Source: Peribolospora baueri (Eukaryota > Basidiomycota > Peribolosporomycetes > Peribolosporales > Peribolosporaceae). From it: a stretch of DNA of 64,000 nucleotides. Positions 1-64,000 of the stretch are shown piece after piece (the stretch's first letter is position 1; every line of letters starts with the position of its first letter). The notes under the pieces were generated by a model. That model worked only from the letters and a program-made list of their open reading frames with translations. It was not told the origin of the DNA and made no database searches. Position numbers and translations under genes: made by a program. The DNA is taken from positions 310,001 to 374,000 of the forward strand of contig JAMDHS010000007.1 in assembly GCA_029717555.1 (NCBI GenBank), written 5' to 3'.

Positions 1-409
1 GCGATGCAGATCACTGACCCGGCTTCGGCGGCCGACGCCGAGCGCGTTCACGCGGGATATGCGAAGGGGGATGCGGACCTCGTGGCCTCGCCGGATGACA
101 TGCTTGCCTGTTTCTTTGACCAGCGTGAGTATATATACAAGTTGCTGAGTTTCCCCAGTCCTTTCGCCCCAGTCATGTTCTTCCGTTGGAAGGTTGTAAC
201 TGACAAACAGCGTTCCGATTGTCTCTCGCTCAGACCTCTTCCGCACCAAGCCGGAACAGGGGGCCGCGACGTCGGCAGCGTTGTCCAACTCTAGACGAGC
301 GCGGGAGCGTGAGGAGAGAGCGAGGGCGGCGGAGAGACGCAGAGCGGCCGCTCAGGGCGACATGAATGCCGTTGCTTCGAGCTCTCGACCATTTGCCAAT
401 GACATTTGA
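1..409 (+). CDS. C-terminal part of an unrecognised protein (5' end outside window)
   Basis: Only the last two exons are present. The reading frame is open from the window edge to a GTGAGT donor at 125, and the acceptor at about 231 rejoins it in phase to give ...CFFDQ-HLFRTKPEQG..., ending at the TGA at 407-409. The tail after the junction is rich in Arg, Glu and Ala (RARERE, AAERRRAAA), probably a charged helix, followed by a short Ser-rich end. I do not recognise the family. The intron and phase agree with the splice style of all neighbouring genes, which is the main support that this is real coding sequence. The ATG at 4 is probably internal. Confidence 0.5.
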
Positions 410-1108
410 TGAGACCTCTCGGAGGCCTGTATGCTTTCGGTGGGGCATTTGCCATGCCCTCGCCCCTCCGCATCTTCCTTGTTACGTGTACTACATCATG
501 TACGAGTACTACTACTGTCAGTCGCCGGCAGGAACCGGACCGACCACACGGGTTTATTTATCCGTGATCGCCAATTTATTATGTGAGTGATCGAAGTGTC
601 GCAAATGACGTCTTCGCGATTGTGCGGACGCTTCGGCCGTACTTGTGCTTTAAGGACCGAGCACAAAGCTCGATTCATTTGGAAGAGGCTGTCGAGGCCT
701 TTGGAGGCTCAGAGGGTGGATAAGTTTCGGCCGGTCGGTGCCGGTGGCCCGAGAGGGCGGGGTCGCACGTCTTCGAACGACACTGCGACATTTCCGTGTT
801 GTCCAAGATCGATCTATTCCTGTCACCATTCTTCACCATCTTGGTTTCAAAACGACGTAGGGAATCGCTAAGATACGAATGGACAGCAATGAGATGAGTT
901 GACTAAGCCTCCACAAGGAGCGTCGATAGCTCGTTACTATAAATGAGCGACGAGCCCCTACCGACACTTTGCAGCATCTCTAATCATATCAACGGCGACC
1001 AGCGCGTTACGGTGCGTACCTTCAGGCACACGAAACTTAAGTGAACTGGCCCTCCTCAGCTTTCCCTCGATTTCGTTCTTGTCTCTTCCCTGTAAAAACA
1101 GCACCGAC
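410..1108. other. Intergenic promoter region of the MDR oxidoreductase
   Basis: About 700 bases without a recognisable gene. It holds the 3' flank of the left-hand gene and the promoter of the oxidoreductase. A TGACGTC core (CRE-like) lies near 604-610, and a TATA-like TATAAAT lies at 938-944, about 165 bases before the oxidoreductase ATG. No conserved coding frame was seen. Confidence 0.5.
938..944 (+). promoter_or_regulatory. TATA-like box upstream of the MDR oxidoreductase
   Basis: TATAAAT sits in otherwise GC-balanced sequence about 165 bases before the ATG at 1109, a plausible distance for a fungal TATA element. This is a motif match only. The transcription start is not known. Confidence 0.35.
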
Positions 1109-2854
1109 ATGTCTCACAAGCTCTACCGCCTCCCCGACAAGCCCGTCGGCTTTCAGGGTCTGCACATAGTGGAGGAGCCCCTTCCCAAGCTCAAAGTGAA
1201 CGAAGTGTTGATTAAGGTCAGTTTAAGGCGCTCTCGTCCGGCATGCTGTTCTTTCGAAAGCCTGGATTGCGTCTTTAATGAGATATGTCCCGGGTCTCCG
1301 GAAAAAAGGCATTTCGTTCATTCGCTCATAACTGTGGGACTGCGTTTGCTCCGCTTCCTCTTCATTGTCCATGTGCCTGTGACAGGTTCATGCAGTTTCC
1401 CTGAATGTGAGTGGGTATGCTCAATTGACGTTTACTCTCTGCCGGGTACAAGGGTTTGCTTTGGCCTTTTTTTGTTGTGTGAAAGCTGACTTTGCGAGCC
1501 AAACGTCTTCACCCGACAGTACCGTGACCTGATCATTGCCCGGGGTGAATATCCCCTCCCCATGCGACCTGGAGTCATCCCTTGTTCAGATGGAGCTGGT
1601 GAGATTGTAGATGTCGGCGCAGATGTCGAAACGTGGCAAAAGGGAGACCGTGTAGCGGGCATCTTCAACCAGGGCCACCTCTATGGTGCAGCTCCAGATG
1701 ATGTTGCCGTGCAGAAGGGTCTGGGTGGTGGCATCGATGGTATGCTGGCACAATACAGGGCGGTGAGCGTTGCAAATGATGTATAGAGAAATAAGCGGAG
1801 AGAGCCGCTTGGGAGAGTCAGGAACAACTCACATCCTTCCTTGCCAATCTTCTCCTCCCTCCAGCTCCCTGAGGATGGCATCGTGCGCATTCCGAGCCAC
1901 CTCACATATGAGCAGGCTGCTACGCTTCCCTGTGCCGCTGTCACGGCTTGGAACGCACTCTATGGTGGCCAGAACCCTCTCCTTCCGGGCCAAGCCATTT
2001 TGGTGAGCGTGGTCGCCGGCGTTAGACAAGTATCATCTCCTTGCATCCACAATAAAAGCGGTGCACTACCATAACCGCCTGGTGTCCATTCCTTTTCAGG
2101 TTGAAGGAACAGGCGGCGTCTCCGTGTTTGCCCTTCAGCTTGCCAGTCATGCCGGGGCGCGTGTGGCTATCACAAGCAGCTCGGATGATAAGCTCAAGAG
2201 GGTCAGCAACCTAGGCCCCAATGTAGTCGGCATTTGCTACAAGACTAAATTCCAGTGGGACGAGGAGGTAAAGAAGACGGTCGGCGCTGTCGATCACGTT
2301 GTCGAAGTTGGTGGCCCCGGTACATTGGAGAAGGCGAGTGGCGGCATGGCGGCTTGTCCGACCTGGCTTACAACAGCTTGTTCCAGGTACTGCATGGTGG
2401 ATGGTCATTGTACTATCAGCTAACCGCATCTGCTCATGTTTTCTTGATATGCTCTGACACCTGCCTCAGGCCTTCGCTTGCACCAAACGAGGAGGGCACA
2501 TCGCCAGCATTGGATTTGTTGCCAAGGGAGAGACCCCCAATGTCCCGGTGCTCTGCCTTCAGAAGTCCATCAGTGAGTACTTCAAAGACTGGAAGAGTTC
2601 AGATCACGAGCGAGCTGAAGACGCCCTAACCTTACTGACATCTGCTCTTCCTTTTCCCCTGTGCGCCTCGATCAGCCTTCCGTGGCATCCTCATCGGTTC
2701 TAGGCAGCAATTTATCGACATGAACCGTCACATCGAAACAAACAAGATCGTGCCCGTCGTGGATCGCGTCTTCCCTTTCGAGCAGGCCCAGCAGGCATAC
2801 ACCTACCAATGGGAACAGAAGCATGTGGGCAAGGTGGTCATCCGGGTCGACTGA
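1109..2854 (+). CDS. NAD(P)-dependent MDR oxidoreductase, quinone-oxidoreductase type
   Basis: Medium-chain dehydrogenase/reductase of about 345 residues in seven exons. The N-terminal GroES-like part holds KVHAVSLNYRDL, followed by IPCSDGAGEIVDVG and the GDRV turn. The Rossmann part shows the EGTGGVSVFALQLA nucleotide loop and DHVVEVGGPGTLEKA, and the C-terminal HVGKVVIRVD is typical. The catalytic zinc ligands of true alcohol dehydrogenases are not evident, so a zinc-independent quinone or enone reductase role is inferred. Exon 2 (1386-1406) is only 21 nt. The intron at 2334-2469 begins with GC, not GT, because only AAG|GCGAGT keeps the frame into AFACTKRGG. The last exon is 2676-2854. The substrate is unknown. 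The gene converges with delta-COP. Confidence 0.88.
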
Positions 2855-3398
2855 TTGATCGCCCCCATCCCTTTTTCATGTCCTCGGCGCTCTGTCTGTC
2901 TAAAAGGAGTGGCACGAAGTTGTGAAACATGTCCGTCTCGACTGATCATAAGACGGTCGAACGAATTTGACTTGTCCTCTTGTAACCTCGTGGATCTTCG
3001 AGGGCTCGGTGAGAGGCGAAGACTAGCGGTTCGTCGTGCGCAGAAGAAGAGAGAGAGGAGCGGCAACGGGGGATACCCAACATAACGTCTCCAACGTTAT
3101 GCCACGTGCTCGGTAACGGCGCAAGACGGAGCTGTGTGCTTGTCAAAAAAACCGGTCAAGACAGTTGACCGCGAAGTGGAAGGACCACCAGGGCCGTCTT
3201 CTGCCCATGCCAAAGTTCATCAGTGAGGATCAGTCCATACCGTCGTTTCCTCTGTGGAACGCTCATGAGATTCATTCCATAGCCCCAGAATGGGAGCAGG
3301 TATGGTTGAGAAGGTACACAAAGTCGCAAATACATGACCAACCCCATCCTACGAACATCCTCCCCGCCGTATCTCCACCGGTCCGAGACCAAGCCTGA
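2855..3398. other. Convergent 3' spacer between MDR oxidoreductase and delta-COP
   Basis: About 540 bases between two converging stop codons, with no gene recognised. It holds the 3' UTRs of both genes and a short perfect inverted repeat at 3081-3101. Confidence 0.5.
3081..3101. repeat. 8-bp perfect inverted repeat with 5-nt loop
   Basis: CATAACGT, then a CTCCA loop, then ACGTTATG. It lies between converging genes, about 225 bases after the oxidoreductase stop and about 300 bases from the delta-COP stop. It could form a 3' hairpin, but without a U-tract it does not look like a classical terminator. Confidence 0.4.
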
Positions 3399-5873
3399 TT
3401 ACGCTACCACGTAATCCTCCGTGGTGAGTATCGACTCGTGGGAGAAGACGATCGTCTCGCCCGTTTCGGCTTGCGTGACGGTGTCAACCTGCAAGAAGAG
3501 CAGCGTAAATGAGGAAGGCGAGGGAAAGAAGACAGTAAGAAGAAATGATCCGAAAAGACGCGCAATGTTCAGGACGTCTCCCTCGCCCAACAAATCAAGT
3601 CATTGCAGTGTAGATGCAACTCACCGCAACGTCGCAAACCGTGGTCCTCGAGACAAACTCAACCTGCACGGGGAAGAACTGCGAAGCGTCCTGCGCCGCA
3701 ATAGAGAACTCCAGGCTCCCCGTGCTCGAGCTAGCGTCAATCGTCTCCAGCGTCCAGTCCAAGGTGTGGCCGTCTGGGTTCACCGCGTGGCTTCCAGAGG
3801 CATCGCCTACGGTCGGGTACGCTCCGGCGCTATGAGAGCGGCGTGTGTATGTAACGGAAAGAACCGGATTTCCGTCTCGTCAGCCTCCACACTGCCTACC
3901 CACCAACAGAGGCGAGAGAACGATTGTGCCAATCCTTCGGAAACACGACAACTCACGGAAGGGGTATGGAGATGACAACATTTTGGAGCACAAGGTGGTC
4001 AGACTCGAGCTCGTACTCGATGTTCACGTCGAAAGTGCCATCGCCAGCAGGCGAGGGCCAGCAATTGACTGTCGGGGTTCAAGAGATGTGTATGGACCCG
4101 ATCAGCATTTGTGCATAAGGCATAAAGTGACCTCATAACTGCATAGAAAAACATTGCGAGGGCTGAAACTCACTTGAGAGCGGAACGGCAGTCTCATCCT
4201 TGCTAGTCATCCTCCACCTCAACACGCCAAGCGCCTGATTGACGGGAAACGCGCGGCTGGTATCTTTAAGGGCAATGACGCGGTCCGACGCCCAAGACTT
4301 CTTGTCCATGTTGGGGTGCGTTTTGAATTGCAAATCTCCCGTTCCAATCAAAGCATTGTCTCCCGGCTTGAGGGCAAGGCGGATCTTGGCCAAGGCTGGG
4401 TCGGTGATCTTCAGATCTAGGTCGCCTTTGACCTCGAGAGACTCTAGACCACCATCGCGGTTTGCTTCCACCGAGATTTTTTCGCGTACGGTGAGATGGA
4501 TACTGATTCCCGGCAATGTCCGAGACATCAAGAAATCATATTTCGCGCGGAGAAGTCAGAACCGTAGTTTAAACGCTACTTCTATCCGCAACCGCAGCAA
4601 TGAACTCACCTCTCTTGCGGAACGCTGGGCAAAAATGATTCCGGAGGGGGAGCAGCAGCGACTCGCGCTGGCGGTTCTGGGGTTGCAACGGTGGGAGGGG
4701 AAAAGGTGGACGCTGGAGACGTGGTATCGGCTACAGAGGCGGCACCGCCCATCTCTCCGCCGAGAGCATCCAAAAGGTCTGCCTGCTTGCCCTTCTTGCC
4801 AAGTTGCATGCCTTTGGACTTAAAAGGCCTAGCCGCAGGCTTGCTGGAAAGGAGAGGATGGCACGCGTCCAGGACGGATGAGCGATGGGAGCCGAGCGCA
4901 CCTCAGAAGTCAAAGTAAGTTGAAAGCCATTAGTGAGCGACTCACACTTCCGGTTCCCGCTCAACCGGCGTAGATGTCGGCGGAGGCTCGAACTGAGCGC
5001 GCGGGATGGGGGAGTAGCCGCCGGCCATGCCTGCCCCGAACTGTCCTCCCATCTGTCCCCGCTTAGCCGCCTCTCGCCTCTGCATCTCTAGCTGCTTCGC
5101 GCGCCGTTTAAGCTCTTCTTTGGCCTCTTGCTCTTTGTTCTGTGATACGTGAAGGCCGCAAAGAAGAAAAAAAATAAGATCACCAGGAACGACGCTGGAG
5201 ACGGCCATATACGACGCACCTTAGCGATGATCTCCTGTATCTTCTCCTCATGACTCTCCATCTCCAAGATACTCCTGACTTGTATCAAGTTGACATTCTC
5301 CCTGAACCCCAGACTGATGATCTCATCGAAAGCACTGAGCAGCTCGAAGCTGTTGCGAAGGATCTCGCGCTCATCTGCCGAGCGACAGACGTCCGTGACA
5401 ACGCGGGCGAAGAGGTGGAGGGTGTCGATATCTTGGAGGATGTTGCTCTGTCGGTTGGTGATGAGGATCATGAAGAGCTCTTCTAGCGGCTGATAGACGT
5501 AGCGCACCTCGTCTGTCTCGACGGTGGTGTGTTGGGAGCCGGTGTCGATGAGCTTTGGGAAGGAGGTCAGCAGGCCCTCGATGCGCGAGCGTGGCATCTC
5601 GAGGAACTGCCGCAATACGACGGCTATAAGACAAGAAAGCAAGAACACAGGAAGATGTCAACTTGAGACCGCTCTATTCCAGTACCCACTCATCCACGTC
5701 GAAGGCCGGCCGCTTGGGAACACCACTTACGCTTGCCGCCCCTTGTGCAGATCGAAGCCGCCAGCACCACCTACGTAAACATAGCAAAGCGGCACGCCAA
5801 CGAGTCAGTCATCTGGTCGCCACTCCTGGTGCATTCAGGTATCATATACGTTTGGCCAACCGAACCTCACCAT
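3399..5873 (-). CDS. RET2: Coatomer subunit delta (delta-COP, archain)
   Basis: Delta-COP is part of the COPI F-subcomplex that coats Golgi-to-ER vesicles. The start codon at 5873-5871 is followed directly by an intron; exon 2 (5770-5731) then gives VVLAASICTRGGK and joins VVLRQFLEMPRSRIEG. This reconstructs the family N-terminus, a longin-type domain with YVYQPLEELFMILITN. Next come an FRENVNLIQVRSILEMESHEEKI helix region, a Pro-rich linker (about 4980-5040) and the C-terminal mu-homology domain (VREKISVEANRDGG, IRLALKPG, NPDGHTLDWTLE). The protein ends TTEDYVVA at 3399. Length is about 520 residues, as expected. It shares a 318-base divergent promoter with RPN9. Family identity is secure; some internal exon edges are estimated. 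Confidence 0.93.
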
Positions 5874-5977
5874 TGTGTTCCTTGCTGACGATCAAGGTCA
5901 GGCTGTGTGGTCGCTCTCGCCAGTCTTCCTGGTCCGCTCCAAGCCCGAGCTCGGCGGCCGTGCATGCCACGAAGTCT

Positions 5978-6003
5978 AACCCTACTCACTACAGACCACG
6001 TGA
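5978..6003. promoter_or_regulatory. AACCCTA + CACGTGA motif pair in the delta-COP/RPN9 divergent promoter
   Basis: AACCCTA at 5978-5984 (telobox-like, the type bound by Tbf1 in other fungi) lies 12 bases from CACGTGA at 5997-6003 (the bHLH E-box type bound by Cbf1). Both are inside the 318-base region between two divergent ATGs. The same pair recurs before the aspartyl-tRNA synthetase gene. Factor assignment is inference from other fungi. Confidence 0.4.
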
Positions 6004-6191
6004 AGTTACCTAAATACCGCGCATCTCCGAAGACGGCCGCGCGGCCTCGTTCGATCACCTCCCCGTCCAGCGCTCACCGCTTCCTTCCAATGCACTTCCG
6101 TTCACTCTCTCGTCCTCGCATTCCTCTCTCCCCCTCCTATCCGCTCCGCGATCAAGTCGCCTGAGCACTGCGTCTCACTGCTTCCGGAACC

Positions 6192-8021
6192 ATGGACATC
6201 GACGTGGACGAGCGATATCTCGACACTGCCAAGGCCGCCGCGTCTCCAGAGCTCAAACACGCCTTTGACGAGTTCAAGCAGCTGTATGACCAAAAGTGAG
6301 GACCCCTTCTCGTATCGTCTCAATTTTATTCAAGACTGCGGAAAGAGAAAAAAAGATTCTCATGAAATAATAAAACTTGTTTTTGTGCCTGTCTTCATCT
6401 TTGTCGCGCCTTCTAAACCCAACAGGCTCTGGCACCAGCTCACCATCGGGCTCGAAAGGTTCTACGGTAATCCTGCCAGCGCGCCCTTCCAGATCGACCT
6501 CTTTCGCAACTTCATATGGAGCTTTGCGAATAAGATTAATCAGAACCGGCTTGTTGGACTTGGAGTACAGGCGGCCAGGCAATTTGAAGGTGAGTGGAGC
6601 GCGGCAATCCATCCCCGTGTGCAGGGTTGATTTTCTGTCTCTGAAGCCATATGCTGACCAGGAATCATGCCTTCTGACCTCGCCTTTACGCTGCCATTCA
6701 GATGGAGCCGAGGCTCTCCCCTTCCTTACAGCGCTGACAGAAAAGGTGAATGAGCCCAAGTCGCAGGATGCGTACGTGCACGCGGTCATGGAGGCGGCGC
6801 ACTTCAAGCTCCTTCTCGGCGACCTTGAGGGCACGAAATCAGCGATGGACCAATGCGAGAAGATCTTGGACGCCTTTGATAGCGTTGAGTCTGGAGTGCA
6901 TGCAGCATTCTATAGGGTTGGGGGAGATTATTACAAGGTGGGCATTGTCATTGTGGCGTACACTCGGAACGAGAGAGGGGAGTTTCAGCAGGCGTTTCCA
7001 CGCGCACTTCTTTGACGCGGCTTTCTGAATAATCCTGCACGGCCCATAGGCAAGAGCAGAGTACGCGAATTACTACAAGAGCTCGCTTCTTTACCTCGCC
7101 TGCGTCAACTTGGACAGCGACCTGACCCCATCAGATCGCGTGCAGCGTGCGCACGATTTGGGCATCTCAGCACTCCTTGGTGACACCATTTACAACTTTG
7201 GAGAACTGGTGAGTGGTCTTCTCTCTGTTCTCCATGAGACATGGCCATGTGGCGGTTCCGGCTTACACTCCTATCTTATTCGCTTTTTTCAACGCAGTTG
7301 ATGCACCCCGTTTTGGAGAGTTTGACTGGAACGGAACATGAATGGATTAAGAATCTGCTCTCTGCGTTCAACGCTGGAGACATCGGTCGATTCGAAAGCT
7401 TGGTACCGTACTTTCCCAAGGAGGTGAGCACAACAAACGTTCTCGGACGTGATTCATTTTCCGGTTCATATGTTCAGTTGATTGACTGAACGAATGGTCT
7501 CTTTCTTCCTTGTTCTCGTGTTGTCGTCACTGTCGATCTTCGTCATCATTCCTCTCCCTCTAGCCAATCCTTCAAGAGAACTACCCTTTCCTTCGGCAAA
7601 AGATTTGCCTCATGGCGCTCATCGAATCCGTCTTCCGTCGATCGGCTGACGATCGCACGTTAGCGTTCGCCACTATCGCCGCCGAGACAAGATTGCCGCT
7701 TGACGAGGTGGAGCATCTGGTTATGAAAGCCCTTAGGTGCGTCGCTTTCATCGATTTATTACCTGCACGTGCATGGACTGACGACTCCTTTTCGTGGTCC
7801 CATCTTTGCCTCGTAGCCTGGGCCTCATTCGTGGCACACTCGACCAAGTGGCCCAAACGGCCAACATCACTTGGGTGCAACCGCGGGTCCTCGACTCTCG
7901 CCAGCTGGAGGATGTGGCGACTCGTCTGGACACGTGGTGCGGGAGGGTGGCCAAGGTGGGCGACTTTGTCAAGAGTCAGACGCTCACTGCGAGCGACCTT
8001 TTTAGCGTCGTTGAGGCGTAG
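6192..8021 (+). CDS. RPN9: 26S proteasome lid subunit Rpn9 (PSMD13)
   Basis: Non-catalytic lid subunit of the 26S proteasome regulatory particle. The spliced product (about 385 residues, seven or eight exons) begins MDIDVDERYLDTAK and continues through LWHQLTIGLERFYG, FKLLLGDLEGTKSAMDQCEK and ANYYKSSLLYLACV (TPR-like helices). The PCI domain holds FPFLRQKICLMALIESVF, LPLDEVEHLVMKAL and LIRGTLDQV, with ITWVQPRVLDSRQL as the winged-helix end. These match Rpn9 order and spacing. The ATG at 6192 is in good context (ACC ATG G) and is the first in frame. The exon 1 donor is after 6295. Nothing looks broken. The gene shares a promoter with delta-COP. Confidence 0.93.
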
Positions 8022-8093
8022 TCCGGTTGTACATTACCCGTGTAGAGTCTCTCGCACGCGCGATAAAAGCGATAGTTGTGATCGTGATTATCT

Positions 8094-8242
8094 TCACGTG
8101 ACTTGGTTACGTCGCCGCGAATGATCCGCGCGACCGAGAACATCCGGTTCGCCTCGCCGACGTCTTGTTGGCACGGTCACTCCGTCCACCTCGCCCCTAT
8201 GCCCTTGTCGCCGTCGTCTTATTCTCCGGAAGTGCCACGTGA
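8094..8242 (+). promoter_or_regulatory. Two TCACGTG/CACGTGA E-boxes upstream of LCL3
   Basis: TCACGTGA at 8094-8101 and CACGTGA at 8236-8242 lie in the short space after the RPN9 stop. Both fit the RTCACRTG pattern known for Cbf1/USF-type factors. Their presence favours a downstream LCL3 start (8331 or 8244), since the longest start (8121) would put one motif inside the coding region. Confidence 0.4.
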
Positions 8243-8330
8243 TATGCCCAATGGCGCTTTTCACGATGAACGGGACCACAGGCACTCATCACCCTCACCG
8301 CCGCACCTCTCGCTCGAGGCGGTAACAGCC

Positions 8331-9750
8331 ATGTCCCCAATGGAACACTCATCCAAATTACCCGAGACTGTCCGCTCGGCGCTTTCCAACCCGTTTGTGG
8401 CAGCGGGAGCTTCGGGAGGCTTAGTATTAGCAGGAGTGGGAGTGTGGTGGCGCTTCTTCAAGCGGATACCCAATGCGCAGAGCATCACGCCTTCTGTGCT
8501 ACGGTGGAGGCGAGTTTTGAAGGGGAAGGTCACGAAGTAAGTCATGTGAGCTCGGCAGGCACCATGATCAACATCAACCCATCTCCTCACCATGCCCTGA
8601 ATCCCTCGCTTTCCCTGCTGCTTCATTGTCTCCGCGGGACAGCGTCGGCGATGCAGACAATTTCCGATTTTACCACACTCCAGGTCCATTGGGTTTTATA
8701 AGGCGGGTGCCGACTGATCGCAGAGGTTGGTGTTATAGCGCTGTCTTCTTCTTTATTTTCCCTCTCCTTACTTTTTCCTTGCTTCAATTTCCTGGTTGTT
8801 GCTATACCTGATTTTTTCAGCTTTAATTGTCTGACCGACGGTGATTGACGGTCGGCTTCTACTTGCTCGCCCCATGCCTGCTTTTCACTCTCTCTCCTCG
8901 TGCAGCGCTCAAGGACAACACAATTTCCATTCGTCTCGCAGGCATTGACGCCCCCGAAGGTGCGCACTTTGGTAAGCCCGCGCAGCCTTATTCCGAGGAG
9001 GCTTTGAAGTGTTTGAAGGAATTGGTGGACGGGAGGAAGGTGCGGCTCAAACCTTTCAAAGTGAGTGACGCTTCAAAGAGTTTGGACGAGTGCACAACCT
9101 GTTTATCCTTCTGCGTCCGGTTATTGTTTCAGGCGAGCGGTATGGTTCTGATAAATGATTCTGCTTTTGTTGATTACCCTTCGGTTCTCTAGGTGGATCA
9201 GTACCAGCGTCTTGTGAGTACACAATGTCAGGCTGCCTTTTTAAACTACCCAGCGTGATTGACACAGGGTCTTCCCCGTATTGATCCACTTCAATCGCTT
9301 TTGCGTCATCCTGGCCTGCATGTCTCCGGCCTGGGATCTCCAGGTTGCGATGGCCTACGTATGGCGCTTCCCCTACATTTTCGGTCCAACCAACATCTCT
9401 CTGTCCATGCTCAGGGCAGGTTTGGCAGCTGTCTATCGCGCTCAAGGGCACGAATATGGGGGGATCTTTAACAGTCTCGAAAGGGCTGAGGCCAAGGCGA
9501 AGTAAGTACTAGGCGGGTAGGTTCGTCATTATCTTTGAGCAGAGAAGGCCTTCCTCCCACCTCGTCCCGCGCCGTCGGCAAGGTAGCCTCGCTCGACCTG
9601 AAAGCGCTTACTCCATGCGTGTTCCGTCGTTGTCTATGTTTTTTTCACATGGCTCTCCGCAGAAACGCAGGAAAGGGCATGTGGTCTCTTGGAAAGAAAC
9701 TAGAGCTACCGGCAGACTACAAGCGGAGACACAAGATTGAAGACGGTTGA
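8331..9750 (+). CDS. LCL3: Mitochondrial-membrane SNase-like endonuclease LCL3
   Basis: Staphylococcal-nuclease-like protein of the fungal LCL3 family. A short N-terminus is followed by a membrane segment ([14 protein letters not shown]). The nuclease fold starts with [18 protein letters not shown], then [16 protein letters not shown] with the catalytic-type Arg and Glu, then [15 protein letters not shown] and [16 protein letters not shown]. It ends [17 protein letters not shown]. The tiny VDQYQRL exon (about 9193-9213) joins directly to VAMAYVW after the acceptor near 9351; this restores the family sequence and skips a misleading open stretch. Length from 8331 is about 265 residues, like yeast Lcl3. 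In-frame ATGs at 8244 and 8121 are alternatives; 8331 has the better context (GCC ATG T). Confidence 0.85.
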
Positions 9751-10117
9751 AGTGAAGGAGGCTGAAAAGCAAGGTTGTTTTCGAAGCTGCCTCAGACGGG
9801 CAGATCTATTTGTCTACGGGGACGGCGGAACGAGCGTATGCTCGACTGGACGTGGGGGTTGCACTTGTTTCCCTTTAGCATCTTCCAATCGCGGGAATGA
9901 AATTGAGCATGGACATCTCGAATACGCTGCTGGCGCACAAGGCCAAATCCTACTCGGGTTAGGTATACACGAAATGCATCCGCAAGCAAGCGGTCCACTG
10001 GACAAACAAGTCGAACGACCATCCATACCTAACAAGAGCGCCCGCGCCAACTGTCCGTATCTTGTCCACCACGAGAAGATAATTGATTCGGTCCCGTGGG
10101 CACCGATCGAACTGCGA
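9751..10117. other. Convergent 3' spacer between LCL3 and the desaturase
   Basis: About 370 bases between converging genes. No conserved frame or strong repeat was noticed; it presumably holds both 3' UTRs. Confidence 0.5.
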
Positions 10118-12300
10118 TCAGTTCGCATGGCCTGCCTTTCCCTCCAATCTCTCCTTGACCTCGTTCTCAGCCACCTTCGTCAACAGGTCGACCTGCTCCG
10201 CCACGTTCCTCAACACGCCCAACACCTTGTAGTTTCCCTTCGTAAAAGTGTAAATCTCATAATTCATCCCGTTCTCCTCCGCGAACCTCTTGACGTAAGC
10301 CGAGGCGACGCGAAGGTTGTGGCGAGGAAGGCGAGGGAAGAGGTGATGGGAGACTTGCATATGCAGACCGCCATGGATGAACTCGATCGAGGGCGGGCAA
10401 GCGACGTCCATAGTCGTGCGCAGCTGACGGTGTGCGAAGCTCTCGTACAGACCGAGGTCTTCCGTCGACTGGGCAAAGTGGGAGAGGACAATCTGGTGGA
10501 CCAGCATGGACGTCGAATACGACATCGAAGAAAAAAAAGTCGGACAGGTAAAGGTTGCCGAGGTGAGAGAGCATTCACACGCCATGGCCAACGATTCGAG
10601 AACGATCATCATTGGCGATGAATAACAATGACTCACCTGAACATGCAGAGGACTCGCAAAAGCATTTGAAACGAGCAAGTACACTAGCCTCGTCTTCCAT
10701 CCTGGCAAGCTCTTGAGCAAGCTTCCGAACCAGCACCAAAAGACGAAGATGCCCACGAACTCGGCGTTGCGAGACCACGAAGGACGCGCTCGGCTAAGGA
10801 GGTAAGTATAGCTTAAATTGTAAAGGTTGAACCGCGCCAGAGACATGATAAAGTAGTAAAGTTTGTGCCTGGTAATAACGCAAAAATCGCGGTCATTGTT
10901 AACTCGTGCGAACGTGAACGGATGCCATACATATCTACGATACAAGCCAACACAACTTGCACGATTCCCTCCCTGACACTCACTGCACTTTAATGAGTAC
11001 CTTGCTCGCTTTGTCAAAAGACATCAGTCTTTGATAATACGTGCTCCAGAGCGAGCTGAAGAAACGCGTCGAGATGGCGAAGAAGGGGATGTGTTGGATA
11101 TCTGGATCATGTTCTGGGTGATTGGTGACCACTATTTGGTACAGGCAGCGAGAAATGGCGCGACACAGCCATGTCAGCGGGATCATGGGGGCGAGAGTTG
11201 AGACTGCCGGGAACTAGGTTGAGAAACTCACGATGATGGACGTCGTGGTTCTGTACAAGATTCAGTGAATCAAATAATACAAACACAGCCAAAGGGCACA
11301 TATCAGCAGCCCTGCACATGAGCGGACCATCCATGAAAAAGAGCGATTTATCTTGCGACCATGGGCAACTCACATCGCACCACCATCCTATGCTGAGACC
11401 GCCTATAAAAGAGGCTACAAAGACTCCGATTGATCGATCCACGATGTAATTATGGGTGATGCCGCTGTGGCCCGCGTCGTGCACCACGAAAGTGACCTGA
11501 TGCCAGAAGAGGCCTAGAAACACCGAGCTGGCCAGGTACCAAGCCGTACGACCCTGGGCGTTGTACCAGGTGAGGAAAGCGAGCAAGCCGAGGATGGAGT
11601 ATCGAACCATCTCCATACCGTAGCCAGACCAATATGGGCATTCGTAAAGTCCAGCGGCTTTGATCTCCTCGTGTAGCTCACGGTAGCGAACGGTAATGGC
11701 GTGCTGCTCTTCCGGGTCGATTCCCGGCACGAGTTCCGGCTCGAGGAGGGAGACGGGGAGGGGGAACGTTTTGGGATGGGACGGTCCAGGCGGTGTCGCC
11801 CCGTCCCTGCCCCCCCCGCCACCGGCACGAGCCCACTCAGTCCTCTTCTCTTCCTTGCTCATGGTAGCCTCATCCATTGAAGGTCCCTGTCGGACGGGGT
11901 ACACCTCCCTGTCCAGCTTTCCATGTCGGTACCCCAGCTGCACAGGTGGAACGAGAGGCCTCCACTTCTCTCCCAATTTTCCCCAGTCCTGTTCTGCCAC
12001 CTCTCCCACGCAGAAAGCCTTCATCCTCCGCAGCGTTTCGTCGGAATGGTAAGCCTGAATTTCGTCTGTCGCATCGCGACCGCAAAAGTGGAGGATGGCG
12101 AGCTCGCCTCCGGGATGCCGAGACAGCCAGGCGTTGAGACGGTATATGAGACGGTTGTGCACCACTAGCACGTCCCCCAAGGCAATCGCTTGTGCGATCT
12201 GCGCGCGTGTCCATTGCTTGCGTGGTGAGGGTTCGTCGGACTTGACGGGCATCGGTGTGGAGGGTGTGAGGGCCGTACGGTCGACCATGGAAGCGGACAT
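10118..12300 (-). CDS. Delta-8 sphingolipid desaturase (cytochrome b5 fusion, front-end desaturase)
   Basis: ER membrane enzyme expected to put a trans-8 double bond into the sphingoid base of fungal glucosylceramides. The N-terminal cytochrome b5 domain carries the heme motif HPGG (SRHPGGELAILHF) and a second heme His in AYHSDE. After a linker come the three desaturase His boxes: HDAGH, NHDVHH and QVSHHLFP. The Gln in box 3 is diagnostic of front-end desaturases with fused b5. Membrane helices lie near SILGLLAFLTWY and VFLGLFWHQVTF. Box 2 is encoded by its own 19-nt exon at 11250-11232. ATG 12300 is chosen because the upstream frame lacks a real ATG. One intron near 10905-10870 has a weak GTTCGC donor in my model. 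A related acyl-lipid front-end desaturase remains possible. Confidence 0.87.
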
Positions 12301-12609
12301 GACTTGGACGCAGATAGCCCGCAAAAAGGAGCAGAAGAAAGAAAGATGGTATCAGATGCGTTCCGTGGTGACCGTCTATATGTTAAATCCTCGGAACAGG
12401 AAGTCGGGATAGCGAGGCTGTTGTTGGTCGTCACTGGGAAGGACTCGGGTCACTAATAACCATTCATAACGGGAACGTGCGCCGGGCCGCAGCAGCCCGC
12501 AACGGCCGCAGTCAATTTGAGCGCTCTTCTCAACTCGCCCGAGCTGGTCAACTTGTTTCTCCACGTCTCTTGCTTCGTCAAGGCGCCACCAACGGTCCTA
12601 GTCCCGGCC

Positions 12610-14698
12610 ATGCCGCTCGATATCGACGACCCAAGACGGCACGTCAAGCTGGAACCCGAAAAAGTCCGCGATGTGAGCGTTTATAGATTCTTAGACTCAA
12701 GTTTGCGGCAGTGACTTCTTTGTCCGTCTGTCTGAATTTGTGCCGATGCTGATGCATGCTTGGTTGTCCACGGCTGCTCACTTAGGTTGCCAATACCGAT
12801 TTCCCGGGTCACTGGCCGGGGGAAGATCATAGTTTTGACATCGCCAAGTTCCGAGAAGTGAGCTTCAGCATCCCCGTACTGCTCATCTGGGATACGCGTT
12901 TGCCGTCATGCTGGTGAGACATCCAGTCCTGACCAAGGTCCATTTTGCGGATTTTAAGAATCTCAACGTCAAGGTCAATAATCTGTCCGAATCTGAGGTG
13001 GAGTTCGACTTGATCGGCGTGGACGCATCGATCGGCAACGCTTTCCGGAGAATCATGATGGCAGAGGTTGGTCGCGCGTCTTGCTTTCTGTCACGAGGGA
13101 AATCATCTCAGCTGTTTATTCGTGGACACAACACCTTGTCGCGGTCTTATCTCTTTCTCTACCACATGTTTTTGCTCTACAGGTGCCGACGGTGGCGATC
13201 GAGCACGTCTACGTCTTCGACAACACCTCCATAATTGTTGACGAGGTGTTGGCGCAACGATTAGGGCTGATACCGCTCAAGTTCGATCCCGATAAGTTGG
13301 TTGAAAAGGGAGGTGAGTAGTTGATTGTTTCTTTGGTGTCTATAATAGACATGATGGAGAAAGATCGTCTCCCCTGGCACCCTTGGGTTTTCGGCTCAAA
13401 AAAAGGCTAATTGAACTACAAACCCTGACCCGGGACTTTGTCACTCATTATATACTAGGCGACGAGGCCAACGATCAGAACACTATCGTCTTCGAGCTCG
13501 AAGTGGTATGCGAATACAACCCCAAAGCGAAAGCAGGAGAGACGGACCCTGAGAAGCTTTACATCAACTCGAATGGTAGGTCGTCGCCGCTGCCTTCCTC
13601 TCTTTGGTCGAGGCAAACTCTTTCCCTGCCATCCTGGCTTCCACAGCTCGTCTGTTCTCATTTCTCTTATTGTGTCTTTCCGCTCCAGTGACGTCCGGAA
13701 TGTTGAAATGGTCTCCCCAAGGTGCTCAATTGGAAGAGTGGAAGGAAGAGGAATACCCAAGGCCTGTGAAGGACGACATCTTGATCGCCAAGCTTCGACC
13801 GGGACAAGTGAGTTTTCGTCGGTTCTTTTGATCAGTATCATCTCTACCACGGTACATTTCCCGCCAACACACAATGCAACTTGTGTTTTAAGCCTGAACT
13901 GATGCTCATACTTCGCTCTGGTCATTTAATTCACCCTTGCAGCGCATCCATATGCAGCTGCATTGTGAAAAGAACATCGGCAAAGAGCACGCAAAATGGA
14001 GCCCTGTTGGTGGGTAACTTTATCGTTTATTTTTTTGACGAGGTGTAGCAAATAGGGTTCGCTAATGGACTCGTAATCATCTATATCGGTGCTGTTCATT
14101 CATTCATTTCTGATTTGTCCTTTCATCCTTTATTGGTGCCTCCATCAGCGACGGCCTCCTATCGCCTCCTCCCTCACATCATTATCCGAAAGCCTATCCC
14201 TCCTGAGCATGTTGACAAGTTCCAACGCTGTTTCCCGCATGGCGTGATCGGCGTGCGCAAAAACGCCGAGACGGGGGAGAAGGAGGCTTATGTGGCGGAT
14301 GCGAGGAAGGATACAGTCAGTAGGGAGGTGCTGAGACACAAAGAGTTTGAGGGGTTGGTGGAGTTGACGAGGATTAGAGACCATTTTATTTGTAAGTTTT
14401 TTTGAGCTTTTCATGTGCCCGCTGCAGCTCGTGTTTTGTCGCAGAGATGTCCCTTTCGTCCCCCGTCACTCTGTTCAGCCGACTAGGCTGCGCCCGCCTC
14501 CAATCGCTGATCGTACCTCTCGGCTTTTGCTCCAATTCACACTCTCCAGTCACGGTAGAGTCATCAGGCGTAATGCCCCCCGAGCGAATCCTGCCCGAAT
14601 CGGTCAGGGTCTTGCGCGATAAAGTCTCTGTTCTCCGCCAAGGTCTCAACTTCCTCACCAGCTCCGACGCTCCCGATGCGATGGAAGTGGAGTCTTGA
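12610..14698 (+). CDS. RPC40: DNA-directed RNA polymerases I and III subunit RPAC1 (AC40)
   Basis: Alpha-like assembly subunit shared by RNA polymerases I and III, pairing with AC19. Diagnostic blocks are [19 protein letters not shown] (the alpha motif), [84 protein letters not shown] and a C-terminal [15 protein letters not shown]. The order and spacing match yeast Rpc40 throughout, about 365 residues in nine or so exons. The ATG at 12610 (GCC ATG C) gives [19 protein letters not shown]; longer upstream frames lack an ATG. A short 309-base divergent promoter separates it from the desaturase gene. Confidence 0.93.
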
Positions 14699-15138
14699 GA
14701 GCTTTGTGAGGCATCTGGCGCGGCCCAAGTTCGGGGTTTCCCTGTCAGTGTTTCGCTGGAACGTTGTATACTACTTGATGTCATCTGTGCCTCTTCCGGT
14801 TTTCCATTTTGCTTCGAAGGCTACACAGGGGTCCTTACCAACACGTTTGCTAGAGGCAGAAGAGATGGTGCGATCTCCATTGTGGCTGCCTCGCTCGCTC
14901 GCTATCACTTGGTCTCACAAGTGGTCATTGTCAACGAGTGTCCATTCTACCCACCCTTTGGGAATGAGGATCGAAAAGAATGAAATCGAGCGGAGTAGAA
15001 GACATACAGTATGTCTACAATGGGGAGTGGTCCACAAAGTCAGGCCGGAAAAGCAGGGACGGGACGGGGAATACGTACAACAACGATGAAGGTCATGACT
15101 GGGTATCACGATATGTAGAGGATGGGAATGTACATTGC
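14699..15138. other. Convergent 3' spacer between RPAC1 and the BAR protein
   Basis: About 440 bases between converging stops with no gene or repeat recognised. Confidence 0.5.
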
Positions 15139-17631
15139 TCAAGGAACCCTAGGCGGGGGCGGAGGCGGAGCCTTGGCTCTAGAGCCGGCCGATGGCAAAG
15201 GCGGCGGAGGGGGCGCGGGGCCTCTCGAAGAAGCGGTGCTGCGAGCTCGTGCCCTTGTTGTCGGTGTGCTTGCGGCTGGAGTCGCGCCTGCCGTCTCCGG
15301 CGTTGCTGGCTTTAACGTCGACGTCGTCGCCGATGTCAAGGTTGCTGCACTCGTCGCCGGGGCTTTCGAATATGGAGACGAGCGTCGTTCGCTGGAAGAC
15401 AAGGACGAGCCGTCAAACGACCCGCCGCTCGTTCGGTTGTCCTCGAGGATCGCCCTTGTCTCATCTCCCTCTCCATCCCCATCTGCATCTCCGTAGGCAT
15501 CGTCGCCACTAGGCTCGACAGAGTGTCCGAAAGTGGGACTGCTCAATATTACCGTCCCCGGCGAGCCCAGTGGGTTGACACTGCCTGCGAAAGGGTCTGA
15601 TACCACCGAGCTGCTGCCCGTCTCCTGCGCTCGCAACGGAAATGGCTGCTGTTGGCCCGGGCCGGAGACAGAGGTGCCGGCCCCGGCAAGGGAGTCGCCG
15701 GTGTAGAGAGGTGAGAGGAGGGTTGGTTGGAAGCCCCATTCCTGAGGCTGAGCGTGCGACAGGGCAGTCATGATGGTCATTGGAGGGACGCCGTTCCGAT
15801 GAGCACCAGTAGCTGTTGCGGAGACGGGCGAGACGGGCCGGCTACTCATTTCGGCGCCCTCGAGGTTCATGCTGTCCAGAGCACGGACGAAGGAGTTGGG
15901 CGAATCGGGCCTGTCCCAATTTCCTTCTTCGTCCTCATACTTGTCTTCGTCTCCCGTCATAGCCTGGTAAGAGGATGAAGACGGCCCCCCTTTGCTCCTA
16001 GCTATGAAACCCCATCCAGCCTTCTCAGACGTGCCGGTATCAATGGCAGAGGACGAAGAAGACGCAGCGGCAGCGGTAACTGAGGAGAGACCGGCAGAAG
16101 AAGTGGAGAAGGATGGCAGCTTGGGTCTGAAGGTCGTCACGTCCCTCGCTAGAGATGCCATCGCCTCGCCTGCTCCGCTGACAGAGATGCCTCTTAACTT
16201 GCGCGGGCGCTGCTGCTTATCGGTCGTTTGTTGTTGCTGTTGCTGAGATGCCCGACTCCCTCGTCTCTCGAGACCGACGTCGAATGCCTTGTCCTCTCCT
16301 TTCTCACCTCGCCCGTCGTCCTTTTCGTCCATCGCAGCTGCCCCGGAAAGCCGTCGAGGGGGAAGAGGAGGCCGGGTAGAACTGGCCCTTCGCTCTCGCA
16401 AGCTCGGCTGTCGAGAAGTGAGAGTCGGCGTGGAAGCTTTCCTAGCCAAAACCGGGCTGCTCAAGCTCCTCCCGCTCCTAGTGATGACGTTTCGCTTTGC
16501 CCCGGAACCACCAACGGAAGCCGAAGCAGTTTCTGCAGGAGAGTCTCGAAGTTGTATGCTCGCCTCGTCGATCCAGTTGGATCTGCAATCGCGCAAGATC
16601 TGGGCGTAAGACTCGGCGAAGGACAAATGCGTGTCGAGGAAGGATGTGAGGGAGCGGAGATCATCCAGTTCGGACTCCTGGATGACCGAGATGCGGTATT
16701 CAACCTCCGCCGAAGCCTCGTCGAACGCCGCTTTAGCATTTCGCACTTCATCCTCCACCTCCCTCCTCTCCTTCTCCTTACCGCCTCGACCGGATATGCT
16801 CATGCCTTTCTTCCCCGCCTCGAGCTTATCCTTTCTAGCCCTCGCGCTTTCGAGCGCGGCACGTTTGGACTCGAGCTTGCGGCGGGCGGCCTGGTACTCG
16901 GCCATGGAGGCCTTAGCAGACGCGAGTCGGTCGAGGAAGATGGAGGACAAGGTGGAGGTGAAGGAGGTTTGGAGGGATGCGATAGAGAGATGGGCTGTGG
17001 ACAGGGAAAGGAGGCACTGACCTAAGAGAAGTAAAGTATGGAAGAAGGTTCAACTGGCTGACATGGATACCGTACAGATGAGGGCAAATGCACTCACCGT
17101 ACGCGCTGTCATCGCCGAAATCTCCTCCAAATGCAGCCATGGCGATACCGAGAGCCTCTATTGGAAGGACTTTCGTTTCCCTCCAGTTCTCCCTCTCCTT
17201 GCTCCCCTCAGATGCTTTGCCAGAGTCCGAAAACGCGCCACTAGCCCCATCGACCTTGAGGTGCCGTTCGGGGTGAAGACTTGACTCTGGCGGCGGTACG
17301 AAGTCATATGGGAGCGGGAAAGGCAGCGCCTTGAGCTTGGAGAGCGAGGAAACGTACGCCTCCGTCGCCGTGTAGATGCGCTCAGTCCCCAGACGACGGT
17401 AGTCAATCTCGCGCTCCAAATCTTGTGTCGCGGGGTCGAGGTCGACTGTGCGGGCAACGCCGCCCAAACCTGTCCACTGATCGGGACGCCGATTCATACC
17501 GAAGCAGGCGACCCTGGTTAGCTATCACCTATTCTATCTACCAGCTCCATCACCGCCAGGGAGAAAGGAGGTGGGCCATTCTCGCTGGAATCACAACCAA
17601 CCTGTCTCAACTTTCCAAACGTGCTTGTCAT
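15139..17631 (-). CDS. BAR-domain protein with long disordered Ser/Pro-rich tail
   Basis: Exon 1 (17631-17602) encodes only MTSTFGKLRQ. The acceptor GATCAG at 17477 joins it in phase to WTGLGGVARTVD, rebuilding the N-terminal amphipathic start seen in fungal BAR proteins. Exon 2 ends at 17098 (DDSAYG) and exon 3 runs 17021-15139. The BAR helices cover about residues 1-270: EREIDYRRLGTERIYTATE, LPIEALGIAMAAFG, SMAEYQAARRKLES, a Lys/Glu/Arg-rich heptad region, and LTSFLDTHLSFAESY. The remaining roughly 500 residues are low complexity, with a Gln run (about 16220-16245), many Ser-Pro sites and a Pro-rich end (PPPPPPRVP) that could dock SH3 partners. No SH3 or PH domain is seen. It probably binds curved membranes. 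The MNRRPDQ frame start at 17497 lies in the intron of my model. Confidence 0.82.
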
Positions 17632-18395
17632 GACGGAGGACTGAGGGCACTGTTGACGATGCCTGCCTGGGCCTGCTGGGACGAGTTGGCCGATGTCGAG
17701 ATTCGTTCGTAATCATTTATTAACCCGGGGCCATCCTGAGCCCGCGATGCCGCAGTCGGGCAATAACCCTAATCCAGCAAGCCATGTCTGATTATATTTG
17801 TCGACGTCGCTCTCGCCGTTCTCGAATGGATCAGAACGGCATCGACGTCAGACCTCCTCCACTTGCCTCCCCTCTCCTTATCATCTCCATCGCCCTTATC
17901 AAGGCCTCAGCATTTCCAGGCCACCCCCTCGTCTATCCTTTTACTTGGCGTCGAAGCCGCTTTACCTCGCCCCGGTCGGCTGCGGACCGCGAAGGTTCCC
18001 GCGAGGCCCACGCGAATAAGGGGCACACGGGAGATCCCTCCCTCCACCTTGCACAGGCATCCGCCCACCATCCATCCAGTCGACCTTGAGTCCGTATCCC
18101 ATCACCTCGTCCCATCTGTCAGCAGCATCATGGTCCGTCCATCCATTCTCTAACGAGACGGGCGCTCTCCTCACGTCAACCTTACCCACCCCCGCGGCCC
18201 TCCGGTACGCGCACAATCGCCATTCACCTCCACCTCCCCTCTTGTCCCGATTCCTGCCGCCTCATTTCACCTTCTCCTTCCCTCGCCTTCTTCACGCGAT
18301 ATTAGGCGTCTCACCAGCTCCTCTCTTATCGCATCGTAAAAATCAACATTCTGCGCTAACTTTCCTCGGACGCATTCGACCCAGCCGCACCCACC
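17632..18395. other. Divergent promoter between BAR protein and RasGEF genes
   Basis: About 760 bases with no recognised gene. A telobox-like AACCCTAA lies at 17765-17772. Stretches near 18230-18360 are pyrimidine-rich on the + strand, as is usual just before fungal start codons. Confidence 0.45.
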
Positions 18396-21300
18396 ATGAG
18401 CGGGCCAGGCGGATCGACCTTCTCCTTACCCAGTCCCGGCGGGCATCAAGCGTCATCGAATGTTGGATCACCTCCCAAGGGCACAGCGTTTCCATCCTCG
18501 ACAGCTTTGCAGGAGGCCCCCAGCCCCGCCGACATGCCCGACTTGGAGACCACCAGCCTGACCGCCGTCAAAGCCTTGGCCGCCAAGTACGGCATCCAGC
18601 TCCAGGCCCTTGGCTCCGGAGAGACCGGCCTGACTACCTCTGCTGGAGCCGATGGTACAGATGGAGGGGAAGCCGGGAATGAAGGGGAGGAGGAAGAGGA
18701 AGAAGATCTTGGCGTGGGCACACCGTTCAAAATCACCGCCAAAAGAATGCAAGGGGGGAGGACGATGTATAGGTTCAAATCCCGCGGGCACGCCCCAGCT
18801 GAGGCCCTGGTTGGGTCTGAAGTCAATGGACAGGCAAGAAACGAGCGGCATGATTTTTCGCCGACGCCTACAGCTGGAAGAAGAAGGAGTGCTACCTCTG
18901 GGGCGCCATTGGCCATGTTGCATCCCGCCACTTTCACCAAGGCTTCCGGCACAGGAGAGGTCCTTAATGTCTTCGACGGCGGAGGTGCGGGCGGCTCAGG
19001 TTCGGCAGGCTTATTGCGAAAGACGTCTCTCAAGTCTCTAAGGGGCTCCAAGTCCATTCCATCTCTCGGAACTCACCTTTCCAACAGAGCCGCTCAGAAC
19101 GCCATCACTACTGACAAGGGCAAAGCGAAGGACGAGGGCACCGGGGCCGGCATCTCAACAGAATCGTCTTCGATGTCGACCGCTACCCACCCTTTCCCTC
19201 GCCCCACTTGGTCTCCCACTGGTCCTGTTGCCGGCCAGCTTTGGCCTCCTCCCCCTCCCATGCCTCTTCTTCCTGTTCATCAACTCCCTACCTCCTCAGC
19301 TATGAGCCGACTGGAGACCTCGCCGACGTCCGGCCCACATGGACGAGGCACGCGCCGGTCCGGCGTCGAACGCGGCAAGCTCGAAGGCGGAGACGTCTTG
19401 GGTGCCATCCTCGGCTGGTCTACCGCTGCCAGCCCTAGCGGGACGCCTCGTGCAAAGCTGGCGAAGGATCGCAGACACGGAAGTACCTCTCGAACTTCCG
19501 GGCGAGATAGCGGGGTAGGAGGCGGAGGTAGGAAGCGCGCCTCGACGACGGGCTCAACCATGAAAGGTGAGCGGAGGGCCAGGCGGTTCGCGAGCCAGGA
19601 GTTTTCTGCCCTTCATCGCACCACCACCTCGGAGGAGGGTGTCGCCGAGGCAGCTTCGGGCGTGGAAGAAAGCGTCAACGTCGAAATGCCCTTCACGCGC
19701 GCTGCCAACCCCACACCCACGGCCGCCACCGGCTCCCGACCCAAGACGCCCCCGGAACGCAGCGGCGAGAGTACGAGGTCGCGGACGAGCCCTGGGAGCA
19801 ACACGTTGAGTCCGTTCGGAAAGGATTTTATAGTCCGGACTCCTTCTCCGCGCGTCCACGCCAGGAGCGAGAGACAGGGCAGTGGCGATGGTATCAGGAG
19901 CAAGACGCCGGACGTCATGCTTCAAGGGGCGTCTGGTCCTCTGCCCTCCTCTCCTTCGCAAAGGGGACTCGCTCTTCACGCAGTCGGCCCGAGGCTAAGG
20001 GAGATGCAGAGTTTTGAGAGCAGGGAGAGCAACGCTACTGCTCGTGCTACTGGTGACGATGACGAGGATGATGGGTGGCCAAGCGGCATGGACAAGCAGG
20101 GAAGAACGCCCACGCCTGGTCAAGCCGAGGGCGGGCAGGAGGATGACAGTGGAAGGGATGTCGAAGAAGTAGACGAGGAGGATGCGACGCTCATTTTCGA
20201 CGTGCTGCAGGCCTACGTCGGCCGTCCATCGATCGATTCTGCGTCCTCTGGGACTTCTTCCGGGAGCAGCACCTCTCTTGGCGGTTCGTTCCAGCACCGT
20301 CGTGCCACCTCTGCCTCTGTTATCTCCGTCACCTCATCCGTAGAGGAGAGTCGCAGGCATGCTCAGGCTCAGGAGACGGTTACGAGCTCTGCGCCGGGCG
20401 ACGATCCTCGCTTCGCAATTTGGGGACTTCGGATGCTCTCCGGAGGTGGGACGGTTGTCATGGCTCCTTACGATCACGAGCAGTTGCAGCTTCACAGCGG
20501 TGGCACCAGTTCTTCTAGCCTTACGGGATCCGGTTCTGGCGGTCCAGGCTCGGTCGTTGGCAGTGCTTCGACCCCGGCTACTGCAATGGGAAGCCCTGTC
20601 AGCGCGCCGGCCGTCAAACGCTGGTCTCTTCGAGGCACATCTTCCCCTCCTGCAGCCGCCGGTGCAACTGCCATCAGCTCTTCCGATCATCATCATCCCA
20701 TCGACCCTTCTGCGGCCGACAAGTGGGGGAGCCGCAGAGCCTCCGCGCAATCTCGGCCAGAGAGCACGTACTTCCCTTCAGCTGGCGGCCTTGGCGGACG
20801 ACGCGTTCTGATCGCGGCAACGCGAGCCCGACTGATCGCTGAGTTAACCTCGGAGATTGATCACCGCCTTCTGACGGACTTCTTCCTCACATACCGGTCC
20901 TACCTCGACCCACTCGACCTTCTCCACCTCCTCACCCTCCGCTTTCAGTGGGCCCTTGGAAAACCCGTTTCCCCCGCTGACGAAGCAGTTCGCCGGATCG
21001 TTCGAGTACGCACCTTTGTCGTCCTTCGCCACTGGTTGCTGAACTACTTCGCGCACGACTTCTTAGCCAACCGCGCTCTGAGGGCCGAGCTGGCGAGATG
21101 GTTGAATGAGGTGTACAAGGATCCGGCGGTGAGGAATAACCCGAGGGATTTGAGCATCATCAAGAGCCTCAAGAAGGTTGTGAGGCGGTTGAAGGCGAGC
21201 TATTTGGAGGCGGGCGTGGCGGGCGTCCTGGGGTTGCCGAACACGGGCCGTGGTGCTGGAAGCGATAGGCCGAGAACGACAGCGGCTGATGAGGGAAGGA

Positions 21301-24300
21301 GGTTGCGCGCTGACTCCACCAACAGTAGCGTCGGTAGCGCTTCCGCCTCTGCGGCCAGCGTCAACAGCTACATGGGCATCGCCGGCGAAGACGACACGTC
21401 TGCCGCCGCTGTTCTTCGGGCCAACGGGGAGACATTGGGTGAAAGCGAGGAACTGAACGCTTCCAGCGACGGCGACGTCGATCTCGAGTTGGAGGAGGCT
21501 ACTGCGCAAATTGCCTTGGGTGCAACGCAGGCCGGTATTGGAGGAGGCGCAGCGGGAGCAGCGAATGACAGCAGCGTCAGGACCGTTAACGCTGGAGCGA
21601 CCGTGGGCACGCATCCTCCGTCAACTACACACGCTTCGCGTCGTCGGTCCGTGCCTATGACCGTCATGAATCCTTCCTCTGCCGCTGCTGGTTCGATGTC
21701 TGTTGAGCATTCCGATGCTGGCAGCGGTTTTGACGCTAACTCGGCGTCGGTGCGGAGGATGCAGAGCAGCTCCCTTGGTGTCGAAAGCGAATCGCTTGAT
21801 ATCTCGGCGCTAGGCGGTAGTGGCGGAGGAGGGACCTTTGGAAGGCTTACTGCCGGTCCGCGCTTGCAGCGGGGTCGACAAGGAAACAACCCGCAGTCGA
21901 TGCAGGCCGCTCCACCTCCCCTGCCGCACACGAACAACGCCATCTCGCGCGTCTTCGTCAACGCCGTCGGCCGCCTCTCGCGCTTCAAGCGTGTCTTGGG
22001 TGCTCGTTCCGGATCCATGACCTCGGCGTCGTCCAACTTTGCCAACGAGGTCGGCTTCGATGATCTCGAGTTTGAGGCTAGCGACACGGGAGATCTACTC
22101 TATATCCGCGGAGGCATCGAGAACTTCCTCTCTTTCTTCAACCTCCCTGCCCCAGGTCAGGAAGGGGTTCATACCCCGCCCACCGCAGCCGCGGCGGTTG
22201 AACCTGCGATGGGACAGCCGCACGAAGCTGAAACGGAACAGACCAAGTCACAGATCGAGTCGAGCCCCCCTCTCGACAGCGGTGACAGCGGCACGCCGGC
22301 TGAGGAGGAGACGCCGACGTTGAGTGAAAGCACTACAAGCACAGGCCAGGAGGAGACGCCGAGCTTCGGAGAAAGTGTGACGAGCGGGGAGAGTCAAAAG
22401 TCCAGCACCGAAGAAAGCTCTTTACAGTCCTTTTCTGCTCAAGACGGCATGATGGAGGAAGAACATGGCCAGGCGCAAAATGGCGCCAAAGGAGGACTCG
22501 GTATCTCCGGCGTTTCGCTGGCGGCTGAGTCATCTTCGTCTCTTCAGCCGCCTTCGTCAGGGGTCCCAGGATTGGACGATTACAACAAGGCCGCGTCCAC
22601 GGACAGGGATCATCTCCACCACGCCACGAGCGACCAGACTCTGCGGTCCGTCGCCACGTCCTTTAACGACGGCCGGATCACCTCCGGTAGCATGCGCGCT
22701 GGTCTTTCCAGCGCCAATAGTGGTCAGGCCGTCGCTGGTTGTTCTACGCCGGAGCGTCCGATCAGCCATGCATCATACCGATACAGCCGGGACAGCCCGA
22801 AGGTCGTGCAGATCGACGATCTCGATTCGTCCGATGATGACGACGACGGTGTCGTCCGCAGAGCACTTCGTCGTTTGCCCGGGGCCAGGGACCTGCGTAT
22901 GGCCAGGACGGTACACGATCTCGATCCTTCGTTCGCCCCCGGCCGGAGGTCGTTCGATACCATGAGCTCCTTAGGTCAGGTCGTCGACCGTGTGGCTTTG
23001 AGGACGAGCTATGCGCCCTCGTTTGCTCCTTCCGAGAGGTCTAATGCCCCACGTGCCGTCGAGGAGGACGTCGCTTCAGACGAGGGCATGACTGGCGTCG
23101 GCATCGTAGAAGGATTCCATCTCGACGGTGTGGAGAGCGACGACGACGAGCCGGGTGATGTGGAGGCTGCGTTGCGCAGGCTCGAGGGCGTGATCGACGA
23201 AGACAAGCAGCGTGAAAAGGCGCGCAGGGTCGAGGTGCTGATGAAGAACTCAATGAAGTACCTCGATGGCTCCCACGCTCACCATGCCTTGCATGACGAC
23301 CTGTCGGGCGTGAGCGAGGAGGCGACGGATGATGGAGCGAGCGAGATAAGCTCGAGGACGAGCATGGTCAGTGATGCCAGTGAGAGCTCTATCGCAGAGG
23401 AGGAGGACCTGGAAGAGGAGGAAGGGCAGGACGATGTCGACGTCAATTTTGGGGGCGCTGTTGAAGGAGGAGGAGCGCACAAGAAGGTCCTCTCCAACAG
23501 TGACGTCGGCGGGTCGCCTCAAATGGCTTCCCAACGCTACGACCCCACCGCCAAGCTTTCCGGCTCTCCTGCGCTCTCCCAGCGGGCTCTGCCCACAGAA
23601 CCGTCCTCTCCTCCTCTCCACCCCGTCGGTTATGGTTCTTCGACTAGCTCTCCTTCTCGTCGATTGAGCAAAGCCGGCGCCACCAAGGAGTTTACTGTCA
23701 TCCGTCCTGGTAATCAACCAGGATACCCCCACTCTTCCCTTCGCGTTCAAGCCGGACCTGTCCCTGGTATCGAGCGCCCATTGGCGCCCTCCAATTTCAA
23801 CTCTTGGCCAATTCCACTCATACATCGCTCCTTTCTTCTACTCCACCGGTCTGAGGTTGTCGCCCAACAGCTTTGTCTTATCGAACGAGACCTCTACCAG
23901 GCTGTGGGCTGGGAGGAGCTCGTCTCGCTCACCTGGAAGGAACGTCCCAGCCAGGCCGATATCTTGGACTGGGAAGCATTCGTAAAGCAGCGGGCGCGCC
24001 AGAAGGTCGAGGCCGAAGCCGCGGGTGAGCCTGTCAAAGGACGCGCCGTGGAGGCCATCATCGCTAGGTTCAACCTTACTTGCAACTGGGTCGCCAGCGA
24101 GATTGTCCTCACTCGCGCCGTCGAGGAGAGGGCTGCCCTCATTTCCAAATTCATCCGCGTAGCTTGGGTGAGTCGGAACTAATCTTTTGCGTCGCGCTAT
24201 CACTAAGGAGAATACTTAATGTTCCGACGCGACGATCGTCTGCCTGCTTCCCTTTTTCCAATCACCAGAAATGCTACCAGCAGTCCAACTTCGCGACGTT

Positions 24301-25076
24301 GGCCCAAATCGTCTACGGTCTTCAGTCGCCATGGGTGGAGAGGTTGCGCAAGACCTGGGCTCGGATCGGCATGTGGGAGATGAGGGTTCTTCGCGATCTC
24401 AAGACATTCACCTCTCCGTTGCGCAATTTCCGACACCTCCGTAACGCCATGAGTGCCGTCGCGGAGGAAAGTGGCGTTGGCGCCGAGGACGCGCTAAGTC
24501 AATCTCTCGGGACCGCCGGCGCCGGGATGACCGGAGCGGGAAGTGGGATTTCGCAGATGTGGCAGCAAGCTATGTCTTCTGGCAAAGGCAACCGGACCTT
24601 TATGAGCGGGTGTATTCCGTTCCTCGGTGAGTGGAGCTTCCTCCGCCGCGATTGCTTAAGTGTAAGTAGCTTCGTCGCTGATCGTTCTTCTTCCGATGAT
24701 GTCTTCGTCGTTACGGGCCGTAGGTCTCTACCTCTCCGACCTCGCTCAGAATGACGGCCTGCCGTCGTACATCGATCCTTCTTGTCCGTCGTCGTCCGTC
24801 GAGACGGACCCGGACACGGGAGAGCTAATTCTCGCGGACCCTAAGGCGTTCGAGCGCCTTCCGCAGCTCCCTCCTTCCATTCGCCTCGAGCCGCTGGTGA
24901 ACGTACACAAGTACCGCGTTGCGGCAAGCGTGGTCAAGACATTGATCATGTTCCAGGACCGCGCAAGGAGGTACACGTATGAAGCGGATGGAAGCGTGTT
25001 CGTCAAGTGTCTCAAAATCAGATGCCTGGACCCCGGGACCATGACGACTTGCTCTAACATGGTCGAGCCGCCCTAA
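18396..25076 (+). CDS. LTE1: Lte1-like Ras guanine-nucleotide exchange factor, 2160 residues
   Basis: Three exons (18396-24167, 24269-24626, 24724-25076) give 2160 residues in continuous phase. A RasGEF N-terminal module lies at about residues 805-905 (RLIAELTSEIDHRLLTDFF, LTYRSYLDPLDLLHLLTLRF, VRTFVVLRHWLLNYFAHDF). The CDC25-homology catalytic domain lies at about residues 1795-2150 (SEVVAQQLCLIERDLY, FNLTCNWVASEIVL, RFIRVAW-type helix, ATLAQIVYGLQSPWVERL, LYLSDLAQNDGLPSYID, VNVHKYRVAASVV). The first 800 residues and the linker of nearly 900 residues are Ser, Gly and Asp/Glu rich and probably disordered. In yeast Lte1 acts in mitotic exit at low temperature; the Ras-family target here is unknown. 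The start is in strong context (ACC ATG A). Assignment to Lte1 rather than Bud5 or Cdc25 rests on the split domains and catalytic-domain wording. Confidence 0.85.
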
Positions 25077-25836
25077 TTCGTTCCACTGCGGCTGAAAGCA
25101 GCCTCTTTTGCCCATGTGTGCCGCGGCCTTTGCCGGAGCAGCTTTTCTTTATCGTCTATCTTCGAGCTTAGACCTCTCAAGTCCACTCGCTCCTTTCAGT
25201 CCTTTACATCTTCCCGCACGAGGTCCACTCCGTTATTGGCGCAATATCTGTCACACTCTCTTTCCACAATTTCCCTTTTCAATTGCATCTCTCCATCTCT
25301 ACCTGCCTTCAACCTTTCCCAGCGCTCGCGTTCTATTCCCACGGCTCGCCCAGCTCGGGTCGCTGTCGCTTCCCAGTAGATACCCTTGGCACCGTTTTGA
25401 TCATCAATGTCCACAAGGATCTTCGCTCGTTCAGCCTACCCAATCTCGTTCCTTTCTCCTCCTTGCTCTCGCTTTCATCCTCACGCCCACGTCCAACCAC
25501 AGGTTCTTCAACCTTCTCGTTTAAGCTCTTTCACCACCAAAGCTGAACCTCGGACGTCCTCCCACACATTTGTCCGTTCGTTGTATGAATACAAAGCCAA
25601 TGATATTTTGTTGTCTTCGGCTTCTAAGGTCCTGTCGCCTCGGGTCGTCCGGTCCATGTCAAATGTTCAGCGTTCATCCTCCGAACGCGGCAAGCCCCGT
25701 TCCATAGAAGGTAGTACGTTTGATTACGTAAGGGCATCACGTGCCTTTGCATACCGACGACGATCGCGGATACGATTGCGACGACGATCGTTCTTGCCTC
25801 TGCTCGACTCGACTCTATCATAGACAACGGCGTAGG
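25077..25836. other. Promoter and 5' leader region of the ADCK2/Cqd1-like gene
   Basis: About 760 bases between two same-strand genes. The middle is strongly pyrimidine-rich on the + strand. It contains a 139-codon open frame at 25407-25823 whose start resembles a mitochondrial presequence but which is out of frame with the downstream gene, and an ATCACGTG motif at 25736-25743, 93 bases before the ATG. Confidence 0.45.
25736..25743 (+). promoter_or_regulatory. ATCACGTG E-box upstream of the Cqd1-like gene
   Basis: A perfect RTCACRTG match, 93 bases before the ATG at 25837. The same core is found before LCL3, AspRS and the PPR/FAM32A pair in this window. Confidence 0.35.
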
Positions 25837-28729
25837 ATGGCAGCGGCCGGTCTCACAGGCCTATCCAAGGCCGTATTCAGCAAGGCTCCCGTCTTTGCTC
25901 CCTCCGCGCGACCACGATTCTCGCCCCTCGTCGCTCTATCGCGACCTCCTTCCGTGCATAGGCCGACGTTCCTTGTCGATGGCCGCGCCGCACGCTCCTA
26001 CGCTACCAGGTCGGGACCCTCGAGCTCTTCGTCGTCGCACCGGACCTCGCCTAGGTGGTATCTATTTTTTTTGGCCGCAGGAGGAGTGATGCTTTACAAA
26101 CTCTCCTCCGATGGGTCTTCTCGTCGCCGTTCTCCCTGGTCGGACGCCCATCTGATCCCATCTCCCTCAGAACCGTCGGAGTCGCCCTCTTCGTCATCAC
26201 AATCGGCGGACGAGGAGCCGCAGTCGGCCGATTCGACGCATCCTCATGGGCGCCCGAGTAACGATGCGAACGACCGGCCGCCATGGCAAGAGTCGCGATG
26301 GGCATTCGTCCGCCTGACCGGTCGACTGTATTACCTCGTCAACGTGTGGGTTGTCGAACCGCTCGGAACGGCAAAGCGGTTCGTGCACCTCGTCGTCTTG
26401 TTCTTGCCCCTATTTCTTGCGTTGCCGGCTTTGCTCATGGGCGAGAGGGTGGAGGTAGAGCGATCTGAGGGCGGCACGCGTGTGCTGGACAAGGGTGAGA
26501 GGGACAAGAGTGCGGGGTCTGGCAAGAGGAGAAGGAGAATGAGGCGACGCGAGGAAGGTGAGAGGAGTGGCGCAATCTGGTGGTACAAATTATTGGTCAG
26601 ACAGATGGAGAAGGCCGGCCCCACTTTCATCAAGGTGAGCGGACGGCGAGCTGGATTGCTTTGTCAACGACTGGAGAGGCGAGGATGACATTTACACCAC
26701 ATCACCGCGTATTCCCCATCTTAGCTCGCTCAATGGGCCGCATCCAGGCACGATTTGTTCCCTCAAATGCTCTGCGATCTTTTTGGAAAGCTACATTCCG
26801 ACGGCCGGCCTCACTCTTTTGGGCACACCAAGCGAGTCCTGGAGCGCGTGTTTGAGCGCGACTTTGAAGACATATTCGAAGAATTTGATCGCGAGCCTAT
26901 AGGGTGTGGTGCTATTGCTCAGGTGGGATCTCTCGTCTTTGGATCCGTCCTGCTTGGCACAAGCTGACAATCTCGTTTATTCCGCCTTGCTCCGCTAGGT
27001 TTACAAGGGAACATTGCGCGCCGACCTCATCCCGCCGTCGTACCTTGACCCCAAGCGGAGGCCATCTACAGGCTCGCCGACGGAGCTTGTGGCCCAACAA
27101 CTTGCTCTTACTTCGCCCGAGGACAGCGTGCAGCCACCGGTGCCGACGGCCTCAGTGGCCATCAAAATCCTCCACCCACGTGTCGATAAGGTCATCAACC
27201 GAGATCTGCAGATCATGTCCTTCTTTGCGCACCTCATTAACGCCCTGCCTGGAATGCAATGGATCTCGCTGCCAGAAGAGGTGGACGTCTTCGGCGACAT
27301 GATGCGCAGCCAGCTTGACCTCCGCGTTGAGGCCGAGAATCTTGTACGGTTCGAGAAAAACTTCCGGGACCGCAAGACCAGCGTCAGCTTCCCACGCCCG
27401 CTCCGCGATTTTTCGACGAGGGAGATGCTTATCGAGGAGTATGAGGAGGCTCTGCCGCTCAAAGCGTTTTTGAAGAACGGTGCTGGACCGTACGACGACA
27501 AGATTGCCAATATGGGTTTGGACGCTTTCTTGGTGAGCCACGCCCGAGGCGCGGCGCGCGCCACTCACCGGCTTTTTTGCCGCCGAGTCTTTTCTGACTT
27601 CCATCCTGGTGACGATACCCTCGACAGCAAATGCTTTTGCTAGACAATTTCACCCATTCCGATTTGCACCCGGGCAACATCATGATCAAGTTCTACCGAC
27701 CCTCGACGCGTTCGGTCGTCCACGACATCCTCTCCTCCATCCTCGCCCATTTCGATTCGGACTATCACTACACGCAGCACCTCACCGACGTGGACGAGCA
27801 GGCGGACGCGGCGGTCGTGAGAAGGCTGGCGCCGCTCGCCAAGGGCAACTCATCCGAATGGGTCGACGAGCTGTACAGGCTCGACGAAGCGGGTTATCTT
27901 CCCGAGCTAGTCTTCATCGACAGCGGACTGGTAACGCAGCTATCGGACGTAAACCGACGCAACTTCCTCGACCTGTTTCGAGCGGTGGCCGAGTTCGACG
28001 GCATGCGAGCGGGAAAGCTGATGGTGGAGCGGTGCAAGACGCCGGAGCTGGTGGTGGACGAGGACACATTCGCTCTCCGGATGCAGGACTTGGTGCTTAG
28101 CGTAAAGAGCAAGACGTTCAGCTTGGCCAAGGTCAAGATCTCGGACGTTCTGACGGACGTCCTGTTGAGCGTGCGCAAACACCATGTCAAGATGGAGGGC
28201 GACTTCATCAACACGGTCATCAGCATATTGCTTCTCGAGGGTATTGGTCGGCAGTTCGATCCCAACATGGACCTTTTCAAGAGCGCACTTCCCATACTGA
28301 GGCAGCTCGGCAAGCAGATGGGTGGTCACGTCAAGGCGACCAGCCCGCCCATCGACACCTCCGAGCTCGGTCCCATGCTCAAGGTGAGCCTCAACCGCGA
28401 TGTTGGCGCACGGAGGAGCGGGCTTTTGTGACTCATCGACTCGCTTCCAAACCCTTTCCTTCCCCTTCTCCCCGTCCCATGTCCCAGTTCTGGTTCTGGC
28501 TGGAAGCGAGGGAGTTTATCTCGGGCGCGATTCGCGCTAAAGATGCGGATGCATGGATCCGATACGATTGGTGAGTCGGCTAGCTCTTTTTTCGGGGTAT
28601 GGAGTTTCGTCGTGTTCGTGCATCCATTGACTAGCTGCGTACTTGTCTCTTTTCGCTTCGTTCCTTCCGGCCCACCTCGTATGGCCACCTTGGTCCGTCT
28701 CTGTCCACAGGCTCACCCCGAATGTATAG
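25837..28729 (+). CDS. CQD1: ADCK2/Cqd1-like mitochondrial ABC1-family atypical kinase
   Basis: ABC1/UbiB/COQ8 superfamily protein, expected at the mitochondrial inner membrane. The N-terminus is basic and Ser-rich (targeting-like), followed by a membrane segment (WYLFFLAAGGVMLYKL) and a second hydrophobic stretch (LVVLFLPLFLALPALL). The ABC1 core has GPTFIKLAQWAASRHDLFP (the KxGQ-like region), PIGCGAIAQVYKG (Ala-rich loop), VAIKILHPRV with the ATP-site Lys, HSDLHPGN (catalytic loop) and FIDSGLV (DFG position). The last exon adds only WLTPNV and ends with TAG at 28727-28729. KLAQ in place of the usual KxGQ is a substitution worth checking. Yeast Cqd1/Cqd2 affect coenzyme Q and phospholipid distribution; that function is transferred from family knowledge. 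Confidence 0.86.
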
Positions 28730-29205
28730 ACACTCCCTGCGCGCCTCTGATTTGATTCTATGTAGAACACTAGCTAGAAGCGGTCTTTTGAAGGGGCGGT
28801 AGAGGAGTCCGCGCCGCTGTGTACACTTGCGACACGTTCGATCTGTCTCTTCAAATCTCTTCACCTGCGGGACCGAGTGAGGTGTATGTTCGAAGCGAGG
28901 ACGGGGTTGTCCGGAGAACGTCATCGGAACGAAAGGACTCTTGAGTCCTCATTTTGGCCCCCCGTCCCGTACTTGTGCTTGGTCAAGCTGCCCACCGCGA
29001 GGGGCGCATGGCATGGCAGAGCAGCTACCGCTCCAGCCTCAAGAGGCTCTCGCCGCAGCTTATCGCTGAGCGGCGATGGTATCTAATTTGCTGCGGCGAG
29101 CCATAACTAGGAGCCCCTGGCTCCAGCCTCCTTACCACCACCGCCCCCACCAGCTCTCCCTCTTTCCTCCATTCTCCTTTCCACATACGCATTCTGTTGC
29201 CCTCC
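28730..29205. other. Spacer between the Cqd1-like and AIG2-PLP fusion genes
   Basis: About 475 bases between same-strand genes. The only notable structure is a nested inverted repeat at 29049-29100. The last 80 bases before the ATG are pyrimidine-rich. Confidence 0.45.
29049..29100. repeat. Nested inverted repeat (11-bp outer stem) before the fusion gene
   Basis: CTCGCCGCAGC at 29049-29059 is the exact reverse complement of GCTGCGGCGAG at 29090-29100. Within the loop, ATCGC and GCGAT can form a second short stem. It ends 105 bases before the fusion gene ATG, so it may be in the 5' UTR or core promoter. Confidence 0.5.
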
Positions 29206-32200
29206 ATGGCTCAAGTTTCTGATAACCTCAAGATATACCCCGCGCAGAGCTACGATCTCTTCTTCTATGGTGAGTCCCTGTGCTCGGTGGATTGTACCCA
29301 GTCCGTGCTATGGCGGACGTCTGAGTTGGTTTGCTTTGATGTCACTGGCACCCATGGCTGTAGGCACGTTAATCCACCCCGCCATCTTGGCTCGAGTCAT
29401 TGGAAACGACGGTGCCCATCTGACCTTGCAGGAGGCTCTTCTACCGGTGAGTTTTGCCGAGTCGGGGGGAGGCTGTAATAAGTGGCCCGATCGGCGAGGC
29501 TCAACTTTCGTCGCTGCTCTGCAAGGGTCACACCCGTCACCATGTTTGCGGTGAGGACTATCCCGCGGTAGTTCCAATCTCCAGCTCCTCTCAGCTTCTC
29601 AAGCGGACTCCAGCGCCCACCGAAGCGACGGTCCGAGGTACGCTCGTCTCCGGTCTCACCGGTGCGGATGTCGCCTTCCTCGACACGTTCGAGGGCGACG
29701 ACTACACCCGCGTCGTAGCTGGCGTCATACCCACCTCTGGACCGAGCCAGACCCCTCGCAACAGCACGTCACTCCGTGCCGTTTCGGACCCGGATAGCGT
29801 AGCTTCCATCCTTCCGCCTCTTTCAGACGAGCAGATCGGACAATTCCTCTTGGAACCCACCCGGCCGGCGCATGTTTACCTCTGGGCGGCGTCTATCGAA
29901 CGACTTGCCCCCTCCATCTGGTCGTTTGAAGACTTCGTGCGGGACAAGGCACAGAACTGGGTGGGGCAAACTGGGGATGGCAGCGGAAAGGCCCACGAGT
30001 ACGCAGAAGTCGATAGGAGGCGAGCAATGGGCGGTAAAATCACGCCGAGGACCCCGAACGGCGGCAGTGGCTCTTCCACTCCGTCTGAGTTTGGGCACTC
30101 GATGAGGAAGTATTTTGCCTTCGATGACAAGCATACCAACTTAAATTGCGGTGGGTCGCTTCAGATCCCTTTTCCGCCGTCACAGTTAGCCGGAAGACGA
30201 GGCGAATCCGACCATTACTGATCGACCTCGGGTTGGCCTTTTAGGCAGCTTTGGCGTCTGTCCCCACCGCGTGCGCGAAGTCTATCGAGAATGGCAGGAT
30301 AAGATCGAAGCTCAGCCAGACGTGAGTTAAGGCGACCAACAAGTTTTGGCTTCAGCAGATCGATCTCGCATATGACGGCTGTCCAATCTCTTTGCAGCAC
30401 TTCATGATGATGGTAGTGGGCGGGGAGGTTAACAAGGTTCGGGCGCGTCTGGCACCCATGCTCGGCGCAGATGTGGACGAAGTCGTGCTTGTGAGTCTTG
30501 TACGAGCCCCATCTTCGGCCGCTACTGCACGCCCGTCGCGTGCGACTCACATTTTAGCTCTTTCCGTAAACAGGTAGCGAATTCCACGACCGGAGTGAAT
30601 GCTGTGGTGCGCGACCTCGACTGGAAGAAGGGAGACGTCATAGTGAGTAGCGGAGCCATGCTCCTCCTGTTTTCTTTGCCCTGCTTCCTCTGCGAAACAC
30701 TCAAGGCTGTCTGCAATGCTATTTTTCTCTCACGGGCAGCTCCTGTTTTCAACGATCTACAACGCCTGCGGGTCTACGTTGCGCTATGTTTCGGACTCGC
30801 ATCCCGCCCACCCGGAGTTGTTGATCCTGAACGTAGAATACCCGCTCAGTCATGACGCTTTAGTTTCCCAGGTCCGTAACGCGATCGAGAGTTTTGAGAC
30901 GGAGGAGGCGAAGAAAGGGAAGCGCATCAGGGCGGCTCTGGTCGACGCTATCAGCAGCCATCCCGGCGTCATCGTTCCGGTGGGTACTCAGCGGCTTCAA
31001 GTGGCACATCGTTGCCCTGAGAGTTTACATCGCCTCCGAACTCCTCATCCCGCTGCCTTCCTCTTCAGTGGGAACGTCTCGTCAAACTGTTCCGCGAGCA
31101 CGCCATCCTTTCTATTGTGGGTCCCAAGAATTTTCCGCCAGATCAGCCTGGATATTGGCGTCACCGGGCATCGGTAGTACTCCTCCAGAGAACTTCATTT
31201 TTTGACTCCTGTATTGAACTCACAGGTCGACGGGGCTCACGCCATCGGACAGATAGAGGTAGACTTGCACGCAGCTGACCCTGATTTCTTGTGAGTGCCA
31301 ATTTCTTCCTACCATGATTAGGTTTTTAGGTAATTCGGAGTTTCCTGACTCTGACTGGACCGGCGTTGTCCCTATTTCGTACTCACTTGCTCACTCATAA
31401 ACAGCGTGACGAACGTACACAAATGGGCCTTTGCCCATCGTGGCTGCGCCGTGCTTTATGTCCCCAAGAGGTGAGCTATGTTTGCACGTCATGAGGACGT
31501 CCGCATGTGGATTGTCGACTATGGCCGAATCAGCTCACGCGCCCTGTGCTCTTTCGTTCTCCGCAGAAATTTGCATCTTGCTCGCTCAAGCTTGCCGACC
31601 CCTAGAACATATCAGGGTCCGCCCGAAGACGGAAAGCCGAGCACATGGGTAAGTCGTCCAGCTGAAGGTTGCTTGCCACTTTCGGCGACTAGCAAAGCAG
31701 CTGACAAACGAAGCCTTTATCTTCCTTTACGAAAGGTTGACCAGTGGGCGTGGACTGGGACAATTACTCACTGCTCTTACCTCTCTATCGAAGCAGGTGG
31801 GTGCGTCGAGGACCCGCTTACCAGGGCGAAGATCCCGAAGTCAGAAATCTGAGCTCAGCTATATTTTGCTCTAATACATCGGGGGCCTATTCCTGCATTC
31901 TCGCAGCGCTTGACTTCCGCCAGTCCATCGGCGGCGAGGCGCAAATCCGTGAATACAACCACGATCTGGCCGTCAAAGGCGGTAAATTGGTGGCCCAGAA
32001 GCTCGGAACAGAAGTGATGGAGACCGAAAAGGGCGAGCTCACGGCAGCGATGGTTCGTCCGACTTATCAGGTACGAGAAATTGGGATCTGCGTGTTGTGA
32101 CAATGTCCCTCGTTTTGGCCGCCTTTACTTCCTCGCAGGTCAACGTCCGCCTTCCCATCGAACTCAAGCCCGGACAGGGCTTTGAATACGAAGATTGGTT

Positions 32201-32589
32201 CATCAGGACACTCGACCGCGAGTATAACACCATTGTGCCGCTTTTCAAGTAAGGTTCCCCGCCCTAATCCTGTCTTGTGCCTGCAGAAATGGGAAAAGGG
32301 CGCGCTCACCGAGATTCTTGCTCACATGTATCTACAGGCACGCCGGCAAGCTTTGGACGCGTCTGTCAGCTCAGATCTGGGTGAGTGAGGAGGCGCGTAG
32401 GTGTAGTGGTGTAGGACGTGTGTCCCCAGACTTCCAAAGTCCTTCGCTGACCGTTCGCGCCGACATTTAAACCTTTTCATACTCGTTTGCGATCTGCCCG
32501 CAAAGCTCGACCTGTCTGATTTCGAATTCATTGCTAGAGCCTTGGGGAACCTTTGCAAGCGTGTCAACGACGGCCAGGTGTCTCTCTGA
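29206..32589 (+). CDS. Fusion: AIG2-type gamma-glutamylcyclotransferase domain + class V PLP aminotransferase-like domain
   Basis: One gene of about 14 exons, near 650 residues. Exons 1-3 (29206-29269, 29364-29446, 29526-30150) encode a complete AIG2/GGCT-like fold: DLFFYGTLIHPAIL (the YGT substrate loop), ALLPGHTRHHVCGEDYPAVV, VRGTLVSGLTGADV, and FLDTFEGDDYTR with the expected catalytic Glu. It closes with AHVYLWAASIERL and FEDFVRDKAQNWVG. Exon 3 runs on without a stop through a Gly/Ser linker into FGHSMRKYFAFDDKHTNLNC. Exon 4 (30245-30322) continues as GSFGVCPHRVREVYREWQ, the N-terminus of the isopenicillin-N-epimerase-like PLP family. ISIVDGAHAIGQIEVDL-type and TNVHKWAFAHRG motifs carry the cofactor Asp and Lys. 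Fungal Egt2 ergothioneine lyases belong to this family, but the true substrate is unknown. Phases 1, 0 and 1 are consistent at the first three junctions. Confidence 0.85.
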
Positions 32590-32811
32590 GTCACGTTCAA
32601 GATTACCGTTCTTTTCACATGCACAAGACATCGGAATGTCAGATCGTATTTATGTCCGGACTTTCGAGAAGATGGAAGCTGCCCCTTGTTTCTCCGGCAC
32701 CTTGGGAAATACTTGATATTGAACCATTCACTATGGTATCGATGCATTCTACGTGTTCACGCCGGAGGCAGGCTGTAGAACTACATTCCCGGAAAGAACC
32801 GTAGCTTGCAT
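32590..32811. other. Convergent 3' spacer between the fusion gene and the PPR gene
   Basis: About 220 bases with no feature seen beyond the presumed 3' UTRs. Confidence 0.4.
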
Positions 32812-35463
32812 TCAGGACTTGACCCGAACTTGGCTACCCCCCTCTCTCCACCGTCGGAGCTCCTTCCACACGCCAGGAAGTGCAGCCTTCGTCCGTTCCA
32901 TGATACGGTCCTCCCACTCCGGCTGGTCCTTGTACTTCCTTCCGAAGCGTGCGAACCGGAGGAGCATCCCGACGGTTCTTTGGTCGGGCACGGAACGCGT
33001 CGCCTGCCTGGCCTCTGCATCTGCGTCGTCCAGAAGCGGCGCCGACTCAATTTTCCTTTCGCCGCCCTTGGGCTCAACCACGAGACCGGCGTTTCGCAGT
33101 TCGCCGCTGCAAACGACGGCGATGGCCTCATCCAGCCGTCCACACCGTGCCAAACACTCTATCCACGCCTCCCAATTCGGCCCGTTCATCTCAAACCCTT
33201 CCCGGCGTAGCGTCTCCCACGCCTTCCGCGCGTATGGGAGCTCGTCGGCGTAGCCGCAACCATCCAAGAGGATGCTGACCGTCGCATTGTCGATGCGTCG
33301 ACGGTTGACACGGAGGTTCTCCCAGATATGCGTCACGAGCCCAAAGTGACCTGTGCGATTGTAGGCGTTCATGAGCGCGTTGACCAACGGCAAGTCGGGC
33401 TCGAGCTCGAGATCCATCTTGATCAAATCGTGCGTCCGCAGCACAGACTCTTCGTCGCCAACCTTGGCATAGTAATTGAGGACGAGGGTGTAGGTATTAG
33501 AAAGAGGGCGGCAGCCAGCTTGGGTCATGTCCCTGAGGATCTCAAACACTGCATCCGATGGTGCGATTTCGTACGAAGCTATACTTGAGGGGCTGAAGAA
33601 GGAGTCTGGCGAGTCTGGTGCAGATTCGAACTGTTTGTCCCTGCCGTTCCGAGGAAAACGGAGACGCGTGAAGGCGGACAGGATAGTCATGAAGCCAGCA
33701 CCGTCGAGGGCAAACTTGTCAAGAGCAAACAGGTACGCGTACGCCTGGAATGCTTCGACGTGATCTCGACTGGCACGCATGAGCAGCAGAGTGATCTCGA
33801 TGACCTGGCGAGTGTTGAGCTTGACCCCTTTGTTGCGCATGTCGTCCAGGATCTCAATTGCTCGGTTCACATTGCGGGCTCGCGCGGCGCCGTGAAGAAG
33901 CGTAACGTAGACGTGAGGTTGCAGTACCAGCGGGCGACCATCGGAACCGTTTGGTAGGTCTTCAACGACGGAAAGCGCTCCATCGAGGTCCGGAGGGGTC
34001 TTTAAGCACAGCGCCCTGATGATGGGATGAACGAGGGCCGAGTCGGGCGAGACACCGGCGGACTGGGCGTCTTTGTACAACGTTAAGGCGTCGTTCAAAG
34101 CTCTCGCCGAGAGCTCTGGTGAGACCACAGGTGGCTCATCTGAGACAGAGTCGCCCATCGGACCGCTTGGCGGCGATGACGATCCGGCTCGGAGAATTTG
34201 AGAGATGGCTCTGCTATAGGCCTCTCGCCCAGGCCGTATTCTAGTCAAGCTTTCCACTCTGTCCAGCGCTGCCCTTGCGCTCCCAACGTCCTTTACATAC
34301 GCCAGACAGTATAGGGACACGAGGATATTGACGGTGAACAGGTCGGGTTCGAAATCGGCCGATTCTAAGGCATTTTGGAGCTCCTTCTCAGCTGCTTCCA
34401 CTCCTAGCCTATGGCCTTTGTAAGCGACGAGAGCATTCCAAAGCGCCGTATCGAGACGCTCGCCCTTCTGCAATAGGCTTTGCAATTGTTGTTCAACCTC
34501 GGCTGCTTTCTCCCAGCATTCCATCTTCGAATAGCCGTTGAGAAGCGTCGTTTGCGTCCAAGGAGTTGGTGCAACCTGGGCGGCGTTCATGGCGCTGATT
34601 GTCCGTTCGACGGATGCCAAGTCGCTGGCGGCAAATGACCCCTTCAGGATACTGGTGAGGGATATCGCGTTCGGACGTAAACCTTCCTGCTCTAGGAAAG
34701 CCAGCGTCCGCTCCAATCCCGCCACGTCCGCTTTTCGCTGGAAGCCGGATAGGACCGCGTTGCATATGAAAATATTGGGCCGAAAGCCGTAGGCCTGCTT
34801 GAGCTTGGCAATGCACACCAGCGCCTCGTCTGGCCTCTCCGCTCTCACATAGCCAAGGATGAGAGAGAAGAAGTCCGAAGCCTCGTAGGACCAGCGGAAG
34901 AGACGTCCTACGTCGTAGAACATGCGCTGCAGCAGAACGAGATGGCCGTCGTCGCAGCGGGAGGAGAGTAGCTTCATCGCCGCGCGCAGATCTTTTGCAC
35001 GAATGGGGAGCGCAGCATCTGTGGATGTCGACGCACGATCACGGTCGCGGAGGGAACGGACGAGTTCTCGGTACGGTCGGTGCAGGCGTTCTGGTCTGCC
35101 GGCTTCGATGGCCTTGAGGAACGCCTCAGCCGGATCATATGAGACATTTGCTACTAGTGCACCTGGAATCCATTTTCGTCGCGATGGGCCTGTGAAACGA
35201 GAGAAGAAAGCAGACGACAGAGACGAGGAAGTGAACGTTCGTGGCTGCTCCTGCGGCGCGGGAGTTGACGGTGGGTGAAGAGTACGGCGCCGTGGAGAAG
35301 CGAGAATAGGTGGCGATGGAAGCAGCTGTACCGCCCCAGGCGGCGTTTTGACGGCGAGCCGACACAACGCTTGCTTCCGAAGCGACATGAAAGGCGAAGT
35401 CGAAGCTGGTGGACGTCGACGGGCTGGGCAGTCCAGAGGCGGACACCGATACGAACGGCGCAT
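32812..35463 (-). CDS. Mitochondrial pentatricopeptide-repeat (PPR) protein
   Basis: Single-exon gene of up to 883 residues. The start is basic and hydroxylated, as for mitochondrial import. If ATG 35388 is used, the protein begins MSLRKQALCRLAV, a better presequence than the start at 35463. Repeats of about 35 residues with the PPR helix pattern run through most of the protein, for example FICNAVLSGFQRKADVAG, TQTTLLNGYSKMECWEKA, YVTLLHGAARARNVNRA, YTLVLNYYAKVGDEES and LVNALMNAYNRTGHFG. PPR proteins bind organellar RNA for processing, stability or translation; the target here cannot be told. It is intronless while neighbours have many introns. It shares a very short divergent promoter with FAM32A. 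Confidence 0.85.
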   Translation of the reverse strand: MRRSYRCPPLDCPARRRPPASTSPFMSLRKQALCRLAVKTPPGAVQLLPSPPILASPRRRTLHPPSTPAPQEQPRTFTSSSLSSAFFSRFTGPSRRKWIPGALVANVSYDPAEAFLKAIEAGRPERLHRPYRELVRSLRDRDRASTSTDAALPIRAKDLRAAMKLLSSRCDDGHLVLLQRMFYDVGRLFRWSYEASDFFSLILGYVRAERPDEALVCIAKLKQAYGFRPNIFICNAVLSGFQRKADVAGLERTLAFLEQEGLRPNAISLTSILKGSFAASDLASVERTISAMNAAQVAPTPWTQTTLLNGYSKMECWEKAAEVEQQLQSLLQKGERLDTALWNALVAYKGHRLGVEAAEKELQNALESADFEPDLFTVNILVSLYCLAYVKDVGSARAALDRVESLTRIRPGREAYSRAISQILRAGSSSPPSGPMGDSVSDEPPVVSPELSARALNDALTLYKDAQSAGVSPDSALVHPIIRALCLKTPPDLDGALSVVEDLPNGSDGRPLVLQPHVYVTLLHGAARARNVNRAIEILDDMRNKGVKLNTRQVIEITLLLMRASRDHVEAFQAYAYLFALDKFALDGAGFMTILSAFTRLRFPRNGRDKQFESAPDSPDSFFSPSSIASYEIAPSDAVFEILRDMTQAGCRPLSNTYTLVLNYYAKVGDEESVLRTHDLIKMDLELEPDLPLVNALMNAYNRTGHFGLVTHIWENLRVNRRRIDNATVSILLDGCGYADELPYARKAWETLRREGFEMNGPNWEAWIECLARCGRLDEAIAVVCSGELRNAGLVVEPKGGERKIESAPLLDDADAEARQATRSVPDQRTVGMLLRFARFGRKYKDQPEWEDRIMERTKAALPGVWKELRRWREGGSQVRVKS

Positions 35464-35567
35464 TGGCGCGAAGTATTTCTTCGAAGGTCACGTGCCAGCG
35501 ATCGCGACCGTTTTCCCCTCCCTAGCCGCGGTGGGGCACAGTTTGCCGCTCACCACCATCGTCGACC
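35464..35567. promoter_or_regulatory. 104-bp bidirectional promoter (PPR / FAM32A) with a GTCACGTG motif
   Basis: Only 104 bases separate the outermost divergent ATGs (about 180 if the PPR gene starts at 35388). GTCACGTG at 35487-35494 matches RTCACRTG and is the only motif I recognise here. Confidence 0.4.
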
Positions 35568-36356
35568 ATGTCGTCGAACGCGTCCCCGTACTCCCATAGA
35601 CCGGGTGGGGGACTCAAGTTCAAGGGCGGTGGTAGCGCGGACGAGAAGAAGAAGTGAGCGTGACTTTTGCTTCTTGTCCTCGAGCCTGGATCGATTGGAT
35701 CGCCAAAACATTGACACGTATCGCCCGCTTCCCTTCGTCCCCTGCCCGTGCCTATCAGGAAAAAGAAGAAATCGTCCACCTCCTCCGCCCTTCATGACAA
35801 GACCGTACTCGAGGGGAGCGGCCATGGCGAGGATCGCGACAAAGGCGAGGGTGGCAGCAAGAGCGCCGATCCGAGTCGGGGGCAGAGTCCGGCGGGCGTA
35901 GATACGCGAACGGAGGCGCAGAAGAAGTTTGAGGAGGTGCAACGGAAGAGGGTGAGCCTTCAGTTTCTTTTGTCTAGCTCTCTCTCCTGTCTCGCTTTTA
36001 TTTGTGCGTCCATAGAGGAGTTGCGATCTGTGTGGCTTTATAGGGATGTGACTTACTGAGGGTTGGAATGGCTCCTTTTCTTGCCGTCCTGTATCAATTC
36101 AAGATGGCAGAGCGAGTCAAGAAGGCGGCGGCAAAGACGCACAAAGATCGGGTGCAGGAGTTCAACAACTATCTTGAGAAGCTCAGCGAGCACTACGACA
36201 TCCCCAAGGTCAGTCGTCGGCGTCCTTGCCACATCCACCGGTGCAACCAAAGCCTGCCTGGCTTTGCTCCTCAGGTTGCCGCCACCGCACCCGTCCCCGC
36301 CTCCGCTCACCTCTGTTTCATTTGCCTCGGTGTGCTCACAGGTCGGACCGGGATAA
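35568..36356 (+). CDS. FAM32A family protein (spliceosome-associated)
   Basis: Small basic nuclear protein family whose human member stabilises the exon junction in catalytic spliceosomes. Four exons begin MSSNASPYSHRPGGGLKFKGG, with the GGxLKFKGG start that defines the family, followed by a Lys run. A charged linker (about 45 residues) leads to the conserved end RTEAQKKFEEVQ, HKDRVQEFNNYLEKLSEHYDIPK and VGPG. The final exon encodes only VGPG plus the stop at 36354-36356. This C-terminal tail is the part known to reach the splice junction and is intact. Length is about 120 residues, typical. Confidence 0.9.
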
Positions 36357-36893
36357 TGCGTGCTCCAGCCGCCCTTGCAAATCATCCTATATGTGTATCT
36401 ATCTCTTTCCCGCGTTATGTCTCCGCCTCTGTCTGTATGTCCATCTCCGAAGCACTGTGTACTTTCCCGAGGCGACCGTTACGCGTGTCAGCGCTGTTGC
36501 ACCTCCACGGCCGTCTTCTCCGTCAAGTTCTCCGTCCCTTGACGGAGACGGCAGTTCCCCCGGATATATGAAAAGACGGGCAAGGGACTGAGCCTTAACT
36601 GCCGGTTCGGACGCATGGACGGCCGGTATTGTTTTACACCATATAGAAGAGGTCATAGCTGCAGCAGCCGATGAACCTGTGCACGCCGGCGAATCAAACC
36701 TTCTCCCACGACTCTCCCGATATCTTTAGCCGACGTCATGGCCTTCGCCGCCATAGCTATTCGGCAGACATGCACTCAGAACTCGGCGAGCACCCGCCCG
36801 AACGCGATACAATTGGTCGATACAAATACAGATGCTAGCCCAATTCTCGGCTCTACCTCGCACAAGGACATCACCACGATCGCGAAACTAAGC
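36357..36893. other. Convergent 3' spacer between FAM32A and ESS2
   Basis: About 540 bases. No gene, tRNA or strong repeat was recognised. Confidence 0.45.
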
Positions 36894-39207
36894 TCATCCA
36901 TCCACCACATCCTCCAGTCCCCTTCTCGGCACAGGGCTAGGGCTGGGGGACCACCGTTCCCTCTTCAACCTCCCCAGACCCTCCTCTCCTGCGCCGGACT
37001 TGCTCACCCTGCGCACCTTCACACCTTCTAACTCTCTTCTCCCCCTTCCGCCACCACTACTGAGGATCGCGGAACCCAACGAAGAACGCTTCCTCGAGCC
37101 CGCAGCACCGAATGCTCCCGCTCCAGGACTACCGCTGTTCAGGGCACCTGAGTTCAGCCGTGAGAGACCGGCAGTACGGTCGAGCAGGTTTCGAGCCGCA
37201 TCCGACAGGTGGGCGCCATTTGTCCTGTCGCGCGGCGTCATCGTGGCCGCCGAAAAGCCACCAGTGCGGTCTTTTTCGTTGCGCGAAGAAGAACTAGGTG
37301 TGAACCGAGAATAAGGTGAATAAGCAGATCCAGGCGTTCCCTGGACCCTCGGGCTGCCAGCTAAAAGGCTTCCCGGCCGATTCCGCAGACTTCTGGCAGC
37401 ACTGCTAGCCAACTTGCTCGCCAATACCTCGCGTCTGGGCGTCTCAGGAATGCGGAATGGGCTTTCGTAGTCCGCTGCTCTCGCCCCCGCCGACACGTCG
37501 TCGCCATCTGAAGAGCGAATCGGAACAGGCGTTCCTTCGATCTGACCCCACGTCATCAGTTGGCGGACGCGGTCTGCACCTAGCGCTTCTGGGTTGGGAG
37601 ACGGCAGAGCGGAGACGAAACCGAAACCTTTTACCCGCGGTGTTGACGTAGGATTGTCTGAAAAGTAGCAGGGCGGGAAAGAGGTGACAAGGGCAAGGTC
37701 AACATGGCGTCATAGTAAAGCCAAAAGTCTAGTTTGGCGACCCCACAATGGACTCACAAGGCGTGCCCTTGATCGCAGCCTCGATCATACTACTCCTCGG
37801 ACTATCAGGAGCTTCCCTCCCTTCCGTATCCTGATCCTCAAATAATCGCGTGTTGGCGTGCGAAATCGCTTTCGGCTCCCCTCTGGGTTGGCTTTCGTCT
37901 CCCGATTGACCGGCTCCACCCACGCCAGAGGGGAGCATCGCCTTTGAGGCCGGTTGCATGTTCGTTGGGGGCAAGTTGGCATCTGGTGGGTACATGAAGG
38001 AATTGCGCGCCTGTTCAATGTGCCGAGTCAGTCAACATGTCTACAACAACGCCGCTTCCGGGAAACGAATGAATGAAGTAAAACTGCCCACCTTGAAGCG
38101 CCACGCATCAAAGACCCGCTGTCGTCGATCGCTCTTGGGCTTCAACACCGCTTCAGGGTCAAAGGTCGGATCTTCTTTGTCTGAGTCCGTCTTCACCAGC
38201 GCCATGCTCATGCCGCCTTCCTTCGTGCCGCGGCTCTCCTCAGCTTCAGTGGCGATACGATCCTTGTCCTCCTGATCCACTTTCTCATCATCGGCATCGG
38301 CCTTCTGCTTGCCTTTCGCCTTCTCCGATCCCCGTTCCATATCAGCGCTCTTAGCATCCTCAATGAGCAACCTCTCTCTCCCCTCTCCTCCAGCAGCCAT
38401 GATCAGCTTCCTCCCCTCCGCCACCGCCTGTTGTCCGCTCTCAATCGCCTTCCTATGCCTCTCATTGGCCTTTCTCTCCGCCTCGTACGCCCAGCTGAAC
38501 CGCTCCCTCCGCTTCTCATTCGCCTTTTGAAGGATGTGCGCGAAAGACGCGTTGTCCTCCGAGGTGTACTTTGCTTGAAACTCGTCCAGCGAGAGATTGG
38601 CATCGTATCGTCCCACAGGTTGAGAGGTACCAGCGGCGCCAGGAAAGTCGGATACGAAGGACTCGCCACCGGGCGTGTCTGCCCATTGTCCACCGTCGCG
38701 GGGAGTGACGCCAGGGCGAGTCCATGGCGTCGGAGTTCCTCGCTCTGTCAATTGGCCACCGCCTTGACGAGAAGCTCCTCGTGTCCCAGTCCCGCCGGCG
38801 GGTGTCCGCAGGACACCAGCTTGCTCCTCCACGTCCACGAGCCTCATTACGCTGCGCCCGATCCATGCCTGGTCCTGTGCCTCGAGGGCCGAGAGGTACT
38901 CGTTCTCCGCATCCAGGCGGGCCAGGTTGGGGAAGAAATCGCGCTTGATGATAGATGACAAAGCTTCTGTGTATTCATCCTCCTATCAAAACAAAAGCGA
39001 AAATGAGAGCACCGCCAGAGCGGAGGGTAAGTACACCAAAAAGTTGCCGAAAGGTGGCTCGTCATGACGACTCACCGTGAGGATCTCCTGCTTACGCAGG
39101 CTCAGCGCAGGCTTCTGCAAGTCTCCAGGGTACTCCCTCTTCGCCACAACACGCGAAGAGCCTCCTCCGGGGGTGGCGGAGACGAGGCTGCGAGGTGTGG
39201 AGGTCAT
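36894..39207 (-). CDS. Splicing factor ESS2/DGCR14 (Bis1) homologue
   Basis: Nuclear protein of the Es2 family, associated with late spliceosomes. Exon 1 starts MTSTPRSLVSATPGG and carries the conserved LRKQEILTEDEYTE after splicing. It continues ALSSIIKRDFFPNLARLD, AENEYLSALEAQD and LSLDEFQAKYTSEDNASF, an ERFSWAYE helix, and FDAWRFK/NSFMYPPD across another junction. The C-terminal exon holds QLMTWGQIEGTP and FRIPETPRREVLASKLASSAARSL, both family hallmarks. Total is near 600 residues, with a Ser/Gly-rich tail. The longer upstream frame to 39264 has no ATG, so 39207 is the start. It diverges from RPS28 with 243 bases between ATGs. Confidence 0.9.
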
Positions 39208-39450
39208 GGCGAGGTCAAGAGAATGGCGAACGATGGGCGGGCGAGCGCCTATCTCATCAAACACGTCGCCGCAGCTGCTGCCGCCGCCCGATCGCCAGGC
39301 TGATAGATGCTAGTTGCCGCAGTTAGACGAAACTCCCACGCCTGTCTCTTCCGCCGTTGCGCCTTCCCCTCCCTGGATGAAAAATCCTTTCGCACATTTC
39401 TTCTTGTCTAACGTCTTCATTCTAACCCCGTCCCGCCCTCACAAGTCAAG

Positions 39451-40110
39451 ATGGTGAGTGCTGTGTCGATGTTGAGACGGCGGCCATGGTGGGAGACTGT
39501 AAAGCGTAGACACCGCCCGAATGACTAGCCGACTGACTGTGTCTGCCTTGACCCGTCGGCGCGTGCCTTGGCCTCGACCTTTGCCAGGACTCCACCAGCA
39601 AGGCCCCCGTTAAGCTCGCCAAGGTGATTATACGCGAAGGAAGGGAGAGCGACGGCTGTTGAGGAGAGTGGCAGACGATGGAGGACGATTGAGAGAGTAG
39701 GAAGAGCGCACGGCGAGGTGTACAAGACGATGAACCCCTTCTTCCGCTCTCCATCCTCTGCTCGGTGGTGTTCGCAGGTCATCAAGGTCATCGGCCGCAC
39801 TGGCTCCCGTGGTGGTGTCATCCAGGTCCGAGTCGAGTTCATGGACGATCCCTCTCGCTCCATCATCCGTAACGTCAAGGGCCCCGTTCGCGAGAACGAC
39901 ATCCTCGCCCTTCTCGAGTCTGAGCGTGAAGCTCGGTGAGTGTCAGCGCGGAGGTTCTGTTGATTGGGCCTTATTTGCGTATGTCGGAAGGGGTGGATCG
40001 GCTCGATGAGCAGTCCGATGGTCCGCGTTGGCGTGGATAGCGGTTCTAGCAACCAAGCTGACCACCCCCTGCCCTCGTCCTTGTGCTTTCTCCTCAGCCG
40101 CCTCCGCTAA
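39451..40110 (+). CDS. RPS28: 40S ribosomal protein eS28
   Basis: Small-subunit ribosomal protein, about 69 residues. The coding start is a lone ATG at 39451-39453 immediately followed by a GTGAGT donor. Exon 2 gives [12 protein letters not shown]. Exon 3 begins [20 protein letters not shown] and continues [20 protein letters not shown]. The last exon completes EREARRLR and stops at 40108-40110. The sequence matches eS28 nearly residue for residue. Three introns in a 69-codon gene suit basidiomycete ribosomal protein genes. No snoRNA was recognised in the introns. Confidence 0.95.
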
Positions 40111-40609
40111 GGCCAAAAAAACGACGCTTCTCTAGTCTCTTTCCCATCATCCTCTCCATCCACCATGTACAACCTCATGTCCACATAGGTCTGTCCCTTC
40201 TATGCGCTGCGCCGGCGGTCGTCTCTGAGTCGTTCCGCACCCATCTTCTGTTCCGGACTGAGCATGGCAATGCATCTTTCCGTACTCGGCACAATCGCGG
40301 GATTGCCGTTGTTGGAGTTATCATACAGTCGCGCTCACCTCGTACAGATTTCCGCCATGAACCGTGGCCGACTTGGACGTGGAAAAAGCGCTCGCGGCGT
40401 GTCACGTTTGATTTTCATTCCTTGCACACCGTCACGGTCTCATCCCATCTGCCAGCGGACGGCGGCGCGGACGAGCGCGATGGGACGATGGATAAGTCTG
40501 CTCGCAGCCTCGTACGTACGGCCGCAGCTGTGGGGGTGTTCAGGCGAGACAGACAAGACAAGACAAGACGGAGAAGACAGAACAGAGGCGGCGCTGGACG
40601 ATAGACAGC

Positions 40610-40823
40610 GCAGCGCATGAGCGCTTGTGGAGGGACGGGGGAGACAGAAAAGTTTTCAAGTTATGATTATGAGTGTACAGTAGAGCCATACATGTAGTAC
40701 GGTGCTCTTACGCAGCGCTTCAGCACTTGTGGAGGGACGGGGGGCGACAGAAAAAGGTTTCAAGTTTTGATTATGATACTAGGAGTGTACAGTAGAGTCA
40801 TACATGGTGCATAGTGCTCTTAC
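40610..40823. repeat. Imperfect tandem duplication, two copies of about 105 bp
   Basis: Copy 1 is about 40610-40711 and copy 2 about 40712-40823. Shared blocks in order are GCAGCGC, CTTGTGGAGGGACGGGG, GACAGAAAA, TTTCAAGTT, GATTATGA, GAGTGTACAGTAGAG, CATACATG and TGCTCTTAC. Copies differ by scattered substitutions and small indels, so this is not very recent. Function is unknown. Confidence 0.75.
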
Positions 40824-40862
40824 ATGGGGCGAGGAGAGAGGTGCGAAGGGAAGGATGAGAAG

Positions 40863-40885
40863 CCCCCCCCCCCCCCAAAAAAAAA
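40863..40885. repeat. C14-A9 homopolymer tract
   Basis: Fourteen C (40863-40876) followed by nine A (40877-40885), just past the stop of the secreted protein gene. Confidence 0.7.
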
Positions 40886-40922
40886 GGAAAGGAAAAGGTC
40901 CTTGCGCTGGCTCCCCTTTCAC

Positions 40923-42284
40923 TCAGTGCTGACCGGCGCCGCGAAAGGCGAGCCGTCTACGCCGGCCGACGAGGACGGCCCTCCTATCCTTCTTAGCGGC
41001 GGCGGCGGTCGCGTCGTCGTCACCGAGATCGGAGGAGGGACGGTTACGGGAAGTGAAGAAGAAGAGGGAGTCGCCGAAGGACATTCGGGGCGTCCGGGGA
41101 CGAGGGGGAGAGAGGATTGTGACGGGGAGGTGGGAGCGGCGCTTCTTTGAGGACGCTGCCGCTGGGGCTGAGATGACCGCGGGGGCGGGGGCGGTCGCGT
41201 TGGTTGCCGTGACGGCGGCTGCTTCAGCGGCGGTGGGTACGGAGGAGGTGACCAGGCTAGCAGGAGCAGCAGACGTGGCGGTGGCGCCGGAGACGGTCGG
41301 CGGGATGGTACTAGATGGAGGACGAGAGAGAGAAGGGATTAGGTGAAGGGGTTCGGCGATGAGGGACCGGAGAGAGAGAGAAGGGGGGAACGACACTCAC
41401 GAGCCGTTCGTGGCCGTCTGCGGCTGTACTCCCGGTGAGAAGGTGGTCAGGGCGCCGGAAAGGGCCTGGAGGAGCTGGGACATGCGGTTGAGGTCGTCTC
41501 TGCTGACTCCGTTGGGCAGAGTGAAAGGAAGCGTTCCGGTAGCGGCGGCGGGGGCGGGGGTGCCGTCGCGTCGCCGCCGGCGCCCAGTCGATGACGATGA
41601 CGACGTGGCGGAGGGAAGGGGACCGTCGGGGAGGACGTGGAGGGCATAGCGCAGGTCCGGGAAGTTGGTCGTCGTCGAGCCGTGCGCGAGCGGTTCTGTC
41701 GCGTCCGCTTCCGACGACGGGACGGCCGATGCGAGCGGCGCGGAGGAGGAGGAGGCGACTACGGAGGAAGAAAGGGAAGGCGAGGGGGAGAGAGACGGGG
41801 CGACGTGTCCTCCGGTGGTATCGAGGAGGTGGCCAAGGAGCCCAGTGAGGTCGCCCAGCAGGCCGGTGACGCCTACTATTCCAGATCCTCCGCCGCCGAC
41901 CGACTCGGCGCAGGCGGTGACGTTGGTGGACGTGTTAAGAACCGAGTCCAAGATGCACCCGACGGCGCCGAGCAAGCCAGAGATGGGACCAGCGACGGCG
42001 GTGGTGGTACCGGGAACGGGGAGGCTGGGCACCTGACGCGTTGAGAGGTCTGACGGGTCGGAACGGAGAGGCCTGCCGTTGTGATTGTGTCGCTTGGATT
42101 GCGAAGACGACGACGACGACGAGGAAGAAGAAGAAGAAGAAGAGGGCGACGGCTGCATGGATACGATTCGCACAGGCGCATCGGCGTCGTCTCCGCGGAC
42201 AGCACCCCCGCCAGCAGGGGCTGCGTGTGCGATGGACGAAGAGAGGAGGAGGGAAAGTGCAAAAGCGGACTTGAAGTGTACCAT
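40923..42284 (-). CDS. Secreted Ser/Ala/Gly-rich protein, low complexity
   Basis: Two exons (42284-41401 and 41310-40923) give 423 residues. The N-terminus is a clear signal peptide: MVHFKSAFALSLLLSSSIAHA then APAGG. A Ser run of about 15 (42106-42150) precedes a dibasic KR site (QSKRHNHNG) that could be a Kex2 cut. The middle has hydrophobic Gly/Leu blocks (GPISGLLGAVG, VTGLLGDLTGLLGHLL) with a few Cys and N-glycosylation sequons. After the intron the tail is Ala/Thr/Pro-rich, then basic (KKRRS, GRRRRLAF), with no GPI-type hydrophobic end. I do not recognise a family. The TC|GTGAGT donor and CTAG acceptor are consistent in phase. The second exon is the less certain part. Confidence 0.6.
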
Positions 42285-43457
42285 CGCGCAAGGAAGAAAG
42301 AAAGAAGAAAGGGATTCAAAAGGGGAGAGCAGCCTGTCGGACGGACGGTCGAGAAGGAAGCGTGATGAGCAACGGGCCGTCCTTGGACGTGGGCCGTGAG
42401 ACAGCGGTCGGGAGCGAGAAGAAGAAACCAAAAGACTCACGAGACGACCAGCCAGTGGTGTCGATGAAGAAAAAAAAGAAGGAAAAAAAAGAATTGCCGG
42501 AAAGGGCAGGGGGGAACCTCTCGGATCTGGAAAGGAACTGGAGACCGAGATGTGCGTGCGTCGGACGATCAGCTATTTATACGCTGGGGAGCGTTGGCCC
42601 GACATCCGACTTCCGTGGGCGGGCTCGTACCCCCCACGGCCATCCATCGGGATGGGCTGGGTGGCCGAGCGGAGGTGCCGAACGGCGCTCTGCCTCGTCG
42701 TCGCCAACTTTGATTCGACCAGCCCATGGGGAGAGAGGACGAGACGAGGCCTGGAAGGGGCGGTGGATGGGTGAAAGAACGTCAAACGAAGGCGCGTGAG
42801 CGGACGGCCGGCCTGGGTGAGGGGGGCCTGAATCGGAAGGGGTTAGGATGGACGAACATCCATCCAACGCCACCGCCACCGCCACCACGTCCCGAGGGCG
42901 AGCGAGGAGCGGGAAGTAAAGAGAGGACGGGGTCCATGGCTGCCATGCATTGCGTGTGGATGGATGGACGTTGATCGAACGCGGACGAATGATCGTAGGT
43001 TATGCAATCCTATGTTTTCGTATGCCATGCATGCTATGCAATGTTTATGCTATGCTACCTCATCCGCTCCGATCCCATCCGATCCATCCTATCCCATCAT
43101 CAAAGCTACCGTGAGCCGTGAAGGCCCCCTCAGTAGGTGTACGGACGAATGTACAAACAAAACGCGCACATGGGCCAGGCGAGGAGGAGGAAAGGGTGTA
43201 AGTGGAGCGAACGGACGGCGGGCGTCGAGAATCTGATAATGCACGAGCGTCTCGGCGGGCCGTCATGATGACGACCATCCATCCATTCATCCATCTCCTT
43301 TGGTCCGGTCGAACCAAGACGGGCGCGGAGACGTTAGCCAGGGCGGCCCTGGATACGAACGAGCGCGGTGGCCAGGGACGGACGGACGGTGGGAATGACG
43401 GGGTGCCGTCCGTCCGTCCGTCTGCCCTCCGCTCCGAGCTGGGTCGTCGACGTAACG

Positions 43458-43520
43458 TCCCATCCTTGTTCATCCCATCCAATCTCATCCATCCCATCCC
43501 ATCCGGGCCCATCCCATCCG
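43458..43520. repeat. Degenerate CATCC pentanucleotide array
   Basis: Repeated CATCC/CCATC units with small variations. A related but looser array lies at 43061-43098. Confidence 0.7.
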
Positions 43521-43673
43521 TTCTCTTACGCCGCGAGCGTACCTGACGTACGCTCCTCTTGCCTTGCCTTGCCTTGCTTCGCTCGAGGTGGTGGGCGAGC
43601 CGCCGGATCGGAACGTCGGTCGCTCGCACCTGACTTTTTTCTTTCTTTCCTTCTCGGGTGGGCGTACGCACGC

Positions 43674-43706
43674 AGATAGATAGATAGATAAATAGATTAG
43701 ATAGAT
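43674..43706. repeat. GATA tetranucleotide repeat
   Basis: Imperfect run of GATA/TAGA units, about eight copies, with one AATAGATT interruption. Confidence 0.7.
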
Positions 43707-44404
43707 GTCCCTCTCCTTCTCTCTCCCCGCCTCACATCCCGGCCGCGAGTCGAGTCGAGTCGATCCGCCCCGCCGTTATCTATCGCGGGGGAGGGCCAAC
43801 GAAGGGTTGCGAATGGATTGAAAAGAAATGAAATCGACGGTTTGAAATGGCTGCTCCGACGCCGAGGCCGAAGCCAAGGAAGGCCAAAGGCAAGCAGCAA
43901 ACAAGGGCGGCCGGCTGGGCTGAAGGGACGCCGGCCGCCGATCTCCGTGCATCTCCGGCCTCCCTTGTTTCCCGCCCTCGCTCGCTCCGTCCTCGCACAG
44001 CGTAGCGTCTGCCTGTCTGCCTCTGTCCTCGGTCCCTCCGCTCCTCCGCTCGCGCTCGACCTCCGCTTCGTCGTCCATCGTCCGTCTTCGTCGTCGTCGC
44101 CATCGTCGCCATCGTCCGCCTTCCAACGCCCGCTCCCGCCTCCACCGCCTACGACGTCCGTACACAAACGCCCTCCCACACCCCCGCCCACACACCCCAC
44201 CCTCGCTCTCCCCCTTCTTCCCCTTCAACCCCCGCCCTCGACGCCCTCCTCCTCCCCCTCAACGCCGCCCGTCGTCCATCGACTCTTCGCCTTCGCCGCC
44301 TGCCCCGTGCGGTCTATACCTCGCCGCTGTCCCTCCCGCTCTCACTTCCTTCTTCCTCCCAAGGCTTGTCGTCCCCAGATTAGCCAGCCCGTCCGCACGC
44401 AGAA

Positions 44405-45375
44405 ATGCAAACCATCAAGTGTGTCGTCGTCGGCGACGGTGCCGTCGGAAAGACCTGCCTTCTTATCTCCTACACCACCAATGCCTTCCCGGTCAGTCTT
44501 CGCGCGTCTTCCCTTCTTCACCTCGTCTCACCCGCCCTGCCTTTTTGCTCATCCTTTCTTCCACAGGGCGAGTATATCCCCACCGTGTTCGACAACTACT
44601 CCGCCAATGTCATGGTCGACGGCAAGCCCGTCAGCTTGGGTCAGTCTTTCTTCCTATTCCGTAGGCCAAGGAGACGTTGAACGAAGACTCACTAGCCTTC
44701 TAACGTCTCCGCCCACTTCTCAGGTCTCTGGGACACCGCCGGTCAGGAAGACTACGACCGACTCCGCCCTCTTTCTTACCCCCAGACCGACGTCTTCCTC
44801 ATCTGCTTCTCGCTCGTCAGCCCGCCGAGCTTTGAGAACGTCAGGACCAAGGTGAGTTGCCCGGCGCCGACATGCCTGCAAGACGTGTCCCGCTGACGTG
44901 TCGTCCGTGGCCATCATCGGTTCTTCCTCCATCGCCAGTGGTGGCCCGAAATCTCTCACCACGCGCCCAACATCCCCATCATCCTCGTCGGCACAAAGCT
45001 CGACCTGCGCGAAGACCCGGACATGATCGCCAAGCTTCGTGACCGGCGTATGCAGCCCATCTCGTATCCGCAGGGTACCCAGATGGCCCGCGATATTGGT
45101 GCGGTCAAGTATCTTGAGTGCTCTGCGCTCACTCAGAAGGGCCTCAAGGGCGTGTTTGACGAGGCGATTAGGAGCGTTCGTGAGTATCTGAGAGAGACGG
45201 TCGTCAGCGTTCGTTGGTGCGGGGCACCATACGCGGGAGAGTGGAACGACAGCGGCGGATGATTTGCCGTTCGCTCTCAACATGCTCACCACATCTCCTT
45301 CGCTCCCCCCGTCACGCAGTCAACCCGGCACCCGTCAAAAAATCGAAAAGCAAGTCTGGCTGCCTCATCCTCTAA
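44405..45375 (+). CDS. RAC1: Rho-family small GTPase Rac1
   Basis: Membrane-bound switch for polarity, actin and NADPH oxidase control in fungi. The G1 loop [11 protein letters not shown], effector region [30 protein letters not shown] (G3), [10 protein letters not shown] (G4) and [11 protein letters not shown] (G5) are intact. After splicing the end is [17 protein letters not shown], a polybasic stretch and a CAAX box (CLIL) for geranylgeranylation. [11 protein letters not shown] and [10 protein letters not shown] favour Rac over Cdc42. Length is about 195 residues in five exons. The last exon begins at about 45320 and stops at 45373-45375. The gene lies between two unusually long repeat-rich spacers. 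Confidence 0.95.
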
Positions 45376-46788
45376 ATACGAAGGAAAGGGGAAACAGGGT
45401 GGAGAGATCGAGAGAGGACTTTTCTTTTCTTTCTTGTTCTTCTCTTCACTTTTTTTACCAGCTTCATATCCTGCGCGTCCCCACCTTTCTTCTATCCCAC
45501 CCTTTTACCTTGGTTGCGCCGCTTTCCTGTTCCACGCCACACCTGCTTTCCTTTCTTCCTTCGTCGCGAGGCCACAGCGACAGACCGTCCGTCGCCCGAC
45601 CGTTTCCCTATCTACCTACCTACCTACCTACCTACCTACCTACCCATTCCTCCTATGGCTCTTTCCTCCTAGTTGGCGCTGCTCTCCTCCTCGCCTTCAT
45701 CTCATTTCACCTCATCGCCGTATTCCCTTATGCTCTGCGCTCTCTTTTTCCTTTTTTCCCCCTCTCTGCCACCTTGGCGGATGGGCGCCAGGCAGTAACG
45801 CGGCGCGGGTTTCCATACATTCCATCCATCCGCCGGCCCGGTCGCCTGCTTGATCTGGCTACCTCTTTCCCATCACTTGACCTGCCCACTCCCCTCTCTC
45901 TCCCTATCTCTTTCTTTCGACGACCCCTGCGACATGTTCTTCTCAGATGACTATAGCCTCGGAGATCAGAGCTTGGAATCCACATGATACCTTCCTCGCC
46001 TCGCCGCGGTCCCGCTCGTTCTGTTGCTGCGGCTTTCACTCGCTCGCCTCCACAATTCCACAATTACGAAGGCCGACGTGACCGGCCAGCCGGGCCGAGG
46101 ACCAAGTCGGCAGTAGACGACGACCACCACAACCACCGCCACCACCACCTCGCTTTCCCGCGTCGCTTCCTCGCTGCCCCGCTCGGCCCTCGGCGACCGG
46201 ATAGACAGATATCCGCTCTCGCTCAGCTCCCTCGCTCGTCCCGGACGTCCCGTCCGTCCGTCCGCCCACGGTCCGATCCATCACTCGGCGGGGAGGAGGC
46301 CGTAAGGAAACGAACGACCTTTCGGCTTTGGGCATCGTATCGTATCGTCTCGTCACCCATCGCCACCGCCATCGCTGTCGTACTCTACTTACGACGTACG
46401 CATAACTACCTACCTACCTATCTATAGCGCTCCATCCACCTTCCACGCTTCCCTCCTCCTCTCCTCGAATCGACTCGACTCGACCGAACTCAACCGATCT
46501 GGCCGTTGTGGAGGCGCTCGCACAATCGACGCTTCACCGCTCACCGCTTGCCGCCTGTTGCCGTTGCGACCGCCGTCAGCTCCCGAGCGACTTACGCGAC
46601 CCGGCGAGATCAGCTCCCGTGAGTAGATCGGATGGTGGTCGTAGCGGGCCCGGGGCCGGTCGAACGGGCAGAGGGCGTTGAGGCACCCGCTCAGCAAACC
46701 CCCGCAGTCTTTCTCTTTTTTGCTCTTCTATCCCCGGAACGCTGAAGATCACACCTCTGCAGAGGAAGACGTCGAATACGTCCACGGG
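45376..46788. other. 1.4-kb repeat-rich spacer between RAC1 and DCAF11-like gene
   Basis: 3' flank of RAC1 plus the promoter of the WD40 gene. No gene was recognised. It holds a CTAC array (45612-45644), shorter CTAC units near 46409-46424, CCGTC units near 46248-46265 and a CGACT run near 46468-46485. These are the same repeat units, or their complements, seen on the other side of RAC1. Confidence 0.5.
45612..45644. repeat. CTAC tetranucleotide repeat, about 8 copies
   Basis: Uninterrupted CTAC units in the 3' flank of RAC1. Confidence 0.8.
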
Positions 46789-49569
46789 ATGGAGTACTAC
46801 GACGACCTTCCTGAGTGAGTTTTCGCCAAAGACGGCAGCGGTCTACTCGAGCGCGGATCATGCGTACGGACTGACTGGACCGGCCTGTCCTTCTGATCAT
46901 CTTTGTACCCCGGAACGAACGAGCAGGGAAGAATACTACGAGGACGCAGGAGAGCGGTTGTTCGAGGACGACGACGGTGACGACGACGACATGGACGACC
47001 ACGGCTTCGACGAGGAGGACGAGGACGATTTGGATGACGATGGCGACGGCGTCCACACCATTTCCCTCCAGGGTGAGTCGACGCAATTCGTTTACCCCAC
47101 CACCCTTCTTCCCCCTTACCTCCTCGACGCCCTGTCCTTCCTTCCCGCCTCCAGACCTCTTCAACCTCGCCGATGACAACGATGACACGGCCGGCCCCCG
47201 GCGCATCACCCTCGAAACCGTCCAACGCCTTCTCCGCACCGGCGTGATCACTGCCCAAGTCGCTCCGCGCGACGACGATGGGTGGGTGGTGGAGGACGAC
47301 GACGACGATGACGACGACGACGACGGAGGGTGGCTCGGCTGGGGAAGGAGGACTCGTCCGCCTCGTAAGCCGCTTTGGCCGCCTGTCACCGAGCCCGTCG
47401 AGGCTGGGAGGAGATTGGAGTCGGGTGGCGAGTTTGGAAAGGTGGGTGGGTGGGCAGGGAGATATACCGGTCGCCGCTCCCCGATTGACTTTGTCCGTCA
47501 CCATCCTTTGTTTTCTACCTTACCTCCTCCCTTCCTTCATCGCCTCTTTTCCCTTCTCTCCCTAGGCACCGCCCCGATCGCCCGACGCCCCGGCGAGCGT
47601 TTTCGACCGCTCGCGGAACATGGCCGATCTGGTCAAGGACAGGTTCACGACTGTCGGAAGGCGGCCCGACCGTACGGATTTCATGGTGTGTGCCGATTGC
47701 ATTTTTTCCGTCTCTACGACCCTCCGGTCCACTCTCGTCTTACCTGCCTTCCCCCCCCCCCCCCATTCGGTCACACAGCATTTCATACCGAACAGTTGCG
47801 GCACCGAGGTGGCTAGGTACGCTTCGCGGTGTTACTGTGGCCAGTTTTCCGAAGGTGAGAAAGACAGACTCCTTTCTCGGTTCAGTATGCCGACGATCCT
47901 TTCTGGGCCGCTGACCTGGTCGTCCTCGTCTGCTACCTCGATTTCCATCGACGTTTAACGAAACTTCGACGCTCGTCCAGACTCTTCCTTCTTTTACACC
48001 TGCACCAAGGATTTCCGCGTCCACCTCTATGACACCACCACCGCCGGAAAGCGCCGCGATCTACTCGTTGAGGATGGCTCGAGATTCCGCTCCCGCTTCC
48101 GACACCAGACGAGCCTGAAAGAGATCAAGACGATCCAGGGCCGGGGCGACAACTGGACGATCACGGACGCTAACCTCAGTCCGGACAACCGATGGATGAT
48201 CTACTCCTCCATCTGCCCCGAGGTGTGGCTCGTCAGCACCCGGAACCAAGAGGGTGACCACCAAGCCTTGCTCGATTTCTCCGCCCGCGGCGGGTACTCG
48301 AATGTCTTCAGGAGCGGGGTGCGTCCTCTCTCTCGTCGTGTCATGAAACGTGGAAAGCTGGGCAAATCCGTTCTCCGTCTCTCCTTCCCTCCCTCCAGAT
48401 CTGGTCCATTCGCTTCTCCGGCGATAGCCGCGAAGTGGTAGCGGGCGCGCACGCGGGCGACATCTTTGTCTATGACATAGAGGCCCGCCGTCCGGTGCTG
48501 CGCGTGGCAGGCCACGACGACGATGTGAACGCGGTCTGCTTCGCCGACTCTTCCTCCTCCAACGTGCTCATCTCCGGTTCCGACGACTCGTTCGTCAAGG
48601 TCTGGGACCGGCGCTCCCTTCGCGGCGGCAAGCCCGCCGGCGTCTTGCCCGGTCACACCGAGGGGATCACGTACGTGTCGCCGAAGGGCGACGGCCGGTA
48701 TTGCATCTCCAACGGCAAGGATCAGAGCTTGAGGTTGTGGGATTTGAGGAAGATGGTGAGTTCGGACGACTTTGAACGGCTGCCTCAGAGGGACTACGGT
48801 CTCAGAGGTTGGGATTATCGGTAAGCCCTCGTCTTCCATCCCCCGTCGTCGTCGTGTCCCAGGGCCTGAACTCTGTGCTCATCCCTCACTCCTTGTTTTT
48901 ACTTTTCTTTTTTCCGCCTCTCTTTCCGCCCTCCTTCCCCCGTCCAGCACCCAATACTACCGAAAGCCCCGCTACGACGCACACCCGAACGACTGCTCCG
49001 TCATGGTCTACCGCGGACACTCCGTCCTCCAGACGCTCATAAGGTGCCACTTCTCACCCGCGTATACCACGGGGCAGAAGTACCTTTACAGCGGCAGCGC
49101 GGACGGGATGATTCATGTGAGCTTATCGCGCTCGCGATCGATTCGATCCCGTGGACTTGGCCAACTGACCGCCTCTTCTTCTTCGGGGATGCCCGTCGTC
49201 GGACAGATCTGGTCGCTCGATGGCCGCATCGTCCAGGTCCTCGACCGGTCCCTCAGCACCCCTTTGTACGACATGTGGGGCGACGCCTCGGACCCCTCGG
49301 CGCCGGAGCAACCTGCGATGGAAGGCTTACAACGCCGCCCGGGCAGCCGGTACGCCACGACGGTGCGAGACGTGAGCTGGCACTCTCAGGAGCCGACGTT
49401 GATGTCCACCGCTTGGGACGGTTCGGACGGAATGCGAGGCTCGATCGCCAAGCACGAATGGAAGGGGTACGGGAAGAACGGGTTGACGAGCCTCGGGGAC
49501 GCTGTCGAGGCCCAGGAGATCGAGAAGAACGAGATGGAGCGCACCATGCCCGGCGGATTGGCCATGTAG
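46789..49569 (+). CDS. DCAF11 (WDR23)-like WD40 protein, CRL4 substrate receptor candidate
   Basis: WD40 protein of roughly 590 residues. The N-terminus is extremely acidic (Asp runs at about 46970-47050 and 47275-47330) around a TLETVQRLLRTGVI helix. Then come DRFTTVGRRPDRTDFMQHFIP-type sequence, DFRVHLYDTTTAG, and WTITDANLSPDNRWMIYSSI. The repeats include SGIWSIRFSGDSREVVAGAH, GHDDDVNAVCFADSS, LISGSDDSFVKVWDRR, GHTEGITYVSPKGDGRYCIS and LYSGSADGMIHIWSL, ending HEWKGYGKN. This order matches DCAF11/LEC14B proteins, which recruit substrates to CUL4-DDB1. ATG 46789 is the first in the frame of exon 1; the frame is open further upstream but lacks an ATG. One intron holds a C14 run (47751-47764). 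Confidence 0.87.
47751..47764. repeat. C14 homopolymer in an intron
   Basis: Fourteen consecutive C in the intron of the DCAF11-like gene, close to the acceptor at about 47778. Confidence 0.75.
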
Positions 49570-49601
49570 GATGGCCTGGATGGCTGCCGCGCGCCAGCGC
49601 T

Positions 49602-49615
49602 CCCCCCCCCCCCCC
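49602..49615. repeat. C14 homopolymer
   Basis: Fourteen C shortly after the DCAF11-like stop codon. Confidence 0.75.
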
Positions 49616-49803
49616 TCCGCCCAACGGGGCGCGCGGGCGGTCGAACCGTCCCCCGTCGTCCCTCCTGCCTCTCTCCCTCGAGTGGCCGCGCTCCCGTCGT
49701 CGGAACGTCGCTTTTTCAGATCGGTCAAAGTCGGCCGTGTAGATTAGTTAGTCCCTTTCTCCATAGACCCGTCCATTCGTCGTTCCCGTATCCCCCCCTT
49801 CTT

Positions 49804-49838
49804 TTTCTTCTTCTTCTTCTTCTTCTTCTTCTTCTTCT
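49804..49838. repeat. TTC trinucleotide repeat, about 11 copies
   Basis: Perfect TTC repeat in the convergent 3' region. Confidence 0.85.
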
Positions 49839-50289
49839 TTTGTACTCCGTAGGTCACCACTCGAGCTACTCTGCCTTAGCACGCCTGTAAGACGCTATTC
49901 GGTTACGATGTCTCTTGGCGGACACGGGACGCTTCGCGTCCGAGCCGCAGGGCGTCACGCAACACAGCACAAGCTTTCTTCGATCCGCCCAGACCTCAAC
50001 TTATTTAACCCATGCCGACGCCGGCCCCCATCCGTGTGTGTCCCGCCACTGCCGTCTTCGACCCCGCGCAAGCGCGAACGAAGGACGCCTCATCCATCCG
50101 AGTCGACGCTCAAAACATGAGAGCGAGTCTCGAGCAAGGCGGGCGAGGTGAGGTCATCGTCATAATTAATGCCTTGTTGAGGCCTGATTCAGGAGGTTCG
50201 CTCAAATGCAATATGATACACCCACGCGTGTCCATCTACCCTCCCAAGCAAGACCTCCCTACACCTACGAAAACCAGCTTGCCGCCGCG

Positions 50290-51760
50290 TCACCTCTTCA
50301 GCCAGCTTCGCCAAGACGACCCGCTCGATGCTCCGCTCTCATCAGCGTCACGAGGGCGGAAAACTGTGGAGATCACGTCCTTCGCCTCGACGCGGGGTAG
50401 GGGGCGTCTCGCAAAGGCACCACGGGCGATGCCGATGGGGGAAGTGCTCCATCGAGCGCGACGGCCTCTTGGTTTGCCCCCCCGCTCCATCGACGCCCCT
50501 TCCTCTCCTGTCCGCCCCGTCCTGAAGATCGACTCAGCGAGAGAGGAAGGCGCCTCGCCGGCCAACCTCCTCCTACCCCCAGTAGGCAACGTCCTCGCGG
50601 GGGAGCCCTGAGAAGGATCCTCAAGAGGCGAAACCTTGAGAGATTCGTATTTTTCCACGTTCGGACCCCACGGTGGGAGGGTGTCTTGGGCGCGCAGAAT
50701 GGCGAGGTGGTGGCGTGCGCGGGCTTCGAGGCGTTCCAAAATCGATGTTGAGTTGGCGGAAGAGGGAGAAGGAGAGGGGGAAGAGGAAGCGGATCGGAAG
50801 AGCTTCTTCACGTTCCTCCTCGTGAATTCCCTCAGCACGGGGCTCTCGATCAACAAAAGCCCTCCGTCCTGCGCCTTTCCTTCCGGCCCCACGGCGCTCC
50901 CTACACCTCGCTGAAGAAAGTTCTCCCTCGCTACGGCCCTAGCGACCATCTCTAGCTTGATGTCGTACGGGTTGTCCACGAGCTCGAGTACAGCCGTAGG
51001 GGCATTGTCGCCAGGACGATTGCCGAACAGGTGAATACGAGTGTAGCCGCCTGGGCGCGAGATATAACGCGGGCCGATGACATCGAAGAGCTTCGGGACC
51101 GTCTTCTTGGGAGACTGAAGGGCGTGAAATATCAAAAGATTCGATAGAAGTGGCGAAATGAGAAGGGAAGTCGATGAGCGCCGCGAACTTCTTTGATGAG
51201 ACAAGAATCTCAGTGTCACGCCTCCCTCACCATCAAAAAGCCAGTTGCTGCATTCCTGGCGTGTCTGTCGCCCTTCTTTCCGATCGTGATAATCTGCGTG
51301 AGTGAAGCGAAGCCAGAGAGTGGACGGAATTGGCTCGTGGCGCCGGCAATGAGTGGCTACTCTGTGCTACTCCAGGAGACAAGACGAAAGGCAAAGTGCA
51401 CCTTCTCAGCAAGCCGAGCGGCCTCCTTCGCCTTGGGCACAGTGGTCTGGATCTGCTCGTGCTCGATCAAAGAGGACACCATGTTCCTGAAAGGCGGGCC
51501 GTGGCAAGACAGACAAACGGTACAGGGAAGAAAAGTGAGCGAGTCAAAGGCGCCAAATCGTGTGGATGAACTTGAGTTGTTCAGGGTCTACTTCAACGCT
51601 CACCGGAGCATGAGTCCTCGATGGGACGCTGGTGAGAAAGGAGATGGCCAAGTCAACGCCAGCGCACGGCACGTAGACTAACCCCGAAAAAACACACAAC
51701 GGGTCATCTGCCGCTCGACTCACGCGTCCTCTGCAGCTTTCTAAAAGCGTGGTTCTTCAT
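50290..51760 (-). CDS. MRPL8: Mitochondrial large-subunit ribosomal protein bL17m
   Basis: Five exons rebuild the bL17 family start: [12 protein letters not shown], then PSHRGLMLR (a short exon of about 25 nt near 51632-51610), then [20 protein letters not shown] with EAARLAEK, then [21 protein letters not shown]. The last exon begins [23 protein letters not shown] and [16 protein letters not shown]. The bL17 core is therefore complete in the first 150 residues or so. The C-terminal half (about 230 residues) is an extension rich in Ser, Arg and Pro, longer than in yeast Mrpl8. The ATG at 51760 is right beside a GTC repeat in the leader. It is divergent from the mitochondrial ACP gene. Confidence 0.9.
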
Positions 51761-51768
51761 CTTTTGCT

Positions 51769-51804
<36 letters not shown>
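51769..51804. repeat. (GTC)12 repeat in the bL17m/ACP divergent promoter
   Basis: Twelve perfect GTC units, starting 8 bases upstream of the bL17m ATG, so on its mRNA it would be a GAC repeat in the 5' leader. Confidence 0.85.
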
Positions 51805-52020
51805 CTCGGCCACTTCTCCAATCCCGACCTTCTTCTTGCCCGATACCGCTCAGGTGCAGCGAGAGGCATTGCCGCAGTCGACGCGCTTTCGCACGCTCCG
51901 GCACGTCCGTCTTTCTCCGGATTGCGCACGCCACGCTCACGGCCGACCGTCCACATCTTCTCGCCGTCGCCGTCGACCTTGGTCAATCCTCATCTCGCAA
52001 CTCTCACCCGCCCGCCCGTC

Positions 52021-53013
52021 ATGTCCTTCGCTGCTCGCTCCCTCGCTCGTCCCCTCCTCTCTGTCGCGCGCTCCGCCCCGAGCGCGTCCCGCACTTACGT
52101 CCTCCGGGCCGCGGCGTCTCCCTCCATCCGCTCCTCGTCTCTTCTCTCTTCCTCCCTTCGCTCTCGTTCCCCCGCGTCCGCGATCCTCCGTCGGACGTAC
52201 GCCTCCGGCCTCGCTCACGACGATATCAAGGACCGGGTTTATGAGGTGCTGAAGAGCTTTGAGAAGGTGGACACTGCTAAGGTGCGTTTGACAATGCCAT
52301 CGGTCGGTGGAGACGTCTGCAAAGTGTGCCACACGCAGATAGGTTCATGTCATCAACCGGGCTGCGTGTGGAGGAAGTTTGACTGTAGATGGAGGCGGAC
52401 AACGCGGAGACTGTATTGCTCCGGTGTTGTGCACTCTTGGCGATTGTTAAAGTGGCGATCCGGAGAGGCTGCGTGCTGTCTGTTGCCTCGGAAGAGTTGA
52501 CATCCGTTTGAACTTACTTCTCACTTCATCCCGTCTCTTTTCCCCTTACGAACGCTTTCTGCACTTCCTCTATTCGTCATGCTCAGATCACCCCCACCTC
52601 CTCGTTCACCAACGACCTCGGTCTGGACAGCTTGGACGCCGTCGAGGTGGTCATGGCCATCGAGGAGGAGTTCGCCATCGAGATCCCTGATGAGGAGGCT
52701 GACAAGATCACCACCGTTGGTCAGGGTGAGTGGCTTGTTTCCCAACTGAAGAATGTGTACCGTTGATTCGGTCGTCTCCAACTGACATGACAATGAACTG
52801 ACATGACATCGTCACCGTATCTTTCTTGGGCCGCTGTAGCGATCGACTACATCTCGAAGACGCCTGAGGGTTAGTGTCTCTTTCAGTCTTTCCCGATTGA
52901 TTTGAATGGATGATTCTCGACGACGCATACTTACCTGCACGATGTTTTCTCTTTTCATGCTAACATTCCTTTCGACAACCCCTCCTCCTTTCCTCCACAA
53001 CACAGCCCACTAA
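52021..53013 (+). CDS. ACP1: Mitochondrial acyl carrier protein
   Basis: Carrier for mitochondrial type II fatty acid synthesis, also a complex I and LYR-protein partner. The N-terminal 65 residues are Arg/Ser/Ala-rich with no acidic residues, a strong import presequence ending near RRTYASG. The ACP core follows: [18 protein letters not shown], then the phosphopantetheine site [19 protein letters not shown] with the modified Ser in DSL, then [16 protein letters not shown] and [10 protein letters not shown]. The C-terminus is either EG-stop without splicing (TAG near 52873) or, more like homologues, EAH-stop after an intron with donor GTTAGT and acceptor at 53005; I chose the latter. The 260-base divergent promoter is shared with bL17m. 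Confidence 0.92.
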
Positions 53014-53441
53014 ACTCATGTGTTGGCCCTTCTCCGCCTGGCATGTAGTGTAGTAGAGCGAGGAGACCCGCCTTGCACCTTATCGAGCGAATCTGGGATT
53101 TGTGGCAATCCCCAAGGGAAACTTATTACGTGTCGGCTTTAACATGGGAAAGCGGTTCGGAAGTCACTGTGGTCGTTCTGTTGAAAGCCTGTGGAGCTTG
53201 AGAGCGGGCGATCCCATCGTTATCTTTGAAAGAGAATTTGGTGCACCTGGGTGTCGCCGGCCTCGATCGGCCTTCTATGCAGGAATCCGTTTGAGACGGC
53301 TGAAGCAACTCCGGAAAGATCCTCAGCCTGCTGCGGCAATATCGACCTTTCTTCTTGCCTTGGTCATTAACGGGCTGGATTTGATCAATCACCGCTACCG
53401 CTTCGATCTCGTCGTCTCCTCTGTCTTCTGCACCATTCACC
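53014..53441. other. Spacer between ACP1 and the unknown gene
   Basis: About 430 bases, same-strand genes on both sides. Nothing notable was seen. Confidence 0.4.
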
Positions 53442-54460
53442 ATGGCGTCGTTCAAGACAGCCTCCAACCTCGTACGCACTATCCTCCAGCGCTTTCCCGA
53501 GGGCGCGACTACTCGCCAGATCTTTGTCGCAGGCCTCCAGGAGATGCCTCCTGCTTCCTTCACCGCGGGAAGCGACGGCACGTCATCCTCGTCCACGGTC
53601 TCTCAAGCTGCTACCCGCTACATGCAGCCCCAAGATCCACGGCGGCGCCTTGACGGCCCGCGGGAACGGAAGGAGCCGGAATTTGAATTGAAGGCGATGG
53701 GAAAGAAGATGAAGTGGGTCGAGGTGAACCCGAGGATGGACGGCCCCCCCGCTTCGCCTTTCCCGGATCATCCTTTCAAGGGCATGACGTGGGTATCGTG
53801 CCGCATCGATTCGTTGGTAGTGTGGTGTTTGGGCTCGGTCCGCGACGAGACGAGACGGGGAGGCGGTTTATTAAAGATGCGGTGCTGACCATTCTCTTCT
53901 TCTTTTTTCACTCGTTTGTCATTTTCTGCTTGCTCGCTACATTCCGTCCTCTTGCACGTTTTCCTTCACCTGGTCCTCATCTCTTCTCCTTCTGCAGCCA
54001 CCTCAAGAAACATATCCTCAAGACGCTCGAAAGTGACCACGTCGTGATGAAGGAGCACCATTTCCTCAACCTCCTTCCCTCAGAAGCGGTCGCCCTCGGC
54101 GTCTCGCACCACTCTCGGACCGGAGCGAAGAAGAAGAAGGCGGGTAATAAGGCGGAGAAGAAGATGGAGGATGAGAAGGAGAGGACTTCAGATGACTTGG
54201 GGGAGATGGGCGCGACTAAGGAGGCGGAATTAGCGAGTGAGAAGGACGGCAAGGCGGCGGCTCAGGAGGGGGAGGGCCATGGCAAGCGGCAACAACATGA
54301 GGTTTGGATCTGGCGACTTCTCTCGGACGAGGAACGGGAAAAACGCGTGAAGGCCGAGGGGAAAGCGAACAGTCTTCGGAGTCTCGAGTTTGCTCTTGAA
54401 AATTCCTTCCGCGAGCCCAAGAAGAAGAGGGGCGGCACCAGGCTATCGATCTTCGAGTAG
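53442..54460 (+). CDS. Unrecognised two-exon protein, charged C-terminal half
   Basis: Exon 1 begins at ATG 53442 (ACC ATG G context) with MASFKTASNLVRTILQRFPEG, which could be a mitochondrial presequence or a first helix. It ends with HPFKGMT at a GTGGGT donor near 53788. The acceptor at 53997 continues HLKKHILKTLESDHVVMKEHHF and LNLLPSEAVALG. A Lys/Glu-rich segment of about 65 residues follows, then a more conserved-looking patch HEVWIWRLLSDEEREKR and the end RGGTRLSIFE. Length is about 270 residues. I do not recognise the family. The HPFxxMTxLK phrasing and presequence-like start make a mitochondrial ribosome-associated role one possibility, which is a guess. Confidence 0.6.
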
Positions 54461-54665
54461 AATTAAGGAGGGAGGAATGAGATGGTCGAATTGGAGCACC
54501 GTTCAACCTTCATCGAGATTTCATATATTACTAGCTCGGGATTATAGCGCGAAAGTCCAAACATTTTCCTTTCACTCCCCTCGGTCGTTGGTTGGTCAGT
54601 GACCATGCACCGTCCGTCGGTGTCTATGCGAGCCTATGGCATCAACAAGTCGAAAACATAACCAA

Positions 54666-55583
54666 TTAGGAAGTGTAATAGCCACGCTGGGTGAGCATCC
54701 AGGTGAGGGAGGTAGCTGAAAGGAAGCGGAGGTGAGCAGAAGAAGGCGACGAAGGGTAAGCGAGGCGTCCAGCACGCTTCCATAGAGATCGTCGTTGATC
54801 TTGACGGTCACTCACTTGCAACGATCAAAGGGCTTATTAAGCCTGGCGTGCGCACGCTCGCCGTGCCGAAAAAGAACGCCTCGGAGAGGAAGTGAGCGAG
54901 TGCAATGACGTACGTCCAGATGGCAATGTCGTAGATGCTGGAATGGGGGCAGAGATGGAGAGAGCAAAAAAAAGCGAAGGAGGAGAGTGTAAGAGAGAGC
55001 TTGTCTGCTCGGCGGAACCGCAATGCGTTTGGTCTGATCAAACCGGTCAAACATTCTCGGTTTTCGGGACGTCCATCCGAATACTCACGCCGCGTCCTGG
55101 ATACGATAAGCAGCGTAGAAGCGTACGACGGCCGAGGTGAAAGTCCACACGCCGAAAGTGCGCGACGTGAGCGGGGTGACTAGAGCATCAAGTGGGGTGT
55201 CGACGGAGGTGAGCGGAATAGAGGACTAGCAAGCAAGCACCGTGAGTCTGACATGAGCGTCTTGCCCACTCACTTCCATACCCCGGCGACCCTCCCTTCC
55301 GGACCTCTTTCTCGCTGCCAGTGTGAGCAGCAGCGCGAGCGTACACCTTTCTGCTGAATGTGTCACTGAGGAAGTTTTGGAGACTGTTGAGCGCTGCAAT
55401 GGAGGAGATTAAAAGCATCCATTTGGGAAGAAGCCCCGGGTGCGCGGGGAGGTCTGTGTTTGGGTGGATCAATGGGTGGGAAAAGTGGGCGGATATGAGA
55501 GCGTGGTCCCATCGACCAAAGTATCGAAGGAGTCATCCCCTGAGCACGAGCGACACGAACGTACAGCTCATGAGCACGTCCAT
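54666..55583 (-). CDS. ERG28: Ergosterol biosynthesis scaffold Erg28
   Basis: ER membrane scaffold that tethers the C4-demethylation enzymes (Erg25, Erg26, Erg27) in sterol synthesis. Exon 1 (ATG 55583) encodes MDVLMS plus one base before a GTACGT donor. The CACAG acceptor near 55453 gives YLPAHPGLLPKWMLLISS, the family N-terminus. It goes on NSLQNFLSDTFSRKVY, TSRTFGVWTFTSAVVRFYAA (after a GTGAGT donor within GYG), IYDIAIWTYVIALAHFLSE and ATTSLTWMLTQRGYYTS, ending with TAA at 54668-54666. The length of about 150 residues and four hydrophobic helices match Erg28. The loop between RKVY and TSRTFG is about 20 residues longer than in yeast. The joined N-terminus avoids an in-frame TGA that blocks a continuous start. 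Confidence 0.88.
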
Positions 55584-57414
55584 TGTCCTTTACCGCTTTC
55601 GGGGCGGGGGCTGAGACCGGAAAATGGGTGATCTGGAAAGAAGTGGAGCGAGGCGAGGTGATCAGGGCGAGGGACGACGAGAAGGACGGGAGCATCTGAT
55701 GGCGCTCAGCCGGCCGCATCGGTGTGCTCAAACTGATTGTAATTAATTTACACGCTCGACGCGTCGCGCGCAGGCGCTGGCGCTGGCCGGTTCGCCACGC
55801 CCGGTTGATCATCTCGTCTGCACAACGACGCCACGTCGGCAACACGTCGTCAGTTCCCTCTTCCGCTCTCTCTTCCGAACCTCACTTTTTTCCTCCCATA
55901 CTCCCAATAGATGCCACCAAGGTGTGTCGGTGCGGATAAAATGTCGTTATTTGCTGCCAGAGGCGACACGAGCCGATGCAGACAGGCTCTGCACCAGGTA
56001 GATAGATGCGCCGGCGAAGTCCGCATTAGCGGCAGTCCGCGCGTCCTCCAGTGCTTGTTTCTGCCTCTTGTCCGTCCGTCCACGTCTGCTCCTCGTCTTC
56101 TTGTTTCCCATTTCTCGTCTCTTTTTGTCTCTGTTGCCCCGCTGGGCCCCGTTGACGGCTCAAGGGGCGCAAAGAGAACTAGAAGGTCGTGTCAGGCCGT
56201 CCACTCCCCTCATCTCCATGCCGGCTTAGCAACCTTCCTTCCGCAAGCCGAGCTCGGCCTCGCAGGGGTACATAGACGCAAGGATCTATTCATGGATCCA
56301 ACCCCGAGCGGAATCGTTTCATTCGTTCCGTTGCGACGATACATATGCGCGCGGGACGATAAGCGCTCGGGCACATCTGCCCTCGTTCGTTCCATCTTTC
56401 GTTCGTCCTTTCGTTCTTCGGCGCTTTGATGACCTTCCTGGACAGCAGACGTAACGGGGAGACACACTGACGTATGTTTCTGCAGGAAGCGACTTGAATA
56501 CACGGCCCATCTCTGCTTCTGTACCGTCGCATGTAACTCGGAAGCAAAGCCGGTTGAGTGCTGACACCTGGCGCGCCTCCTCTCAGTCGGAAGACAGTTC
56601 TGTGCTGGTCGAGATGTGTCGAATGGGGCGCATATCTAGGCATAAGAAACGGAGTACACGGTGGCTCACACGCTTTTTTCTCGCCAAATTAGGACGCCTA
56701 GAACAGCACCTCGACTACATGGCCATGACAACTCCTTGGGCAGGCGGACGGCCTTGAGAGTGCCGTGCCGACACCTTCGTTGTCTTTGGGACGAACAGGT
56801 CCATCGACATGTCATGGATATGTATTCCGGTGTCTAGTATGTACATGCCAGCTGAGGCACGACGACGGCGTCAACGTCTATGTGCGTGGCCAGAACGAAA
56901 GGAAGGGAAGAGAGAAGGACGTGCAGAAAGAGGGAGAACCGGGAAAAAAAAAAGCGCAAACGAGCAGCGTGACATTCGACTGAGCAGGAAGAAGCAGAGG
57001 CAGTTCCGGGCCAGTCCAGCATGTAATGCAGTCGAATGTTGAGATCAACTGAGCATTGAGCTTGCCGACAACGGACGGCGCTCGCTGCCGCAGACGGGCT
57101 CGTAAGAGCATCGACTGCCCTTGTGCCGAAAGGAACCCACAAGCTGCTCGATGGGGTAAGGCCGAATGAGTCAAATCGTCACGATGCCTGACGCTCCAGG
57201 CCTCCTTATCTGCCGAGCTGGGATTGCCTCTGCTTGCCCCCGCTTTCCCAATCCACTCTCGCTTCGCCCGACGTGTCCCACTCCCCTGCTCTAATCTCTC
57301 TTCCCCTTCCACCCTCCTCGTTCCATCGCGTCGCCTCAACCCGACTCCCCCGCATCCTCACGACCGCCAAAATATCCCAACCACCGGAGTGTTCCCAAAT
57401 CACCTCGCGTCCGC
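55584..57414. other. 1.8-kb spacer with no recognised gene, ERG28 / PRA1
   Basis: The longest unexplained stretch in the right half. Several open frames exist, for example 55911-56429 on +, but none has family motifs, plausible splicing or the codon bias of neighbours. It includes the ERG28 promoter and the PRA1 3' flank. A noncoding RNA gene cannot be excluded. Confidence 0.45.
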
Positions 57415-58566
57415 TCAAACGGTCTCTACGCCGGAATACTCGCTCTCGACTCCCGGTTCAATGAAGCTAGCGTGGCCGAGGACAAGCACGGCGGAGGAGC
57501 CTACGAGCCAGAAGACGTAGGCTACCGGGGAGGAAAGGATGACAAGGGGGATACCTGTGTAGCGGGGAAAAAGAGCGCGTGATAAGGCAAGAATTTGTCA
57601 ACGACGAGGTCGGTGAGACAAATAAAGTAGCACAAAGAAGAGAAACGCTCTTACCGATGATAAAAAGACCGGCGTATAGGCTCTTCTGGGTCACAACGCG
57701 GTCGCCTACTTGCATTGGTTCCGGCGCTGGAGGGAGATGAGCGAGAGTGCGAGGGAATATTTGTTCCGCGTGAGTATGGACGTCCGACATGTCCTTTACC
57801 AACAAGAATGAACAAGTAGGAAAGTTGGCCCGAAGAGTGCGAGCATGATGGAAAACAGGCAAAGGCGAGGCTTACCAAATTTGTTAATGGCGATGAAGCC
57901 GCCGACGAGGAAGAATAGAGCTACAAGGAGGAGGGGGTTGGTCAGCCTGGCAAAGTGGGGGAGGAGATCCGCAACAATATAAAAACGACAAAGAGCTAGT
58001 AAGCACACAGCATGCTGATCAATGCGACGGAACGAAAAGGCGAACGCACAGGCCATAGACGGCGAGGATAGCGATAACGACGGCATAGTTTCCAGAGAAA
58101 TGGCGAGAGTTGTCTGAGAGAAGTGCACGAAGGAAATCGAAAGAAAGATAGGCAGAAACAAAAATGGATTAGCGGTCGATTCAAAACATGCGCAGGGGAT
58201 TTCGAGAACAAGGAACCCTTGGTGCAGGTTGCAATTGCTCGTCTGCACCTAGTGGGATAGGTCATATTGCACTCACAGGTAATGCGCTACATATGATGAC
58301 CGGCAAGAAGGGTACGTGAGAGAGAAACGGAAACACCTGCCCGTCAACGGGTTGTACCAAAAGATTGGACCTGTACCGCATCGCTCGCTCGGTTGACAGA
58401 GGAGGCCAACCCGTCTCACCTGCGTAGCCTCGTTGAGGTCGTTGGGCCTGCTAATCCTATGATGATCGAAGAACTCGTTGAGCGGACGAAGATGGGAGAG
58501 TCGCTGTTCGCGGAACTCCTTGAGGGCCTGGGTGGCGTTGGAGGTGAAGGAAAGGAGTTGGGACAT
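57415..58566 (-). CDS. PRA1-family prenylated Rab acceptor (Yip3-like)
   Basis: Golgi/ER membrane protein that binds prenylated Rab GTPases. Exon 1 starts MSQLLSFTSNATQALKEF and ends RISRPNDLNEATQ at 58420. A 10-nt microexon (58286-58277) adds RIT plus one base, and the next exon starts at 58113, giving the PRA1 signature ITYNSRHFSGNYAVVIAIL. Then come LLTNPLLLVALFFLVGGFIAINKF (two paired hydrophobic helices), APEPMQVGDRVVTQKSLYAG, LFIIGIPLVILSSPVAYVF and GHASFIEPGVESEYSGVE, with the stop at 57417-57415. The length of about 175 residues is typical. A start upstream at 58662 would be possible, but MSQLLSF fits the family better. Confidence 0.9.
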
Positions 58567-58782
58567 GGTCGCAGTGGACAGCGATGAAAGATGACGAGGG
58601 GATGAAAAGAGGCGTGGAAGATGAGGCGGCGCTGAGCACGGCGTTCCAGGAATGGTCGACACGTGGAATCCGAAATAGGGAGAGTGCGCGTCAAGTAGGG
58701 TTGCCGCAGCCGATCAGGAGACAGGGCCCGAAACGGTGGTCGTTGCTGTAGTTGGGACCACACCACCGGTCGAACCACAGTC

Positions 58783-58805
58783 GTGTCTCCTTTGGAAGGA
58801 GACAC
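58783..58805. repeat. Perfect 10-bp hairpin, 3-nt loop
   Basis: GTGTCTCCTT, loop TGG, AAGGAGACAC. About 65-75 bases further on, a looser GTCTCC...GGAGAC pair with an 11-nt spacer repeats the core of the stem (about 58868-58890). Both lie in the PRA1/AspRS divergent region. Confidence 0.7.
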
Positions 58806-59134
58806 CACCATGTTTTCTCTTTTGTGTGGCGCACACTTGTAAGATAATAGGTTACCACCTCCCTTGTCTTTGTAGAGTCTCCTCCCCATGAATGGAGACA
58901 CCATTGTTTGCCCTTGATTCGGTGGCACCAAGACGATGTCCGAATCTCTGGGCGTCACAAAAGGCATCGATACAACGCTCAGTTTTTTTCCGAATGAAGA
59001 CGTCTTAATGTGTAAATCAGTTTTCCACCCCGAAATCAAAGGTGATGAGAAGTGGGAGCAAAGGAGAGTGTTTATAAATGGCCCATGAAGAGGAAATGAC
59101 CTATGCACTACGTATTTGATCGGAACTGTGGCTA

Positions 59135-59162
59135 GTCACGTGAACCTATATAATAACCCTAA
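59135..59162 (+). promoter_or_regulatory. GTCACGTGA + TATATAA + AACCCTAA cluster before the AspRS gene
   Basis: GTCACGTG (59135-59142), TATATAA (about 59148-59154) and AACCCTAA (59155-59162) lie within 28 bases, about 200 bases upstream of the ATG. The E-box/telobox pairing repeats that of the delta-COP/RPN9 promoter. In Candida albicans, Cbf1 and Tbf1 jointly control ribosomal protein genes; the same pairing on a translation gene is suggestive only. Confidence 0.45.
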
Positions 59163-59357
59163 CCGGTCATCCGATCCGTGTCTGCATGCTCGTCACCGTG
59201 ATAATAATGAGTCTTACGGAGTCATCATTTTGTGTTCCACCTCACCACTTCCGTCTCCAACCCGTTTTGCTTCACGGCTTCCATCTCTCTCGCTTCTTCT
59301 CCTAGATACAGATTGGTCTTTTGGACATTTTCTTCAGTCATTCAGAGAACGAGTACC

Positions 59358-62269
59358 ATGGCCGATCAGCAGGTGCCCCAGAACCAGCTGCAGGAGGAGC
59401 CTTCCGCGCAGAAGCAGCAGGATGGAGAGAATGTCATCCTTGGGTGAGCGAGGGCTTTTCGGCACACTACGCCACACTGTCTACTTATGCCTCGTACGTC
59501 TCCTGACCCTCTCTTGACTTGTTCGATCACACCAGCGAGGACGGCAAGCCTCTCTCTGCCAATCAGCTCAAGAAAAGGGAAAAGAAGCTGGAGAAAGAGC
59601 GCAAGAAGGCTGAGACGGCCGCCAGGCTTGAGGCTGAGAAGAAGGCTAGGCAAGCTAGCGAGCCTGTGAGTTGTTAGCATATGGAACCCGTGGTTGAGGC
59701 GGCAGGCACTCTGTTTCTTCACGCGGCCGGAATGAGGCACGCTACAAGACCCCCTATAGAGGGCCGCTGCACGGAAGTTTCGACGCAGCGTCCGAAAGTC
59801 TTTAAATTGAAGTTCTTGCTTATTTATACTGTTGCACTCCCTACCTTCTGCCGTCCACAGGATTTCGCCTCTGACAGGTATGGCAAGCTCGGTTCAAACA
59901 ACCAGCAATCTGCTGCAAGCGGAGAGGCGAAGCCAAAGTTGGTGCGAGTTGAGGAATTAAGCAAGGAGATGGATGGGGTACGCGTGAGGATACGCGCTAG
60001 GGTTCATACTACGAGGGAACAGGGTGAGGATCGAGAAGTGTGATTTGATGAGGGAAGAGCAGCAGGTGGACTTCGCGAAAAGAGACGGGCTTCACCTAGT
60101 GCTGCTTTCCAGAACAATAGAGCTGAGAGAGGTTTATGGTCTCTGAGACCTGAACTGTTAGACAGAGGACTGATTACCCATCATTTATTCTCCCCGCCCG
60201 CAGCCAAGATTGTCTTCCTTACCCTCCGTCAGCAACTCTCAACAGTGCAAGCGCTGGTGGTTGTGACACCCGAAATGGTGTCCAAGCAGATGATCAAGTG
60301 GGTCGGCTCTCTGCCGACAGAGAGTATCATCGACGTGGAGGGCGTTGTACAGGCTGTGAAGACTCCAATCAAAAGTGCTAGTATTAGCGACGCTGAGATC
60401 GCTATCGATAAGGTGTGCTCTCGCACGTTGGTTCACTTTAAAGTTAAGACCGGCGCTCACCCGAGTCGCATCCGGCGCTCTTCTCTTTCTCTTCTCCCTT
60501 CAGATCTTCCTGATCGGTGAAGTCACCCTCGGGTCCCAGCTGCCCTTCGGCGTCGACGAGGCGACGAAGGGCGAGGCTGAGCTCGTCGCGTCTGGAACGG
60601 TACGTGACATGCCTCGTCTTCAACTTATTTGGGGGACAATGAATGCCACATTGCTTGAATATCCCTCAGCTGAAAACTTTCTGGTTTGTTGATCACCCGT
60701 CCTCTTGGATGCTCCCCTACAGCCATCTGTCGAACTTGACACGCGACTAAACAACCGTGTGCTCGACTTGCGAGTGAGTTCACATACCATCGAATATATC
60801 TCAGAGGACGGGCAGATAAGCTGAAGGTCCCTCTCTTCCCTCACGTCCTCCTCTTTTCTGGCTCCCACTCATAGACGCCCACCAACCAAGCAATCTTCCG
60901 CCTTCAGGCGGCGATCGTCAAGCACTTCCGCGACTATCTAGACCAGAAGGGTTTTGTTGAGATCCACTCTCCCAAGCTTCAGGGTGCTGCTTCCGAGTCG
61001 GGTGCCAGCGTGTTCAAGGTCGGGTACTTCAAGGGTGAGTTGGTTATGTTTTTATATTGGTTGGAAAAGAGAGCAACTTCTCACTGAACTTTCGTTTTTC
61101 CATACACTTTGGCGCTTGTTGTGGTGACTCGTAGGCTCGGCTTTCCTCGCTCAGTCCCCGCAGCTTAGCAAGCAGATGGCCATCGCAGCCGACTTTGAGA
61201 AGGTGTACGAGATCGGGCCGGGTGAGCGCGCACTCGTGCTGGCTGAGCGCTCCGACCATCGTTCCCCTGCTGACTGTTTTGCTCGTGTTTGCCTTGTCAA
61301 CTCTACGTCTCACCCTGCCAGTCTTCCGCGCCGAGGACTCAAACACGCACCGCCACATGACCGAGTTCACGGGCCTGGATCTAGAGATGGTCTTCGACCA
61401 AAGTTACACCGAGGTAGTTGACCTCATCGACGGCCTTTTGCGCTACGTTTTTGGGGAGCTCAAGACCAAGTACACGCGCGAGGTTGACCTCGTTAGGAGG
61501 CAGTTTAACGCCGAGCCGTTTGAGATTCCGGAAGGAGATACTATCAGGTTGGCTTACAAGTGAGTGGAGTTGCGGACTTGGAGGTGCGTTTTAGGCACGA
61601 GCGGCAAATACTTATTCATTGTCGTTATCGCGGCGTCACCCAGGCAAGGCATCGAGCTCCTCCGAGCGGACGGCGTCGAGTTGGGGGACATGGACGACTT
61701 GAGGTGAGTGTTCGTGAGGCATGTTGTTAGCCTCCTCGTCAAGGTTTGACGAGCGTCCATGACTGCTTTTCACTCCCCAGCACCGAGAACGAGAAGCGTC
61801 TGGGCCGCCTGGTCAAGGAGAAGTACCATACGGACTACTTCATTCTCGACAAATTCCCCCTTTCCCTTCGCCCCTTCTACACCATGCCTGATTTGGAGGA
61901 TGGCCAGTTGTCCAACTCGTACGACTTCTTCATGCGCGGAGAGGAGATCCTTTCCGGGGCGCAGCGGATTCACGAGCCTGCATTCTTGGAGCAGCGGATG
62001 AAGGAGTTCGGCGTGGACCCCGCTTCTATGAAGCCGTATGTTGACGCTTTCAGACTTGGGGCTCCGCCTCACGCTGGTGGTGGTATCGGTGAGTATCGCG
62101 CGCCATATTATCCACCCAGGTGGATGTTCAGTTCCAGACGCGAAGTGAGATGCTGATCGTCTTGTCGCACCCTTCAGGTCTCGAGCGCGTGCTGATGTTC
62201 TACCTCGGCCTGAAGAACATTCGTCGCGCTTCCTTGTTCCCCCGTGACCCCAAGCGTCTCGAACCTTGA
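59358..62269 (+). CDS. DPS1: Aspartyl-tRNA synthetase, cytoplasmic
   Basis: Class IIb aminoacyl-tRNA synthetase of about 560 residues in a dozen or so exons. The N-terminal extension is Lys/Glu-rich ([18 protein letters not shown]), as in eukaryotic AspRS, where it aids tRNA binding. The OB-fold anticodon domain starts [16 protein letters not shown] and holds [18 protein letters not shown]. The catalytic domain begins [13 protein letters not shown] (motif 1 region) and shows [54 protein letters not shown] (motif 2) and GLDLEMVF. It ends [31 protein letters not shown] (motif 3; given as family region, residues about 525-555). The ATG at 59358 has strong context (ACC ATG G). Nothing appears broken. 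Confidence 0.94.
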
Positions 62270-62835
62270 TGAGTCGAGCTCGGCCCTGCTCTTAGTTACC
62301 TTCCCTTCTTTCATCTACCTTTTGTCTTTACTACGTCCCCTGTTGTTAACCATGCGTTCCGGAGGTAGCACAAAGTTATATACGCGACGCGACCCTCTTC
62401 CCGTTTCCCCTCGGCCTCCTTGTTTGTGCCGCTGTCTCGCAGTCGCAACCATTCCCTCTCAAAATTGTTCTCCGTCCGCCAACCTTCCCTGTCTCGTTCC
62501 CTGTCTCGTGTCTTGCTCCCCTCTTCTCATCGGCAGGCACATGTAGACGCGATGTCACGATCGCAGGCAGTCGAGTCCTTGAAAATCTGGAGGAATCGGA
62601 ATCGACCCTCTTCGATCTCGGAAAGCATCCAGGTGGCGCTGCGGCGATCCGCAGTAAATGGACGACGTTCCCAAGGGAGAAAACGAACGGCTCGTGTGTA
62701 CTCTTCTTTGCCGGTCAAATTCGAAAAGGAAAGGAGCGAGCCGACACTTTTCATCTCGTCCTCCTCCGCCCTATCTTGTTCTCCCATTTATCGACCGGAT
62801 CACGACCAGCGAGGGACGCGAAACGAACCGAACCG
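62270..62835. other. Spacer between AspRS and RRP17 genes
   Basis: About 565 bases: AspRS 3' flank and RRP17 promoter. Open frames here show no family motifs. Confidence 0.45.
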
Positions 62836-63941
62836 ATGGCCGCGACGAGGGACAACGTTTCGCTGCTCACGGCGGGCGACCAGGTCTTCGCGCGCAAGCG
62901 GAAACGGAAGGAGGCGGCGTCGAGGAGGAACGGCAAGGGAAGCGTTACGGAGGAGGTGGTTTTTGATGACACTGCGAGGAGGTGAGCGAGTTGGGGAGAG
63001 AGGGCGCCTAAGCGGAAGGGCCGGACCGTTCGTGAAATGACGTCTTCCCTCTTTCGTTCCATGGATCGCCCTTCGCCTCGTCGTGCGGCGCTGATCCGAC
63101 TCTTCATCGACAGAGAATACCTTACAGGCTTCCACAAACGCAAGCTCGCTCGGAAAGAGGTGGCAAAGAAGCTGGCGTTGGAGAGGGAGAGGCAGGAGCG
63201 GCTGGAGGCGCGGAAGGTGGCTAGAGAGGCAAGAAAGGAACAGGCGGAAGAGAACATGCGGAGGGAGAGGAGGGCTTTGGGGTTGGACGAGGAGGAGGAG
63301 GAAAGGGAGAGTGAGAAGGATGGGGAGGGGAAGGATGGAAGTGGGGAAATTGAAGGTGAGTCCGTGAGCATACAGATTTCCATCGGTGACGTGCGATCTG
63401 ACGCCTCGATGCTCTCCTGCCGGTCTCCCCCATCAATCCTTAATTCATACTCGGAACACCTTCATCTGAAACAGGCCCGGCAGAGGAAGAATACGACACA
63501 GATGAGCACGTCACGACGGTAACGGTGGTGGAAGACTTCATCCCTGGAGTCTTCGACGAGGACCTATCCAGCCCTTCGGGGTCTGGGTGGAAGGCCAAGA
63601 AGAAAGGTGACATGCGAGTCGGGAGTGCGGACGGTGAAGAAGAGGGCGATCTAGCGGATGAAGGGGACGAGGGAGATGAGACGGACGACGCGCCACCAAA
63701 GCGCAAGGTGGCCAAGCTGGGCTCTTCCTCGACCACGCCGCAGGACTCGTCTCGCCGTCGGACCGCATTATCCTCCTCCGCCTCATCAGCAGCGAAGACG
63801 AACAAGCCTTTCCGGTACGAGAGCAAGGCGGCGCGCATGGCTGGGCGGAGGAAGGTCGGGGAGCAGAGGAGGAAGAAGGCGGAAGAGAGAATCTCCGCCT
63901 CGAAGGCGAAGGGAAAGGGCGGGGGGAAGCGGAGGCGGTGA
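62836..63941 (+). CDS. RRP17: Ribosomal RNA-processing protein 17 (Nol12 family)
   Basis: Nucleolar protein, in yeast a 5'-3' exonuclease for 60S pre-rRNA. Exon 1 (ATG 62836, MAATRDNVSLLTAGDQVF) ends VVFDDTARR. Exon 2 begins EYLTGFHKRKLARKEVAKK, the Nol12 hallmark, and runs into an Arg/Lys/Glu-rich coiled coil. Exon 3 (from about 63475) starts PAEEEYDTDEHVTTVTVVEDF, then acidic and Ser-rich stretches, and ends with a basic nucleolar-type tail (AARMAGRRK, GGGKRRR). Phases at both junctions are consistent. The length of about 275 residues is slightly long for the family owing to the low-complexity linker. Confidence 0.88.
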
Positions 63942-64000
63942 GGGCATGGGACGGGAAAAAAGGGATGGCGTGGCGTCCTGGCCGATGTATTCTTTCCTTA

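Follow-up and report, generated by a model that had tools for sequence, protein, structure and literature searches.

A conserved AIG2–Egt2 fusion protein of basidiomycetes and its possible role in ergothioneine synthesis

Does a single gene of the basidiomycete Peribolospora baueri join an AIG2-type γ-glutamylcyclotransferase to a class V pyridoxal phosphate (PLP) enzyme, and what would such a protein do? The question is raised by a locus in a 64,000-nucleotide stretch of contig JAMDHS010000007.1 (hereafter, the window), for which the original prediction proposed that one polypeptide cuts a γ-glutamyl amide and passes the product to its PLP site, possibly in a sulfur-metabolite route such as ergothioneine synthesis. 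Passages in PMC4493562 and PMC11993508 state that bacteria join hercynine with γ-glutamylcysteine and need EgtC, and that Neurospora Egt1 takes cysteine directly. Fungi apparently have no glutamyl-removing enzyme according to part of PMC5066259, and part of PMC10672712 states that a γ-glutamyl intermediate would lead nowhere in Ganoderma; passages of both sources attribute the short fungal ergothioneine route to the use of cysteine and to the lack of that enzyme. A cyclotransferase domain attached to the lyase would close just this gap. An AIG2 domain on the last enzyme of the pathway, found in three subphyla, thus questions the claim that fungi have no such enzyme.

Structure of the fused gene

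The predicted splice model yields a frame of 657 amino acids, or 651 with an alternative donor at exon 13, and its introns are all GT..AG and 68–125 bases long (Table 1). A domain search of the spliced protein bears out the prediction that both families lie in one gene, each match scoring above its Pfam cut-off: GGACT (PF06094) at residues 18–114 (30.5 bits versus 22.8) and Aminotran_5 (PF00266) at residues 283–564 (63.2 bits versus 21.5). The two domains meet in exon 3, the 625 bases of which contain no stop in the coding frame and five and seven in the other two frames. Within this exon the Glu motif of the AIG2 domain is followed by a linker rich in Ser, Gly and Pro, after which comes the first part of the PLP domain, with NLNCG (Asn254, 30138–30140), and the splice phases agree on both sides of the exon. 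The predicted uninterrupted junction exon, with motifs of both domains inside and fitting phases, therefore stands, and the internal stop that would speak against a fusion is absent from its coding frame. At exon 13, the GTACGA donor adds six residues absent from aligned relatives, and the GTTCGT donor keeps the frame and agrees with the relatives, making the latter the better candidate by homology.

Table 1 Features of the fused gene in the window
Feature	Positions	Strand	Remarks
Whole fused gene, AIG2 and Egt2-type PLP enzyme	29206..32589	+	ATG to TGA, 16 exons (predicted splice model)
Exon 1, AIG2 domain start as far as FFYG	29206..29269	+	Splice model
Exon 2, AIG2 domain (TLIHPAILARVIG..)	29364..29446	+	Splice model
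Exon 3, remaining AIG2 domain, linker and PLP domain start	29526..30150	+	Single open frame
Glu105, candidate catalytic Glu	29691..29693	+	LDTFEGDDYTR; aligned with same motif in 2jqv
Met217, candidate internal start for PLP-only product	30027..30029	+	Met in 13/20 aligned fused proteins
Egt2-type PLP domain, residue 234 to end	30078..32586	+	Introns included
Tyr344	30758..30760	+	Aligned with Tyr of TIYGACG, the residue replaced by Phe in the Egt2 Y134F entry
Lys461 of NVHKW	31421..31423	+	Expected PLP Schiff-base lysine
Exon 13	31907..32070	+	Donor GTACGA after 32070, or GTTCGT after 32052

Upstream of the fused gene is an ABC1-type kinase gene (recognized from its last open stretch only). 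The gene directly downstream, in convergent orientation, encodes a large PPR protein in one long open frame (32842–35484, minus strand). No gene cluster is evident from these neighbours on the two sides.

Conservation, distribution and history of the fusion

In the AIG2 half, the LD.FE...Y.R motif (with L or I in first place and F or Y in fourth), the Glu of which we take to be the catalytic residue, is found in 40 of 41 fused proteins (the window protein and relatives from the matches listed); the one exception, P0023, has a gene model that misses that stretch. The AIG2 motifs are thus intact, as anticipated. Alignment A1 comprises 20 rows, the window protein and 19 of the 40 fused relatives, and in all 20 of them 13 checked AIG2 positions are identical and Tyr21, Gly22, Tyr61, Pro62, Asp102, Glu105, Tyr109 and Arg111 are invariant. 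PF06094 is matched at E ≤ 0.01 by every member of this alignment, members having been chosen as fused, and a fold comparison done on another relative assigns the GGCT fold to the AIG2 half, the comparison rows of the fused model itself spanning the PLP half only. Mean pair identity (A1 minus P0035) is 48.2% for the AIG2 core versus 44.9% for the PLP domain, the AIG2 value being higher in 108 of 171 pairs. Because the AIG2 core is conserved like the PLP domain and keeps its motifs, these comparisons argue that selection has kept both halves functional.

For the PLP half, the closest solved relative is Neurospora Egt2 (E 4.6e-84, query residues 234–654), and over the whole PLP domain no solved family is nearer than Egt2, also when relative P0002 is tested, in agreement with the proposed kinship to fungal Egt2. 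Egt2 scores 286.2 bits and LolT 240.6 bits, and the fold scores of the two tie. The lysine of NVHKW, which we assume to form the PLP Schiff base, is present in the window protein and in 19/20 aligned rows. The same holds for Tyr344, whose Egt2 counterpart, Tyr134, is given an active-site role here on the strength of the title of entry 5v12 (Y134F). The C-terminal domain is predicted to be an Egt2-type ergothioneine C–S lyase with its key residues.

The AIG2–PLP order is not confined to this genome: a survey of relatives found it in at least 40 database proteins, including at least 15 named genera. Because 40 database proteins show this order, an assembly or annotation accident in the present genome is very unlikely, and we regard the fusion as real. 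Both Pfam domains occur in 38 of the best 120 of 145 protein-search matches, to which P0241 (from a search with alignment A1) and P0040 (AIG2 motif without a Pfam call) are added. Fused genera among the matches listed include Leucosporidium, Rhodotorula (at least six named species), Sporobolomyces, Microbotryum, Atractiella, Rhizoctonia (four of the fused rows being R. solani), Tulasnella, Cryptococcus, Kwoniella and Jaminaea. By taxonomy look-up, Pucciniomycotina contains Atractiella and Leucosporidium, Agaricomycotina contains Tulasnella and Kwoniella, and Ustilaginomycotina contains Jaminaea. The fusion thus spans three basidiomycete subphyla, Ustilaginomycotina being represented by Jaminaea only among the named matches listed. 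Unfused Egt2-like proteins, among the matches listed, come from Ustilago, Testicularia, Tilletia, Mycena, Mucor, Ascomycota and others, and absence from these lists says little, both protein searches having scored 7996 candidates each with Agaricomycetes thinly represented. The premise that the two families normally occur apart does not always hold, given the recurrence of the fusion in three subphyla.

Some relatives depart from the simple two-domain order. Atractiella P0001 reads AIG2–PLP–PLP and Tulasnella P0005 reads AIG2–PLP–AIG2–PLP, each as one predicted protein, and these repeats reflect either tandem duplication or gene-model run-on. Rhizoctonia solani P0024 carries an extra PITH domain at its end, which may likewise be a run-on gene model. 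Rhodosporidiobolus poonsookiae has an unfused Egt2-like protein, P0047, besides the fused P0010; a rough first tree containing some badly cut rows (for example, P0241) pairs the two (84/82), and this pairing, if it holds, would mean that the AIG2 half was lost after duplication.

A PLP-domain tree of 38 rows (18 of the 40 fused relatives, the window protein and 19 unfused proteins) rules out one clade of all fused PLP domains (p-AU 5.8e-5). One basidiomycete clade is also absent from the best tree but is not rejected, with p-AU values of 0.29 with P0028 and 0.36 without it, in tests whose groups were defined by domains and taxonomy after an earlier tree had been inspected. Ascomycete rows branch beside the window protein and smuts (92/80), the position of the window protein near smut fungi being weakly supported, and unfused Mycena and fused Rhizoctonia pair inside Agaricomycotina (99/91). 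In an AIG2-domain tree of 20 rows (18 of the 40 fused relatives, the window protein and fragment P0105), four lineage labels require four changes, compared with a minimum of three and a shuffled mean of 9.0, a count biased towards agreement by the labelling of P0035 and P0105 according to their likeness to smut proteins. Tremellomycetes form a clade (99/98) and Cantharellales do so weakly (80/67); the other lineage labels form none, with long-branch Atractiella beside Cantharellales and long-branch Jaminaea apart. The simplest reading of the trees would be one old fusion, the halves of which were inherited together, with later loss of the AIG2 half in some smuts and Mycena. Alternatively, the fusion may have been gained repeatedly, change counts being unable to separate gain from loss.

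Ergothioneine pathway and candidate functions

The genome holds Egt1 and one Egt2-like locus, the PLP half of the fused gene; an exon-wise genome search with two different queries found no second Egt2-like locus, so that this number is a lower bound. The Egt1 gene, on contig C115, can be spliced to an open reading of 1151 amino acids with the iron-site motif HEIMHAE, and its database relatives are basidiomycete Egt1-type proteins. This reading compares with about 870 amino acids in many mushroom Egt1 rows and may contain unspliced introns. Its first exon (L014:1237-2809) has glycine-rich and other low-complexity inserts in the methyltransferase part. The genome also contains a 5-oxoprolinase-type gene, and a search that is insensitive across introns gave no ChaC match. 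A genome search with PF06094 returned no match and missed the fused gene itself, because introns split the domain; as this search is blind to split domains, the absence of further AIG2 or ChaC genes is weak evidence.

On the basis of these comparisons, we tentatively favour a two-domain ergothioneine enzyme, in which the AIG2 domain would strip the γ-glutamyl group from a cysteine conjugate as 5-oxoproline, the freed amino group of the conjugate would form an aldimine with PLP, and C–S cleavage would follow. The most likely AIG2 substrate would be γ-glutamyl-hercynylcysteine S-oxide, formed when Egt1 takes γ-glutamylcysteine in a side or condition-dependent route, and the Egt2 domain would convert the resulting hercynylcysteine S-oxide to ergothioneine. 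The AIG2 domain, whose fold is unrelated to that of EgtC, would thereby take over the role of that enzyme, and the fusion would salvage an intermediate that is useless to Egt2 by itself. We are more hesitant about the wider proposition of a basidiomycete γ-glutamyl branch of ergothioneine synthesis, roughly as old as the phylum and closed by one bifunctional protein that combines the lyase with an AIG2-fold cyclotransferase replacing EgtC; if true, this branch is absent from present charts of the fungal pathway.

Several observations count against the two-domain ergothioneine enzyme. Neurospora Egt1 reportedly takes cysteine, the Egt2 with which at least one mushroom, Grifola, forms ergothioneine is unfused (477 amino acids), and the GGACT branch acts on γ-glutamylamines, such as γ-glutamyl-ε-lysine, but is not known to act on γ-glutamylcysteine conjugates. 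In addition, an EgtC-like class II GATase exon (G000:C172:61564-61839, L023), which scores weakly against the EgtC profile TIGR03442 (27 bits, cut-off 218.65) and just above the cut-off of GATase_4 (23.4 versus 23), could provide a second candidate for γ-glutamyl removal and is probably Dug3-like.

A strong form of the predicted γ-glutamyl cut followed by PLP chemistry, in which Egt1 of the fusion genera has switched to γ-glutamylcysteine, is not borne out, whereas the sequence of steps itself remains plausible as the leading model. Passages of PMC4768315 name the substrate residues of EgtB, and nine Egt1 columns were compared, the equivalents of EgtB residues being mapped by alignment from the mycobacterial enzyme with an assumed one-residue offset; the columns take in neither EgtB Arg87 and Arg90 nor the ‘YY’ signature of type II enzymes. 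The fusion genera contribute seven Egt1 rows (the present genome, four Rhizoctonia, one Tulasnella and one Cryptococcus, the last two from other isolates than the fused proteins); the 114 other rows are mostly mushroom and unnamed rows, so that fusion genera are compared with the rest and not with proven fusion-free species. The equivalents of Asp416 and Arg420 are Tyr/Tyr in 7/7 fusion-genus rows, and Tyr also occupies these positions in 111/114 and 114/114 other rows, respectively. The Trp415 equivalent is Phe in the four Rhizoctonia rows and in 13/114 others. The Asp of GIDP is Asn in one Rhizoctonia row (P0121), probably through an alignment slip, as a motif search reads GIDP there, and at the other five columns the fusion-genus rows are not distinct. 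The unchanged Asp416 and Arg420 equivalents give no sign of a switch in sulfur donor, which favours a salvage or side-route role for the fused protein, with cysteine supply and wider conjugates as rivals.

The first of these rivals, which we consider unlikely, is that the AIG2 domain acts upstream, converting γ-glutamylcysteine or another γ-glutamyl compound to cysteine and 5-oxoproline for Egt1, and that the fusion only couples expression. The resemblance of Egt1 to other fungal rows at the two mapped donor-linked positions, the 5-oxoprolinase-type gene and the lack of a ChaC match, in a search that introns weaken, would all suit it, but the fusion partner is the last enzyme, Egt2, rather than Egt1, and Pfam assigns the domain to the GGACT family, the human member of which acts on γ-glutamylamines. 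No better placed is a role in cutting broader glutathione S-conjugates, in detoxification or towards another thiol product, with the AIG2 domain removing the γ-glutamyl group, a peptidase the glycine and the PLP domain cleaving the C–S bond. Modelled on GliK and GliI of gliotoxin synthesis, this idea has to contend with the greater sequence similarity of the PLP half to Egt2 than to LolT and with the failure to find a second Egt2 that would serve the Egt1 of this genome. Fused domains of such a fold can lose their ancestral activity or serve in assembly, regulation or another reaction, and the AIG2 domain might have done so, an option that we rate a shade lower still; the eight residues invariant throughout alignment A1 would hardly be needed by a mere scaffold. 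By far the least probable is a false merger of two adjacent genes or two transcripts from one locus: Met217 could begin a PLP-only product, but the merged-gene artefact is rejected in view of the open junction exon, its fitting phases and the recurrence of the domain order in at least 40 database proteins. The two-domain ergothioneine enzyme accordingly remains our leading, if provisional, model.

Comparison with known systems

No description of an AIG2–Egt2 pairing was found in the PMC literature, a search with subscription journals and preprints outside its range, in keeping with the expectation that none was known; the gene represents a conserved and apparently undescribed fusion of a known enzyme. 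It bears on efforts to produce ergothioneine in yeasts, for instance Rhodotorula, in which EGT2 is being overexpressed. In Rhodotorula toruloides, overexpression of EGT1 and RtEGT2 (RHTO_04309) raises ergothioneine, as passages of PMC11089744 report, and the main text of that paper makes no mention of AIG2, a fusion or a domain. Judging from other species of its genus, RtEGT2 is likely to be the fused form.

The closest known system is the Neurospora crassa hercynylcysteine sulfoxide lyase Egt2 (PDB 5uts, 5v12 and 5v1x), which shares the whole PLP domain with the key Tyr and Lys; its 501-residue chain aligns in one stretch, with the PLP half, and has no match to the AIG2 half. Conversely, human GGACT and the Arabidopsis AIG2-like protein (3juc and 2jqv) are chains of 149–165 residues without a PLP domain. 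The Mannich cyclase LolT (8dl5), which scores below Egt2, has a match limited to the PLP half plus some of the linker. By description, the proposed order of γ-glutamyl removal and then PLP-dependent C–S cleavage resembles that of GliK and GliI in gliotoxin synthesis, in which GliK, in the passages that describe it, removes the γ-glutamyl group. GliK and GliI, the latter responsible for the PLP C–S cleavage step, are separate proteins with another product, whereas here both activities would reside in one polypeptide. Mycobacterial EgtC, a class II glutamine amidotransferase, removes glutamate before EgtE acts, and what it would share with the fused protein is the reaction, carried out on a similar intermediate. 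No class II glutamine amidotransferase is among the four Pfam families matched by the window protein at E ≤ 1. In contrast to the amidotransferase-type EgtC, the fused protein has an AIG2/GGCT-fold domain joined to the lyase, from which 5-oxoproline would be the expected product.
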